The notes under the pieces: model-generated
Seen by the model: only the letters and a program-made list of their open reading frames with translations
Told to the model about the DNA's origin: nothing
The model's database searches: none
Shown: positions 1-64,000 of the stretch, piece by piece
How the letters are laid out: each line of letters begins with the position of its first letter
Numbering within the stretch: the first letter of the stretch is position 1
Program-made: the position numbers and the translations under genes
Assembly: GCF_003987475.1 (NCBI RefSeq)
Contig: NZ_PIQH01000002.1
Location: 124,001-188,000 of the forward strand
Reading direction: 5' to 3'
Origin: Idiomarina tyrosinivorans
GTDB taxonomy: Bacteria; Pseudomonadota; Gammaproteobacteria; Enterobacterales; Alteromonadaceae
DNA: 64,000 nucleotides

Positions 1-2070
1 GCAATGACTTCTCTCGCTGGACGCTTGAATGGCGGTGACCATATCAACGAGAAAATCACTACTCCCGACGCCATTAAGCCCTCAGCAGCGTTGGACATGA
101 TGCCGAAATCTCAATTTGATGACTTCCGAGGGCTTCAACTTACCGGTTCCGAGAGCATGGTGGATAAGGTGAACGTCGGTAACATGCTCAGTAGTGCGGT
201 TAGTTCCTCCCAGGCATCGTCAGCCCAGGCAACACAGTCATTTGCATCCCAGCTTTCTAATTCGGTTTTCTCTGGGGCCTCTGCTGAACAAAGCTACGCT
301 CGTTTACAAGGGCTTGGGCAATCCCTTCGTGCATCTGACTCTTCACAGGCACAGGCGATTTACGGCCAAGCTCAGGATTACGCTCGGCAATATGGCTTGA
401 ACGAGAGTCATACAGATGCCATTGCAGGAGCCATCGGTATGCAGGCCAGTGCGAACGTCGATGCCGGGCAGGTTGCGGGAGCCCTGTTGGCTGGCCCTGC
501 TGGCATGGCAATAGCAAAGGCTGCACCTGTCGATGTAAAAGGAGGTATTTCCGGATCGGCAACTTCTACGTCCACTGATCAACGTCAGCAACTGACAGGT
601 GATATGGACCGGCTTGCCAAAAATGTCGGTTTCACTGATAGCGATTCAGCAGCTTTGACTAGGGATATAGCTCGTCAGGTCAATACGCAGAGTGGTCAGC
701 GCTTTACGAACTCTCTTGGAGAGGAGCAGCGTGAGCAGTTTTCTGAATCCGCGACCCAAGCCATAACAGCACAAAATACTTATCAGCGTCTCGCCAGCGC
801 TCAATCGAGCATTGGAACGACGAGTGCAATGGATATGAGAGCCCTAGCGGAGACAGTAACCAGCAGTCCTGAAGCTCATTCACAGCTAAGAGATGGGATG
901 CGGATGGCTTCACCCGAAACACGCCAACTTGCGGCTGAGAAATCCCAGTTTTATGAAGCGTTGGGAATGGATTCAGCAAGAGCAACCGCAGGTGGTCAGC
1001 TCTATGCGCTTCTTAACTCTGGTAAAGCATCGGAACAGGCTATTGCTGCCGAAACCATCGCAAGTGCTACGGGCAGCGCGACAACCGTGAAAGATTCCAA
1101 TGCACAGCAAGATCTTTTGGAAAGCTCTCCAGCGATAACGCATGGGATAGGTGCGCGAGAGCTTCAAGAACCCCAGAACATGTCGAACGAACAAAGAAAT
1201 CAGGCAAGGGCAGGCGTGCCTGGGGAGAGCGTAGTGCTTCAGCGTCATAACCAAAACCTAAGCCACGTAGAAGCGGCAGACTCTGAAAACAGAGACGACT
1301 ACCGGGGAGAGCGGCTCGGTGCTCTGAGAAGTCAAATTATGGCGTCTGAAGTCGAGCCATCTACCTCGGCGAGTATCTTCTCTACTACCGAGGGTATTGG
1401 CCGATTCTTCGACCAAGTAGTTGGTGGGGTTAGTGCTGGAGCAGGCGGTTTCTCGGATGATTTCGCAGGTTCGATGGAGCACCTAGCGGCCATGACTCCC
1501 CAAGAACGCGACCAGTTTATCGCTGATTCAAACCGTGGTGATCAGTACATCCAGGATGAGTACGGCGTAGCGGGTCATATCGCGACTGGAGCCGCAGACC
1601 TGGGGCGTTCGATTATCGGTGCCGGAGTCAGCGGATACACAGCGGCCAAAGAGTGGATTACTGGAGAAGGTGATTTGTCGGAAGCTGCTAAAGACATGTC
1701 CATTAGGGAACGTGGAATGTTCTTTGCGGCAGCGTTTGCCAGTGCATCGGAGGAAGGTGCGGAGCACGCACAGCGTTTTGTTGAGCAATACGGTGACGAG
1801 TTCCGTGAGCTGGCAGCCCAAACGGCTGTTAATGAGCATGGCCTTCAGTCTGAAGCCGGTGCGCAACTGTTTGCGTCGTCGCTACTGGGAGCAAGTGACG
1901 GGCGTGAAGCTGAATACAGGCAGCAACTTCAAAGTGAGTTCGGCGGTGACGCCGATCTGGCAAACAAAGCAGCAGACATTATTGAGGCTTCTGCGGGTGC
2001 CGGGCGCGAGCAGGCCGGGGGTTATCTGATGCCAGTAAGCCGCTATATGGCTGTACAGAATGGAGAGTAA
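1..2070 (+). CDS. traG: TraG-like mating-pair/entry-exclusion protein, C-terminal part (5' truncated by window)
   Basis: The reading frame is open through base 1; an ATG at position 4 has no visible ribosome site and is probably internal. The 689 visible residues are rich in Ala, Ser, Gln and Glu, largely helical and without obvious membrane segments, as expected for the periplasmic/cytoplasmic C-terminal region of F-type TraG, whose N-terminal membrane part would lie upstream. TraG stabilises mating pairs and interacts with the exclusion protein of recipients. In SGI1 a TraG homologue replaces that of the helper plasmid to escape entry exclusion. It is followed after 11 bases by a small gene with its own ribosome site. 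Identification rests on position in the SGI1-like order plus composition. Confidence 0.65.
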   Translation, partial: AMTSLAGRLNGGDHINEKITTPDAIKPSAALDMMPKSQFDDFRGLQLTGSESMVDKVNVGNMLSSAVSSSQASSAQATQSFASQLSNSVFSGASAEQSYARLQGLGQSLRASDSSQAQAIYGQAQDYARQYGLNESHTDAIAGAIGMQASANVDAGQVAGALLAGPAGMAIAKAAPVDVKGGISGSATSTSTDQRQQLTGDMDRLAKNVGFTDSDSAALTRDIARQVNTQSGQRFTNSLGEEQREQFSESATQAITAQNTYQRLASAQSSIGTTSAMDMRALAETVTSSPEAHSQLRDGMRMASPETRQLAAEKSQFYEALGMDSARATAGGQLYALLNSGKASEQAIAAETIASATGSATTVKDSNAQQDLLESSPAITHGIGARELQEPQNMSNEQRNQARAGVPGESVVLQRHNQNLSHVEAADSENRDDYRGERLGALRSQIMASEVEPSTSASIFSTTEGIGRFFDQVVGGVSAGAGGFSDDFAGSMEHLAAMTPQERDQFIADSNRGDQYIQDEYGVAGHIATGAADLGRSIIGAGVSGYTAAKEWITGEGDLSEAAKDMSIRERGMFFAAAFASASEEGAEHAQRFVEQYGDEFRELAAQTAVNEHGLQSEAGAQLFASSLLGASDGREAEYRQQLQSEFGGDADLANKAADIIEASAGAGREQAGGYLMPVSRYMAVQNGE

Positions 2071-2081
2071 AGGAGCGTTTC

Positions 2082-2369
2082 ATGAAAAGAGAAGCTGTGG
2101 CAGTGATTGATAAGATTATTGGACACGCGGAAGCGGGCGAATTCATGGCACCCTGCGGGGAAAAGATGAGGATGCGAATATACGCTCATAGAGAAAATAT
2201 GCGCTCGATCATTCTGACTAATGCTCTGCTTGAAAAGCTGGCGAAGAAAGCGGGTGTAAGGGCGTTCGAAATGAAGATCGCAGCTCTAAGCGTTCGGTTA
2301 CCAATCGGGCGGAGATATGACACTAGGCGATTAGCGGGAAAAGGGATTGAAATTTTGTTAACTCGATAA
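2082..2369 (+). CDS. small basic protein of unknown function
   Basis: I do not recognise this 95-residue protein. It is basic (many Arg and Lys), has no signal peptide or membrane segment, and starts with ATG eight bases after a good Shine-Dalgarno sequence (AAAGGAG). It lies 11 bases after the traG stop and is probably co-transcribed with it. A strong hairpin (2378-2403) follows directly, so it is likely the last gene of the traG transcript. SGI1 also carries small hypothetical genes between its activator genes and traG, so position is compatible, but no function can be inferred. Confidence 0.6.
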   Translation: MKREAVAVIDKIIGHAEAGEFMAPCGEKMRMRIYAHRENMRSIILTNALLEKLAKKAGVRAFEMKIAALSVRLPIGRRYDTRRLAGKGIEILLTR

Positions 2370-2377
2370 CGTACCTT

Positions 2378-2410
2378 AGAGAGCTGGTTTCATCCAGCTC
2401 TCTTCTATTG
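2378..2410. terminator. 10-bp stem hairpin between convergent genes
   Basis: AGAGAGCTGG (2378-2387) pairs perfectly with CCAGCTCTCT (2394-2403) around a six-base loop. It sits between the plus-strand small gene ending at 2369 and the minus-strand gene ending at 2405. The following T-run is weak (TTCTATT), so termination efficiency is uncertain. Confidence 0.55.
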
Positions 2411-2680
2411 GCCTGTCCAAGGTTGACCGTCCCATTTTTCAAATTGCGATCCTGAACCATCTGGCGATGTGAACGGAATCCTGTCTATTTGGCTGTCATC
2501 CCAAACTGACGAACGATCCTGCTGTGATGAATGTACGTTGCAACCTGATTGTGCGTTCCTTCTGCTAACAGTAAAGCTCAAAATTAACGCGAGCGGAATG
2601 AGCGATAATATCAAGCCGCCGATGCCAGCAAGTTTGTAACTAACGAACAAAGTTGAAAGGACGAAGATTAATAGTTTCAT
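2405..2680 (-). CDS. small membrane protein, unknown
   Basis: This 91-residue frame begins MKLLIFVLSTLFVS and has two closely spaced hydrophobic stretches (about residues 3-18 and 21-38) followed by a polar tail of about 50 residues rich in Ser, Asp and Gln. That layout is typical of a small inner-membrane protein with a soluble C-terminus. The ribosome site is weak (AGG upstream of the ATG). It is the only minus-strand gene between traG and the activator operon and shares the hairpin at 2378-2403 as an end. Coding status is supported by the hydrophobic/polar layout and not by homology; function unknown. Confidence 0.45.
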   Translation of the reverse strand: MKLLIFVLSTLFVSYKLAGIGGLILSLIPLALILSFTVSRRNAQSGCNVHSSQQDRSSVWDDSQIDRIPFTSPDGSGSQFEKWDGQPWTGQ

Positions 2681-2778
2681 AGCCTATTTTCCGATGAAAA
2701 TTACCCTAACTTAAATCCTACCCCTGTTCTCTATAAATGCAAGTCGCTCAATATTCTGTTCAAATAACCATAAAATGA

Positions 2779-2798
2779 TACTGTAAAAAAACACAGTA
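2779..2798. promoter_or_regulatory. LexA (SOS) box upstream of the activator operon
   Basis: The sequence TACTGT-N8-ACAGTA, with N8 being AAAAAAAC, matches the gammaproteobacterial LexA consensus (CTGT-N8-ACAG flanked by TA/TA) in all defined positions. It lies 80 bp before the 57-residue membrane protein gene that leads the FlhD/FlhC-type operon. A candidate -35 (TTGCAT, 2806-2811) with an AT-rich -10 region (about 2828-2837) begins eight bases downstream. The sequence match is direct; repression by host LexA is inferred. Confidence 0.7.
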
Positions 2799-2877
2799 AA
2801 ACCCCTTGCATATCCGGGATCTCGTGGTATTTATATTGATATGTTTTGCAATGCTTTGCTTTGATTGAGGAGTAGTT

Positions 2878-3051
2878 ATGTTTGCTGAAAAATGTCTTTG
2901 GTTTGTGCTTGTAGGGTTCATTTACTTTGTTATAGGACAGTTGCTGACTTCAGGTGATTTAGCCTATTTTGCACTGTCTGTTGCCGGTGGGGTTGCACTT
3001 ACTCTGTATCTGCCAACGTCTTACAAGAAGCGATTCGCAGAGGAGGCGTAG
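2878..3051 (+). CDS. 57-residue membrane protein leading the sgaDC operon
   Basis: The short frame starts with ATG eight bases after TGAGGAG and encodes 57 residues: MFAEKCLWFVLVGFIYFVIGQ, a short polar turn, a second hydrophobic segment, then a basic tail (YKKRFAEEA). Two transmembrane helices are likely (about residues 7-23 and 29-46). Its last codons (GAGGAGGCG) double as the ribosome site of the FlhD-type gene, which starts two bases after its stop, so the genes are translationally linked. I do not recognise the family. A role in the activator circuit is suggested only by the coupling. Confidence 0.6.
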   Translation: MFAEKCLWFVLVGFIYFVIGQLLTSGDLAYFALSVAGGVALTLYLPTSYKKRFAEEA

Positions 3052-3053
3052 CA

Positions 3054-3677
3054 ATGTCACCTCTACTTTCAATGTCCGATCTGGATAACCAGGCTGCTCA
3101 GATTACTGAGCAGCGCCCAGACCAAAATGTGTTTGAGTTGGATCTCACCCTTTGGAACCTGCTGGCAACTCTCTGCCGCCATGCTCCGAGTGTGGCCAGA
3201 GAACAGTTTTCACTACCACAAAGTACGGTTGTGGCCTTAGCTGTCACGCCATCTCACGAATTGTCCAAGTTGAGTTCAGGCGTAGTTTTAAGCTTTCAGT
3301 TACACACGCCGGAACCGGACGTATGTGATTTCCTGTCCGCTGAATACGAACGTGCTATTCCACCTGGTTTCGCAGGAATGGAGGGTGTGGAGCGAGAGTT
3401 TGACGTGACGTACTGGCTGACACTTAGAAACTTGGCCCGCCGAGACGCTCCAATGGCCGCAACCGCATTTGGTGTCAGCCAGTCACTGGCGAAGGCTGTG
3501 GCCGAGGCCACTGACAATCAAATCCGTCAGTTGGTGACGGAGATCTGTACAGCCTGCACCCTAAGATTTGACCCACAGGTTGTCGAGGGCCTGTTGCCTT
3601 CAGCAGACCTTCGGAAACGCAGACAGGGGTTCTTCATCAAGTATCAGCAGTGCCTGTCGGTAGGAGGTAACGTATGA
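3054..3677 (+). CDS. sgaD: FlhD-family transcription activator subunit (SgaD/AcaD-like), internally duplicated
   Basis: The 207-residue protein has two similar segments: residues 27-81 and 116-172, each with the pattern D-hydrophobic-T-x-W-x2-L-x2-L-x-R followed by AP, F and QS. FlhD itself is about 116 residues and dimeric, so this chain looks like a tandem FlhD. It forms a translational unit with the next gene (ATGA overlap at 3674-3677). In SGI1 and IncC plasmids, FlhD/FlhC-type pairs (SgaDC, AcaDC) are master activators of transfer and excision genes; this pair probably binds the three boxes at 4317, 7261 and 8901. Family assignment rests on the partner FlhC, gene order and the fold-like pattern. 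Confidence 0.7.
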   Translation: MSPLLSMSDLDNQAAQITEQRPDQNVFELDLTLWNLLATLCRHAPSVAREQFSLPQSTVVALAVTPSHELSKLSSGVVLSFQLHTPEPDVCDFLSAEYERAIPPGFAGMEGVEREFDVTYWLTLRNLARRDAPMAATAFGVSQSLAKAVAEATDNQIRQLVTEICTACTLRFDPQVVEGLLPSADLRKRRQGFFIKYQQCLSVGGNV

Positions 3678-4261
3678 ATACCCGTAACAATCCGTTGCAC
3701 CTGTGGGTTCATGCACGTGAGATGGCGTTAATGGGTTATGTAACCCGCATAATCATTCTGGAAACTGGGTTGACCGATAAACAGGTGCGCAGGATTTACC
3801 GAGATCTGGAAGACGATGGGATGGATGTCAGCAAAAACAGAGCTTCCAACGCTATCAAAAGTGGTGCTTCTTTGGTAACGAATCAGCTTTCCAAACTCCA
3901 TGCTTCGCTTCTGATGGGGTTCTATCGACAGATAGGTGGAAGGCCCGTTGAATCCTCGACCTGCATTGCGGCGCTGAATCGCGCATATCGGATGTATCGT
4001 GCAGCCATCGCGGAGATTGCCCCTGTCAGCTCACCGATGGGCAAGGAGGCATTTCAGATGTTCACAATTTCGGATGCCTGGTGCTTAGCGTCGGAGATGC
4101 GGTCTGGGGACGCGATGTTTGAGCATTGCTGCGACTGCGGGTGTGAATTTTTCACCTCTGTGAATCAGGCGACGGGAATACACTGCCCGCACTGTTTTCA
4201 TCCTCAGAATGCGAAGGGTGCGGCGATGCCAGCGGTTGAAGTCTTCGCTGAGCCAGCTTGA
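3674..4261 (+). CDS. sgaC: FlhC-family transcription activator subunit (SgaC/AcaC-like)
   Basis: The 195-residue protein has an N-terminal helical region with an HTH-like stretch (RIIILETGLTDKQVRRIYRDL, about residues 25-45), typical of FlhC, and a C-terminal zinc site formed by C152-x2-C155 and C171-x2-C174, spaced as in FlhC. With the FlhD-type partner it should form the DNA-binding complex that activates element genes. The start overlaps the preceding stop (ATGA), ensuring coupled synthesis. A 16-bp palindrome (4277-4292) and an activator box (4317) follow directly, so the operon may end here and traN be separately promoted. Confidence 0.8.
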   Translation: MNTRNNPLHLWVHAREMALMGYVTRIIILETGLTDKQVRRIYRDLEDDGMDVSKNRASNAIKSGASLVTNQLSKLHASLLMGFYRQIGGRPVESSTCIAALNRAYRMYRAAIAEIAPVSSPMGKEAFQMFTISDAWCLASEMRSGDAMFEHCCDCGCEFFTSVNQATGIHCPHCFHPQNAKGAAMPAVEVFAEPA

Positions 4262-4276
4262 GCTACCTTTGAAAAA

Positions 4277-4292
4277 CTTTCACATGTGAAAG
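4277..4292. promoter_or_regulatory. 16-bp perfect palindrome before traN
   Basis: CTTTCACATGTGAAAG is a perfect palindrome between the sgaC stop (4261) and the activator box at 4317. It has no T-run, so it is more likely an operator than a terminator. The protein that would bind it is unknown. Confidence 0.4.
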
Positions 4293-4316
4293 AAAATTTG
4301 GCCAATTTAACGTTAT

Positions 4317-4335
4317 GCGCCCAAAACGGTAAATT
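4317..4335 (+). promoter_or_regulatory. Putative FlhDC-type (SgaCD/AcaCD) activator box before traN
   Basis: GCGCCCAAAACGGTAAATT begins 84 bp before the traN start codon. It shares GCGCCCAAAAYGGTAAA with the box at 7261 and CGCCCAAAAYGG with the one at 8902. AcaCD/SgaCD of IncC plasmids and SGI1 are known to activate the corresponding promoters (traN, rep, xis). Activator binding here is inferred from repetition and position. Confidence 0.65.
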
Positions 4336-4400
4336 ACACATCCGCTGGGAGCGCCGGATGCTCGATATGATCTCTCGAAAAGATTTTCGGAGAGGTCATT

Positions 4401-7232
4401 ATGCGAAATTCACCAGGCTTGATGAGAGCCATTGCCTACCTTTTAACTGTCACCACGACTCTGATGCCCCTTCACGGCGTGGCTCAAGAGTCACCTGAAG
4501 TTGATAGCCAGGACTTTTTAAGTCAGCTCGGTCGCGAAGGCCAGAATCTGGGTATGGAGCTTGGTAACGAAGCCAAAAACACTCCAGCCAAGGTCCAGAA
4601 CGGGCAAATCACCATCCCCACCATGGACGAAAACGGTAACCTGCAATACCAAGGGGGAACTCAGTTCAGCGTTCAAAGCCTGTACCCAGGCAGCAACCCT
4701 TCCAATGCCTCGGTGCAGAACGAATATTTCTCTGATGGCGTAGCCCCTGACCTCGACCAGCTCCAGGGGATCTATGACTCGGAAGAGGGGATGGGCGAAA
4801 CCGGTAGCGAGGCAAAGGACTCCCTCTGGGAAGATGCCTACAGCGACACCCCCTCTATCTCAGGTGCGGCGTATAAAGTTCTGGTGGACTCCTCAAATCA
4901 AAGTCGCCCGGATTTCAGTTCCGACCCGATGTTGGGGCTCACCAACGCCACATACGAAAACATTGATGTGATCGCTGAGGGCTTTGGTGACTGTTCCGCC
5001 GAAACAACCTTCGATGAAATCACCATGTCGGTACATAACCCGGAGTACGAAACCTGCGACCGTGTGACCGACAAAAGCGCCACCTGCGAGGTCATTCACG
5101 ACTATGAAGCGGCAGTGGTCAAGCACCATGACGGTCCATACAACATTTCACCATGCGATGGTGCTGGCGGTGGGTGTTCTGACGTGTGGATTGGTAAGGT
5201 GGGAGACAACTACTGGAGTGGTAGCTGCTCGATTTACGAAGAATTCACGGAAATCAAAGTCGTCAATCCTGCTGCCATTACTCAGGCTACGTTGATACGT
5301 GCCAAGTGGGATGACTACATGCAGATATGGATTGGTGAGCCTGGCGAAGAAGTAAAGGTATGGTCTGGTCCCAATAACAATTTTCCTCCCGAGACAGCCG
5401 GTAAGTGTGAGCTGAGTACAAGCTGGGACCAAAATCCTAACCTCGACCTGACCAGTTACTTCCGAAACGCGCCGGAAGACTCGGTGATTCGCTTCAAAAT
5501 TCGCGTATCCGTCTCCGGCGAGGGTGAAGGCTTCGGGAAGATCCGCATTAAGTACGACCCCTCCAAAGCCATCATCAAAGATGAATGGTCACCAGATAGC
5601 TGCATCGAATCTGCGACTGGCGTGGTGGATGGTTTTGCAGAGGGGAGCCTGACTTGCGTGGACGACCCGCGTGACGCGGAAGGCTGCACCTATACGAATG
5701 GCATCAAAATCTGCGAGGACAGCCTGAAGCCTTCTCCCATTCCTGGTATCCCCAACCTTTGCAAGAAAGTCGCCGTAGATGCGGACTTCGATTTCTACAA
5801 AGGGGATATGGAGTGCTACACCGATGTCAACGGTGAGGAGCAGTGCCCGGTCAACGAAGGCGGGAATCTAAATACGTGCCAGCAGTACGAAGAAAACCCG
5901 CAGTGCGGCTTTATAAGCTCGGAGTGTGTTGATGGTGCTCAGGGTAACTCCGGTGTGTGTTACGTCAAAGAGGAGACGTGGGACTGCGGGAGTAGTGTGG
6001 ACATCGACACCATAGAGAAAAAAACCGAATACCAGTGTGGTGGAGCTATCCGCTGCATGGGGGACGACTGCCTAGACCCGACACAATCCACCGACCAGAC
6101 CGCGAACTTTGCCAAAGCCTCGGCTTTGCTCAATGCGGCGCAGTTCATGACCCAGGATATGAGCTGCACCGGCCAAGATGACGATGGCAACGCAACCGGT
6201 GAAGAGAACGTGACCTGTACTGCGTTCGGGGGCGAGGCTGGCGAATGCAAGATTGCAGTCGGCGGAGTGTCGGACTGCTGTGAGAAACCCTCTAACGTGA
6301 GCATGGCTGATTACCTGATGATGATTCGTCAGGTTCCGAAGCTTGATGGTGCGGTATTGGCGCTTGAAGACACCAACGTCATCAAAAGCTCGTACCAAAC
6401 CCTTCGTGATCCAGTTATGAATGCTTGGACGGAGGTATCTCAGCCGTTCACAAATTACATGGATAACATCTCTGGTGCTGTTGAGGAGATATGGTCGCCC
6501 ATCGAGGAACTGAAGAACCAGCTCATAGAAAAGCTGAAGGAGCAGGCTAAAGGTATGTTGCAGGACGTGATGGGTAATTTGGCCCAGGATGGCGCGACCG
6601 AGGCGGCAGCCACTGCTACAGCAGATAGAGCGGCTGAGGAGGCAATGACGGAAATGGCGAACCAAGCCGCTTCTATGCTGGGTGCGGCGATGACGGTCTA
6701 CACGGTGTACGTGGTCGCTGTGGCCGTAATTCAAATGGTCTACGCCTGTGAGCAGGAAGAGCTGGAGATGAACACCAAGCGGGCAACGGATAGCTGCACC
6801 TACGTTGGCTCCTACTGTAAGGAAGAGGTTCTTGGGGCCTGTATCGAGAAGCGTAAAGCGTACTGCTGCTTCAATTCACCGCTGTCTCGAATCATCCAGG
6901 AACAGGTTCGGCCTCAGTTTGGTCAGGACTTCGGAACTCCTAAGAATCCGAGTTGTGGAGGTATTCCCTTTGAGCAAATCGCTCAAATCAATTGGGATGA
7001 GGTAAATCTCGATGAGTGGCTGGCTATTCTTCAGCAGAACGGTCAGTTCCCCAGTGGAGCCAATTTATCTATGGATGCCCTCACAGGTTCTGGCAGCGTC
7101 TTCAATGTTGATGGGGACCGTTTGCCTGCTGATCAGCGTGCAATGGATCGCGTTGATGACATAGACGTGGACGCAAAGCGTCGGGAGGCAATGGACAAAA
7201 TAGAAGTGAATCCGGGCGGTCCGGGAAGCTAA
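4401..7232 (+). CDS. traN: TraN-like mating-pair stabilisation protein
   Basis: The 943-residue protein begins with a signal peptide (MRNSPGLMRAIAYLLTV, cleavage likely after VAQ at about residue 29) and is very cysteine-rich, with dozens of Cys in short spacings across residues about 190-640 and again about 770-880, as in the disulfide-stabilised outer-membrane adhesin TraN. TraN of the donor contacts recipient outer-membrane receptors during conjugation. Length fits TraN of SGI1/IncC. The start follows GGAGAGG by five bases. An activator box lies 84 bp upstream. A hydrophobic stretch (about residues 755-780) separates a coiled Ala/Glu-rich segment from the last Cys cluster. SGI1 TraN is thought to change recipient range of the helper's transfer machine. 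Confidence 0.8.
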   Translation: MRNSPGLMRAIAYLLTVTTTLMPLHGVAQESPEVDSQDFLSQLGREGQNLGMELGNEAKNTPAKVQNGQITIPTMDENGNLQYQGGTQFSVQSLYPGSNPSNASVQNEYFSDGVAPDLDQLQGIYDSEEGMGETGSEAKDSLWEDAYSDTPSISGAAYKVLVDSSNQSRPDFSSDPMLGLTNATYENIDVIAEGFGDCSAETTFDEITMSVHNPEYETCDRVTDKSATCEVIHDYEAAVVKHHDGPYNISPCDGAGGGCSDVWIGKVGDNYWSGSCSIYEEFTEIKVVNPAAITQATLIRAKWDDYMQIWIGEPGEEVKVWSGPNNNFPPETAGKCELSTSWDQNPNLDLTSYFRNAPEDSVIRFKIRVSVSGEGEGFGKIRIKYDPSKAIIKDEWSPDSCIESATGVVDGFAEGSLTCVDDPRDAEGCTYTNGIKICEDSLKPSPIPGIPNLCKKVAVDADFDFYKGDMECYTDVNGEEQCPVNEGGNLNTCQQYEENPQCGFISSECVDGAQGNSGVCYVKEETWDCGSSVDIDTIEKKTEYQCGGAIRCMGDDCLDPTQSTDQTANFAKASALLNAAQFMTQDMSCTGQDDDGNATGEENVTCTAFGGEAGECKIAVGGVSDCCEKPSNVSMADYLMMIRQVPKLDGAVLALEDTNVIKSSYQTLRDPVMNAWTEVSQPFTNYMDNISGAVEEIWSPIEELKNQLIEKLKEQAKGMLQDVMGNLAQDGATEAAATATADRAAEEAMTEMANQAASMLGAAMTVYTVYVVAVAVIQMVYACEQEELEMNTKRATDSCTYVGSYCKEEVLGACIEKRKAYCCFNSPLSRIIQEQVRPQFGQDFGTPKNPSCGGIPFEQIAQINWDEVNLDEWLAILQQNGQFPSGANLSMDALTGSGSVFNVDGDRLPADQRAMDRVDDIDVDAKRREAMDKIEVNPGGPGS

Positions 7233-7260
7233 CGATAAAAATACTGAAAAACTGCCTTAT

Positions 7261-7279
7261 GCGCCCAAAATGGTAAAAA
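7261..7279 (+). promoter_or_regulatory. Putative FlhDC-type activator box before the alpA-rep operon
   Basis: GCGCCCAAAATGGTAAAAA begins 87 bp before the start codon of the small HTH gene. It differs from the traN box at only a few positions. In SGI1 the rep-containing operon is one of the AcaCD-activated units. Confidence 0.65.
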
Positions 7280-7313
7280 GCGCGTTCTTCGGTCAAAGGT
7301 AGTTAAACCGAAA

Positions 7314-7342
7314 ATAGCTCCTAGAGAAATCGAAGGAGCTAT
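7314..7342 (+). promoter_or_regulatory. Shine-Dalgarno-sequestering hairpin in the alpA-rep leader
   Basis: ATAGCTCCT (7314-7322) pairs perfectly with AGGAGCTAT (7334-7342) around an 11-base loop. The right arm contains the ribosome site AGGAG that serves the ATG at 7348. A second inverted repeat, TTCGGT/ACCGAA (7288-7293/7307-7312), lies just upstream. The pairing would hide the ribosome site, suggesting translational control of rep; this is inferred from sequence only. Confidence 0.55.
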
Positions 7343-7347
7343 TGTTT

Positions 7348-7569
7348 ATGAAATCCCAAAAGAAAGATCGAGGGGCTGGCGTTGAGTCAGACGTGCTTTT
7401 AACGGTACGTGATGTCCAACAACTTTTACGCATTTCCAATCCGACGCTGAGCCGCATTCGGGCAGATAAGAACGCTGATTTTCCAAAACCCATTGCCGTA
7501 ACCACAAAAGCGGTCCGCTGGAAGCGCGCCGACGTAGAGGATTGGCTTGAGCGTCGGAAGGTGGATTGA
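7348..7569 (+). CDS. AlpA/excisionase-type HTH regulator, coupled to rep
   Basis: The 73-residue protein is a single MerR-like/AlpA winged helix: VRDVQQLLRIS-NPTLSRIRAD, a proline-rich wing (FPKPIAV), RWKRADVEDWLERRK. Such proteins act as small activators or recombination directionality factors in prophages and islands. The start ATG at 7348 sits nine bases after AAGGAG; a TTG six bases earlier is too close to that site. Its stop overlaps the start of rep by one base (TGATG), so rep is translationally coupled. It takes the place of SGI1 S004 upstream of rep; whether it controls replication or excision cannot be told from sequence. Confidence 0.75.
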   Translation: MKSQKKDRGAGVESDVLLTVRDVQQLLRISNPTLSRIRADKNADFPKPIAVTTKAVRWKRADVEDWLERRKVD

Positions 7570-8405
7570 TGGGAGGCAAGCCGTTTACTGCCTACCATCA
7601 AAGTCTTATTGAGCAGGCAGAAAATCAAGAGCTGAACCCTGAAACATGGTTCATGCCGCAATTGTTTTGCCAACTTAGCCCATTACCGGCGGCCAATACT
7701 GATAAAAACCTTTTTCAGCGCACCAATGGCAATGTCAAAGTATCGGTATTGTCCAGCGAGCGTGTTCCCGCAGGGGGCCTGGTAAGGCTTTTGTTGGCAT
7801 GGTTAACCACACAAGCCAAGCGACAGAGGAGTCCTGAGCTAGCGATTGATACAAGCCAAAGCCAGTTCCTGAAAAGTCTTGGACTAAGCAATAGTGGTCG
7901 ATATGCAGCTCTACTGCGCGAACAGGTCAATCGTTTGGCTCGCTCTACATTTCAGATAGAGAGAGTGGTTGGAAACGGGGTAGAAATTGAGAATATTCTT
8001 GTATCCCGTAAGGCGCTTATCTCAATGCGCCATGGCAAAAATTCAAGCTGGTCATCAACAATCAGCCTGGATGAAGAGTTCTACCAAAGCATTTTGAGCA
8101 ATGCTGTGCCAGTTTCCGCCCACGCGATCAAAGCTTTGACTAAAAACCCGCTCGCCATCGATTTCTACTGTTGGTGGAATTGGCGAGTCCACTCGATGTC
8201 GCGCAGAAGGCAGATTGAAATCCCGCTTGATGCCCTGAAGCTTCAGTTCAGCAGTGAAACGAAGGAGCGGAGAGACTTCCGTCGAAAGCTGGAAAATGCC
8301 GCTATATTAGCGTCTATTTTCCATCATGAGATTTTCAACAGCACGCTTTTTCAAAGCGATAAACTGATAATTACCAAGACGAACCCTCATATCGCCCCTA
8401 AGTGA
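7569..8405 (+). CDS. rep: RepA-type plasmid replication initiator
   Basis: The 278-residue protein resembles the plasmid RepA (RPA) family: a pattern of winged-helix-like segments, LRLLLAWLTTQA, the conserved VPVSAHAIKALTKNPLAIDFYCWWNWR region (about residues 177-203) and a basic C-terminus. Initiators of this family bind iterons; four 18-bp iterons with DnaA boxes lie 170-300 bp downstream (8573-8705). SGI1 likewise encodes Rep and replicates extrachromosomally when a helper is present. The start overlaps the preceding stop (TGATG); a TTG one codon earlier is less likely. Its expression is probably raised by the box at 7261 and limited by the leader hairpin. Confidence 0.75.
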   Translation: MGGKPFTAYHQSLIEQAENQELNPETWFMPQLFCQLSPLPAANTDKNLFQRTNGNVKVSVLSSERVPAGGLVRLLLAWLTTQAKRQRSPELAIDTSQSQFLKSLGLSNSGRYAALLREQVNRLARSTFQIERVVGNGVEIENILVSRKALISMRHGKNSSWSSTISLDEEFYQSILSNAVPVSAHAIKALTKNPLAIDFYCWWNWRVHSMSRRRQIEIPLDALKLQFSSETKERRDFRRKLENAAILASIFHHEIFNSTLFQSDKLIITKTNPHIAPK

Positions 8406-8540
8406 AAAAGCCTCGGGGCGAATCCTTCTTTGTTCGCATCTCCTCATTCAAAGCCCTATCTCGTCTACTTCGATTACGGTAATTATGATAATTACAGCCC
8501 CTACGGGCGGTATTCTGGTTGAGTCGAATTCGCTCCCATG

Positions 8541-8830
8541 GTGGATAACCCTGTTTATAACCAATGTTATCCACGTCACTAGCGCCACGCAGTAGCCAAG
8601 CCTGTGAAATCAAGGGCTCCGGCGAGTTTTGGCAAGTTATCCACGACACTAGCGCCACGCCAGTCACGTCACTAGCGCCACGCCTGTACGACACTAGCGC
8701 CACGCCTATAATTGATTTTTTAACAATAAACCAATGAATCTAAAGGAAAAATCGTTGCATTGGACAGTCTGCAAGTAGTTCTTTCAAGTAGTTTTAAACA
8801 AATAATAAATTACAATTATTGGTGACAGGG
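8541..8830. other. Iteron-type replication origin (oriV) of the element
   Basis: The 586-base gap 8406-8991 has no convincing gene. It holds three DnaA-box-like nonamers (TTATCCACC on the minus strand at 8540-8548; TTATCCACG at 8567-8575 and 8637-8645), four 18-bp iterons (8573-8705) and then an AT-rich stretch (8706-8830) suited to unwinding. DnaA boxes, iterons and AT-rich DNA next to a RepA-type gene are the parts of a theta-type iteron origin. Confidence 0.75.
8573..8705 (+). repeat. Four 18-bp iterons
   Basis: ACGWCACTAGCGCCACGC occurs at 8573-8590, 8643-8660, 8666-8683 and 8688-8705, all in one orientation and differing only at W (T, A, T, A). Start-to-start distances are 70, 23 and 22 bp; 22 bp is two helical turns, as usual for initiator binding sites. 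Two DnaA boxes abut iterons 1 and 2. Confidence 0.85.
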
Positions 8831-8900
8831 GAAATGTGGACAGTTAGTCGGTCGGACTGACGTAGGCACTTTCCAGAAAATTTTCTCAATTCCGCTCAAA

Positions 8901-8919
8901 CCGCCCAAAATGGGCAAAA
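8901..8919 (+). promoter_or_regulatory. Putative FlhDC-type activator box before xis
   Basis: CCGCCCAAAATGGGCAAAA begins 91 bp before the xis start codon. It shares the CGCCCAAAAYGG core with the boxes at 4317 and 7261 and is the most symmetric of the three (GCCC-N4-GGGC). A 12-bp palindrome, AGAAAATTTTCT, lies at 8875-8886. Activation of xis by the activator pair would link excision to transfer-gene expression. Confidence 0.65.
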
Positions 8920-8991
8920 GCAGACCCGTCGTTTCGCACCTCTCTCCTTCATCATAAACCCATCAAAGCGAATCAAAGACAATGTGGGTGA

Positions 8992-9369
8992 ATGATGTCT
9001 GAAACAGAACAGTTATCGTGCGTGATGAATGAATTGGCAGAAATCAAAAAAATCTTGGCTGATTTCGTTTCGGGAACAGCGTCGAACGACACCAGTAACG
9101 TGAACCTCCCTCCTTCTGGAAAGGAGTATCTTACTGTCGATGAGGCGGCAGCTTTGATCGGTTCAAAGCGGAGCTATATCTACAAGCTGACTCATGAGAA
9201 GCGAATCAGCTTTACAAAGCCGGGGGGGAATCGTGTATTGATTAAACGCTCGGACCTTTTGGATTGGGTTGAGGCCAACCGCATCAAATCTCAGAAGGAT
9301 GTGCAGAACGACGTTGAGGAGTTTATGAAGAACTCTCGCCGTCCTGGACGTAAAGCGCCTAAGCGATAG
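8992..9369 (+). CDS. xis: Excisionase-like HTH protein (Xis)
   Basis: The 125-residue protein has an acidic helical N-terminus (residues 1-40) and a MerR/excisionase-type helix-turn-helix with wing (residues about 45-98: YLTVDEAAALIGSKRSYIYK, then GGNRVLIKRSDLLDWVE), ending in a basic tail. It is convergent with and overlaps the integrase 3' end by 11 bases, the arrangement of int and xis in SGI1. Xis would bend DNA at the att sites and favour excision. Two adjacent ATG codons (8992, 8995) are possible starts; the ribosome site is weak. The activator box at 8901 suggests induction together with traN and rep. Confidence 0.75.
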   Translation: MMSETEQLSCVMNELAEIKKILADFVSGTASNDTSNVNLPPSGKEYLTVDEAAALIGSKRSYIYKLTHEKRISFTKPGGNRVLIKRSDLLDWVEANRIKSQKDVQNDVEEFMKNSRRPGRKAPKR

Positions 9370-10579
9370 CCATGGGGACTGCCTGCCCGCAATGGGAGCA
9401 TCTGTTATTCTCACTTTCACGCTCTTTGAATATGTCTGGAAAGCTTCTCATGGCCGTTACTCGACGGCTTTCGAGAATATCAGCATAGTCTTCAGTTGTT
9501 CTCAGCTCTGAGTGTCCAAGGAGCCGAGAAAGAGAATAAATATCAACACCACGGTTAAGTTGGGCTACGGCGAATGTATGTCTCCCGACGTGAAACGTGA
9601 CATGCTTTGTTATTCCAGCTCTCATTGCCCACTTCTCTAAAGCCACATTAAAGTAGCTGTTGTATTTTAGGCCGACGAACACTCTGTCTTCTGGTTCGCC
9701 CTTTCGATCTATATCCAACAGCTTTACAGCCGAATCTGGAAGGTCCAGATATACAAGGGATTTTCCACCGTTCTTAAGCTTTTTCTGGTCAAAAATGATT
9801 CGATAGTGGCCAGGCTCAAACTCTTCGATTTCACTCCATGTGAGTTTATTGATGTCACTCCACCGGAGACCGGTAGTGCAACTGAACAAAAAAGCCCGCT
9901 TCAGGACATCGTAGCGACATTCCGCTTTTGTCAACGCTCGAACCTCATCCAGTGAGAGGTAGGTTCGCTTAGTGTTCTCTGGCTTGACACTTTTCACTCG
10001 TTGAACCGGATTATCCCTGATGATGCCCTCTCGATATGCTTCATTCAGAGCAGCTCGGATCTTATTGAAGTAGCTCGATGCAGTATTTTTGGCAAGCTTG
10101 GTTTTCGATTTGGTGAGCTTCTCCTCCAGTAGGTACTTCCGTAAGCCTTCAAGAAACTGCTTATCAATCTCCTCAAAGGTGAGTTCAGCTCTGCCGTGGT
10201 AGTTTCTGAGGTGCTTACCTGCCGAGATCCAGATTGAATAATTAGATGCGCTTCCGGATTCTTTGGTCGAGGTTAATTGGTCGTAGTAGTCGAAGAAGCT
10301 TGAGGCCAGTTTCACGCGGTCTTCAAGCTGGAATTTATTGGCATGTGCTTCAACGAGACGTGCAGACCTCGCAGCTTCTGCCTGACGCATCATCTCCTTG
10401 TTGTGCTGCCGCTCAGCCTGGGTCTTGGGGTTGTGATACACGTACAGCTCAAGAGGCTCGTAATCCCGCTTAGGCCGCTTTTTTCCGTCCTCCCCTTCGA
10501 CCACACCGTAGTAGTACACCAGGCGAAGCTGCTGTAGCCCCTTCGAGTTGGGGTTCCGCTTGTTAACAGATACCTTCAT
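9359..10579 (-). CDS. int: Tyrosine-family integrase of the element
   Basis: The 406-residue recombinase has an N-terminal arm-binding region, a SAM-like core-binding domain (about residues 90-195) and a catalytic domain with the expected residues: Arg in TTGLRWSDI (about 239), H-x2-R in HVGRHTF (about 336-342), His in LLGHSEL and the Tyr nucleophile in TTEDYADI (about 373). SGI1 Int has nearly the same length. The gene points away from the attachment core in mnmE, with its start 204 bp from it. A Cys pair (CSHC) near the C-terminus follows the catalytic domain. Its Shine-Dalgarno (GGAG) is part of a repeated GGAGCAAA motif that recurs upstream. Confidence 0.92.
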   Translation of the reverse strand: MKVSVNKRNPNSKGLQQLRLVYYYGVVEGEDGKKRPKRDYEPLELYVYHNPKTQAERQHNKEMMRQAEAARSARLVEAHANKFQLEDRVKLASSFFDYYDQLTSTKESGSASNYSIWISAGKHLRNYHGRAELTFEEIDKQFLEGLRKYLLEEKLTKSKTKLAKNTASSYFNKIRAALNEAYREGIIRDNPVQRVKSVKPENTKRTYLSLDEVRALTKAECRYDVLKRAFLFSCTTGLRWSDINKLTWSEIEEFEPGHYRIIFDQKKLKNGGKSLVYLDLPDSAVKLLDIDRKGEPEDRVFVGLKYNSYFNVALEKWAMRAGITKHVTFHVGRHTFAVAQLNRGVDIYSLSRLLGHSELRTTEDYADILESRRVTAMRSFPDIFKERESENNRCSHCGQAVPMAIA

Positions 10580-10580
10580 G

Positions 10581-10661
10581 TTTGCTCCAATTTTGATCCC
10601 ATTGCTCCCGAATTCTAACCTTGGAGCAAATCGGGATCAATTTATAGTGAAACGGAGCAAA
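10581..10661. repeat. GGAGCAA repeats overlapping the int leader
   Basis: GGAGCAAA or GGAGCAAT occurs on the minus strand at 10581-10588 and 10601-10608, and GGAGCAAA on the plus strand at 10623-10630 and 10654-10661. GATCCC (10595-10600) and GGGATC (10633-10638) add a second inverted pair. The first copy is the integrase ribosome site. These may be integrase/excisionase arm sites or an operator for int. Confidence 0.5.
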
Positions 10662-10782
10662 TTAGAAGAAAACGCGGGAAAAAGGTTTTTGAGGTAAAAG
10701 CGAATATTGTCCTTAGAAAACAATAAGTTATTTTGATATGTTTTGATAGGTTTCACGGGGCTTTACCACTTCAGAATGAGGT

Positions 10783-10800
10783 TCACTTCCCGATACAAAA
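10783..10800 (-). other. Attachment core at the mnmE 3' end (element-chromosome junction)
   Basis: Read on the minus strand the last codons of mnmE are TTTTGTATCGGGAAGTGA. This corresponds to the 18-bp direct repeat at the ends of SGI1 (of TTCTGTATTGGGAAGTAA type, from memory). The mnmE C-terminus FCIGK is intact. The second copy expected at the other end is outside the window. Tandem 10-mers TTTTGATATG/TTTTGATAGG lie at 10731-10750. Confidence 0.7.
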
Positions 10801-12153
10801 GCTGGAGAAGATTTTTCCGAGAAGATCGTCTGAGGTGAATTCGCCAGTAATTTCGTTGAGGTGTTGCTGAGTGAGTCGTAGCTCCTCGGCAAGAATTTCG
10901 CCGGCAATATGTTGCTGCAATTGTGCTTGGCCAATCACTAAATGGCTATGCGCTTTTTTAAGTGCTTCCAAGTGGCGTCGGCGCGCCATGAATTGTCCTT
11001 CCGACGTACTGTGGTAACCCACGCAATGCTTAAGATGTTCCCTTAACAACTCTATTCCATGGCCGGTTTTTGCCGATAGCTGAATCACCGGAACCTCATC
11101 TTCATAGTGAAGTTCAGTAGGCTCATGAGTTAAATCCACTTTATTACGGATAACCGTAAATGGCATGTCTTCGGGCAAGCGAGCGAAGAACTCTGGCCAT
11201 ATCTGCTGCGGGTGGGTGGCTGCGGTTTCATTCGCATCAACCATAAACAACACTCGATCTGCCTGTTCGATTTCTTCCCAGGCACGTTGAATACCAATTT
11301 GCTCAACTTCGTCGGGACTTTCGCGCAAGCCGGCGGTATCGATAATGTGTAGCGGCATGCCATCTATTTGAATGTGCTCACGCAATACATCGCGCGTTGT
11401 TCCCGCGATAGCGGTTACAATGGCAGATTCTCGTCCTGCGAGAGCATTGAGCAGGCTGCTTTTGCCGGCGTTAGGGCGACCGGCAATAACAATGCGCATG
11501 CCTTCACGCATCAACTGGCCTTGGCGGGCTTCGTTCTCTATTGCGCGAATTTGGTCGATAATCGCATCAAGATCAGTCGCAACTTTGCCATCACTGAGGA
11601 AATCAATTTCTTCATCGGGGAAATCGATAGCGGCTTCAACGTACATGCGCAGTTGGATAACCGCATCAACCAGTTGGTCGACCTTGTAGGAGAACTCACC
11701 TTTAAGGCTTTGTAATGCCGCTCGAGCCGCTTGCTCCGAGGTGGTATCAATGAGGTCAGCAATGGCCTCGGCTTGGGTTAAATCAAGCTTATCGTTAAGG
11801 AACGCGCGCTCGCTGAATTCGCCGGGGCGAGCAGGGCGTACGTTGGGAATATCCAAAGCTGCCTTAATGATCATGTCGATGAGCACGGGACCGCCATGCC
11901 CCTGAAGCTCAAGTACATCTTCTCCGGTGAAGGAATTCGGTCCAGGAAAATATAACGCAATGCCTTCATCAAGCAGGCGTTGCTGAGCATCGTAGAACGG
12001 CAAATATTCCGCATAACGCGGTTTAGGACAATGGCCGAGTAATGCCTCGGCCACGGTTTTTGCATCAGGACCGCTTACTCGAACAATACCGACACCGCCA
12101 CGCCCAGGGGGCGTGGCTTGTGCGACAATCGTATCGTTGGTAAAGCTGTCCAT
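10783..12153 (-). CDS. mnmE: tRNA uridine-5-carboxymethylaminomethyl modification GTPase MnmE
   Basis: The 456-residue protein has the full MnmE layout: N-terminal folate-binding domain, helical domain and an inserted GTPase with GRPNAGKS (about residue 225), the TTRD switch, DTAG and NKVD, ending in the invariant FCIGK whose Cys is essential. With MnmG it modifies the wobble uridine of several tRNAs. It is six bases after yidC in the rpmH-rnpA-yidD-yidC-mnmE operon. The mobile element has inserted exactly at its stop codon while restoring the C-terminal codons, so the protein should be functional. mnmG is not next to it, as usual in this group. Confidence 0.97.
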
Positions 12154-12159
12154 TATCGG

Positions 12160-13836
12160 TTAGGCCCGCTTTTTTTTCTTCCGTGTCATGATGCCTTTTT
12201 TCTCAAGGCCACGGTAGATAATGGTCATTTGAGTGATAGTTAGTAAGTTACTGACCAACCAGTAAAGTACTAGGCCTGATGGGAACCATAAGAAGAATAC
12301 GGTAAAGATGACCGGCATGTACTGGAACAACTTCTGCTGCATTGGATCGGTAGCAGGGGTTGGTTGCAGACGTTGCATGATGAACATACTGATACCCATC
12401 AAAATAGGCAGCACGTAATACGGGTCTTTAGCCGATAAGTCATTAATCCATAAAAAGAAATCCGCATGGCGTAACTCGACGCTTTCTAGGAACACCCAGT
12501 AAAGCGCTAAGAAGATCGGTAGCTGCAGAATCATCGGCAGGCAGCCGCCTAATGGATTCACTTTTTCCTCTTGATAGAGCTTCATCATTGCTTGCGACAT
12601 TTTTTGTCGGTCAGAACCATGACGTTCTCTTAGAGCTTTCATCTTTGGTTGAATCAGGCGCATTTTCGCCATTGACTCGTATTGCGCTTTGGTTAATGGG
12701 AACAATAAGCCTTTAACGATTATAGTCGTGGCAATAATTGCTAAGCCCCAGTTCATCAAAAAGCTGTGTAACCACTGCATCAACTTAAAGATTGGCTGAG
12801 CAATCCACCAAAGGAAGCCATAATCAACGGTCAGGTCTAAGTAGTCAGTGACCTTAGCCATAGCGTCTTGGTCTTTTGGTCCTACAAAAATCGTTGAGCT
12901 GATTTTGTTGGTTTCTCCAGGAGCAATAGTGACCGATGGATAAATCATCCCAATAATGGCTTGATCGCCATTAACGACTCGAGTGAAGAAGGTATTTTCG
13001 CTTGTTCCACGTGGAACCCACGCTGAGACAAAGTAGTGCTCTAACATGCCGACCCAGCCTGTTGTTGCATTTAGCTTCAACGGCTTGTCGCGCATATCGT
13101 CAAAGTCGTACTTCTCGAATTTGTCTTCTTGGTATGAGTATGCTGCACCGCGATAGGTCGGCATTACCATGCTGCCGCTACCTTCACCCATTGTTTGCTT
13201 CAGTTGGCCATAGAAGCGCACATTTAATGGTTGGTCTGACGTGTTTGTGATTTCATAGGATACATCGACGTCATAGTGACCTTTGGTGAAGGTATAAATT
13301 TTGGTGAAAACATTGCCGTTTGCATCGGTGTAGGTCATAGGCACACTCAGGGTGTCGCCAGCCATCACGAACTTGTCTTTGTTCACCTTGTAGAGAGGGC
13401 GTCCGGTCTGATTATCGATGCCGTTTTCACCAATTAACCCTGATTGCGCGACATAAATATCGCCCGGCGTTTGGTGCAACAACTGGAACCGCTCTTTAGA
13501 GCCCTGTGTTTTCGCGTATTGGTTCAGCTCTGCTGCAATAATATCGCCACCGCGCTTGTCGATAGTAACGTCAAGCACATCGGTCGAAACATGAATAACA
13601 CCATCTTGAGGTGCAAGTTGACGCTCTTGGGTGTTGGGAACAGAACCGTCGTCGCTGACCACGTTGCTAGGAACACTAGCTGCTTCATCGTCGGCGGTTG
13701 ATGCGGTATTTGTGCTAGTCGTTTGCTCAGTTTTTGCTGGTTGAGTTCCAGGCGCACTTTCCATAACCCAGTTGTTGTATAGGTAGAAAGTAACGACAGC
13801 AAACGCAATCAAAAGGATAGTACGTGGCGAATTCAT
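12160..13836 (-). CDS. yidC: Membrane protein insertase YidC
   Basis: The 558-residue protein has an N-terminal membrane anchor ([14 protein letters not shown]-like, residues 6-20), a Ser/Thr-rich linker, the large periplasmic beta-domain (about 70-340) and the conserved insertase core of five transmembrane helices (about 355-540), ending in a basic tail (MTRKKKKRA). It inserts and folds inner-membrane proteins alone or with Sec. The start overlaps the yidD stop by ATGA. A parS site (13003-13018) lies in its coding sequence. Confidence 0.96.
13003..13018. promoter_or_regulatory. parS centromere site within yidC
   Basis: TGTTCCACGTGGAACC matches the ParB-binding parS consensus (TGTTNCACGTGNAACA) in all but the last base and equals the form common in Pseudomonas. 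Two more copies lie in recF. ParB binding is inferred. Confidence 0.75.
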
Positions 13837-14120
13837 GATGATTTCGTCTCTACTGTTGGCTGAAAAGAGGAAGTTTCCTTCGTTGAGTGTTTCGGTACCG
13901 GATCAAAACCGCCGTGGCTACCGGGATGACATTTGGCAATTCGAGTGACAGCCAATTTGCTACCGCGGAGAATACCGTGAGTTTCGATCGCTTCGACCGC
14001 ATAATGCGAACAACTTGGGTAAAAACGACAACGTGGGCCAAGCAGCGGACTGATTAGCCATTGGTAGAGCTTGATACCGAAGATTGGTATTGCTCGCAAC
14101 GTTTGCTGAGTTTTCGCCAT
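13833..14120 (-). CDS. yidD: YidD membrane protein insertion efficiency factor
   Basis: The 95-residue protein carries the YidD signature: [20 protein letters not shown] followed by [12 protein letters not shown] and [13 protein letters not shown], with the conserved cysteines. It is thought to assist YidC-dependent insertion. Its 5' end overlaps rnpA by 67 bases in another frame and its stop overlaps the yidC start by four, the tight arrangement seen in other bacteria. An N-terminal amphipathic helix precedes the motif. A shorter start inside the overlap cannot be excluded. Confidence 0.93.
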
Positions 14121-14446
14121 AAGTAATTAAGCCGTTCGCGTAATTCAGGGTTTTCGAGTGAGGTAATACCTTGCTTGGCAATCACCACAATATCAAAAGC
14201 TGGTATTTTATACTGTTTTAAGCGGAAAGTTTCACGAATCTGTCTTTTTATTCGATTTCTATCGACAGCGCGTTTTGCTCGCTTTTTGCTGATTGTGACA
14301 CCAATCCTTGCATGCTCCAAGCCATTTGGGGTGGCTAGCATGGTTAATTCGGCAGTTACCGCTTTAACAGGGGGTTTTTGAAAGACAGCTTGGAAATGTG
14401 CGGGAGTTAACAGACGTAACTCCCGCGAATAGGCGTGATGAGTCAC
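14054..14446 (-). CDS. rnpA: Ribonuclease P protein component
   Basis: The protein (130 residues from GTG at 14446) has the RnpA pattern: [11 protein letters not shown] near the start, [21 protein letters not shown] and RQIRETFR, the basic RNR motif that contacts RNase P RNA and pre-tRNA leaders. I choose GTG at 14446, nine bases after AGG; a TTG one codon earlier is possible. It follows rpmH by 20 bases and overlaps yidD at its 3' end. The C-terminal 20 residues are polar and Ser-rich, slightly longer than in E. coli. Confidence 0.94.
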
Positions 14447-14466
14447 CAAGTGACCTATATTGATGC

Positions 14467-14601
14467 TTATGCGCTCAATACTTTACGGCCACGAGCACGG
14501 CGACGAGCCAATACTTTACGACCATTTTTAGTTGCCATGCGAGCACGGAAACCGTGAGAGCGCTTGCGCTTTAATACGCTTGGTTGAAATGTTCTTTTCA
14601 T
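14467..14601 (-). CDS. rpmH: 50S ribosomal protein L34
   Basis: The 44-residue protein reads [20 protein letters not shown] and continues with [19 protein letters not shown], the canonical L34 sequence. It is the first gene of the minus-strand operon rpmH-rnpA-yidD-yidC-mnmE and is divergent from dnaA, as in nearly all gammaproteobacteria. Confidence 0.97.
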
Positions 14602-15014
14602 AACGTTAATTCCGTCGGTCAGTTATAAAGCCACTCACGCTGGCCGAACTAGAGAGTACCAAACGTGATGATCAAAAAATTTAGAGCGCGGATGATAAGG
14701 GTTTTAGGCGGCTAAGTCAACGCAATTTAGCGGATTAGTTAGGGAAGGATCGCAAACGATCCTTCCGCAAATTCGGTGGGTCAGTCAAAAAGTCAAGTTA
14801 TCCACAAAATTTGATTGGTTTTTCAATTATATGTGAGTAAGCAATCAATTTTAGTGGGGGCGTCAGCTCGCCTGAGGCGCGATTATATGAACTAAAGTCA
14901 ATAGAAAAACTTCGATCTAGCGCCGAATTTTATCGCATTTTCCCTTGGATCGTAGGGAGCCGATACAGTACAATCAAATGATTCCCAAATAACTATAACG
15001 AGTAGGAGATCAAT
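14602..15014. other. rpmH-dnaA intergenic region with DnaA box and perfect hairpin
   Basis: This 413-base gap between divergent genes must hold both promoters. One perfect DnaA box, TTATCCACA, is at 14798-14806, and six GATC sites occur (about 1.6 expected by chance). A perfect 10-bp stem, GGAAGGATCG/CGATCCTTCC (14743-14752/14757-14766), lies before the box. The single strong DnaA box fits autoregulation of dnaA; too few boxes are visible to call oriC. Confidence 0.5.
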
Positions 15015-16388
15015 GTGAATAAATCGCTGTGGCAACAGTGCGCAGAACGCTTGCAAGGAGAGTTGTCAACGCAGCATTTCAACACATGGATCCGTCCGCT
15101 TCAGGCTCAGCACGAAGACGAGACGCTCACCCTATTCGCCCCCAACAGTTATGTCGTTGATTGGGTAAAGGACAAATACCTCCAGCAGATCACGCAATAC
15201 CTCGCGGAGATCTTGCCGCAAAAAACGCCGAGCGTGTCACTAGAAGTTGGAGGGCTCTCCAGCGCAGCTAAGCCGATGGCGCAAGATGTCGCGAAAAAGG
15301 CGAATAGTGCGCCTAAACAACCGGCACCGTGGCGGCCATCGTCTGGTCAGGACGACAACATTGCGTTTGAGAGCAACATTCACCCGGAATACACGTTTGA
15401 CAACTTCGTCGAGGGTAAGTCTAACCAGCTTGCTCGCGCCGCCGCCGTTCAAGTTGCTGAGAATCCTGGTGGGGTTTACAACCCACTATTTGTATACGGC
15501 GGTACCGGTCTAGGTAAAACTCACTTATTGCACGCGGTCGGTAACGGTATTTTAGCGCACAAGAAAGACGCTAAAGTGTTCTATATGCGAGCTGAGCGTT
15601 TCGTGCAAGACATGGTGAATTCGATAAAGAATAATTCGATTAACGAATTTAAGAAGTACTATCGCTCAGTCGACGCACTATTGATCGATGACATTCATTT
15701 CTTTGCAAATAAGAAGGGGTCACAAGAAGAATTCTTCCATACTTTCAATGCCTTGCTTGAAGGTAATCAACAGATCATTATGACCAGTGATTTGTACCCA
15801 AAAGAAATTGACGGCGTTGAAGACCGCTTGAAGTCACGCTTTGGCTGGGGTTTGACCATTGCCATTGAGCCGCCGGAGCTAGAAACCCGTGTGGCGATTT
15901 TGATGCGTAAGGCACAGGAGCGTGGCTTACATTTACCGCACGAGGTTGCGTTCTTTATTGCCAAGCGATTGCGCTCTAACGTTCGTGAACTCGAAGGCGC
16001 CCTTAATCGTGTTGCTGCTAACGTGAATTTGACCGGTCGGGCAGTCACGATCGATTTCGTCAAAGAAGCTTTGCGAGATTTAATTGCCGCGCAGGAAAAG
16101 TTAGTTACTATAGACAATATACAAAAGACCGTTGCCGAGTATTACAACATCAAAATGGCAGATATCTTGTCTAAACGTCGCAGTCGGTCGGTCGCGCGTC
16201 CTAGACAGTTAGCGATGGCGTTAGCGAAAGAGCTAACGAACCATAGCTTGCCGGAAATTGGCGATGCGTTTGGCGGACGCGATCACACGACTGTGCTGCA
16301 CGCTTGCCGAAAGATACAAGAATTAAAAGAATCACAACACGATATAAAAGAAGATTATCGTAATCTTATTCGGACACTATCTTCATAG
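15015..16388 (+). CDS. dnaA: Chromosomal replication initiator DnaA
   Basis: The 457-residue protein has the four DnaA domains: N-terminal interaction domain ([22 protein letters not shown]), a variable linker (about 85-115), the AAA+ domain with GGTGLGKT (about 162) and LLIDDIHFF, and the C-terminal DNA-binding domain with [12 protein letters not shown]. The start is GTG, six bases after TAGGAG; the overlapping ATG reads straight into a stop. It heads the dnaA-dnaN-recF-gyrB cluster. The upstream DnaA box suggests autorepression. Confidence 0.98.
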
Positions 16389-16403
16389 AAGGGGATCGGG
16401 AGC

Positions 16404-17504
16404 ATGAAATTTACATTAAGCCGCGACGAATTTTTAAAGCCACTCCAGGTTGTGAGTGGTGCCGTTGAACGTCGACATACGCTACCGATTCTCGCTAATG
16501 TTCTTATTCAATGTGACGGAAATGAGCTCAAGCTGACCGGCACAGATCTCGAAGTCGAACTCGTTTCTGCGGTACAGTCGGTCGATGGCGATGCTGGTGA
16601 AATCACCGTACCTGCGAAAAAGCTGCTAGACATCGTTCGCAGTTTGCCCGACGGTGCATCACTAGAGTTTGTCGCAGCAGATGACCGGGTAACCCTTCGT
16701 TCAGGCCGCAGTAAATTTACCTTGAGTAGTCTTCCTGCGAGTGATTTCCCGAATATTGATGATTGGGAAGGCGATAGTCACTGGGTGATGGAGCAGGGTG
16801 AATTGCGTCACCTCATGGAAAAGACCCATTTTTCGATGGCCAACCAAGATGTTCGTTATTACCTGAATGGTATGTTGTTTGAAACCGACAATAGCCTGCT
16901 TCGTACGGTTGCTACTGATGGGCATCGTTTAGCGATGAGTCATTGTACAGTGAATCAGCCTGGCTTACCGCAACGCCAAGTTATTGTACCGCGCAAGGGT
17001 GTGGTTGAGTTACTCCGATTGCTCGCCGATAACGACAGTGAAGTAGAGTTGGCGATGGGTAATAACCATATTCGCGTAAAAACCAAAGACATTACTTTTA
17101 CCAGTAAGTTGGTCGATGGACGCTTCCCAGATTACCGCAGAGTTCTACCGCAAGGCGGTGATCGCATCGTTGTCGCCGACCGTGACTTATTGCGGCAAGC
17201 GTTTGTTCGTGCATCAATACTTTCTAATGAAAAATTTCGAGGCGTTCGCCTAAATCTGCAACCTTCAGAACTTTGCATAACAGCGACCAACCCTGAGCAA
17301 GAGCAAGCGGAAGAACAGATTGAAGTTGAATTTAACGGTGAGGCCTTGGAAATTGGCTTTAACGTGAGTTATTTGCTCGACGTGCTGAATAATATCGACG
17401 AAGACGAGGTTCGTCTGACGTTAGCCGATTCAAACAGCAGTGCGTTAATTGAGCCGGCGAGCAGCGACAATTCCGTTTACGTTGTTATGCCAATGCGGCT
17501 GTAG
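16404..17504 (+). CDS. dnaN: DNA polymerase III beta sliding clamp
   Basis: The 366-residue protein matches DnaN across its three clamp domains: MKFTLSRDEFLKPLQVVSGAVERRHTLPIL at the N-terminus, YYLNGMLFE and TDGHRLA in the middle, and the C-terminal VMPMRL. As a dimeric ring it tethers polymerase III to DNA. It begins 15 bases after dnaA with a good ribosome site (GGGAG). Confidence 0.98.
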   Translation: MKFTLSRDEFLKPLQVVSGAVERRHTLPILANVLIQCDGNELKLTGTDLEVELVSAVQSVDGDAGEITVPAKKLLDIVRSLPDGASLEFVAADDRVTLRSGRSKFTLSSLPASDFPNIDDWEGDSHWVMEQGELRHLMEKTHFSMANQDVRYYLNGMLFETDNSLLRTVATDGHRLAMSHCTVNQPGLPQRQVIVPRKGVVELLRLLADNDSEVELAMGNNHIRVKTKDITFTSKLVDGRFPDYRRVLPQGGDRIVVADRDLLRQAFVRASILSNEKFRGVRLNLQPSELCITATNPEQEQAEEQIEVEFNGEALEIGFNVSYLLDVLNNIDEDEVRLTLADSNSSALIEPASSDNSVYVVMPMRL

Positions 17505-17529
17505 TCTTGGACACTGACATCCAACGTTT

Positions 17530-18612
17530 ATGTTCATAAAGACGCTTCGTTTGGAGCATTTCAGAAATTTCTCCAATGCGTCGTTATCTCCTTCTAAAGG
17601 TATCAACGTTATTGCTGGAGCCAACGGCTCCGGCAAAACAAGCTTGCTTGAGAGCATTTATTGTTTTGGATTTGGTCGTTCATTTAGGCCTGGGAGTTTT
17701 CGCCAGCTAATCCAGCATGAACGCGAACAATTTACCCTATTCGCAGAGACTTTAGAAAGTGAAAGTACTCATAAGTTGGGATTTCGGCGCTCTGTCAATG
17801 GCGAAACGACGTTGCGTATCGATAGCGCCAATGAACCCAAACTTTCTAATCTTGCTAGGCATGTACCTCTGCAGTTGCTCACTCCTGAATCTGTTGAGCT
17901 TATTTTAGGCGGTCCTAAAAATCGCAGACAGTATTTAGACTGGGGAGTGTTCCACGTGGAACATCAGTTTTATTCTTTGTGGGTTTCTTATAGCAAGCTT
18001 CTTAAACAACGTAACAGCTTGCTTAAACAGCGACGCTGGCACAAGGAAGGGAAATATTGGGACCAGCAGCTTGCTGATATTGGGGAAAAGATTGATGAGT
18101 TACGCCAAAGCTATATCGAACGATTTCGTCCGTATCTAAGCAGATTGATTGTAGAGTTTTTGCCGGAATACGATTTCTCGTTTGAACTTCGTTCGGGGTG
18201 GTCAAAACAAGACGCAAGTCTAGCTGACGCGCTAAATCGTCTTGTTGAGCAAGACACAAAATATGGTTATACAACAGCGGGTCCCCATAAGGCAGATTTA
18301 CGAATTTTAGCTAACGGTGAAGACGCAAAAGTGTTATTGTCGAGGGGGCAGCTAAAGCTTTTAGTGACAGCCCTAAAACTTGCTCAGGGCAGGTTTTTTA
18401 CTGACACAACATCACGGAAATGTGTGTACTTGGTTGATGACTTAACGGCGGAATTAGACCGACAGAATCAAGCAAAGTTGTGTTCAGCTCTGGTACAATC
18501 AGAGTCACAGGTTTTTGTTACGGCGATCTCTGAGAAGCTCACGAATGACTACTTTTCTGAGGTCGCTAATAACGTGTTCCACGTGGAACATGGACGTATT
18601 ACTGATAAATAA
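17530..18612 (+). CDS. recF: DNA replication/repair protein RecF
   Basis: The 360-residue SMC-like ATPase has the Walker A GANGSGKTSLLE (about residues 30-41), followed by FGFGRSFR, the ABC-type signature LSRGQLKLLV and the Walker B YLVDDLTAELD. It loads RecA at gaps with RecO and RecR. It starts 25 bases after dnaN and ends 16 bases before gyrB. Two parS sites lie in its coding sequence and encode the same peptide, VFHVEH, at residues about 140 and 351. Confidence 0.97.
   Translation: MFIKTLRLEHFRNFSNASLSPSKGINVIAGANGSGKTSLLESIYCFGFGRSFRPGSFRQLIQHEREQFTLFAETLESESTHKLGFRRSVNGETTLRIDSANEPKLSNLARHVPLQLLTPESVELILGGPKNRRQYLDWGVFHVEHQFYSLWVSYSKLLKQRNSLLKQRRWHKEGKYWDQQLADIGEKIDELRQSYIERFRPYLSRLIVEFLPEYDFSFELRSGWSKQDASLADALNRLVEQDTKYGYTTAGPHKADLRILANGEDAKVLLSRGQLKLLVTALKLAQGRFFTDTTSRKCVYLVDDLTAELDRQNQAKLCSALVQSESQVFVTAISEKLTNDYFSEVANNVFHVEHGRITDK
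17948..17963. promoter_or_regulatory. parS centromere site within recF (1)
   Basis: TGTTCCACGTGGAACA is a perfect 16-bp palindrome matching the ParB-binding parS consensus. It is located inside recF codons for VFHVEH. Confidence 0.85.
18575..18590. promoter_or_regulatory. parS centromere site within recF (2)
   Basis: A second perfect TGTTCCACGTGGAACA palindrome, 627 bp after the first, near the recF 3' end and again encoding VFHVEH. Confidence 0.85.
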
Positions 18613-18616
18613 ATAG

Positions 18617-21046
<2,430 letters not shown>

Positions 21047-21060
21047 AATAAAACAGTAAT

Positions 21061-21097
21061 AAAAAAGCCCGCGTCGGAACTGACGCGGGCTTTTTTT
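21061..21097. terminator. Bidirectional terminator after gyrB
   Basis: GCCCGCGTC (21067-21075) pairs with GACGCGGGC (21082-21090), flanked by six A before and seven T after. It ends the gyrB transcript and, read on the other strand, could end transcripts leaving glyS. Confidence 0.92.
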
Positions 21098-21152
21098 GCC
21101 TAGCTATGGTTGTAAGACAAAGGTTGCAGCGCAAAGGTTGCAACACAAGCCA

Positions 21153-23219
21153 TTATTGCAGCATTGAAATGTCAGCAATCTCGAGGAACAGTGCGCGTAG
21201 CTGTTTAAGCAGGGCTAAGCGGTTTGCACGAATAGCTGGGTCATCGTCGTTCACCATCACATTATCGAAAAATGCATCGATAGGCTGTTGCAAAGAGGCT
21301 AAACGTTTTAGCGCTGCTTCGTAGTTGCCACTTTCAATATCCGGTGCCACGGTGCTTTGTGCTTCGTGGATTTTCGCAGCTAGCGTTTGTTCTTCAGCCA
21401 CTTGCAATTTATCCGCGTCAATTTGGCTTGGAATATCGCTATCGACTTTCGCTAAGATGTTACCCACGCGCTTATTCGCTGCGGCTAGCGACTCAGCTTC
21501 CGGCTCGTCTTTAAATATTGCCACAGCACGTACGCGTTTATCGAAGTCCGCTGGACGGGTGGGCCGGTTCGCCGATACCGCCTGAATCACATCCACTGCA
21601 ATGCCTTTATCTTGATACATTGGGCGGAAACGACCGAGCAAAAATTCCAGCACGTCATCAGCAACGGTACTGCTGGTTAAGCGATCACCAAGTTGCACTT
21701 GCGCGTGTTCAATCAACGACACCAAATCGAGTTGCAAATTTTGTTCGACAATAATGCGTAAAATGCCAATTGCGGCACGGCGTAACGCGAAAGGATCTTT
21801 ATCGCCCTTTGGCGTCTGTCCAATACCAAAAATACCGACCATCGTATCCAGTTTATCGGCCAGTGCTACAGCACAAGCTTCCAATGTCGCCGGTAGTTCG
21901 TCACCCGCGAAACGAGGCCAGTAATGTTGTTCAATGGCCTCTGCAACGGCGCTGCTTTCACCGTCGTTAAGCGCATAGTGATAGCCCATCACGCCCTGGG
22001 TTTCAGGGAATTCTGAGACCATTTGTGTAGTCAGATCGGCTTTTGACAGGAGGCCGGCACGGTATGCCACATTAGGGTCCACACCCAGTTCACTGGCAAT
22101 AATTTTTGCTAATCCGGCGATACGCTCGCTTTTATCGGCAATAGTACCTAAGCGCTTTTGGAACAAAACATTTTCCAAATCTTTCAGGCGCGATTCTAGC
22201 GTTTGCTTTTTGTCGGTTTCAAAAAAGAAACGTGCATCAGCAAGGCGAGGGCGAACCACGCGCTCATTTCCTAGAATAATCTGCTGCGGATCGCGACTCT
22301 CGATATTTGTGATAAAAATAAATGCCGGTAACAAATTACCCTGGCTATCTTCTACTGGGAAGTAGCGCTGGTCGTCTTTCATGGTAACGATGAGCGCTTG
22401 CTTTGGTACTTGCAGAAATTCTTCAGAGAACGATGCATGCAATGCCACAGGCCATTCAACCAGCGCGGCGACTTCTTCCAGCAGCGCTTCATCTTCAACG
22501 ACATGACCATTAAGATCGTTCGAAATTCTAGAAATCTCACTTTTAATCAATGATTTACGCTCATCGATAGTAGGCATTACATAATGGCTGCGCAACTGCT
22601 CAAGGTAATCGTTTACATGCGCCAGCTCAAACCCTTCAGGGCTGTGGAAACGGTGACCTTGAATATGGCGATCCGACTGAATGCCCAATACCGACGCGTC
22701 GATGAGTTCGCTACCAAACATGACGGTATAGGTATGTGCGGGGCGGATGAATGAATAGCTGCTGTTACCCCAACGCATTGGCTTGGGAATAGGTAATTGC
22801 TTCAACGCCTTTTCTACCATAGCAGGAAGCAGGCTCGCGATCGGCTGGCCTTTCTCCACCGTTTTATGAAGTAGCCACTCGCCCTTATCGGTAGTTAAGC
22901 GTTGCGCTTCTGCGACCGTGATACCGTTTGACCGGGCCCAACCCTCAGCAGCTTTGGTTGGGTTACCATCCGCATCGAAGGCGACATCCACTGAAGGACC
23001 GCGCTTTTCTACCGCTTTATCGGCTTGTTCGGCATCGAGGTTTTCGACAATGATCCCCAACCGCCGAGGCGTAGCAATACTCATTGTGTTAGTAAACGCT
23101 AACTCCGCTGCGTTTAATTGCTCAACAATGCTGTTGCTGAAGGCTTCGCTTAGCTGCCGCAAAGCCTTTGGTGGCAGTTCTTCGGTTCCCAACTCAATCA
23201 GTAACTTGTCCTTAAGCAT
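21153..23219 (-). CDS. glyS: Glycyl-tRNA synthetase beta subunit
   Basis: The 688-residue protein matches GlyS along its length, beginning [15 protein letters not shown] and including [17 protein letters not shown], the HD-like region and a C-terminal anticodon-binding DALR-type segment (about 580-680). With GlyQ it forms the alpha2beta2 enzyme that charges tRNA-Gly. Its start overlaps the glyQ stop by eight bases. The ribosome site AGGAG lies seven bases before the ATG. Confidence 0.97.
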
Positions 23220-24141
23220 TGCTCAGCTCCTTGACGTCTGTGCTGTCGTTACACATTGGAAAACCTAACGCTTCGCGCGCGGCATAATAGGCTTCGGCGC
23301 AGGCCTTCGCCATTGTTCGAACACGTAAGATATAACGCTGCCTTTCTGTGACCGATATCGCATGCCGAGCATCTAACAAGTTAAAGGCGTGCGATGCGCG
23401 CATCACCTGCTCGTAGGCTGGTAATGGCAATTGCTTTTCAATCAGCGTTTCACATTCTTTTTCGCATTCATCAAAGCGCCCGAACAGAACGTCGACGTCG
23501 GCAATCTCAAAGTTGTAGGTCGACTGTTCTACTTCGTTTTGGTGGAATACATCACGATACAGAATTTTTCCACGCGGGCCATCGGTCCACACTAAGTCGT
23601 AGATGCTATCCACGCCCTGTATGTACATTGCTAAGCGTTCTAAACCATAGGTTATTTCACCGGCAACAGGCTTACACTCTAGCCCACCAACTTGCTGAAA
23701 ATAGGTAAATTGGGTGACTTCCATGCCGTTCAACCAAACTTCCCAGCCCAGACCCCAGGCGCCCAATGTTGGCGATTCCCAGTTGTCTTCCACAAAACGG
23801 ATATCATGCACTAACGGGTCGAAACCGAGGCGCTCTAGTGAGCCTAAGTACAGTTGCTGGATATCCTTGGGCGATGGCTTCATAATGACCTGAAACTGAT
23901 AGTAGTGTTGCAGGCGGTTTGGGTTTTCCCCATAGCGGCCATCGGTTGGACGGCGACAGGGTTGCACATAGGCATAGCTTGCTGGCTCAGGACCTAATGA
24001 GCGCAAGAAGGTCATTGGATGGAAGGTACCGGCACCCACCTCCATATCTAGGGGTTGAACGATGGCACAGCCTTGCTGCGCCCAGTAATCTTGCAACGCA
24101 AGAATCAATCCCTGAAAGGTTTTTACGTTGTAATCAGCCAT
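23212..24141 (-). CDS. glyQ: Glycyl-tRNA synthetase alpha subunit
   Basis: The 309-residue protein is a class II synthetase catalytic subunit with the GlyQ hallmarks: [17 protein letters not shown] at the start, [18 protein letters not shown], and [18 protein letters not shown]. It forms the active site for glycyl-adenylate. It is first in the glyQ-glyS operon and divergent from tag across a 142-base gap. Confidence 0.97.
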
Positions 24142-24283
24142 CAGGTGCTTATCTCTATTTGCGAATGAATGGGAAAATCAGGCATTATGCGGGATTATAC
24201 CCGTTCATTCGGCGATGATATAGGGCTCTAGCCCGATTACAGCAAGAATCAAAAGAAATCGCAGAAATCACAGGCAGCATAGC

Positions 24284-24898
24284 GTGCAAGACATTATTAA
24301 CGACCAAAAACCTCGCTGCGGCTGGTGTGGTCACGCAGAAGACTACCAGCACTATCATGATACCGTTTGGGGTCGACCTGAGCTTGATCCGCAACGGTTA
24401 TTTGAGAAGCTGTGCCTGGATGGTCAGCAAGCCGGTTTAAGTTGGATTACCATCCTTCGCAAACAGGAGAATTTTCGTCAGGCTTTCTATGATTTTGACC
24501 CAACGAAGATCGTGGCGATGAGTGACCGCGAGCGGCAAGCATTAGTTACCAACAAAGGGATTATTCGTCATCGCGGCAAAATCGATGCGATTTTCTCCAA
24601 CGCCCAGGCATATCTGGCGTTAGAGCAGCAAGGTATGTCGTTTGACCGGTTTATTTGGCAATTTGTCGATGGCCGCCCACTGCGCCATCAACGCCAAAGT
24701 TTTACTGAAATACCCACCGAAACTGAGACGTCTAAAGCGATGTCAAAAGCCCTTAAAAAGGCCGGCTTTCGGTTCGTCGGGCCGACAATATGCTACGCAT
24801 TCATGCAAGCTGTCGGGTTAGTGAACGATCACTTAGTGGCGTGCCATTGTCACCAAGAAGTCGATCAATTAATGCAACATACAGAAGTACAGGTTTAG
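24284..24898 (+). CDS. tag: DNA-3-methyladenine glycosylase I
   Basis: The 204-residue protein has the Tag signature: RCGWCG with zinc-binding Cys near the N-terminus, YHDTVWGRPELDPQRLFEKL, GLSWITILRKQENFRQAF, and the C-terminal HLVACHCHQE with the other zinc ligands. It removes 3-methyladenine from alkylated DNA. The start is GTG with only a weak ribosome site. Position next to glyQ is conserved in Alteromonadales. Confidence 0.95.
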   Translation: MQDIINDQKPRCGWCGHAEDYQHYHDTVWGRPELDPQRLFEKLCLDGQQAGLSWITILRKQENFRQAFYDFDPTKIVAMSDRERQALVTNKGIIRHRGKIDAIFSNAQAYLALEQQGMSFDRFIWQFVDGRPLRHQRQSFTEIPTETETSKAMSKALKKAGFRFVGPTICYAFMQAVGLVNDHLVACHCHQEVDQLMQHTEVQV

Positions 24899-24909
24899 TT
24901 GGATAGATT

Positions 24910-25389
24910 ATGATTGAAATTACTATTGCTGATTATCAAAACCCGAAACATCGACAAGCGGTTGTGGCGATGCTAGATGACTACGCTCGCGACCCTATGG
25001 GCGGCGGCGAAGGTCTGGAAGATGAGGTTAAAGAGCAATTAGTTGATGAGATGGCGAAGCGTGATCACGTGTTCTCGCTATTAGCGTTTGATGGTGAACA
25101 GCCTGTAGCACTAGCCAACTGCGTTGAAGGCTTTTCTACATTTGCGGCAAAGCCACTGATGAATATCCATGATATTGCGGTGATCAGTGAATACCGCGGT
25201 CAAGGTATTGCGCGCCGCTTGCTAGAGGAAGTAAAAACCTTGGCGGAATTTCGTGGCTGTTGCAAAGTGACGTTGGAAGTACTTGAGGGTAACGAAACCG
25301 CAAAGCACGCTTATAAGAACTTTGGCTTTAAGCCTTATGAATTGGGTGATGTGGGTAAAGCTGAGTTCTGGCAGTTGTACCTAGACTAA
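24910..25389 (+). CDS. GNAT-family N-acetyltransferase
   Basis: The 159-residue protein is a single GNAT domain: [26 protein letters not shown] is motif A with the acetyl-CoA-binding Q/RGxGxA loop (about residues 83-115), and [17 protein letters not shown] is the C-terminal motif. The acceptor is unknown. It follows tag by 11 bases, and its end overlaps the convergent tusA gene by four bases. Confidence 0.85.
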
Positions 25390-25628
25390 GCTAAGCCCTT
25401 TTTAATCCAGTAGCGAAACGGGGCTTGCTCCGTTTCCTCTGCGACCAGTTGGTGGTCCATAAAGCGGCAGAAACTTGGTATGTCCCGTCGTGTCGCGGGG
25501 TCATCAGCAATCACTAACAATACTTCGCCGTCAGCCATTTTGCGCACTTGAGCACGGATCATCATTACCGGTTCCGGGCATAACAACCCTAGGGTATCGA
25601 GTTCTGCGTCATAATGGTGTGCGGTCAT
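25386..25628 (-). CDS. tusA: Sulfur carrier protein TusA
   Basis: From ATG at 25628 the protein is 80 residues, close to E. coli TusA (81). It has the [16 protein letters not shown] motif whose Cys carries the persulfide from IscS, then [20 protein letters not shown]. It passes sulfur to tRNA 2-thiouridylation and other pathways. I prefer this start, preceded by AAAGGA, to a TTG seven codons upstream. A terminator of the upstream fadA gene separates the two. Confidence 0.92.
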
Positions 25629-25650
25629 CGCAATAGGTTCCTTTGCCAAT

Positions 25651-25674
25651 AAAAAAGCCGCCCGTGGGCGGCTT
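25651..25674 (-). terminator. Terminator of the fadBA operon
   Basis: On the minus strand AAGCCGCCC and GGGCGGCTT (25655-25663/25666-25674) form a nine-bp stem followed by a run of T (25651-25656). It lies between the fadA stop and tusA. Confidence 0.88.
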
Positions 25675-25690
25675 GTTATTATACGGTTTT

Positions 25691-26872
<1,182 letters not shown>

Positions 26873-29026
26873 TTATTTTGCGCTTGGCGCTAAATAAGAT
26901 TTGCCCGATTTAGCCATCTCTCTCAGGCCATCGGTCACATGATAAATTTCGCCCAGATCACGGTAGCGATCGGCAAGCTCGATAAATTTCTCTAGCCCCA
27001 TGGTCTCGAGGTAACGGAAAGGTCCACCGCGGAATGGCGGGAAGCCTAAACCGTACAGCATTGCGATATCCGCCTCGGCAGCCGTATCGACAATGCCTTC
27101 TTCTAGGCAGCGCACCACTTCGTTGACCATTGGAATCATACAACGGGCGATGATTTCATCAGCATCAATGGTTTTGCCTGGTTGGCTACCGGTTAACTGA
27201 TAGGCTTTCTCTGCTGCATCTTTGGTGGTTCGACCCTTTTTGTCGGTACCATAATCATAAAAGCCTTTACCATTTTTCTGACCATAACGCTCGGCGTTAG
27301 CCAGTTGCGCAACCGCATTGGCTTCATCACGCGGCATCCGAGTTGGGAAGCCTTCAGCCATTACCTTGGTACAGTGGTCAGCGGTATCGATGCCAACAAC
27401 ATCTGACAAGTACGCTGGACCCATTGGCCAACCGAATTGTTTCTCCATAACCTTGTCGATAGCCACAAAGTCGACGCCTTCCTTGAGCATTTCAGCAAAG
27501 CCTGCCAAGTAAGGGAACAACACGCGATTGACTAAGAACCCAGGGCAGTCGTTCACGACAATCGGGGTTTTACCCAGTTTCAGCGCATAAGCGACGACCG
27601 CTGCGACGGTCTCATCTGAGGTCTTTTCACCACGAATAATTTCGACAAGCGGCATTTTGTGCACAGGGTTAAAGAAGTGCATGCCACAGAATTTCTCTGG
27701 GTGTTTTAGGTTCTTCGCTAATTCGGTGATCGAGATGGTAGAAGTGTTCGAGGTGATAATAGCGTCGTCGCTGACCACCTGCTCAATTTCTGCCAACACC
27801 GAGCCTTTCACTTTCGGATTTTCGACAACGGCTTCTACCACGATATCGACGTCTTTGACCGCTTCGTTGAGCAACGTCGGGGTGATAGAAGAAAGCACTT
27901 TAACCACTTTTTTGTTGTCTGCTTTGCCACGCTTAACCGCTTTTTCTAAAATTTTGCCGGCTTCTTTCATGCCTAAATCAAGTGCGTCTTGGCGGATGTC
28001 TTTCATTACCACCGGTACGCCCTTGTAGGCAGATTGGTAGGCGATACCACCGCCCATAATACCTGCGCCAAGCACTGCAGCGTGTTTGATTTCTTTGCTG
28101 GCGGTTTTCGCACGCTTTTTCGATTTACTTTTCACTAGCTGGTCAGCCAAGAAAATACCGACTTGTGCCTGACAGGCATCGGTTTGGGTTAAATCAAAGA
28201 ATGCGGCGTTTTCTGCTTTCAATGCACCTTCACGCGCTTCGCGAGCGCCATTCTCAATGGCTTCAATGGCTTTATGGGGTGCTGGGTAATGTTTACCTGC
28301 CTTGGCCGCTACCATGCCTTTAGCAGTGGTTAAGCTCATCAGTAGCTCGGTGTCGTTGGCCGCTAAAGGAGCCAGTTTTGGTGCACGCTTGGCCTTCCAA
28401 TCTTGTTCACCGGCAGCGGCTGCTTTGGCAAGGTTTAATGCTGCTTCTGTGAGTTTCTCTGGTGCTACAACAGCATCGACAACGCCCACTTTCATGGCAT
28501 CTTCGGCACTATTGTTTTTACCGGTAGTGATCCATTCCAGTGCATTGTCCGGTCCGATCACGCGCGGCAGACGCATGGTGCCGCCAAAGCCAGGAATAAG
28601 CCCCAGCTTAACCTCGGGTAATCCAATGGTCGCTGTCGGGTCGGCAACCCGATAATCACAGGCCAACAGTGCTTCACAACCGCCACCGAGGGCAAAACCT
28701 TTTACTGCCCCAACGGTCGGGACTGGTAAATCTTCCAGTTGGTCGAATACCCGTGATGCTTTTGCAACCCAATCTTTGGTGAGCTCAGGGTTAGCAAATA
28801 GCTGTAAGAATTCGGTAATGTCAGCGCCAACAATAAAAGTTGGCTTGGCACTGGTTACAATGACGCCTTTAAGATCTGACAGTGCAGCGAGCTTGGTTAG
28901 TGCGTCGCTGAATTCTTCCAACGTTTTTTGGTCGAATTTGTTGACTGAACCTGCTGCGTCAAAGGTTAATTCGGCGAACCCCGGCTCGACAAAATCAACC
29001 CGGATACTCTCACCTTGGTAGATCAT
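26873..29026 (-). CDS. fadB: Fatty acid oxidation complex alpha subunit, FadB
   Basis: The 717-residue multifunctional protein has an N-terminal enoyl-CoA hydratase/isomerase domain (about 1-190, with [15 protein letters not shown] and GLIPGFGG), then a 3-hydroxyacyl-CoA dehydrogenase with the NAD loop [12 protein letters not shown] (about 318) and two C-terminal HAD domains ([24 protein letters not shown]). With FadA it carries out beta-oxidation. fadB is divergent from slt; a 16-bp palindrome lies in between. Confidence 0.97.
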
Positions 29027-29065
29027 GTTTTATCTCCCACGACTTCCGGTAAATATTTACATAGG

Positions 29066-29081
29066 CAGAGTACTGACTCTG
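29066..29081. promoter_or_regulatory. Palindrome between fadB and slt
   Basis: CAGAGT-ACTG-ACTCTG is an inverted repeat with six-base arms, 40 bp before the fadB start codon. It could be an operator of a fatty-acid regulator, but I cannot match it to a known FadR or PsrA motif. Confidence 0.3.
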
Positions 29082-29179
29082 ACCCATGATTTGGTTATGG
29101 TAGACAGAGTTTGGCGCGAAAGCGGCGAATTTTCAACGGTTATTTAAACACGCGTTTGAAATTGAGGTGGTGGCAGATC

Positions 29180-31126
29180 GTGTTTTATCGTCAGGCAAAG
29201 TTTACGCAGGCTGTTAGCTTGGTCATCGCCATGTTGGTAAGCGTTGCTGTTGGTGCGCAACAACTTACCCTTGAGCAACAACGCGAACTCTTTGTTAAAG
29301 CAGAGTATGCCGCAAAAAGAGGGCGCCTAGATGAATACCAGCTATTGCTGGAAAAGTTGCAAGACTACCCATTAAAGCCGTACCTAGAATTAGAACGTTT
29401 GCAACAAGTCGGTTACCTCGCTAACGAGGACCGAGTTCTGGCATTTCTCAAACAGTACGAAGGCACGCCGTTAGATTGGCAGCTTCGCGGGCAATGGTTA
29501 GATTATCTGCAAGAGCAGGATTTGTATCGCCGTTTTGCACGAGATTTTCGCTACCCCGGAACCGACAACCACCAATGCTATTTCATTGATGCCAAGCGGC
29601 GAATGAACGCGATGACCGATGATGAGTTTATTAAGCGCGTTGATGCCATATGGAACGCTGGCTACTCACTTCCCGATAGTTGTAACCCGATCCTCGAGCA
29701 GTGGACGGATATGGGTGCACGGACACCAGAAAAGGTCTGGCAACGTCTCCGCCTAGCGGCAGAAGGGGGAGACGCAACATTACTGCCTTACCTAACAAGA
29801 TTATTACCCGATGACCAGCGCTACTTGGGCGAGCTCTATCGGATTTTACGGCGCTATCCACAGCGGGTTTCGCAATCCACACAATTTCCGGCATTTTTCC
29901 CGCACAAAGAAGCGACCATAGCGGCCTATGCCCTACAGCGTGAAGTCTGGGACGATCCAGAGCGGGCCATTACCGCTTATCATCGCATAGTGCAGCGCCT
30001 GCCCTTCAGCGCAGAGCAAAATCAGCAAGTCGTGAATGAGTTTGCGGTGGCATTAAGCTTAAAGAATCACCCAGCTGCCGAGGCCTGGCAACAAAAGGCT
30101 GGCAATACCGCATTGACTGAACGGTTGCTCCAGTGGCGCTTAGCGTTTTATTTGCGCAACCAAGACTTTAGTGGCCTACTTCAAGTCATTGATCAGTTCC
30201 CTAATGCTATTCAGCAGGGTAATCAGTGGCGTTATTGGCGCGCTCGCGCCTACGAAGAGACAGGTAACGCTTTGCAGGCGCAAAAGCTGTACCAAGATCT
30301 GGCTAATGAACGCCATTATTATGGCTTTTTGGCCGCAGCTAAAATCGGACAACCGGTCAATTTGGAGCGTCAACCGTTAGATGTGAGTGTGCAGCGAATG
30401 GAAGCAGTGCGCTCTCGACCAGCAGCACGCCGCGCCTACGAATTTTTACAATTAGAACGTTGGGTGGACGCACGCCGCGAGTGGCATGAGCTGCTGTCCC
30501 ATTTATCTGCCGATGAACAGCTAGCTGCAGCGGCTTTAGCCAGCGAGTGGGGCTGGCATGACCAAGCCATTTGGGGGGTGGCACAAGTTGGTCATTTTGA
30601 TGCCGTGCAGCTGCGCTTTCCACTGGCCTATTTAGAACAGATAGAACAGTCCGCAGGCGAGGCAGGCATTGACCCATTTTGGGCCATCGCGGTGACTCGC
30701 CGGGAAAGCGCGTTTCGTAGCGATGCCTATTCCAGTGCTGGAGCCCGCGGGTTGATGCAAATTTTGCCGAGCACTGCCGAGCGGGTGCTGAATCGACAAC
30801 TCGGTTGGCAAGAACTCCACCAACCGGCAACCAACATTGCAATAGGAACCGCCTATCTTGGACAACTGAATAAGCGGGTGAACAATAATTGGGTGCTAGC
30901 AACCGCTGCCTATAATGCCGGCTATTATCGTGTGCTGGATTGGTTGCCAACCAAGCCAATGCCTGCGGATTGTTGGATAGAGACCATCCCCTACCACGAA
31001 ACGCGAGATTATGTGAAAGCAGTGCTGGCTTATCAGCAAATTTATCGTATGTTAGTAGACAAGCACGACAACCTGTTTCAGCAGGTTGCGACAATGACCA
31101 TCGAGCCAGCGGAAGAGGATAACTGA
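29180..31126 (+). CDS. slt: Soluble lytic murein transglycosylase
   Basis: From GTG at 29180 the protein is 648 residues, near E. coli Slt70 (645). It starts with a signal peptide (basic VFYRQAKF, hydrophobic core, cleavage after VGA), followed by the helical U- and L-domains and a C-terminal lysozyme-like domain with the catalytic Glu in TRRESAFRSDAYS (about residue 508) and GARGLMQILPSTA. It cleaves peptidoglycan forming 1,6-anhydro ends. A TTG at 29111 would add 23 basic residues before the signal; GAGGTGG ten bases before GTG 29180 supports the shorter form. Its stop overlaps the pepQ start by one base (TGATG). Confidence 0.92.
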   Translation: MFYRQAKFTQAVSLVIAMLVSVAVGAQQLTLEQQRELFVKAEYAAKRGRLDEYQLLLEKLQDYPLKPYLELERLQQVGYLANEDRVLAFLKQYEGTPLDWQLRGQWLDYLQEQDLYRRFARDFRYPGTDNHQCYFIDAKRRMNAMTDDEFIKRVDAIWNAGYSLPDSCNPILEQWTDMGARTPEKVWQRLRLAAEGGDATLLPYLTRLLPDDQRYLGELYRILRRYPQRVSQSTQFPAFFPHKEATIAAYALQREVWDDPERAITAYHRIVQRLPFSAEQNQQVVNEFAVALSLKNHPAAEAWQQKAGNTALTERLLQWRLAFYLRNQDFSGLLQVIDQFPNAIQQGNQWRYWRARAYEETGNALQAQKLYQDLANERHYYGFLAAAKIGQPVNLERQPLDVSVQRMEAVRSRPAARRAYEFLQLERWVDARREWHELLSHLSADEQLAAAALASEWGWHDQAIWGVAQVGHFDAVQLRFPLAYLEQIEQSAGEAGIDPFWAIAVTRRESAFRSDAYSSAGARGLMQILPSTAERVLNRQLGWQELHQPATNIAIGTAYLGQLNKRVNNNWVLATAAYNAGYYRVLDWLPTKPMPADCWIETIPYHETRDYVKAVLAYQQIYRMLVDKHDNLFQQVATMTIEPAEEDN

Positions 31127-32472
31127 TGAACGGCGCAGGGCATATCTTTCGACATTTTGCAGACCATATCGCGCAGCTTCAGCATCGTGCCGAATTAATG
31201 TTTGAACGCGAGGGCATGACGTTTCTTGCCATCCATTCTGGACAACTGAAAAAGCGCTTCTTGGACGACATGGAATATCCTTACAAGGTTAATCCGCACT
31301 TCGTCCCTTGGTGCCCCGACGCACAAGAATTACCAAATAGCTGGGTACTGCTGCAACAAGGGCAACGACCAAAGCTAATTGTCTATCAACCGCAAGATTA
31401 CTGGCATTTTACTTTACCGGTTGGTGATTGTGAGTGGGCCCATGCGGTGGATATTGAAACCATTGCCACACCGGAGGCCATCGAGAAGTTTTTACCTTAC
31501 GATAAGCACCAAGGCGCTTACATTGGCGAGCATATCGAGGTTGCCAAAGCGCTAGGGTTTGAGCAAATCAATCCAGACCCAGTGCTTAACTTTTGGCATT
31601 ATCACCGCTTGTTCAAAACCGACTATGAGATCGATTGTTTAGCGCGCGCGAATGTTCTAGGGGTTCATGGTCATCGCGCTGCGGCCGCGGCGTTTGCTAA
31701 TGAAGGTAGTGAGTTTGATTGTTTGCTGGCCTTTTGCGAAGCGACCAAAATGAACGAAGCTGATGCGCCATACAAACCAATTATTGGTATAAATGAGCAT
31801 GCTGCCATCCTTCATTACATGCGGCAGTCCAAACAGGCACCACAGAATCATCGCAGTTTGTTGGTCGATGCTGGAGTACAGGTCGCCGGTTACGCCTCGG
31901 ACATCAGCCGCACTCACTCGGCAAGAGAGAACGAATTTACTGAGTTAGTTGTTGCTGTTGACCAGTTAACCCAAGCGTTAACAGAAAAACTGCGACCGGG
32001 ATTGGGCTTCCCAGAGCTTCATCAGTTGGCGCACGAAAAAATGGCCAACTTATTGTTTGCGTTTGGGTTTATCACCACTTCGCCTGACGAAATTATGGCT
32101 AAAGGCCTAACCCGTTACTTTTTTCCGCACGGGCTAGGGCATCCGTTAGGTGTGCAAGTCCACGATGTTGGCGCGACGCAGTTGGACGAGCGTGGCACAT
32201 CAGTACCCGCACCAGAACAACATCCGCATTTACGTACTACACGAAACATTGAGCCGCGCCAGGTTTATACCGTTGAACCTGGTGTCTATTTCATCGATTT
32301 ATTGCTCCAGCGAGCACGCGATGACGGCCATGGCAAATTGTTAAACTGGGAACGAATCAACCAGTTTAAACCGTATGGCGGTGTGCGGATTGAGGACAAT
32401 GTGGTGGTATATCGAGAGCGTAATCGCAATTTGACGCGCGAAGCGGAGCACTACCTCGACCAGCAACCCTAG
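31126..32472 (+). CDS. pepQ: Xaa-Pro dipeptidase
   Basis: The 448-residue protein has an N-terminal prolidase domain and a pita-bread metallopeptidase domain with five metal ligands: the two Asp of LLVDAGVQVAGYASDISRTH (about 247-258), His in HGLGHPLGVQVHD (about 340), and Glu in YTVEPGVY and GGVRIEDNVVV. It hydrolyses dipeptides with C-terminal proline. The pepQ-yigZ order next to fadBA is as in E. coli. Translation is coupled to slt. Confidence 0.96.
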   Translation: MNGAGHIFRHFADHIAQLQHRAELMFEREGMTFLAIHSGQLKKRFLDDMEYPYKVNPHFVPWCPDAQELPNSWVLLQQGQRPKLIVYQPQDYWHFTLPVGDCEWAHAVDIETIATPEAIEKFLPYDKHQGAYIGEHIEVAKALGFEQINPDPVLNFWHYHRLFKTDYEIDCLARANVLGVHGHRAAAAAFANEGSEFDCLLAFCEATKMNEADAPYKPIIGINEHAAILHYMRQSKQAPQNHRSLLVDAGVQVAGYASDISRTHSARENEFTELVVAVDQLTQALTEKLRPGLGFPELHQLAHEKMANLLFAFGFITTSPDEIMAKGLTRYFFPHGLGHPLGVQVHDVGATQLDERGTSVPAPEQHPHLRTTRNIEPRQVYTVEPGVYFIDLLLQRARDDGHGKLLNWERINQFKPYGGVRIEDNVVVYRERNRNLTREAEHYLDQQP

Positions 32473-32480
32473 GAGTGGAT

Positions 32481-33107
32481 ATGTCCGATTCATACGATGT
32501 ACCAGCGCATACGTTGGAGCATGAATTGGTAATTAAACAAAGCCGCTTTATTGCCTGCACAAAGCGTGTTTCAAGTCGCGAGCAATGGAACCAATGGTTG
32601 GCCGAGGTTAAACAAAAATGGCCAGGGGCGAATCATTACTGCACCGCAGCGATTTTTGGCGCGCCCAACGACGGCCAAAGCTACGTTAGCAGTGATGACG
32701 GTGAACCAAGCGGAACCGCCGGTAGACCCATGCTAAATGTGTTGTTGCATCAGGCGATTGGCGAGATAGGTGTGGTTGTGGTGCGTTACTTCGGAGGCAT
32801 TAAACTCGGTACTGGGGGCTTACAACGTGCTTACGGTAAAGCGGTCAGTGAGTCGTTACAGCAGTTACAACGGAGAACAGTGGTCGCTCGCCAAGCAGTA
32901 GCGATTCATTTTGATTACAGCGACCAAGGCGTAGTTGAACGGCTGCTTGCTGAATACGACGTCCAGCAACTTCACCGTAACTTTGCTGCCAGCGTTCAGT
33001 TAGTGGTTGCTGTCGCCGCTGACCAACGGCAACAGCTAGCGCAGCAATTGGCCGATGCCAGCCAAGGGCGAGTGCAATTAAAAGAACATCGCGCTGGGCT
33101 GGAATAA
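32481..33107 (+). CDS. yigZ: YigZ/IMPACT-family protein
   Basis: From ATG 32481 (five bases after AGGAG) the protein has 208 residues, close to E. coli YigZ. It shows the UPF0029/IMPACT core [19 protein letters not shown], then [22 protein letters not shown] (about residues 75-120), and a C-terminal ferredoxin-like domain. The biochemical role is unclear; relatives bind nucleic acids or ribosomes. Its 3' end overlaps trkA tail to tail by 30 bases. The usual neighbour trkH is absent. Confidence 0.93.
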
Positions 33108-34454
33108 GCGCTCGACTTCACCGATATATTTTTTGTCGACCAAAAATAGGATGACGTGATCATCTGATTGCAGCAGCGTTTCACTGTGCGCAATCAATAC
33201 CTCATTGCCCCTTACCACGGCACCGATAGTGGTCCCCGGCGGCAGCTTAATGTCTTTAACGGCTTTGCCGACCACTTTTGAGGTATTCTCATCGCCGTGA
33301 GCAATCGCTTCGATAGCCTCCGCTGCGCCTTTACGGAGCGAGTAAACGTTGACGATATCACCCTTACGAATATGGGTTAATAAGGCCGAGATTGTTGCTC
33401 GCTGTGGCGAGATGGCGATATCAATTTCGCCGCCTTGCACTAGGTCTACATAGGCGCTGCGTTGGATTAATACCATGGTTTTGCGGGCGCCCATGCGCTT
33501 CGCTAACATCGCCGACATAATGTTCGCTTCGTCGTCGTTAGTTACTGCAATAAAGACGTCAGTATCTTCCACGTGCTCTTCGAGTAGCAGTTTCTGATCT
33601 GAGGCATCACCACAGAACACTAGGGTATTTTCTAATTGTTGGGACAGAACTTCCGCGCGTGCCTGAGAGCGTTCTATCAGTTTAACGCGGTGGTCGGTTT
33701 GTAGCTGCTTGGCCAAGCCAGCACCGATATTACCGCCACCCACAATCATAATCCGGCGATACTGGTTCTCCAGCTTTTGTAATTCTTCCATCACGGTGCG
33801 AATGTAGCGGGTATCGGCAATAAAGAAGACTTCATCGTCGGCTTCAATAACGGTTGTACCGGTTGGCCGAATAGCATGGCCTTGGCGGAAGATGGCGGCC
33901 ACTCGCGTATCGATATTAGGGATATGTTCGCGCAACGTTGAAATGGCATGCCCCACCAGCTTACCGCCATAGTAAGCTTTCACCGCTACCAAACTCGCTC
34001 GCGCGCCGGCAAACTCCATGACCTGTAGCGCGCCCGGGTAATCAACCAAGCGCTTGATGTATTTTGTCACAAGCTGTTCTGGCGAAATAATATGGTCCAC
34101 TGGGATGTCTTGGTTGTGGAACAAGCGGTCTTTGTAACGGATATAATCTTCTGAGCGAATACGCGCAATTTTGGTCGGCGTGTTAAACAGCGAGTAGGCA
34201 ATTTGACAGGCGATCATATTGGTTTCGTCGCTATTGGTAACCGCGATCAGCATGTCGGCGTCTTCGGCACCCGCACGGCGCAATGTGTCGGGATGCGCTC
34301 CGTGGCCGACTACAACGCGCAAATCGTGCTTATCTTGCAGTTCTTCCAGCAACTGTGTGTCGGTATCAATAATAGTAATATCGTTGCTTTCACCAACGAG
34401 GTTTTCAGCGAGTGTTCCGCCAACTTGTCCAACACCCAGAATAATGATTTTCAT
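33078..34454 (-). CDS. trkA: Trk potassium uptake regulator TrkA
   Basis: From ATG 34454 the protein is 458 residues, the E. coli length. It has two RCK modules: the NAD-binding loops [19 protein letters not shown] (1-19) and [17 protein letters not shown] (about 233), each followed by a TrkA-C domain. It gates the Trk K+ channel on NAD(H) or nucleotide binding. Its start overlaps the rsmB stop (ATGA), so it is translationally coupled. No trkH is present in this window. Confidence 0.96.
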
Positions 34455-35743
34455 AGCGCTTTTTCCAATTTCGCGTAATAGAAGCCGTCGCCAGCATGTT
34501 GCCCCGGCAGCCACTGGATGGTTGCCATATCGGCTTGCAATGGGATTAGCTTAGCATCCTTCGTGCGCGCTAAAAACTGCTGAATTTGCTGATCATTTTC
34601 TTCAGGCAAGATGGAACACGTGGCGTACAACAAGGTACCGCCAGGAGCCAGTGTTGGCCATAGGCTATCTAGTATCTCCGCTTGCAACGCCACCAGCGCC
34701 GCTATATCACTGGCGCGTCGCAGCCACTTAATGTCGGGATGACGGCGTATAACACCGGTTGCTGAGCACGGGGCATCTAGCAAAATTCGCTGAAACGGCG
34801 TGCCATCCCACCATTTTTCTCGCTCACGGACGTCGGCACATACCACCTCAGCATTAATATTGCTGCGAGCAATATTGTCTTTTACTCGTTGTAGCCGCTT
34901 AGTTTCAACATCAATAGCCAGTATCGGCTGCTGCGGCCGCGAGTGTTCACCAATATGCACGGTTTTACCGCCAGGGGCAGCACAGCAATCCAACACCCGG
35001 TCGTTGGTTTGTGAATCAAGGTGGATAGCGGCAAACTGCGCGGCTCGGTCTTGTACTGAAACAAGGCCATCTGCGTAGCCTGGAAGGTCAGTCACCTGGG
35101 CGGGATGCTGTAACTTTATCGCACAAGCCAATTGCGGATCTAACTCCGCTTTAATGCCATTTTGCTGCAACTGTTGCAGGTATTCAGCGGCACTTTGCTG
35201 GCGCTCATCAATGCGCAGCCACATGGGTGCCTGCTGATTATTTTCTGCAGTGATTTGCCGCCATTGTTGTGGATATGCGGCTTGAATTTTTTCTAATAAC
35301 CAACGCGGGTGATTGGCATCGTCACGCTCGGCAAGAGGAGCGTTGTCGAGCGCGCGTTGTAGATTACGCAACACGCCATTAACTAAGCCTTTTTGTTTGC
35401 CCTTTTTCAAGGTGACGCAGGCTTCTACAGTCGCAGACACCGCGGCATGGGCTTTAGTACGCATCGATATGAGTTGGTAAGCACCAACAAGGAGCAAATA
35501 ATGGAGTGGTTTTAAGGTGCCTTTTAACGGCTTTTCCAAGCGTTGATTAATCGCCTCGTTAAGGCTAGGCAGATCGCGCAACACACCATAGCACATGGCT
35601 TGAACTAAGGACTGGTCTCGCGCCGGTAAGGATTGACTGTAATGTGGCAACGCTTCACTCAGGGATTGTCCCTTTTCTAACACGGCAAACAACGTTTGTG
35701 CTGCCGCTGCGCGCGATGCTGCGCCTTGCGCGTTAGTTGCCAT
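34451..35743 (-). CDS. rsmB: 16S rRNA (cytosine-967-C5) methyltransferase
   Basis: The 430-residue protein has an N-terminal NusB-like domain (about 1-140) and a Rossmann methyltransferase with [17 protein letters not shown] (about 246), [18 protein letters not shown] and the catalytic Cys motif [13 protein letters not shown] (about 377). It methylates C967 of 16S rRNA. It overlaps fmt by 11 bases in the def-fmt-rsmB-trkA operon. Confidence 0.96.
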
Positions 35744-36707
35744 GGTTGCCAGAACTCAGTGGTAAACCGGCGGGAAAGTGGCTGCCATACCCGTTTAAGA
35801 AAACCTCGGCAGGTTGTTTCGCTTTACCTGGCCATTGCAGCTCTTCGATGTTCACGCAGCCCTCTGCTGTCGCAACAGCCAAGCCCGACTTACTCTGTCC
35901 AACCACGGTTCCAGGCTTAGCCGTTGCGGGTTGGTCTACGACTCGCAGTTTGTGAACTTTCACAGGTTTATCGGGTTGCGTCGGGCAACTGAACCACAAC
36001 CCTGGCCATGGCGTGAACGCCCTTAGTTGGCGTTCAATTTTGGCGGCAGGTTGGTGCCAGTCGATTTCAGCTTCTGCTTTACTGAGTTTGTGCGCGTAGT
36101 TAGCCTGCTGATCATCTTGCGGCTTTGCGGTTGCGCGATAGCTTTCTAAATCGGCTAGCACCGTCACTAACGCCTTAGGTCCCAGTTTGGCAAGCTTTGC
36201 GTATAGACTCGCTGAGGTTTCTTGTGGCTCGATAGGGCAGCTTTCGGTGTAAAGAATGTCGCCCGTATCTAACCCTTGATTCATCTGCATAATCGTTACG
36301 CCAGAGCGCTCATCACCGGCTTCAATAGCCCTTTGAATAGGCGCAGCTCCGCGCCACCTTGGTAACAATGAACCATGAACGTTCAAACAACCGAAACGGG
36401 GAATGTCGAGTACCGCTTGGGGTAATATCAAGCCATAAGCGACGACTACCATGACGTCTGCTTGGTAGTTGCTGAGCTGCTGCTGAGCTTTTGCAGTCCG
36501 CAGGCTTTCTGGCTGTTCGACAGGAATATTGTGCTCTAAAGCCAAGGTTTTTACCGCGCTTGGCTGTAATTTCTTTCCGCGCCCTGCTGGGCGATCCGGT
36601 TGCGTGTACACAGCAACAGTGTCCCAACCCTGTTGTTCAGAGTGAGCGATTAACTCAGCGAGGTGCTGTTCAGCAAACTCCGGGGTACCGGCAAAAATAA
36701 TCCGCAT
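35733..36707 (-). CDS. fmt: Methionyl-tRNA formyltransferase
   Basis: From ATG 36707 the protein is 324 residues. It starts MRIIFAGTPEFAEQHL and contains the formyl-folate site NVHGSLLPRWRGAAPIQRAI (about 108-127) with the catalytic Asn/His/Asp set (QMNQGLDTGDIL), then a C-terminal OB-like tRNA-binding domain. It formylates initiator Met-tRNA. Its start lies within two bases of the def stop. Confidence 0.96.
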   Translation of the reverse strand: MRIIFAGTPEFAEQHLAELIAHSEQQGWDTVAVYTQPDRPAGRGKKLQPSAVKTLALEHNIPVEQPESLRTAKAQQQLSNYQADVMVVVAYGLILPQAVLDIPRFGCLNVHGSLLPRWRGAAPIQRAIEAGDERSGVTIMQMNQGLDTGDILYTESCPIEPQETSASLYAKLAKLGPKALVTVLADLESYRATAKPQDDQQANYAHKLSKAEAEIDWHQPAAKIERQLRAFTPWPGLWFSCPTQPDKPVKVHKLRVVDQPATAKPGTVVGQSKSGLAVATAEGCVNIEELQWPGKAKQPAEVFLNGYGSHFPAGLPLSSGNHGN

Positions 36708-36708
36708 G

Positions 36709-37224
36709 TTAGGCGTCAGCCTTAGCCCGTAAGCGATGTTCTTTCTCGAGTTTCTTGCGAATACGGTTACGCTTAAGTGGCGACAGATAATCAACAAAAA
36801 GCTTGCCGTTCAAGTGATCAAGTTCGTGTTGAATACAAATAGCCAACAGCCCTTCAGCCGTTTTCGTAAAGCTTTCGCCGTTACGGTCAAGCGCCTTTAC
36901 GGTGACTTTGCCTGCACGCTCAACTTTTGCGTAAACGCCGGGGAAAGATAAACACCCCTCATCGTTACTGAAGTGCCCCTCAGTTTCGGTGATCTCTGGG
37001 TTAATGAAGACTAAGGGTTCGTCCTGATCTTCACTGCAGTCGGCGACAAACAGGCGCTTGTGAATGTCGACTTGGGTTGCGGCCAAGCCTACGCCTTGCG
37101 ACTCGTACATGGTTTCAAACATGTCGTCGATGGTCGCACGCAACTCGTCATCCACTTGTTGTACGGGTTCTGCGACTTTGCGCAGGCGCTCATCGGGATA
37201 TTCCAATACGGTCAATTTCGCCAT
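36709..37224 (-). CDS. def: Peptide deformylase
   Basis: The 171-residue protein (ATG 37224) has the three deformylase motifs: GVGLAATQV (about 45), EGCLSFPG (about 89) and [11 protein letters not shown] (about 133), giving the Cys and two His that bind iron. It removes the N-formyl group from nascent proteins. A TTG three codons upstream abuts the ribosome site and is unlikely. It heads def-fmt-rsmB-trkA and is divergent from dprA; a LysM-protein gene often found here is missing. Confidence 0.96.
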
Positions 37225-37290
37225 TTCACTCAAACCTCATTACTTCAACTAGCGTTATTTTAACGCAAAATGGCAGGTAAAGGACAGTCC

Positions 37291-38331
37291 ATGCACACCG
37301 ATGATATTAATACCGCACTGCGCTTAATGATGGCGTCAGCAACAGTTAAAAAGCACGCGCAGCAATGCACCAGTTGGGACCATGTTCGAACGCGATTTGC
37401 CTTAAGCGGTGTTGCTATAAAAAGCGATTGGTGCGATCGAGTACAGCGTTGGCAGGCTGAACCTCAGCAAGGTGTTATCGACTATTTTTCTGCAGACTAT
37501 CCGGAATGCTTAAAACAACTCAGCCAACCACCTTGGTTGCTGTTTTATATTGGTCGCAAAGAACTGCTTAACAGTGTTCAAATAGCCATTGTGGGGAGCC
37601 GCAACGCCACCATCGATGGTAGAAATACCGCGAATTGGTTAGCGGCTAAAATTGCTGCACAGAAGGTCACGATAACCAGCGGTTTAGCCACCGGCATTGA
37701 TACCGCAGCGCATCAGGGTGCGTTAGCCGCGGGTAATAGTATTGCGGTGTTGGGTTGCGGCCCCGATATTTATTACCCGAAGCGCAACCGTGGTTTGCAG
37801 CAGCAATTGGCACAACAAGGTTTAGTTATTAGCGAGTTTGTTCCAGGAACTGGGGCGCAAAGCGATCAATTTCCTCGGCGAAATCGTATTATTAGTTGTC
37901 TCGCTACTGGTGTCGTGGTGGTTGAGGCTAAACGACGCAGCGGGTCTTTGCTGACCGCGAGATATGCATTGGATTTGGGGCGCGAAGTTGGAGCCGTTCC
38001 GGGGAGCATTTGGAACCCAGCCGTTGAAGGCTGTCATTGGCTCATTCAACAGGGCGCTTTGCTAGTGAAAGATGTCAACGATGTGTTGGCGTGGTGCAAT
38101 CTGCAGAGCGATTGGGTGGAGCAACAAATAAATTCTGTCGAAACCGAGGAGAAAGTCTTGGCAAACTGGCCGTTGTTAGCTAATGTGGGGTTTGAGCCTA
38201 TGTCTGTTGATGCCCTTGCAGAGCAGACAGGGTTATCGGTCACCGACGTTGCTGAACAACTTGTGATGTTAGAAGTCGAAGGCTGGGTGATCGCCGAAGC
38301 AGGCGGTTATAAGAAAGTGGGGAGGCGCTAA
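37291..38331 (+). CDS. dprA: DNA processing protein DprA (Smf)
   Basis: From ATG 37291 (five bases after AAAGGAC) the protein has 346 residues. It contains an N-terminal SAM-like region, the extended Rossmann fold with [14 protein letters not shown] (about 98), [17 protein letters not shown] (about 133) and EFVPG, and a C-terminal winged helix (about 295-345). DprA loads RecA onto incoming single-stranded DNA in transformation. smg follows after two bases. Confidence 0.95.
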
Positions 38332-38333
38332 CC

Positions 38334-38807
38334 ATGTTTGATATCCTCATGTACCTGTTCGAGAACTATATCCACTCTGAAGTGGAAGTGGTCGTAGACC
38401 ATGATGAGCTAACCGACGAGTTAGCGCGAGCAGGGTTTCATCGTCAAGAAATCCAGAAAGCTTTGGCTTGGCTGGAACGCTTAGCTGACCTTCAGGATAG
38501 TCAGTCAAAACCCTATCTTGACCATTCTCCAGGTAAATCTACACGGGTTTATACCGCGGCTGAAGCTGCGCGTATGGACACGCAAAGCCGAGGCTTTTTG
38601 ATGTATTTAGAAAAGCTCGGGGTGTTGGATTTTGAGACGCGAGAAATGGTGATTGATCGGGTCATGGAGTTGGAAACACCGCAGTTTACTATCGACGATT
38701 TAAAGTGGGTGGTGCTCATGGTGTTGTTCAACGTTCCCGGGCAGGAAGCAGCGTACGACCAGATGGAAGGCTTGCTCTTCGAAGAGCCGGAAGGTCTGTT
38801 ACACTAA
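38334..38807 (+). CDS. smg: Smg family protein (DUF494)
   Basis: The 157-residue acidic protein starts [16 protein letters not shown] and matches Smg in length and character, including [26 protein letters not shown] and [14 protein letters not shown]. Its biochemical role is unknown; it is nearly always located after dprA. It starts two bases after dprA. Confidence 0.93.
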
Positions 38808-38850
38808 TAGCTCTGCTACTAGTAAAATTATCGTACGCAAGGGGAAGGCC

Positions 38851-39366
38851 ATGTCATCAAGCTCCGGATTGTGTCCACAATGTGGGCGTGAGCTCGTGGT
38901 AAAACATGTTGGGCAGCGAAGTTTTCTTGGCTGCAGTGGTTACCCTGACTGTGAATATACCCAAGGTTTGCGCGAGCAATCAGAGATTGAACCGCAACCG
39001 CTTGGCGTACCTTGCCCTGATTGCGGTTCGGAGTTGCAGATAAAGAGTGGCCGTTATGGCCTATTCGTAGGTTGCTCAAACTACCCCAATTGTACCTTTG
39101 TTGCTGAAGCTGACGATGATGCTGAACAACAGATTGCTTGCCCTGAATGCCACAAGGGCAAACTGATTGGCAAAACTTCTCGCCGTGGTACGCGTTTTTT
39201 TGCTTGTGACCAGTACCCCCAATGCCAATATTCGCTCAACTACCCACCGGTAAATCAGGCGTGCCCCAAGTGTCAGTGGCCAGTGCTAGTGGAAAAAAGA
39301 CGTAACGGTGTGCGTTACCTGCAATGCCCACAAAAATCGTGCGGATATAAACAAGAATCGGTATAA
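38851..39366 (+). CDS. yrdD: Topoisomerase I-type zinc-finger protein (YrdD-like)
   Basis: The 171-residue protein consists of four zinc-ribbon repeats (C-x2-C ... C-x4-6-C): CPQCGRELVVKHVGQRSFLGC, CPDCGSELQIKSGRYGLFVGC, CPECHKGKLIGKTSRRGTRFFAC and CPKCQWPVLVEKRRNGVRYLQC (quoted in overlap-free parts; each about 21-22 residues), like the C-terminal domain of topoisomerase I. It probably binds single-stranded nucleic acid. It sits between smg and tsaC, as in E. coli (yrdD). Confidence 0.9.
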   Translation: MSSSSGLCPQCGRELVVKHVGQRSFLGCSGYPDCEYTQGLREQSEIEPQPLGVPCPDCGSELQIKSGRYGLFVGCSNYPNCTFVAEADDDAEQQIACPECHKGKLIGKTSRRGTRFFACDQYPQCQYSLNYPPVNQACPKCQWPVLVEKRRNGVRYLQCPQKSCGYKQESV

Positions 39367-39396
39367 TCCGCGCAGATAATTTGGCGGAGAGAACCT

Positions 39397-41322
<1,926 letters not shown>

Positions 41323-41324
<2 letters not shown>

Positions 41325-42162
41325 GACGCGCTATACAGTATTCGGTAATCCTATTGCACACAGCTTATCACCGCTGATCCATCAGCAGTTTGCACAACAA
41401 AGCCAGCACAACAACGTTGAGTATGGGCGTAGTCTAACATCTGTTGGGCGTTTTCGTCGCGCAGTGAGTGAGTTTTTTCGTGCCGGAGGTAACGGCGCGA
41501 ATGTGACCCTGCCGTTTAAAGTAGAGGCTTTTAAACTGGCTAACCAAGTAACCGAGCGCGCGCGCAACGCCGGTGCGGTGAATACACTGATCCCAACCGT
41601 GAATGGCGGTTTATTAGGGGATAATACGGATGGCCAAGGACTGGTAAACGACCTAAAACGTCTAGGCATTAGCGTGTCGGGCAAACGCCTGTTGCTATTA
41701 GGCGCCGGCGGCGCGGCCAGGGGCATACTGTTGCCGCTTCTGCAGCAGCAGCCGAGCGCATTAAGCTTATGGAATCGCCGTTCGGAGCGCGCTCAGGCTT
41801 TGCTGTTAGCGCAGCAAAAGCAACTGCCCTCGGTGTTAACGAGGGTGTTACAAATAGCCGACTTATCGCACCCTAACATGCCGCCGTTTGATCTCATTAT
41901 TAATGCCACAAGTGCCAGTATCAGCGGCAATGCGCTACCCTTGGTTGCAGATCTATTGCATTCCGAAACAATAGGCTATGATTTGATGTATAGCCGCGCA
42001 GCTACGGCGTTCCAACAACAGCTAACCGAGCTTGCAGGGGTGGTCAGTTTTGATGGGCTGGGAATGCTCATTGAGCAAGCCGCTCTTAGTTATGCGGCAT
42101 GGAATAGCGCGGTTGTACCCGATACCCATGAACTGCATAAAAGCCTACGGAGCCAATTGTGA
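41323..42162 (+). CDS. aroE: Shikimate 5-dehydrogenase
   Basis: From ATG 41323 the protein is 279 residues and begins [20 protein letters not shown], the canonical AroE start. It has the catalytic Lys in NVTLPFK (about residue 66), DNTDGQGLV and the NADP loop [12 protein letters not shown] (about 126). It reduces 3-dehydroshikimate to shikimate. No clear ribosome site precedes the ATG. The stop overlaps the start of the TetR gene (GTGA). Confidence 0.95.
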
Positions 42163-42872
42163 CTGAATCGACGAGCCTGGAACCGCATCAACGTGCGCGC
42201 CAACCAAAACAAAAAGAACAACGTCGAGAAGCTATCCTAACGGCGGCGTTTGAGATGTTCATTGCCAACCAAAATAAATTGCCGACGGTTGCCCAAATTG
42301 CCAGTGAATGCGGTTTGGCAAAGGGCACTGCCTATTTATACTTCGAAACCAAGGAAGCGATCTTTTTAGCGTTGTACGAGCAACAGCAGACGGCCTGGTT
42401 ACAGAGCATTGAAAAGCGCCTACGCTATTCAGAGGAAGATAAGCTACAGCAGTGGCAAGAGGCGTTCCTGAGTTTTCGTGAGCAACAACCACACCTTTGG
42501 GCGTTGGCCGCACTCAGTTATTCTGCGCTTGAGCCCGCATTGAAACAGAATGAATTGCTGGCTTATCGAGCGCGTACGGCGAACCGCTTGCAACATTGTT
42601 GTCGAGAACTAGAACGGTTGTTAGGGCGCAGTGATGAGCGAGTCTATCCAACCCTGTTGAGCACGATAGCGTTTACCATTGGTCAATGGCAACAAAGCTT
42701 CCCATTAAACTCGGTGAAAAGTCTCAATCAAAATAGTGCGGTGAAACAGTTGCAGCCGGACTTCTATCAGTCTCTGGCTGCTGTTCTGCCCTTGCTGTGG
42801 CAGCCCTTGTTTGCTCGACAAGAGCAGAAAACGCCTGACGCGAAAGGCCTGTCACGATGGTTTGGTCGATAA
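42159..42872 (+). CDS. TetR-family transcriptional regulator
   Basis: The 237-residue protein has an N-terminal TetR HTH (about residues 18-70: [41 protein letters not shown]) and a helical ligand-binding domain. The GTG start overlaps the aroE stop, with ACGGAG six bases upstream. Its target and ligand are unknown; no divergent transporter gene is adjacent. The 3' end overlaps the convergent nuclease gene by 21 bases. Confidence 0.85.
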
Positions 42873-44486
42873 AAACTGGACGTCGACCACACCACAGCGC
42901 AGTCCGTTTTCGGCTAAAAAGGCTAACCAGTGGCGTTGATTACCACGCAGACTATCTTTTGGGCCTTTAACTTCGACTAACAATGTCCCTAATTCTGGAT
43001 GCCACAACCATAAATCCGGGAAGCCGCTACGATACTGCCGAATATCGTCTAACAGCCGATTAAATATCGCCAACCAATAGTCCGGAGCAAGCCGCTTAAA
43101 CCAACTATCGAGCGCGTGGTGTTGTGCCCAGCGCCAGACCACAAATGGATTTTCGATGCCAAACTTGGTTTTCACCAAGCGTGCAATGCGATTTGCTACA
43201 GCTTGCGGATAGTGTTGGATGCTGCGCATGCGGCGGGCGATAAGTCGCTGCCGCTTGCGGATAAACGTCGGTGACAAGAGATCTCGCGGCCCACGTTGAA
43301 AAGGCTGACAAAACGCACTATCTATGTCAGCAAAAATAATGTCCCAAAAAACCAGACCAAAAACCGCCTGCGGTAGCAAATTCTCGCCGAACAGACCCTC
43401 CCAACCTTGCTGTTGATACTGCTGGAGTACCCAATACTCTAATTGCTCTGTTGCCATTCGCGGAGCCGTTATCTGCTGTATTGCACGGTATTGCTGGCGG
43501 CGCATGCGCGGCTTGCCAAAATAGTGGCCCATGCGTTGCAGTGCAAGCGTTTCGTTAGCGCTCTGCGGTTGCTCAAGGGCGGCTTGATAACGACGTTGCG
43601 CTTGTTGCTGTTGGCCGAGTTTTAACCAACAACGAATTTCGCGTTCGCGCGACGGTTCGCGTTGGCTAAATGCGTAGAGGGTGAGCGCCTGTTGGAATAG
43701 CCCTTGACGTTCTAATTGCCGCGCTACGCTATTGAGCAAACGGCTACATTTACCCACAAATTGGGGCCGCAGTGTGGTCTGCTTTAGCCATAGCAACAGC
43801 TCAGCAATCAGGCGCTGTTGTTGTGGCGGTGAAGCGTCTCGCCAACTCTGTTGCCACAGAGTTAGGGTCTCGAATTGGGTTAACGCCACCTTCGAATCAA
43901 AAATGCCACGCGGACGAATGGTGTAATTTTCGTATTGCACATGCCCTAAAGCTGTCTTCACTAATTCCGATAAGTCGCTATTACTGTGCCCGAAGAACAG
44001 CCAAAGGATGCGTTGAAACTGTTGTTGCCGGAGAGGTTGTATTGCCTTAAAGGGTGGCGTTTGATCCGCAGCAAGTTGGCTGGCCAGTTGTTTCAGTAGT
44101 TTCGGTTTGGTGGCTGAGGGCGTGATGGTTGCTGATTGTGCAAGCGCAAATTGCTTGAGTTCCTTTTGCGTCATGGCTTGTAGCCAATCGGCCAAGCTCA
44201 GCGGTGGGCGCTGAGCCCAGTTTGTTTCACAGAGCCGCTGCTGCGCTTGTGTCAGATTATCGATGTCGGCATAGTGCAGTTTATCGGAACGAAACCATGT
44301 GGGCTTGCGGCTGCTCAACCGCAACCAAAGCTTGCGTGCATCCAGCGGCAAGGCAAAGAATTCTTCGATCAGAGCGTTGTCTTCGGACGACAGTAACTCG
44401 GCATGCCAGTATTTTACCCAACCCAGGATCTGCTCGAAATTTTTCCAGTAATAGTCTGACTGCGTCGCGTCATTCAACTGCCACAT
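42852..44486 (-). CDS. FAN1-type VRR-NUC domain nuclease
   Basis: The 544-residue protein has a helical, Gln/Arg-rich TPR-like middle and a C-terminal VRR-NUC domain with the PD-(D/E)xK residues P490-D491 (RSGFPDLWLW) and E505-x-K507 (LLVEVKG), followed by QRHWLAFL. This is the organisation of bacterial FAN1 homologues, structure-specific 5' flap/interstrand-crosslink repair nucleases. The middle region contains a SAP-like segment (LKQFALAQSATITPSATKPKLLKQL, about 112-136, quoted in part) as in FAN1. The gene is convergent with the TetR gene. Confidence 0.85.
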   Translation of the reverse strand: MWQLNDATQSDYYWKNFEQILGWVKYWHAELLSSEDNALIEEFFALPLDARKLWLRLSSRKPTWFRSDKLHYADIDNLTQAQQRLCETNWAQRPPLSLADWLQAMTQKELKQFALAQSATITPSATKPKLLKQLASQLAADQTPPFKAIQPLRQQQFQRILWLFFGHSNSDLSELVKTALGHVQYENYTIRPRGIFDSKVALTQFETLTLWQQSWRDASPPQQQRLIAELLLWLKQTTLRPQFVGKCSRLLNSVARQLERQGLFQQALTLYAFSQREPSREREIRCWLKLGQQQQAQRRYQAALEQPQSANETLALQRMGHYFGKPRMRRQQYRAIQQITAPRMATEQLEYWVLQQYQQQGWEGLFGENLLPQAVFGLVFWDIIFADIDSAFCQPFQRGPRDLLSPTFIRKRQRLIARRMRSIQHYPQAVANRIARLVKTKFGIENPFVVWRWAQHHALDSWFKRLAPDYWLAIFNRLLDDIRQYRSGFPDLWLWHPELGTLLVEVKGPKDSLRGNQRHWLAFLAENGLRCGVVDVQFLSTKPS

Positions 44487-44913
44487 TGCTTACAACTCGC
44501 TTGGTTATTGGCTTATGCCTTCGCTTAAATAGAGCTACATAATTAATGAACAAATCAGTATAAAAAGATCAAAAGGATCGCTGGATCTTCGGTTCGGTTA
44601 TGGTAGTCTAATCGACCTGCTAGCGAAATTGTTCTCTTCAATTCCTGCCTAGCATGAGCCGTAAAAAAAAACGTTTCCACAGCGAAGCAAAATAATAAAA
44701 AGCGGCTTGTTGGGATGTGGTATCTCCGTGAAATCCCTTTTCAAACAAGCACTTAATGAAAATTTCACACTGCGAAAATATAAATTTTTTGCGGTGGACT
44801 TGTCGTTGTCAACAGACTTATCCACAGCCTATCCCAAAGCCCAACAGTGACCTTAGCCCCCGAAATGTGGCATGCTATAGGCATTCTAAGAAACCTAAAC
44901 TGAGCACCCGTTC
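44487..44913. other. Intergenic region between FAN1 nuclease and polA
   Basis: No gene is visible in these 427 bases. It holds an extended hairpin (GCTTGTT-GGGAT at 44705-44716 pairing with ATCCC at 44733-44737 and AACAAGC at 44744-44750) and a perfect DnaA box TTATCCACA (44818-44826) about 90 bp before polA. The polA promoter is presumably near TGCTATAGG (about 44872). Confidence 0.4.
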
Positions 44914-47670
44914 ATGGCAGCAGATATTCCACAAAATCCGTTCATTCTGGTTGATGGCTCATCGTATTTATTCCGTGCATTTCACGCGCCGCCACATTTA
45001 ACCAATTCAGCCGGAGAACCCACTGGCGCTATTTACGGTGTGGTAAATATGTTGCGCTCACTGTTGAAGCGTTATCAGCCCAGCCACATGGCAGTGGTAT
45101 TCGATGCAAAAGGGCCAACTTTCCGCAACGATATCTATTCGGAGTACAAAGCGCACCGACCGCCGATGCCAGATGATTTGCGGGTACAGATAGAGCCGCT
45201 ACATAACATCATTAAAGCCATGGGTTTACCGTTGATTTCGATTGAGGGTGTGGAAGCCGATGATGTCATCGGCACCTTGGCCAAGAAAGCCGGTGAAAAA
45301 GGCCGCTTCACGCTTATCAGTACGGGTGATAAGGACATGGCACAACTGGTTAATGAGCACGTGGTGTTGATTAACACCATGACCGATACCGTGCTAGATC
45401 GCGCTGGGGTAAAAGACAAGTTTGGCGTTAACCCGGAACAAATCATTGATTACTTAGCGTTGATGGGGGATAGCTCAGATAATATTCCAGGCTTGCCCAA
45501 AGTCGGAGAAAAAACGGCAGTGGCCATGCTGCAAGGTATCCCTAGCATTGATGAGCTGTATCAGGATCTTGATGCGGTTAAAGCGCTCGACTTTCGGGGG
45601 GCTAAGAAAATGCCTGAGAAACTCGAAGAATTTCGCGAGCAACTGCTGATGTCCCGGACCCTGGCGACCATTAAATGCGACGTCGAATTATCCTGCGAGC
45701 CCGAGGGCCTAACCATTAGCGAAGCCAACCACGACGAATTGGTGAACCTTTACGGTAAGTGCGAGTTCCGACGCTGGTTAGGCGAGTTACTGGAGCAAGG
45801 GGCGGCGACCGATCAAGCGCTTGGTGAGGAACCTCCAGCAGAACAGCCAGCAATCAGCCGTGATGGCTATAGAACGCTGTTAACAGAAAGTGATGTTAAA
45901 GCCTTTTTAGAAAACTTGGACAGTAATCAGCCGCTCGCATTTGATACCGAAACCACCAGTCTGAACTACATGGAGGCCGAATTGGTCGGGGTATCGTTAG
46001 CGCAAAAAGCCGGCGAGGCAGTGTATATACCAGTGGCTCATGACTACCCTGGGGTACCAGAGCAAGTGTCACGTGAACGCTTGTTGGCGTTATTGGAGCC
46101 ATTGCTCACCGATCCGAACTGGAAGAAGGTTGGGCAAAACCTGAAGTACGACGCCCATATCCTGCGCCGTTACGACATCCGCTTAGTTGGTATCTATAAC
46201 GACACCATGTTGGCGTCTTATGTATTTAATAGCGTCGGCTCGCGCCATGATATGGATACTCTAAGCTTGCAGTACTTGAACCATAAGACGATCAGTTATG
46301 AGCAAGTAGCGGGCAAAGGGGCTAAGCAGTTACGCTTTGACCATATCGCGCTGGAAGAGGCTGCACCTTACGCTGCCGAAGACGCCGATATTACGCTGAG
46401 ATTGCATCAAACATTGTGGCAAAAGGTTGGGGAGAGCGAAGAGTTAAAATCGGTACTCACCGACATTGAGTTGCCGCTGATTCCGGTGCTTTGCGACATG
46501 GAGCAGCGCGGGGTTCGCGTTGATGTGCAACAGCTTAAACAGCAAAGCCACGAGTTGGGCGAAAAGCTGCAGCAGCTAGAGCAAAAGGCTTATGAGATAG
46601 CGGGCAAAGAATTTAACCTAGGCTCACCCAAGCAATTACAAGAAATCTTGTTCGAACAGTTACAATTGCCGGTCATTAAAAAGACCCCGAAAGGTGCACC
46701 TTCAACAGCGGAAGAGGTGCTGCAGGAGCTGGCTCACGACTATCCGTTACCGGACATTATTTTACAGCACCGCAGTATGTCTAAGCTGAAGTCGACCTAT
46801 ACCGATAAGTTACCGAAAATGGTTAACCCGCGAACCAACCGCATTCATACTTCTTATCATCAAGCGGTGGCAGCCACTGGGCGGCTATCATCGAGTGAGC
46901 CGAACCTACAAAATATTCCGATTCGCACTGAAGAAGGGCGCCGTGTGCGCAAAGCTTTTGTGCCGGAACAAGGGAATCGGATATTGGCTATCGACTATAG
47001 CCAAATTGAATTACGCATAATGGCGCATCTGTCGCAAGATAAAGCATTACTCGAAGCCTTTGCGACCGGACAGGATATTCACCGAGCGACCGCTGCCGAG
47101 GTGTTTTCGGTCGCTCCGGAGGATGTCACCGACAACCAACGACGTAGCGCTAAAGCCGTAAACTTCGGTTTGATTTATGGCATGTCAGCATTTGGTTTAG
47201 CACGGCAGTTAGATATTCCTCGCCACGAAGCGCAGCACTACATGGATAAATATTTTGAGCGTTTCCCAGGCGTATTAACGTATATGGAGCAAACGCGGGA
47301 GACGGCTCGCCAGCAGGGCTACGTGAAAACGTTGTTTGGGCGCCGCCTGCAATTACCTGATATCAAGGCCAGTAACGGCGCACGCCGTAAAGCGGCAGAG
47401 CGCGCTGCAATCAACGCACCGATGCAAGGTACGGCGGCTGATATTATCAAACGTGCGATGTTGGCTGTTGCTGATTGGATTACGCAGCGCGGTAATGACG
47501 ACATACAAATGTTGATGCAAGTGCACGATGAATTGGTATTCGAGGTAGCAGAAACCGTCGACCAGAGCGTCATTGATGAGTTGGTTGATGTTATGGAGCA
47601 GGCGGCAAAATTAGATGTGCCATTGATCGCTGAAGCGGGAATTGGCGGAAGCTGGGAAGAAGCGCATTAA
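44914..47670 (+). CDS. polA: DNA polymerase I
   Basis: The 918-residue protein has all three activities: 5'-3' flap nuclease (about 1-295, with [22 protein letters not shown] and [11 protein letters not shown]), 3'-5' proofreading exonuclease (FDTETTSLN at about 344) and a family A polymerase domain with motif [11 protein letters not shown], motif [15 protein letters not shown] and motif [11 protein letters not shown] (about 868). It replaces Okazaki primers and fills repair gaps. Confidence 0.98.
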
Positions 47671-47697
47671 AAAACTGGCGAAAAAATCGCCAGCCGA

Positions 47698-47806
47698 GGA
47701 ACTTTTCAGTTAACAGGGAGTCTTTATTACTGAGAGCGTTGCTCTCAAAGAACATTGTTCTCCCTGGATGTTTTCGCCCGGCACTTTACGCCGGGCTTTT
47801 TCTTTT
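47698..47806 (+). ncRNA. Putative structured small RNA downstream of polA
   Basis: Between polA and the convergent exporter gene lies a structured segment: outer stem CAGGGAG/CTCCCTG (47714-47720/47760-47766) enclosing GAGAGC-GTT-GCTCTC (47732-47746) and GAAC-ATT-GTTC (47750-47760), then a rho-independent terminator (47776-47806). An earlier hairpin CTGGCG/CGCCAG (47675-47693) directly follows polA. The locus is where enterobacteria and vibrios carry Spot 42 (spf), but the sequence does not look like Spot 42. It may simply be a structured polA 3' end. Confidence 0.35.
47776..47806 (+). terminator. Rho-independent terminator
   Basis: GCCCGGC (47776-47782) pairs with GCCGGGC (47790-47796), followed by TTTTTCTTTT. 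It overlaps the stop codon of the minus-strand exporter gene. Confidence 0.85.
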
Positions 47807-48724
47807 CTGGTTGTCACGCTCTGGCATTCCGGCAAGACCACTACGCCCACTGCGGTTAGCGACCCAAACGCCAAACAGGATGGCCACCATGCCAACAGCG
47901 TGTTGCAGCCAAAATGCTTCACCATCTAATACGCCCAAAATCACCGCAACCACTGGAATTAAATAAGTCACCGAGCTGGTAAATACGGTATTGGTGAGTT
48001 TGACCACATAATTAAAGATGATCAGTGCCGCCGCCGTTCCGACAACCCCAAGGATGAGTATGCAACTCAGTGAAAACAAACCGTTAGTTTGTTGGGCATG
48101 GTCGATAACGTGGGTTCCTAAGAACAAGTAAACGGTTGCCGGAATGGCAGCCATGACTAACGACACCCCGGTGATTGTGAGTGGACCTAGGTCGGTAATT
48201 TTATGCTTAATGAGATTAAGGTTTAGACCGTAGCAAATGGTTGCGCCAAGCACTAACAACGCATAACTGTTGAATTGCAAGTCACCCGATGCTGTTGCTG
48301 TGACCAATAAGATGGTACCAACTAAGCCTAATAACACACCTATCACTTGTGCTCTTGCCGTGCGTTGGTGAAAGAAGCTCACCCCTAATATGAGTGTGGT
48401 GATTGGGGTTAACGCATTCAAAACGCCAGTGATGCCGCTTTGCAGTTGGGTTTGGGCAATCGCAAATAAAAATGCCGGAATAAAGCTTCCAACCAATCCA
48501 ACACAGGCTAACTTCAACCAGTGCTTTTTGCTCAATTTTGCCACGCGGCTCAGCGCAAAAGGCAGCAGCACCCAACCGGCAGCCGAAATCCGAATGGCAC
48601 CAACTTCTGTAGCGGTAAACGCCATCAGACCTTTTTTTATAAGTAAGAAAGAGCTCCCCCAGATAAGCGCTAACAGCGCCAGAAGCAACCAGGCACGTAG
48701 CGGTGGTTTAGCCGCTTCAGTCAT
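47786..48724 (-). CDS. DMT-superfamily (EamA) transporter
   Basis: From ATG 48724 the protein has 312 residues and ten hydrophobic segments in two EamA repeats ([20 protein letters not shown] near residue 12 and [20 protein letters not shown] near residue 227). Such proteins export metabolites, amino acids or drugs; substrate unknown. Its start overlaps the engB stop by eight bases, so it is probably translated from the engB message. It interrupts the usual polA-engB neighbourhood. Confidence 0.85.
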
Positions 48725-49334
48725 TCTCACCCCCAGCAAACCAGCGATTCAGCACACGTTCGGTCTCGCTTACGCCGAATTTTTTCAGTGATGAAAAGGC
48801 TTCGACGGTAACATCGCCCTGAAACGCCAATGCGGCCTCTCGTGCTTGCAATAGCGTACTTTTGCGTTGCCCAGGTTTTAACTTGTCAGCTTTAGTGAGC
48901 AGCACCAGCACCGGAATTTCTGAGGCAACCGCCCAGTAAATCAGTTCCTGATCGGTTTCACGAAACGGATGGCGAATGTCCATCATCACCACCAATCCTT
49001 GCAAGGAATCCCGTTGCTGTAAGTATTCGCTAAGCGATTGTTGCCACTTTTCCTTGACCGCCATCGGTACTTTGGCAAAGCCGTAACCGGGCAAATCGAT
49101 CAAACGCTTATCTGGGGCAACTTCAAACACGTTAATTAGCTGAGTACGGCCGGGCGTCTTTGACGTTCGCGCCAAGTTCTTTTGTCGGGTTAGGGTATTC
49201 AGCGCGCTCGACTTTCCGGCATTAGAGCGGCCTGCGAAAGCAATCTCGATTCCCTCATCAGGGGGGAGTTTCCCAATATTGGGGGCGCTAGTGATAAAAT
49301 GCGTGTTCTGAAAAGCCAGCTCAACAGTCGCCAC
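48717..49334 (-). CDS. engB: Ribosome biogenesis GTPase EngB (YihA/YsxC)
   Basis: From GTG 49334 (seven bases after GAGAGG) the protein has 205 residues. G motifs are clear: [12 protein letters not shown] (G1, about 36), TPGRTQLIN (G2), DLPGYGFA (G3), TKADKL (G4) and FSSLKKFGV (G5). It assists large-subunit assembly. A frame open 25 codons further upstream would start without a ribosome site, so I reject that longer form. Located upstream of cytochrome c4, divergently, as in other Alteromonadales. Confidence 0.95.
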
Positions 49335-49519
49335 TACGTTTCCTCTCTCTAGCGAATTGGCCACTATTATGACCGATCTGCGCGCCCCAGCCAATTCGAT
49401 TCCACGCATTGATCACGGATTAGTCGTTTAATCCTTACAAGTTTTGTGTAAAATAGCGAAGGCTAATGCGATTCGTGACTCAGTGCCGACCGGTACGACG
49501 TTTGATAAGAGACTTAATC

Positions 49520-50152
49520 ATGAAAAAACTCGCAATTATTTTAGGATTGTTTGGTGGTATTTGTTTTACAGCAGCAGCACAAGCTCAACAGGGCGACGTT
49601 GATGCTGGGCAAAAGAAAGCGCAAGTCTGCGCTGCTTGCCATGGTGCAGATGGTAACTCTGCATCAGATATGTATCCAAAGTTAGCAGGACAGCATCCGA
49701 AGTATCTTGCAAAACAACTTCGGGAATTCCGTTTGGCATCGCAAACAGGCGGTGAAAAAGGTCGTAATAACCCTATCATGATGGGACAAGCGGCAAATTT
49801 ATCGGACCAAGATATTCTTGATTTGGCAGCGTACTTTGCCTCTAAAGAGATGAAGCCTGGTGCAACGCCAAAAGACATGATCGAGAAAGCAGCGGATTTA
49901 TACCGGCGTGGTAAACCAGAAGAAGGTATGCCGTCGTGCGCAGGTTGTCATGGTCCTCGCGGCAACGGTATGGGCTTAGCAGCGTTTCCTGACATTTCTG
50001 GTCAGCATGTGGCTTACTTGAAGTCACAGTTAGAAATGTTCCGTAGCGGCAAGCGTAACAATGACCCGAACGGTATGATGCGTGGCGTTGCGTCAAATCT
50101 TACTGACGAAGACATCAAATTACTGACTAACTACTTAAACGGCTTACACTAA
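49520..50152 (+). CDS. Dihaem cytochrome c4
   Basis: From ATG 49520 the protein is 210 residues with a signal peptide (MKKLAIILGLFGGICFTAAA, cleavage after AQA) and two haem-binding motifs, CAACH (about residue 36) and CAGCH (about 139), each with a distal Met region (MMGQAANLS and MMRGVASNLT). Cytochrome c4 carries electrons to terminal oxidases in the periplasm. The ribosome site AAGAGA precedes the ATG. A terminator follows at 50189. Confidence 0.95.
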   Translation: MKKLAIILGLFGGICFTAAAQAQQGDVDAGQKKAQVCAACHGADGNSASDMYPKLAGQHPKYLAKQLREFRLASQTGGEKGRNNPIMMGQAANLSDQDILDLAAYFASKEMKPGATPKDMIEKAADLYRRGKPEEGMPSCAGCHGPRGNGMGLAAFPDISGQHVAYLKSQLEMFRSGKRNNDPNGMMRGVASNLTDEDIKLLTNYLNGLH

Positions 50153-50188
50153 GCCGCGCTAGAAGGTTCAGATAACGACGCATAAAGA

Positions 50189-50212
50189 GGCGGCGACTAC
50201 GCTGCCTTTTTT
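50189..50212 (+). terminator. Terminator of cytochrome c4 gene
   Basis: GGCGGCG (50189-50195) pairs with CGCTGCC (50200-50206) with one G-U, followed by six T. It separates the cytochrome transcript from the non-coding region downstream. Confidence 0.8.
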
Positions 50213-50334
50213 ATGCATTTGTTATGGTTGTGATCTAAAACGGATATATCTTTACCATAATTAAACATTTAGGAATAAGAAACGGCCTTTTTAGATCAAT
50301 ATATTTGTTGAATTAATATTTGGTTACAGTAGTC

Positions 50335-50690
50335 TTAATACCGCTGGAGCCAACGCCCATCATCGGTTTGATGAAATAGCGGACAGTCAGAATTGGATTA
50401 ATTCAGTGACCGTTGGCTTCGAAAAAAATAAAAAGAATGTCTTTAGGCATCGAAAATCGACACAGAAAAATAACAACACGTCGAGCTAACTGGCAGCAGG
50501 AAGTCTGTCAATGTCCAGGGAGTTAAATCACAGCATGTGCTGAGACACTGGCTCCTTCTTATTTAAATAAAAACAATAAAAAACGCGATCAAGGAAGATG
50601 ATCGAAAAATACGGAAGAAGCGACAACCTTTCTCGGAAGTGCGCAGCACCATGAGATAAATTAGGCGATGTTTTTACATCGCCTTTTTAT
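50335..50690 (+). ncRNA. Putative CsrB/RsmZ-type regulatory RNA
   Basis: The 561-base gap 50153-50713 has two terminators: one ending the cytochrome gene and another, much stronger, at 50663-50690 with no gene before it. The segment between contains hairpins displaying GGA in the loop: GAATT-GGATT-AATTC (50390-50404), GGCAG-CAGGAAGT-CTGTC (50492-50509) and CGATCA-AGGAAGA-TGATCG (50586-50604), plus further GGA triplets near 50346, 50381, 50519, 50613 and 50635. GGA loops are the binding sites of CsrA, so an RNA sponge is plausible. Eight GGA in about 300 bases is only a modest excess; the 5' end is not located. Confidence 0.45.
50663..50690 (+). terminator. Strong orphan rho-independent terminator
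   Basis: AGGCGATGT (50663-50671) pairs perfectly with ACATCGCCT (50676-50684) around TTTT, followed by TTTTATTTT. No gene precedes it within 500 bases, supporting a non-coding transcript upstream. Confidence 0.9.
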
Positions 50691-50713
50691 TTTGTCTTTT
50701 AGCGATTTTACTG

Positions 50714-51403
50714 ATGCCAGCCCCATCTATGTGTTCTCAAACTCTGCCGCTCGTTTGCCCCTTGTGTGCGTCGCAACATACTCACTTTTATCACCAAGAT
50801 AAAAGACGCCGCTATTGGCATTGCTTAAACTGCGAACTGGTTTTTGTCGAACCAGAATACCTGCTTTCCCGTGCCCAAGAGCGCGAAATTTACGAGCTGC
50901 ACGAAAATGATCCAAGCGATGAGGGCTATCGCCGGTTTTTGCAACGCGCAGTCACGCCGCTGGCTAAGCATCTTACTGCGGTGCATAACAGCGCACTCGA
51001 TTACGGTTGTGGCCCAGCACCAACCTTAGCGATATTGTTAGCAGAACTCGGTTTAACGGTGGATAACTATGACCCATTGTTCGCGCCAAACCGTCCCGCA
51101 TTGCAACGCCAATATGATGTTGTAACCTGTACCGAAGTGGTAGAACACTTTCATACGCCGCAACGAGACTGGCAGCAGTTAACCCAGCGTTTGCAGCCGG
51201 GCGGCCTATTAGTGGTAATGACTAAGCGCGTACTGGACGCGGAAGCCTTCAGTCGCTGGCACTATAAAAATGACCCTACACACGTTTGCTTTTACCATGA
51301 CAATACATTCGCCTATTTGGCTGAGAGTTTGGGCTGGTCGATGGAACTGGCCGATAAGGACGTTGTGATAATGAAACGGCCGTTGCATGACAGTGGTAAG
51401 TGA
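50714..51403 (+). CDS. Class I SAM-dependent methyltransferase with zinc ribbon
   Basis: The 229-residue protein has an N-terminal C-x2-C...C-x2-C zinc ribbon (CPLCASQHTHFYH to CLNCELVF, about residues 15-42) and a Methyltransf_23-type domain with SAM motif I ALDYGCGPAPTLAIL (about 94), DVVTCTEVVEHFHTP and GGLLVVMTKR. The substrate is unknown. A second possible start is the ATG five codons on. It follows the orphan terminator by 24 bases, so its promoter must overlap that region. Confidence 0.82.
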   Translation: MPAPSMCSQTLPLVCPLCASQHTHFYHQDKRRRYWHCLNCELVFVEPEYLLSRAQEREIYELHENDPSDEGYRRFLQRAVTPLAKHLTAVHNSALDYGCGPAPTLAILLAELGLTVDNYDPLFAPNRPALQRQYDVVTCTEVVEHFHTPQRDWQQLTQRLQPGGLLVVMTKRVLDAEAFSRWHYKNDPTHVCFYHDNTFAYLAESLGWSMELADKDVVIMKRPLHDSGK

Positions 51404-51461
51404 CGAAGCTTTGTCTGATCAGTTACAATAGGCGAAGAACTCACGATTAAGGGGTCAGCCA

Positions 51462-51902
51462 ATGACTCGCAAAAAGAAAACCCGTAAAACCGGTCCTCTG
51501 GCGCCCAGCAAAGCGCCTAAATCACCCCGCGACCTGAAACTTGATGGAAAGAAAAAAGGCAAAGGTAAACCCTCTGGTGCAAGGCAGACGCCGAAGCCGT
51601 CGGTCAAGCGTGCGGAAAACGTCGCGGCAAATAAGCCTGACGCGCGCCTTGGAAGTAAAAAGCCAATTCCGCTAGAGCCAATGTCAACGGCAGCTAAAGA
51701 CACTGAAGCGTTGTCGCCTCAACAGCAGTTGCAACAACTGGAAAACGATCCACGTTTACAGCAACTGATGGAAAAAGATGAGCGAGGAGAGATCCTCACA
51801 GCCGAGGAACAACGTTATGTTGATGAACAATCAACGCGTTATGAGCAGTTAGCAGCGCAGTTGGGAATCGAGCTGGACGACGACTGGGACGACGAGGAGT
51901 AG
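51462..51902 (+). CDS. yihI: Der GTPase-activating protein YihI
   Basis: The 146-residue protein has a very basic, disordered N-terminal half (MTRKKKTRKTGPLAP, KLDGKKKGKGKPSGARQTP) and an acidic C-terminal half (LENDPRLQQLMEKDERGE, ELDDDWDDEE), the known YihI layout. It stimulates GTP hydrolysis by Der in 50S assembly. It lies near engB, another ribosome-assembly GTPase. The next gene starts two bases after its stop. Confidence 0.9.
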   Translation: MTRKKKTRKTGPLAPSKAPKSPRDLKLDGKKKGKGKPSGARQTPKPSVKRAENVAANKPDARLGSKKPIPLEPMSTAAKDTEALSPQQQLQQLENDPRLQQLMEKDERGEILTAEEQRYVDEQSTRYEQLAAQLGIELDDDWDDEE

Positions 51903-51904
51903 TA

Positions 51905-52363
51905 ATGTCTATGCAAGTCGGATTGTGGGTTGCGGCAATCATTGGGGTAGCGATTATTGCTTGGTTAGCCTTTTATGCTGGCAGCTTGCTGGCGCGTTTG
52001 AAGCGCCAAAACCAGCGCCGCGATGAGGCCATTTCGCAGCGCATTGAACGCATTAATGAGAGTATCGTGACCATTGCCAAAGCAATGGAGCAAGAGCAGT
52101 GTCCGCTGTCTGAAGGGTGTTTACGGATCGTGGTTTTACTTGACCATCGGCCGGATTCTCAGCAGCGTGATTTTGCTGAGGACTTCCCAGCAATGCACGA
52201 CATGTACGAGCGGATTAAGCATATGCCAACCCATGAAGCGCGCAAGCAATTCCCGAAAAAGGAAATCCGCAAATTGGATAATGAGCGAGAAGGCTATGAA
52301 GTTGAGATGAAGGACATCATCTTGGCCGACATACGCAAATTGCTTAGCGATTATCCGCTATAA
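51905..52363 (+). CDS. DUF2489 membrane-anchored protein
   Basis: The 152-residue protein has one N-terminal transmembrane helix (VGLWVAAIIGVAIIAWLAFY, residues 5-24) and a soluble domain with CPLSEGCLRIVVLLD and DFPAMHDMYERIKHMPTHEAR, the DUF2489 pattern. Function unknown. Pairing with yihI is conserved in Alteromonadales and vibrios. Confidence 0.88.
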   Translation: MSMQVGLWVAAIIGVAIIAWLAFYAGSLLARLKRQNQRRDEAISQRIERINESIVTIAKAMEQEQCPLSEGCLRIVVLLDHRPDSQQRDFAEDFPAMHDMYERIKHMPTHEARKQFPKKEIRKLDNEREGYEVEMKDIILADIRKLLSDYPL

Positions 52364-52372
52364 GGAACCAGC

Positions 52373-53170
52373 ATGTTTAAGCGAATTAGGGAAGATATCA
52401 ATAGCGTCTTTGAACGTGACCCCGCCGCTCGCAACTTCTTCGAAGTCTTGACCAATTATCCGGGACTTCACGCGGTTTGGTGGCATCGAGTCAGCCATCG
52501 TTTTTGGTTATGGAAGCTATTTTGGTTAGCGCGTTTTATTTCTAACATTTCGCGTTGGTTTACGGGCATTGAGATCCACCCAGGCGCTCAAATCGGGCGA
52601 CGCTTTTTTATTGATCACGGCATGGGCGTGGTGATTGGAGAAACGGCAGAGATTGGTGATGACGTCACCATCTACCATGGAGTCACTCTGGGTGGAACCT
52701 CGTGGAATAAAGGGAAGCGTCACCCAACGCTTTGTGATCACGTCGTTATCGGTGCAGGTGCCAAGGTATTGGGGCCGTTAACAGTCGGTAAGAATGCGCG
52801 AATTGGTAGTAACGCTGTGGTGGTCCGTGATGTTCCAGAAAGCTCTACTGTGGTAGGCATTCCTGCCCGCGTAGCACGTTCTGGAGATAAAGAAGAGGCG
52901 GCTCGGCGCGAGGCTATGGCCAAACAATATGGCTTTGACGCTTATGCGATTTCGGCCGATAATCCCGATCCAGTAGCAACCGCAATAGGCCGTATGTTGG
53001 ACCATGTGAGTGTACTAGATAACAAAGTCCAGGATTTATGCAAAGCAGTAAATAACTTGGGTGGCGATGTCTGTGGTGAGTTACCAGAAGTCGACATGGA
53101 TGATGTGGAATTCTTGGAAGAAAAAGCGCGAGCAGAAAAAGCCCGCGCTTCAGAACCTAAACAAGAGTAG
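52373..53170 (+). CDS. cysE: Serine O-acetyltransferase
   Basis: The 265-residue protein has the SAT N-terminal helices ([20 protein letters not shown]) and left-handed beta-helix hexapeptides ([40 protein letters not shown]). It makes O-acetylserine for cysteine synthesis. The C-terminus extends about 70 residues beyond the hexapeptide domain into an acidic, Ala/Glu/Lys-rich tail, as in the longer EpsC/NifP-type enzymes. It starts nine bases after the DUF2489 stop. Confidence 0.93.
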
Positions 53171-53171
53171 T

Positions 53172-54746
53172 TTAGTCGCGACGTAAGTCGAACCGCGCAA
53201 TAAGTGAGTGCAGAGTTTTCACTGTGTCTTGTAGCTCCGCACTCGAACGGTCGGTAGAAGCGGCGTTATCTAACGTATCGTGAGCTAAGTTAGAAATTTC
53301 CGTAATCTGCTGGTTAATATGCTCAGCTACACCGCTTTGCTCTTCCACAGCGGATGCCATCTGCGTCGACATATCCGAAATTTCGTCAATTGCATTGGCG
53401 ATCTGCCCTAAAGCGGTATCTGCTTGCTGAACTTTCTCAACACCTTCAGCAGCCGCTGATTCGCCACGCTGTGACACCTCCACAGCTTCTTTAGCACGTT
53501 GGCGTAAGTTTTCGATAACGCTATGAATACTCTCTGTTGAGTCTCGTGTGCGGCCAGCTAATGAGCGAACCTCATCGGCTACTACCGCGAAGCCCCGACC
53601 GTGCTCACCTGCGCGAGCCGCTTCAATCGCGGCATTCAATGCCAGTAAGTTGGTTTGGTCGGCAATGGATGAAATAAGGTCGGCTGCTTCGCCAATGGCA
53701 CCGGTCGACTCATCTAGCGCCTTAACCGTATTGGCAATCTCGTCGACGGCTTGATGCAAACCGCGAATTACATCGCTGGCTTGGCGCGCTAAGCTAACAC
53801 TCTCACGCACATTTTCCGCCGCTGATTCAGCATACTGTGCGTTGCGTTCAACGGTATCAGCAACTTCTTGAATAGACGTCGCCATTTCGTTCATCGCGGT
53901 GGCGGTTTGCTCGGTTTCCTGATTTTGCTGCAGCACTTTGTCTGAGCTCGACTTCGCTTGGGTACGCGTGTCATCCGCAATATCCACCAGTTGCCCTACT
54001 GCATCTTGGATCCGCGCTAACGCGGTTCGATTTCGTGCGCCTTCGCTTATTAGCATTAACGCAATCTGGGCTTCTCGGCCTTGGCGTGCTGAGTACGTCA
54101 TCCCAACCAGTTCAGAACTAAAGGCTTCTGGGCGCAAGTCCAACAATTTCTGCAACAGCTGACCGATATACATACCATAACTGACCGTAGCCACTGCAGT
54201 AGTCGCTAAACCGATGGCTGCAGGAACCCAACCACTGACCGCGCCAATAATTGCCGAACCAATAATTCCTGGCACTAAAATGGGCGACAGATCTTTAAAG
54301 GTCAGCATTGCCCGCTCGGTGACCGGTAACGCATGTTTGCCTTGATTAAGGCGGTCATAAATGGCTTGCGCGCGCTTTTTCTCTGCATCGTCTGCGGCAA
54401 CCCGCACTGATTCAAACCCCACGGGTTTGCCATTTTCCATGACCGGCGTAACGTAGGCACTGACCCAATAGTGGTCCCCATTTTTGCAGCGGTTTTTCAT
54501 CAATCCCATCCATGGTCGACCGCGCTTTATAGTCTTCCACATTTGTTCGAACACCGGCCCTGGCATATCGGGATGGCGCAAAATGTTGTGCGGGGAATTA
54601 ATGAGTTCATTACGCGTATAACCACTGACTTTAACGAAATCTTCGTTACAGTGGGTAATGACGCCACGTAGATCAGTCGACGATATTAGCCGATAGTGTG
54701 CGGGGAACCTATTCTCTTTGTGGGTGACAGGGCCATTATTGCGCAT
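53172..54746 (-). CDS. PAS-containing methyl-accepting chemotaxis protein (Aer-like)
   Basis: The 524-residue receptor has an N-terminal PAS domain (about 18-125: [47 protein letters not shown]), two adjacent hydrophobic segments (about 154-192) with almost no periplasmic loop, and a C-terminal signalling domain with the hairpin tip [20 protein letters not shown]. This is the Aer architecture for redox/oxygen taxis, where PAS binds FAD. Ligand not proven. Convergent with cysE, one base apart. Confidence 0.9.
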
Positions 54747-54864
54747 GAAATGTCCTTATAGCCATTACGATAAACGGAAGTTTAGCAGTCACTGGCATTT
54801 CGTTCTATGAGATACGGTATATCGGCACCAATGAAACAAAGTTTAATCGGCTTTACAGAGATAC

Positions 54865-54903
54865 TTGACTAAAAACACATGAACACATATAAATATGTTC
54901 ATG
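54865..54903 (+). promoter_or_regulatory. Promoter and ArsR/SmtB-type operator of the zinc-export operon
   Basis: TTGACT (-35, 54865-54870), 17 bp spacer and TATAAA (-10, 54888-54893) form a near-consensus promoter. An inverted repeat, CATGAACA (54878-54885) and TGTTCATG (54896-54903) separated by 10 AT-rich bases, covers the -10. This is the ATGAACA-type operator of SmtB/ZiaR/CzrA sensors, and such a sensor is encoded in the operon. Confidence 0.85.
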
Positions 54904-54925
54904 TTTTCTAGTTAAGAGATTCAGT

Positions 54926-55849
54926 ATGGGACATTCGCATCATCATGACCACGACCATGAGCACTCGCATGCTCCTGAGGTCAATAGCGATAACCAACGC
55001 AAAGTGTTGCTCGCGTTTTGGTTAACGTTTGCTTTTATGCTGGCGGAAGTGGTCGGCGGTTTGTGGTCTGGATCATTAGCGCTGTTAGCCGATGCTGGGC
55101 ACATGCTGACCGACTCCGCAGCGTTGGCTTTAGCCTATTTTGCGTTTCGGATTGGTAAGCGAGACGCCGATTCAAAACGAACCTTTGGTTATATGCGGTT
55201 CGAAGTTATCGCTGGATTCATTAATGCGATCACGTTGTTTGTGATCGTGATTTGGATTCTGCATGAAGCTTGGCAACGCTTTCAATCACCTGCGCCGGTG
55301 CTTGCTGGACCAATGCTTGGCGTCGCGGTTGCTGGTCTGCTCACCAATATTGTGGTGTTCTGGATCCTTATCCGAGGCGACAGCGAACACGTGAATATCA
55401 AAGGGGCAGCGTTGCATGTGATGGGAGACTTGCTCGGATCCATTGGTGCTATTGTTGCTGCAGCGGTGATTTACTTTACCAACTGGACACCGATCGACCC
55501 GATTCTTTCGGTGGTAGTGGCATTACTTATTTTACGAAGTGCTTGGAAATTACTGAAAAAGTCCGCGCACATTCTGTTAGAAGGCGCCCCAGAAGGTGTG
55601 ACGCCAAGCCGCATTGCTGACCACTTGTATGAGCAGATTCCTACTATCGACTCGGTGCACCATATTCACGTGTGGTCGATTACCTCAGGCAAAGTATTAG
55701 CGACAATGCATGTTAAGCCGAAAGCGGGTGAAGACCCGAAAACCGTGGTGCGCGCCGTTGAACGCGAGTTGAGTGAAACCTTTGCGATTGAACATGCAAC
55801 GGTCGCGGTGGATTGGAGCGAAGAGGGGGATTCATGCAGCTTGTCGTAA
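54926..55849 (+). CDS. Cation diffusion facilitator (Zn2+ exporter, ZitB/CzcD-like)
   Basis: The 307-residue transporter has a His-rich N-terminus (HSHHHDHDHEHSH), six transmembrane helices and a C-terminal cytoplasmic domain (about 210-300). The transport site is H59-x3-D63 in helix 2 and H164-x3-D168 in helix 5, the HD-HD set typical of zinc-selective members. It exchanges cytosolic Zn2+ for protons. The adjacent sensor gene and operator make metal-induced expression likely. Confidence 0.92.
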   Translation: MGHSHHHDHDHEHSHAPEVNSDNQRKVLLAFWLTFAFMLAEVVGGLWSGSLALLADAGHMLTDSAALALAYFAFRIGKRDADSKRTFGYMRFEVIAGFINAITLFVIVIWILHEAWQRFQSPAPVLAGPMLGVAVAGLLTNIVVFWILIRGDSEHVNIKGAALHVMGDLLGSIGAIVAAAVIYFTNWTPIDPILSVVVALLILRSAWKLLKKSAHILLEGAPEGVTPSRIADHLYEQIPTIDSVHHIHVWSITSGKVLATMHVKPKAGEDPKTVVRAVERELSETFAIEHATVAVDWSEEGDSCSLS

Positions 55850-55882
55850 CCGTTAACCGCTCTCAAGTGCGAGGAGGCTGTA

Positions 55883-56194
55883 ATGAGTGAAAGCGATATT
55901 CCCGCACATAACCTCACCGTATTGGCAGAGACCTTTCGTCTGTTGGGCGAGCCAAACCGCTTGCGGATTTTATTCTGTTGCTTACAACGGCCGAAATCGG
56001 TGGGTGAAATTGTTGACGAGCTTGAGCTCTCGCAAACGCTGGTTAGCCATCATTTGCGTTTGTTGCGCGGCGCTAGGCTGGTAAAAGGGCAGCGCAAAGC
56101 GAAACAAGTATTTTATGACATTGATGACCGCCATGTGAGCGACATGCTGATTGATATGGCGACACACATTGATGAGGAACATCACGACCATTGA
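55883..56194 (+). CDS. ArsR/SmtB-family zinc-sensing repressor
   Basis: The 103-residue protein is a winged-helix ArsR regulator (LGEPNRLRILFCCL, VGEIVDELELSQTLVSHHLRLLRGARLV). In its last helix D82-x-H84-x10-H95-x2-E98 exactly matches the alpha-5 zinc site of SmtB and CzrA; the alpha-3 Cys box of ArsR/CadC is absent. It ends HIDEEHHDH. Metal binding would release it from the operator at 54878. It follows the exporter gene by 33 bases with a strong ribosome site (GAGGAGG). Confidence 0.92.
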   Translation: MSESDIPAHNLTVLAETFRLLGEPNRLRILFCCLQRPKSVGEIVDELELSQTLVSHHLRLLRGARLVKGQRKAKQVFYDIDDRHVSDMLIDMATHIDEEHHDH

Positions 56195-56223
56195 TTTCTT
56201 ATGCGGGGATAAAATGCGGACAT

Positions 56224-56248
56224 AAAAAACGCCGCTAGAAGCGGCGTT
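56224..56248 (-). terminator. Terminator of the cold-shock gene (and possibly the zinc operon)
   Basis: AACGCCGC (56228-56235) pairs with GCGGCGTT (56241-56248); on the minus strand it is followed by a T-run (56224-56229). It lies between convergent genes. Confidence 0.85.
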
Positions 56249-56274
56249 TCAGAATTCTGCTCGAAAGCACGTTA

Positions 56275-56481
56275 TTACATAGGAACAACGTTTTCTGCTT
56301 GAGGACCTTTAGGACCTTGAGCGATAGTGAATTGTACTTGCTGGCCTTCAGCTAAGGTTTTGAAACCTTCAGACTGGATAGCGCTGAAGTGAACAAAAAC
56401 GTCTGCGCCGTTATCTTGTTCGATGAAACCGAAACCTTTTGCTTCGTTGAAGAATTTTACTTTACCAGTAATAGTCGACAT
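56275..56481 (-). CDS. Cold-shock domain protein (CspA family)
   Basis: The 68-residue protein is one cold-shock domain: [21 protein letters not shown] contains RNP1-like KGFGFI, and DVFVHFSAI is RNP2; it ends ENVVPM. It binds single-stranded RNA/DNA. The ATG at 56481 follows GAGGAAA. About 150 non-coding bases upstream may be a long leader like that of E. coli cspA. Which paralogue it is cannot be told. Confidence 0.93.
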
Positions 56482-56654
56482 GCTGAATTTCCTCGTAGTG
56501 CATGTAAAAAACAAATATTGCTCAGAAACTAGGGTATTACTTGGACTTACAAAACGAGGTACAGCAATGGGACTTCGTACAAATCTCAAATCAATAGCCG
56601 AACTTTCTCAGCACGAGCGAGTATACGCCTAATCTTTGACCTGTCAATAAAAGC

Positions 56655-57200
56655 TTATTTAAGCCAATTACGGCTGATGTGGCGAAAAGTGTCCGTTCCG
56701 GATTTTTCTAACCATTCGAACGGTGCCATTTCGGTAGTAATAAGTTCCGCGCCATGGCGCTCCATACGCTTTAACGCTGCCTCTTTATCGGCTGGGCGGC
56801 GTGAACCCACCGCGTCAATGGGAACGTACACTTGGTAGCCTTCGGCGAGTAAATCGAGCGCGGTTTGCATAACACAAACATGGGTTTCCATTCCCATAAT
56901 AACAATTTGTTTTGCCTTATATTCGGCTAAAACCTCACGAAATACCGGTTCCCGGAGGGCGCTAAAGTGCGTTTTTTCCACCACTCGAGCGTGGCTAAGC
57001 ACCTCGGTTAGCGATTCAATGGTATAGCCTAAGCCTTTTGGGTATTGCTCAGTAATGAGAATAGGAATAGACAGTTCGTCGCAAATTTCACCGAGCCACC
57101 GCATTCTTGAGACCACGCCATCGCGTTGATGTATTGCTGGCAGGATGCGCTCTTGTGCGTCGACAATCAGCACTAGCGTATTGTTCGAATTCAGTAACAT
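56655..57200 (-). CDS. Isochorismatase-family cysteine hydrolase
   Basis: The 181-residue protein has the catalytic triad of this family: Asp in LVLIVDAQERILPAI (about 14), Lys in VVEKTHFSAL (about 75) and Cys in VIMGMETHVCVMQTALDL (about 108). Relatives such as YcaC hydrolyse amides or similar bonds; the substrate is unknown. It is divergent from the GNAT gene at 57312. Confidence 0.88.
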   Translation of the reverse strand: MLLNSNNTLVLIVDAQERILPAIHQRDGVVSRMRWLGEICDELSIPILITEQYPKGLGYTIESLTEVLSHARVVEKTHFSALREPVFREVLAEYKAKQIVIMGMETHVCVMQTALDLLAEGYQVYVPIDAVGSRRPADKEAALKRMERHGAELITTEMAPFEWLEKSGTDTFRHISRNWLK

Positions 57201-57311
57201 TTGCTACCTCGATAACTCCGTCGAATGTCAGATAAATAAGATGCGTCATGCTTTGCTAAGATGCAATAACCATTCGACAAAAGTCGGTAGCGACAAGCGG
57301 AGGATAGAACG

Positions 57312-57794
57312 ATGCGGGTGATTTCGTTAAACCACGCCAAGCAATACCAGCCTGCGGTCGCTGACCTGTTGGTGCAACAATGGGCCGATATTTACCGTCA
57401 ATTAGGTATGTCTGACGCTGATGTCCACGCAATGATTGAAAGCCGCTGTACCGATACCGTACCGTTTTTTTTGATCGCCCTAGATGAACAGGAACGTTTG
57501 CTTGGCTGTGGTGCGGTAAAGGATTCTGAGCTGTTTACCGATGCCAATCTCGAACCTTGGCTGGCAGCCATAGTGGTGACTCCCGAAGGCCGTGGCCGCG
57601 GAGTAGGGAGCAAAATTGTACGTGCCTGCGAACAACGTGCTGCCCAACATGGTATCCGCACGCTGTACTTATCAACCGACCAAGCCGAAGCGTTTTACCA
57701 AAAGTTGGGCTGGGAACGCATCGATTATCGGCAATCGTTGGGGGTAGAAGTGGCGCTAATGAAGCGCGAACTTTCCTCGCTGGTTGCTCAATAA
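57312..57794 (+). CDS. GNAT-family N-acetyltransferase
   Basis: The 160-residue protein has GNAT motif A, LAAIVVTPEGRGRGVGSKIVRACE (about 84-107), with the acetyl-CoA loop RGRGVG, and the C-terminal AEAFYQKLGWERI. The acceptor is unknown. The ribosome site AGCGGAGG is strong. purE starts 70 bases after its stop. Confidence 0.85.
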   Translation: MRVISLNHAKQYQPAVADLLVQQWADIYRQLGMSDADVHAMIESRCTDTVPFFLIALDEQERLLGCGAVKDSELFTDANLEPWLAAIVVTPEGRGRGVGSKIVRACEQRAAQHGIRTLYLSTDQAEAFYQKLGWERIDYRQSLGVEVALMKRELSSLVAQ

Positions 57795-57864
57795 ATTTGC
57801 AGTTAGGCCACGGGGTGGCTAAAATTCCCCCCTTTTCCCAAAGCGGCGACAAAAGGTAGCACTT

Positions 57865-58356
57865 ATGACCCCTGTCCTGATCCTCATGGGCTCACAATCA
57901 GATTGGCCAGTCATGCAAGCGGCTGCGCAAATGCTCGAAGACCTGCAAGTACCATGGCAGGCCAAAGTTGTGTCGGCACATCGCACGCCAGACCTGCTGC
58001 AAACCACCATGGAGCAAGCCGAGAAAGACGGCGTGCCGGCGGTGATTGCGGGCGCGGGTGGCGCTGCCCATTTACCGGGTATGCTGGCGGCGTTTACCAC
58101 CATTCCGGTACTTGGTGTACCGGTGCCGAGCAAGCAGTTGAAAGGCTTAGATAGCCTGCTTTCTATTGTGCAAATGCCAAAAGGTGTTGCGGTGGGGACG
58201 CTAGCAATTGGTGCAGCAGGTGCGGCAAACGCCGGATTACTGGCTGCGCAGATGATCGGTACCACGCAGCCAGAAGTCCGCGAACGGGTGCAGCAATTCC
58301 GCCAAGCGCAACGCGAAAAAGTTATGGCTAACGCTGACCTGGAGTTACCTGAGTGA
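57865..58356 (+). CDS. purE: N5-carboxyaminoimidazole ribonucleotide mutase
   Basis: The 163-residue protein has the PurE class I motifs [17 protein letters not shown] (about 9), [11 protein letters not shown] with the catalytic His (about 45) and [15 protein letters not shown]. It converts N5-CAIR to CAIR in purine synthesis. Its stop overlaps the purK start (GTGA). Confidence 0.96.
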
Positions 58357-59441
58357 ATATCCTGATTTTAGGTAATGGCCAACTGGGCCAGATGTTGGGT
58401 AAGGCCGTGATTCAGCACGGCCACCAATGTTTGCTATACAGTGATCGTGAACACAAGGTTAAGGCGTTAGGCAGCCAACAGGCGTTAGCCATGAGTTTGG
58501 CTGAGGCAACCGCATGGGCTGATGTTGCGACCTGGGAGCATGAACACCTTGCGGAAGAAATTATTACTACCAGTGCCGATAAAATTTTACTGAAGCCTGA
58601 ACAGTTTGCTCGTATTACTGACCGCCGCAGCCAGAAGCAACTTTGTGATGACCTGGGTATTCCTACTTCACCGTGGCGCGCCTACGAAAACGCTGAGCAA
58701 TTGGCTGAAATTCTACAGCATTGCGACCGAGCCGTAGTGATTAAGTCGGCTAAGGGCGGCTACGATGGCAAAGGCCAATGGCGTTGGAAGCCGGGCCAAG
58801 AGATTGATACTGTTGCCGCTGAAGCGGGTGTGCGCCCCGGTATTGTTGAAGATATGATTGCTTTTACCGATGAGGTATCGGTGGTTGCCGCGCGCTCACA
58901 CGACAATCAGCAATGCGCCTACCCGTTAACGCTTAATGTTCACCAAAACGGCATCTTGTCGTATAGCTTGGCGGGCACCACATCGTGGAGTAATAAGCTT
59001 GAGCAGCTAGCCCAGCAGCATCACGCTAAGCTCTGTGAAGCGCTAGATTACGTAGGCGTTTTAGCGATTGAGTTTTTCGTGGTTGGCGAAGGTGAGCAGC
59101 AACAGCTTTTAGTGAACGAGGTAGCGCCTCGAGTGCATAATTCTGGGCACTGGACCATGAGTGGTGCCAACTATGACCAATTCGCGCTGCATATTCGCGC
59201 AATCACTGGCATGCCACTGCCAGAATTACTCTGTGCGCCAACGTTGATGCTGAATGCTATTGGCGTGGCCGGTTATCCTGAATTGCTATGGAAAGCCGCT
59301 GCCGCTGATTGCCATTGGTACGGTAAAGATCCACGCCCAGGCAGAAAAGTTGGCCATATCAATATGATCATTGATAACGCCGAACGCGGTGTGCAATTAG
59401 CGCAAGAGTGGGCGCCGCAGTTACAGCAGTTGGCGGAATAG
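58353..59441 (+). CDS. purK: N5-carboxyaminoimidazole ribonucleotide synthase
   Basis: The 362-residue ATP-grasp enzyme begins [17 protein letters not shown] and has [15 protein letters not shown] (ATP loop), [15 protein letters not shown] and a C-terminal PurK domain. It carboxylates AIR with bicarbonate and ATP. GTG start coupled to purE. It ends two bases from the convergent deiminase-like gene. Confidence 0.96.
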
Positions 59442-59443
59442 TA

Positions 59444-60355
59444 CTAGCGGGGCAGGAATAGCTCCGCTAACATACACCGCGCACTGCCACCACCCACCGT
59501 CTCGATGGTTGGAATCTCCACCGGCAGTAGCTCGGCGTGCCGCTCTAGCAGCCGCTTTTGTTGGTGGTTTAAGGCATGTAGAGCGGTTGACGAGAGCACC
59601 AACAGCGGTTGCTGGTGACGGTTCTTCAGCAATAACGCGTTGCCGCAATAGTTCACCATCTGCTCGGCAGATATTGCGCAAAAGTCCAACCCTTCAAACG
59701 TTTCACGCAAAGACTGGCGGCTAGCGTCCGTTAGTACAGCTTCACATGCCACCACAAACGCTGGACCAGTGCTAAGCAAAACGTTGGTGTGGTAAACCGG
59801 CTGTTGTTGCCAACTCGACTGTAAACGCAACGTTGGCATACCTAACCCTAACGTTTCCCAAGCGTCTAGCGCCTGCGGCTGCGCTCGTGCCGATTCAGCG
59901 ACCACCGCCAACGGCTGATGATGAGCAAAAACCAACGCACCAGTGCCTTCCAGAACCGCATTCGTGTGCTGGCGCAAGTCAAGCCAACGACGTACCTGAA
60001 AACCCTGCTGGTTTAGTGTTTCAGCGAGCAACGCCTGACGAACTTCGGCACGGCGATTACTGGTGGCCATCGGATACAGCACCACGGTTCCGTCGGGGTG
60101 GGTGGAAAACCAGTTGTTAGGGAATACTGCATCGGGCGTCGCAATATCGTCAACGGTATAGTCCATGCTGACGACACCAATGCCGGCGTTATCCAGTTGT
60201 TCTTGCATGGCATGAAATTCTGCCATTGCCGCTTTTTGCACATCGCGGTCGAGCCGTGCTTGAAACACGTTATCAACGCCCGTTTCAGCGTTAAAATCGA
60301 ATTCTTTAGGCGGCACCATCAATACCGATGAGGCCAATTCAGCGTGATAAGGCAT
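59444..60355 (-). CDS. ctlX: Amidinotransferase/arginine deiminase-superfamily hydrolase (CtlX-like)
   Basis: The 303-residue protein has the guanidino-modifying fold residues: PDAVFPNNWFSTH (about 75), EGTGALVFAHHQPLAVVAES (about 135), YHTNVLLSTG with catalytic His (about 188) and the nucleophile in GGGSARCMLAELF near the end (about 292). It resembles the citrulline/dimethylarginine-hydrolase group often called CtlX. Substrate is inferred from family only. It is divergent from the serine hydrolase at 60433. Confidence 0.82.
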   Translation of the reverse strand: MPYHAELASSVLMVPPKEFDFNAETGVDNVFQARLDRDVQKAAMAEFHAMQEQLDNAGIGVVSMDYTVDDIATPDAVFPNNWFSTHPDGTVVLYPMATSNRRAEVRQALLAETLNQQGFQVRRWLDLRQHTNAVLEGTGALVFAHHQPLAVVAESARAQPQALDAWETLGLGMPTLRLQSSWQQQPVYHTNVLLSTGPAFVVACEAVLTDASRQSLRETFEGLDFCAISAEQMVNYCGNALLLKNRHQQPLLVLSSTALHALNHQQKRLLERHAELLPVEIPTIETVGGGSARCMLAELFLPR

Positions 60356-60432
60356 GGAATAGTCGCAAGGTCATCGTAATTTGCAGGCCAATATGCTATC
60401 AAACTAGCACAGATAAGCAGAAGGAATTTTCT

Positions 60433-62013
60433 ATGAAACCGCTGTTGAAGTCCGCTTGTATGGCGATGGCTGGCTTAACCCTAGCCACCGTTAGCAACCT
60501 TTATTCACCGACTGCACAAGCACAAACTGCAGAGCATATTCGCGACACCGCGAAGCAAACGCTACAGGCGTTTAATATTCCGGGCCTTGCCGTCGTTGCC
60601 GTAAAAGACGGTAAAGTGATCTTGGCTGAGGGTTTTGGGGTGCGCGATATTAAAACCCAACAACCGGTCAATGCTGAGACCTTGTTTGGTATTGCGTCAA
60701 ACACCAAAGCCTTTACCGCCGCGGCAATGGCAACCTTGGTAGAGCAGGGACGGTTGGACTGGGACGATAAAGTCATCGACTACATTCCAGAGTTCCGGCT
60801 TGCGGACCCAGCGATTACCCAATCGCTCACTATTCGTGACATTTTGAGCCATCGCTCTGGGCTTGGCCTTGGTGCGGGCGATTTAATGATTTGGCCAAAC
60901 ACCGATAAGTCAGTTGATGAGATCATTGCCGGGCTGGCGCACGTGCCAATTGACCATGGTTTGCGCGAGCGATTTGCCTACAACAACCTGATGTTTTTGA
61001 CCGCTGGCGAAATCATTCACCGCGTAACCGGCATGCCGTATCGCGACTACATCACTAAAACCTTCCTTGAGCCATTGAACATGGACAAAACCACGGTCGG
61101 TTTCTCGCACATTCCAAAGAGTAATAACAACGTAGCGGTCGGCACCATAGAGATGGATGGCGAGCTACACCGCTTTCCGTTGGATTTCCTTGAGGACTTT
61201 GGTGGCGCTGGCGCCATTGCGGCGAGTGTTGATGATTTGAGTAACTGGTTGATCACACAATTGAATGGTGGCGTGAGCCCGACCGGTAAACGCATTTTCA
61301 GTGAAGATTCACAGCACCAAATGTGGCAATTGACCACACCGCTGCCAGTATCGGATGAACGCGCCAACGACGGCACCTACTTTGCCGGTTATGGCATGGG
61401 TTGGTTCTTAAAAGATTACCACGGGGTGAAGCAGGTGTATCACAGTGGTGGTATTCTTGGCATGTTGTCATTAACCACCCTTATTCCTGAGAAAAACTTC
61501 GGCATTGTAGTGTTGAGCAATCAACAAGCCTTCGGTGGCTTAACCGCCATTACCCAAGAGGCCTTAGAGCAGCTATTAAATTTACCCGACCGTGATTGGG
61601 TGAAAGAGCAGGCCGAGAAATATCACGAATCGATGCAGAACAAGACTGAGTTTGCTATCGAAAAGCCAGCGAACCCGCGCTCCGCATTAGCGCTAGAGAA
61701 CTATGCGGGAACCTACCATGACGCTTGGTATGGTGATGTATCGTTAACCCTGCAAGATGGTAAATTGCGCGTGAGCTTTACCCATACACCCATGTTGAAG
61801 GGCACGCTTGAGCACTACAACGGTGATACCTTTATTATTCGCTGGGATGAGCCGCTACTAGAAGCCGACGCGTTCTTACACTTCAGTGTCGATAAAGACA
61901 GCCAAGTGCAGGGTGCTACCGTAGAGGCGGCAGCACCGTTCACGGATTTCAGTTTTGATTTCCAAGACCTGCAGTTACAGAAGTTGCAGCAGGATATAAC
62001 TGCTGCGCACTAA
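60433..62013 (+). CDS. Secreted beta-lactamase-fold serine hydrolase (class C-like)
   Basis: From ATG 60433 (seven bases after AAGGAA) the protein is 526 residues with a signal peptide (MKPLLKSACMAMAGLTLATV, cleavage after AQA). Penicillin-recognising motifs are SxxK in IASNTKAFTAAAMA (about 92), YxN in FAYNNLMFL and HSGG in QVYHSGGILGML. A C-terminal DUF3471-type beta domain (about 415-520) follows. Such enzymes are peptidases or esterases more often than resistance enzymes; substrate unknown. Confidence 0.88.
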   Translation: MKPLLKSACMAMAGLTLATVSNLYSPTAQAQTAEHIRDTAKQTLQAFNIPGLAVVAVKDGKVILAEGFGVRDIKTQQPVNAETLFGIASNTKAFTAAAMATLVEQGRLDWDDKVIDYIPEFRLADPAITQSLTIRDILSHRSGLGLGAGDLMIWPNTDKSVDEIIAGLAHVPIDHGLRERFAYNNLMFLTAGEIIHRVTGMPYRDYITKTFLEPLNMDKTTVGFSHIPKSNNNVAVGTIEMDGELHRFPLDFLEDFGGAGAIAASVDDLSNWLITQLNGGVSPTGKRIFSEDSQHQMWQLTTPLPVSDERANDGTYFAGYGMGWFLKDYHGVKQVYHSGGILGMLSLTTLIPEKNFGIVVLSNQQAFGGLTAITQEALEQLLNLPDRDWVKEQAEKYHESMQNKTEFAIEKPANPRSALALENYAGTYHDAWYGDVSLTLQDGKLRVSFTHTPMLKGTLEHYNGDTFIIRWDEPLLEADAFLHFSVDKDSQVQGATVEAAAPFTDFSFDFQDLQLQKLQQDITAAH

Positions 62014-62023
62014 GGCACTGCGC

Positions 62024-62692
62024 TTAAGCAAAGCGCTTGAGTAACCATTGCTCCATGTCTTGCACTTGCTCCAAGCAGAGTGAGTGCGGCATGGGGTAGG
62101 TTTGATACGTCACCTCATAACCCCGTGCGGTTAACGCATCGCGCGCCTGCTGGCCCAACATTTCCGGTACCACTGGGTCCTGGGTTCCGTGTTGAATCAG
62201 AATCGGCAACTGCGCGTTGGCAGGGTGTGCTTTAACCGTATTCTGCGTGGCAAAATAGGTTGAATGTGCGAGCAAACCAGCCAGTGGTTTGGGGTAGCTT
62301 AGCGCCGCTTGGTAGCCCACCGCTCCACCTTGCGAAAACCCCGCAATGATAATGCGCCGACTATCGATGCCCTGTGCTATTTGCTCATCGACCAGTTGCT
62401 GGACCGCTGCTGCGGACTGTTCCAATTGCGGCGTATCGATTTCACGTTCTACCGACATCGCTTTAATATCGTACCAAGCGGGCATCACCATCCCGCCATT
62501 GACCGTTACCGGTAAGCGTGGTGCATCGGGCAAGATATAACGAATATTGGCTTTTTCGCCTAACGCTAGGTGCTGCGGCATATCGGCGAAATCACTGGAC
62601 GACGCGCCCAGCCCATGTAACCAAATAATGACCGCGTCGGCGGGGTTTTTCGGTTCTTTCACTTGGGTTTGCAAACGAAGTGTGTTGGTCAT
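62024..62692 (-). CDS. Phospholipase/carboxylesterase family hydrolase
   Basis: From ATG 62692 the protein is 222 residues with the alpha/beta-hydrolase triad: Ser in IIIAGFSQGGAVGYQ (about 118), Asp in HGTQDPVVP (about 170) and His in YPMPHSLCLEQ (about 203), and the oxyanion loop IWLHGLGASSSDF. It is like YpfH/EstB-type esterases on short acyl esters. Convergent with the serine hydrolase, ten bases apart. Confidence 0.88.
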   Translation of the reverse strand: MTNTLRLQTQVKEPKNPADAVIIWLHGLGASSSDFADMPQHLALGEKANIRYILPDAPRLPVTVNGGMVMPAWYDIKAMSVEREIDTPQLEQSAAAVQQLVDEQIAQGIDSRRIIIAGFSQGGAVGYQAALSYPKPLAGLLAHSTYFATQNTVKAHPANAQLPILIQHGTQDPVVPEMLGQQARDALTARGYEVTYQTYPMPHSLCLEQVQDMEQWLLKRFA

Positions 62693-62706
62693 ACAAGCTC
62701 TCAACG

Positions 62707-62732
62707 AAAAAAATACCGCCATATTGTGGCGG
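62707..62732 (-). terminator. Terminator of the acidic periplasmic protein gene
   Basis: CCGCCA (62716-62721) pairs with TGGCGG (62727-62732); on the minus strand it is followed by a T-rich run (62707-62715). It lies just before the esterase start, so the esterase has its own promoter or depends on read-through. Confidence 0.7.
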
Positions 62733-62757
62733 CTTTGCGGGTGGTATGCAACGCGGC

Positions 62758-63372
62758 TTAATCGCCGGGAAATGATTGCAGGAGCTGGTCGATTTCTGTG
62801 AAACGGTTTTGCACGGCAGCAAAGGTATCGGCACTGATATTTTTCCGTGCGTCGGAAACGATGGCGTCGCCAAAAAAATTGGGCTGATCAGATTGTTCCA
62901 ATTTCAGTGTACCCACAGTCACCATAAAAGTGCCCGCAGCGGTACAAAAGTCTTCGTGGTTAGAAAACGCGCTGAGCGCTACCTTGGTAGTGAGAAAATG
63001 CCATCCCATGGAATTGCCGAATGATTCAATACAGATAGCACGAGCAATTTCTACGATGCTTTTGTGGTCTTTACGGTCTGCTAGAATGGCGACTAATTCA
63101 TCAAGGCCTTCATCCGCTGAGTCTTCCATACGCTGGCGAAGCTCGTCAGGACTGAAGTTTTCCGCCGTATAAATGTCGTCACTGTCGTCACTGTCGTCCT
63201 CATTGCCATCCGCTTCGGGCATAGCATGCGGATGAGTGATCATATGATCCCTGATTGCCCGTGTCGCTTGCAGGATTTGATCAAGCTGTTGGTTATTCAG
63301 ATGGTATTGTTCTGCAGCCAGAAGCTGATGGCTGGTGAATGCGACCAGTAAAGTAATAAGCCAGTAGCGCAT
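62758..63372 (-). CDS. Secreted acidic protein of unknown function
   Basis: From ATG 63372 (eight bases after GGAG) the protein is 204 residues with a signal peptide (MRYWLITLLVAFTSHQLLAA). A highly acidic Asp/Ser tract follows (about residues 56-70: EADGNEDDSDDSDD), then a mostly helical domain with three cysteines (AICIESFG and HEDFCTAAG). The two conserved-looking Cys could form a disulfide. I do not recognise the family. The acidic run suggests calcium binding or a flexible linker, without proof. Confidence 0.65.
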   Translation of the reverse strand: MRYWLITLLVAFTSHQLLAAEQYHLNNQQLDQILQATRAIRDHMITHPHAMPEADGNEDDSDDSDDIYTAENFSPDELRQRMEDSADEGLDELVAILADRKDHKSIVEIARAICIESFGNSMGWHFLTTKVALSAFSNHEDFCTAAGTFMVTVGTLKLEQSDQPNFFGDAIVSDARKNISADTFAAVQNRFTEIDQLLQSFPGD

Positions 63373-63497
63373 AGTGAATGCTCCGTTGCGAAAAAGACCG
63401 AGCAAGCATAATGGCACCAGCCAATGGGCCGGCGGCAAAAAGACGGAAACCGCTTAAGGGAAAATGCATAAAAAAACGCCCGACATCACCCCCACTA

Positions 63498-63526
63498 TGG
63501 ACAGCGCAGCGCAGTATCCCTATAAT
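63498..63526 (+). promoter_or_regulatory. tRNA-Arg promoter
   Basis: TGGACA (63498-63503), 17 bp spacer and consensus TATAAT (63521-63526), followed by a GC-rich discriminator (GCCCACGC) typical of stringently controlled tRNA promoters. The tRNA starts 22 bases downstream. Confidence 0.85.
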
Positions 63527-63547
63527 GCCCACGCTTCAACGCAATAC

Positions 63548-63624
<77 letters not shown>

Positions 63625-64000
63625 TTACTGCAAGACTTCTAAGTGATAGTAAACACTAACATCGAAGATTCTGTGACGTTCTTGTGACAAATCTGTGACA
63701 AAAAGATTTGCTAGTGAAAGCCTAGTCTCCAAATTTGACCTTTAGCTACAAAATCGTATAAACACAAAAAAATACTGATTTTAAACGTCGCGGTTAGCTA
63801 GCGGTATAGACTTGCATATTTGACCCTCAGTAAAAGCTGCCGAGCCTATAACGCGCTTTTTGATTTAAAGTAAAGCCTGAATGGCTTAGTAACTCTAGCC
63901 TATCAAAATTTCCTAGAATTCAGGATCCAAGCCCGAGTAATCCCCAGACTTTTGATTATCTATTTCGTTTAGCTGAATTCTTTCAAAAACCTTATTCATA
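63625..64000. other. AT-rich region after tRNA-Arg, no gene seen
   Basis: I see no gene in these 376 bases. TGTGAC occurs three times close together (63671-63700: TGTGACGTTCT, TGTGACAAATC, TGTGACAAAAAG). tRNA 3' ends are common integration sites, so this may be the edge of another element whose integrase lies beyond the window, but nothing here proves it. Confidence 0.3.

Follow-up and report, generated by a model that had tools for sequence, protein, structure and literature searches.

What stands at the 3′ end of mnmE in Idiomarina tyrosinivorans, where does it stop, and why does the tail of this gene recur beyond it? The window analysed here is a stretch of 64,000 nucleotides, C12:124001-188000 of a 2,426,240-base genome in 21 contigs, and the same contig was read leftwards over L003 (C12:105001-124000) and L002 (C12:86001-105000). 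In the original prediction, the beginning of the window was taken for part of an SGI1-like island at the mnmE 3′ end of a probable Alteromonadales host. The island is borne out, its gene set and an 18-bp att core being in place, and the assignment of the host is almost certain. We are highly confident that the window opens, in its first 10.8 kb, with the half of an SGI1-family integrative mobilizable element that serves recombination, replication and mating-pair functions; the element measures 33.7 kb and is very probably SGI1-RE6 ItCC-PW-9. The island as such is already known; the small accretion array described below is modestly new.

The target gene, mnmE (trmE), occupies 10783-12153 on the minus strand. 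Near-full-length matches to it are present in 58 of 59 family genomes, this one included, and in the 59th (G029, 81% complete) even the best match is weak (E 1.3e-11). G028 is the only same-genus genome among these 59 compared. The final codons of mnmE and its stop, which read FCIGK*, are at the same time the 18-bp core of attL (10783-10800, minus strand). A second core had been expected left of the window; its partner, attR, was found at C12:101106-101123, in attL orientation and with 2 mismatches. Both cores included, the island spans 33,695 bp, from C12:101106 to 134800. The GC content of the remainder of the window (12001-64000) is 49.5%.

The genes already recognised inside the window, from the int adjacent to the mnmE stop to traG, were all confirmed with profile support. 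The C-terminal part of a TraG-like protein (1137 aa; TraG_N, 2.3e-92) is encoded at 1-2070 on the plus strand, its gene starting 1344 bp before the window, at C12:122657. It is followed by two small backbone ORFs of 95 aa (2082-2369, plus) and 91 aa (2405-2680, minus), and by genes for an FlhD-type regulator (sgaD-like; 3054-3677, plus), whose PF05247 match of 3.2e-5 is below the Pfam curated cut-off, and an FlhC-type regulator (sgaC-like; 3674-4261, plus; PF05280, 1.1e-8). traN (4401-7232, plus) matches NCBIfam NF011458 with 1343 bits. Downstream, an AlpA/HTH_17 gene (7342-7569, plus; HTH_17 1.9e-7, AlpA 9.1e-6) holds the position of S004 of SGI1, which likewise has HTH_17 (PMC7433901), and precedes rep, a replication initiator (7566-8405, plus; RepA_C 2e-15). 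Four 25-nt direct repeats at 8566-8705 (plus) form a candidate oriV, the SGI1 origin having been placed in the equivalent position downstream of rep (PMC7433901). Finally, xis (8992-9369, plus), an excisionase-type DNA-binding protein gene (TIGR01764, excise, 9.3e-17), converges with int (9359-10579, minus), which encodes a tyrosine recombinase (PF00589 1.5e-19, Arm-DNA-bind_5). The order of xis, S004-like gene, rep and iteron origin is that of the SGI1 family.

Kinship was established by comparison of the backbone proteins with islands of relatives, using matches covering more than 30% of the query. Over 11.4 kb of this half of the island, Marinobacter lutaoensis L020 (T5054) has backbone DNA with 98.8% identity. 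Its TraG is 98% identical (residues 236-1137), its 95-aa and 91-aa counterparts, at the same place, 98% each, its FlhD-type protein 99.5%, and its Rep and Int 100%; the same Int, without a single difference, is also carried by Pseudohongiella nitratireducens L013 (strain SCS-49). A more distant counterpart of the 91-aa ORF (38%) stands at the same place in Rheinheimera nanhaiensis L016. In L084, a 20-kb Salmonella record, TraG identity is 49% and Rep identity 27% (residues 29-214). As for plasmids, the FlhC-type protein is 50.5% identical over 94% to a protein annotated as FlhC family transcriptional regulator in the best five plasmid matches, and TraN is about 61% identical, over its full length, to the TraN of eight plasmids among the matches listed, one of which, pKHM-1, was checked and is typed IncC. 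For int, 363 plasmid records were matched, all below 60% identity. A near-identity search of the 10.8 kb against E. coli genomes returned no match. A distant search with 3.5 kb matched one of 5426 of them, over 25% of the query, in int only and at 67%; this match was rejected as the same island, since it lies in another island at mnmE, one that has mobI.

The mobilization genes and cargo predicted to lie left of the window are present in the 38 kb of contig read there. From traG leftwards come a 312-aa ORF on the minus strand, a 117-aa ORF, mpsB (L003:14144-14422; 92 aa), mpsA (L003:13130-14140; 336 aa) and a small ORF. They are followed by a 421-aa ORF, a BsuBI/PstI-type endonuclease, an N6-type methylase, a resolvase, an integron and an AAA ATPase ORF that ends by attR; one cargo ORF has SIR2-type matches. 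MpsA is of the tyrosine-recombinase type (Integrase_1, 8.2e-11) and 80% identical to its L084 counterpart, MpsB is 84% identical, and the small ORF beyond mpsA 53% identical to an ORF in the same place of L084; the mpsA and mpsB calls are thus made by comparison with L084 and not with SGI1 itself. L084 is read as an SGI1-type segment because of its gene order, sharing mpsA, mpsB, traG, traN (63%, residues 367-934), AlpA (40%) and rep with the present island, while its own annotation is nameless and its PLSDB type non-mobilizable. The candidate oriT region, placed by position, GC and 70% DNA identity with L084, is a GC-rich stretch around L003:12701-12925 (0.60-0.63 in two 125-base windows). 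The mobilization region had no match in E. coli genomes, and an Rfam scan of L002, L003 and L004 returned only the integron leader/attI family.

One expectation failed. A traH-like gene had been foreseen upstream, and none was found between mpsB and traG by ORF and Pfam checks, the largest ORFs there being those of 117 aa (plus) and 312 aa (minus), neither with a Pfam match. By the sequence hallmarks tested, the island is nevertheless a member of the SGI1 family, traH, which is variable in this family, excepted.

The island had also been proposed as an environmental member of the family. Its membership stands; a resistance-free status does not, since it carries a class 1 integron which is 98.5-99.8% identical to plasmid-borne ones among the matches listed. 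This Tn402-like integron of 8.5 kb has sul1, aadA and cmlA types, and Pfam recognises in it sul1-, aadA-, MFS-, intI1- and TniB-type genes. Its ends IRt and IRi are exact Tn402 matches at C12:103671 and 112104-112128, and CATTT flanks it on both sides as a 5-bp duplication. L003:1-7129 matches at least 5000 plasmid records, the identities above being those of the best 15 rows, and plasmid features under this match include sul1, cmlA-type, intI1 and TniB. The island of genome G272 (L079) has the same flanks, 96% identical and adjoining, without the integron. When the flanks were searched apart in L079, the left one ended at 3269 and the right one began at 3265, a 5-bp overlap as expected from a target duplication. 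A clinical-type integron is present in this island, making it a resistance island, and is missing from the sister island of G272, whose flanks are the same.

Is this element the published one? SGI1-RE6 ItCC-PW-9 was assigned by Siebor & Neuwirth (2022; PMC9035990) to cluster 6 of SGI1-related elements, with a Tn402-like integron carrying cmlA1 and aadA2, an AAATG duplication and no traH. The likeness to the description in PMC9035990 extends to the mnmE site, the gene order, the BsuBI/PstI and N6 methylase cargo, the AAA-ATPase end and the lack of traH, and AAATG is the complement of the CATTT seen here. One point is unlike: a radical SAM maturase is mentioned in PMC9035990, and the ORF at that place here is SIR2-like. 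P. nitratireducens and M. lutaoensis are both cluster 6 taxa in the same source, in which T5054 is named and SCS-49 is not among the strains named. A sibling strain or species could in principle harbour a near-identical, separately acquired and unpublished copy, as backbone genes 98-100% identical do occur in M. lutaoensis. Yet the integron content, the 5-bp duplication, the AAA-ATPase end and the traH absence are all equal to those of the published element, and we regard a separate copy as very unlikely. On sequence, the island is almost certainly SGI1-RE6 ItCC-PW-9 of I. tyrosinivorans CC-PW-9.

SGI1-RE6 shares with SGI1 of Salmonella, known here by description, the insertion site, the architecture, mpsAB, the iteron-associated rep and the position of an integron 71 bp upstream of res (PMC6414798, PMC7433901, PMC12217951), the distance measured here being 71 bp from the integron end to the res start codon. 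It differs by the lack of traH and by its other cargo. The cluster 6 int has been reported to be only 71-76% identical in nucleotides to int of SGI1, PGI1 and PGI2 (PMC9035990).

Gene content, att sites, integron duplication and kinship are direct observations; the working proposed below is inferred at every step, on the model of experiments with SGI1-family elements in the cited papers. Int would insert the circular form into the mnmE tail and leave the protein unbroken. The AcaCD-type activator of a helper plasmid, perhaps together with the FlhC/FlhD-type pair of the island, would turn on xis, the AlpA-rep operon and traG. Excision and replication from the iteron origin would follow, MpsA and MpsB would process the island at oriT, and transfer would proceed via the secretion channel of the helper, reshaped by the TraN and TraG of the island. 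A Tn402-like integron landing beside the resolvase gene would have made it a resistance island. By homology, mobilization would be ensured by an IncC plasmid. The TraN identity with the plasmids named above is in favour of this working, as are the sites described next upstream of xis, traG and, in degenerate form, the AlpA gene; the lack of such a site near traN weighs against it.

Candidate targets of such an activator were sought with an AcaCD-type pattern. An AcaCD-like site, GCCCAAAATGGGC, lies at 8903-8925 (plus strand), 89 bp upstream of xis, and this 13-mer is also present 83 bp upstream of traG. A degenerate one lies approximately at 7264-7290 (plus), 78 bp upstream of the AlpA/S004-like gene, and with this pattern none was seen within 350 bp of traN. 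The strict palindrome occurs twice in the island; in 100 simulated sequences it occurred 0.51 times on average and 3 times at most, and its number, taken by itself, is therefore not beyond chance. Similarly, the published core CCSMAAWW is weak evidence alone because it is so frequent, with 28 and 38 occurrences on the two strands of 102 kb.

Alternatively, the element could be what is left of an SGI1-type island, defective and no longer mobile. Besides the lack of traH, no F-type TraC (conjugation ATPase) was found in its own genome, in a search that also gave signals in 9 of 14 control genomes, only one of them above the cut-off, and a helper would therefore have to come from outside. Moreover, In104 is also inserted 71 bp upstream of res in SGI1 and is held to inactivate resolution (PMC12217951), which could apply equally to the integron of this island. 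However, the frames of int, xis, rep, traN, traG, mpsA and mpsB are all open, with no stop inside them. A sign of recent intergenus movement is the backbone seen almost unchanged in Marinobacter, to which the identical Int and Xis in Pseudohongiella can be added. For a mobilizable element, the absence of a resident helper is expected. An immobile remnant thus seems unlikely to us, and we favour a mobilizable SGI1-RE6.

Beyond attR, two more FCIGK* sites were found, at C12:99823 and C12:96961, in the same orientation as attR. Over the 2.43 Mb of the genome, the pattern TTYTGYATHGGNAARTRA has four copies, which all lie within 38 kb on the strand of mnmE; the reversed control has none. Among 295 genomes sampled from the order, 236 carry at least one copy; four copies were counted in this genome only and three in G066 and G202, positions being taken from the matches listed. 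One may ask if the extra copies are chance matches or mnmE-like coincidences instead of old insertion boundaries: the outermost core and attL disagree at 5 of their 18 positions, and a looser att pattern, with up to 3 mismatches, is unspecific, giving 12 genome matches versus 6 in the control. This is hardly credible, since all four copies encode FCIGK* on one strand, with none elsewhere in 2.43 Mb and 0 in the control. The outermost core ends in GGCAAATAA, nine bases that also end the mnmE tail of G026, a family relative without island int nearby, and an integrase remnant lies between two of the sites. The extra copies look like serial accretion at one site.

This remnant belongs to segment B (C12:99823-101123, 1.3 kb), which carries higB/higA and, beside the inner core, 35 residues of an integrase, which match the integrase of the mnmE island in G028 at 80% identity (E 4e-14). 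Owing to this resemblance, segment B is most likely a decayed island, left by an earlier arrival at the same site. Segment A (C12:96961-99840, 2.9 kb) contains merR, merT, a gene for a merP-like HMA protein and merA; these being its recognisable genes, other readings of it were dropped. Its nearest plasmid match, in a Methylophaga plasmid, covers 59% of the query at 78.5% identity, and integrase matches in the segment did not rise above chance (best E 0.13). According to the att logic described in PMC9035990, it is the host gene that supplies the nine terminal bases of the distal site. In G026, the 19.9 kb beyond mnmE have no match covering more than 25% of any island protein. From this logic and the GGCAAATAA shared with G026, the simplest order of arrival is the mercury operon (A), then the higBA element (B), then SGI1-RE6. 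Both segments are probably older than SGI1-RE6, although an element may instead have inserted between older segments.

Stacking of more than one element at one mnmE att site is documented by the trmE tandem islands of V. cholerae 555448 and N2775 and P. mirabilis JN40 (PMC9035990). The second element of those tandems has its own integrase and measures 17-24 kb, whereas the segments here are of 1.3 and 2.9 kb without an intact one. In a word search of the main text of PMC9035990, the terms higB, merA and remnant gave no match and mercury one, in a reference title; no mention of the two extra att-bounded segments was seen.

An incomplete or unmatched Int is seen in several genomes, and integrase decay at the mnmE site looks ordinary. 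At E 1e-80 or better, Int was found in 7 of the 295 genomes (G239, G206, G067, G093, G272, G177 and this one), with an internal stop in G206 and in two pieces in G093. Beside the core, only an N-terminal piece was matched in G066 (37 residues) and G110 (70-96 residues; its second core falls outside the stretch examined), where the remainder of Int has either gone or simply diverged. G297 has two cores at a distance of 6.4 kb, with higBA-like genes and a hipA-type gene between them, and none of eight integrases of the mnmE-island kind matches this segment.

An att-bounded element without integrase is known as a cis-mobilizable element or CIME. Segments A and B are alike in that each has two flanking att sites and no intact integrase, beside a complete element. 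We tentatively propose, as a rather doubtful possibility, that the mnmE tail is a stacking site where the mer and higBA segments act as cis-mobilizable cassettes, their att sites recombining under the SGI1-RE6 integrase. Such movement in trans would be new, if true; integrase decay would not. The presence of the island here fits the picture, already in print, of SGI1-type vehicles circulating among marine bacteria. If the proposal is true, the island could gain or carry off adjoining segments, which would give SGI1-type elements an extra route to collect metal-resistance and addiction genes.

Beyond attR of the island, to the left of the window, two segments are bounded by att-like copies of the mnmE tail. 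Two such sites flank a mercury-resistance operon (merR, merT, a merP-like gene and merA) at C12:96961-99840 (L002:10961-13840 in the stretch L002), and no integrase was found within this segment. The other, a higBA toxin-antitoxin segment (C12:99823-101123; L002:13823-15123), retains 35 residues of an integrase; this remnant shares 80% identity with the integrase encoded by the mnmE island of G028, a genome from the same genus. At mnmE of the comparison genome G297, an att-bounded segment of 6.4 kb (L073, G297:C13:29300-38800) contains higBA-like and hipA-type genes, and none of the integrases tried gave a match in it; it is an independent example of a segment that apparently lacks an integrase.

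The mnmE end of E. coli 1585m1 (L051, NZ_CP086391.1 4451985-4492863) is occupied by a different island, which carries int, type I restriction-modification and a gene for MobI(A/C); a second copy of the FCIGK* core lies at a distance of about 20 kb. Within our window, ARAGORN found a sole tRNA gene, tRNA-Arg (ccg), at 63548-63624.

Among the cargo, a 421-aa ORF (L003:10849-12114, also left of the window) displays SIR2-type defence matches, in PADLOC at 3.3e-11 and in NCBIfam with a score far under the family cut-off, and has no Pfam match at 0.01. The published description (PMC9035990) assigns a radical SAM maturase to this position. Beside attR, an AAA ATPase ORF (L002:15216-17417) has a match at 1.4e-242 to PDC-S46, a candidate defence family. 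Given this match and the restriction-modification pair, the distal half of the island looks like a defence block.
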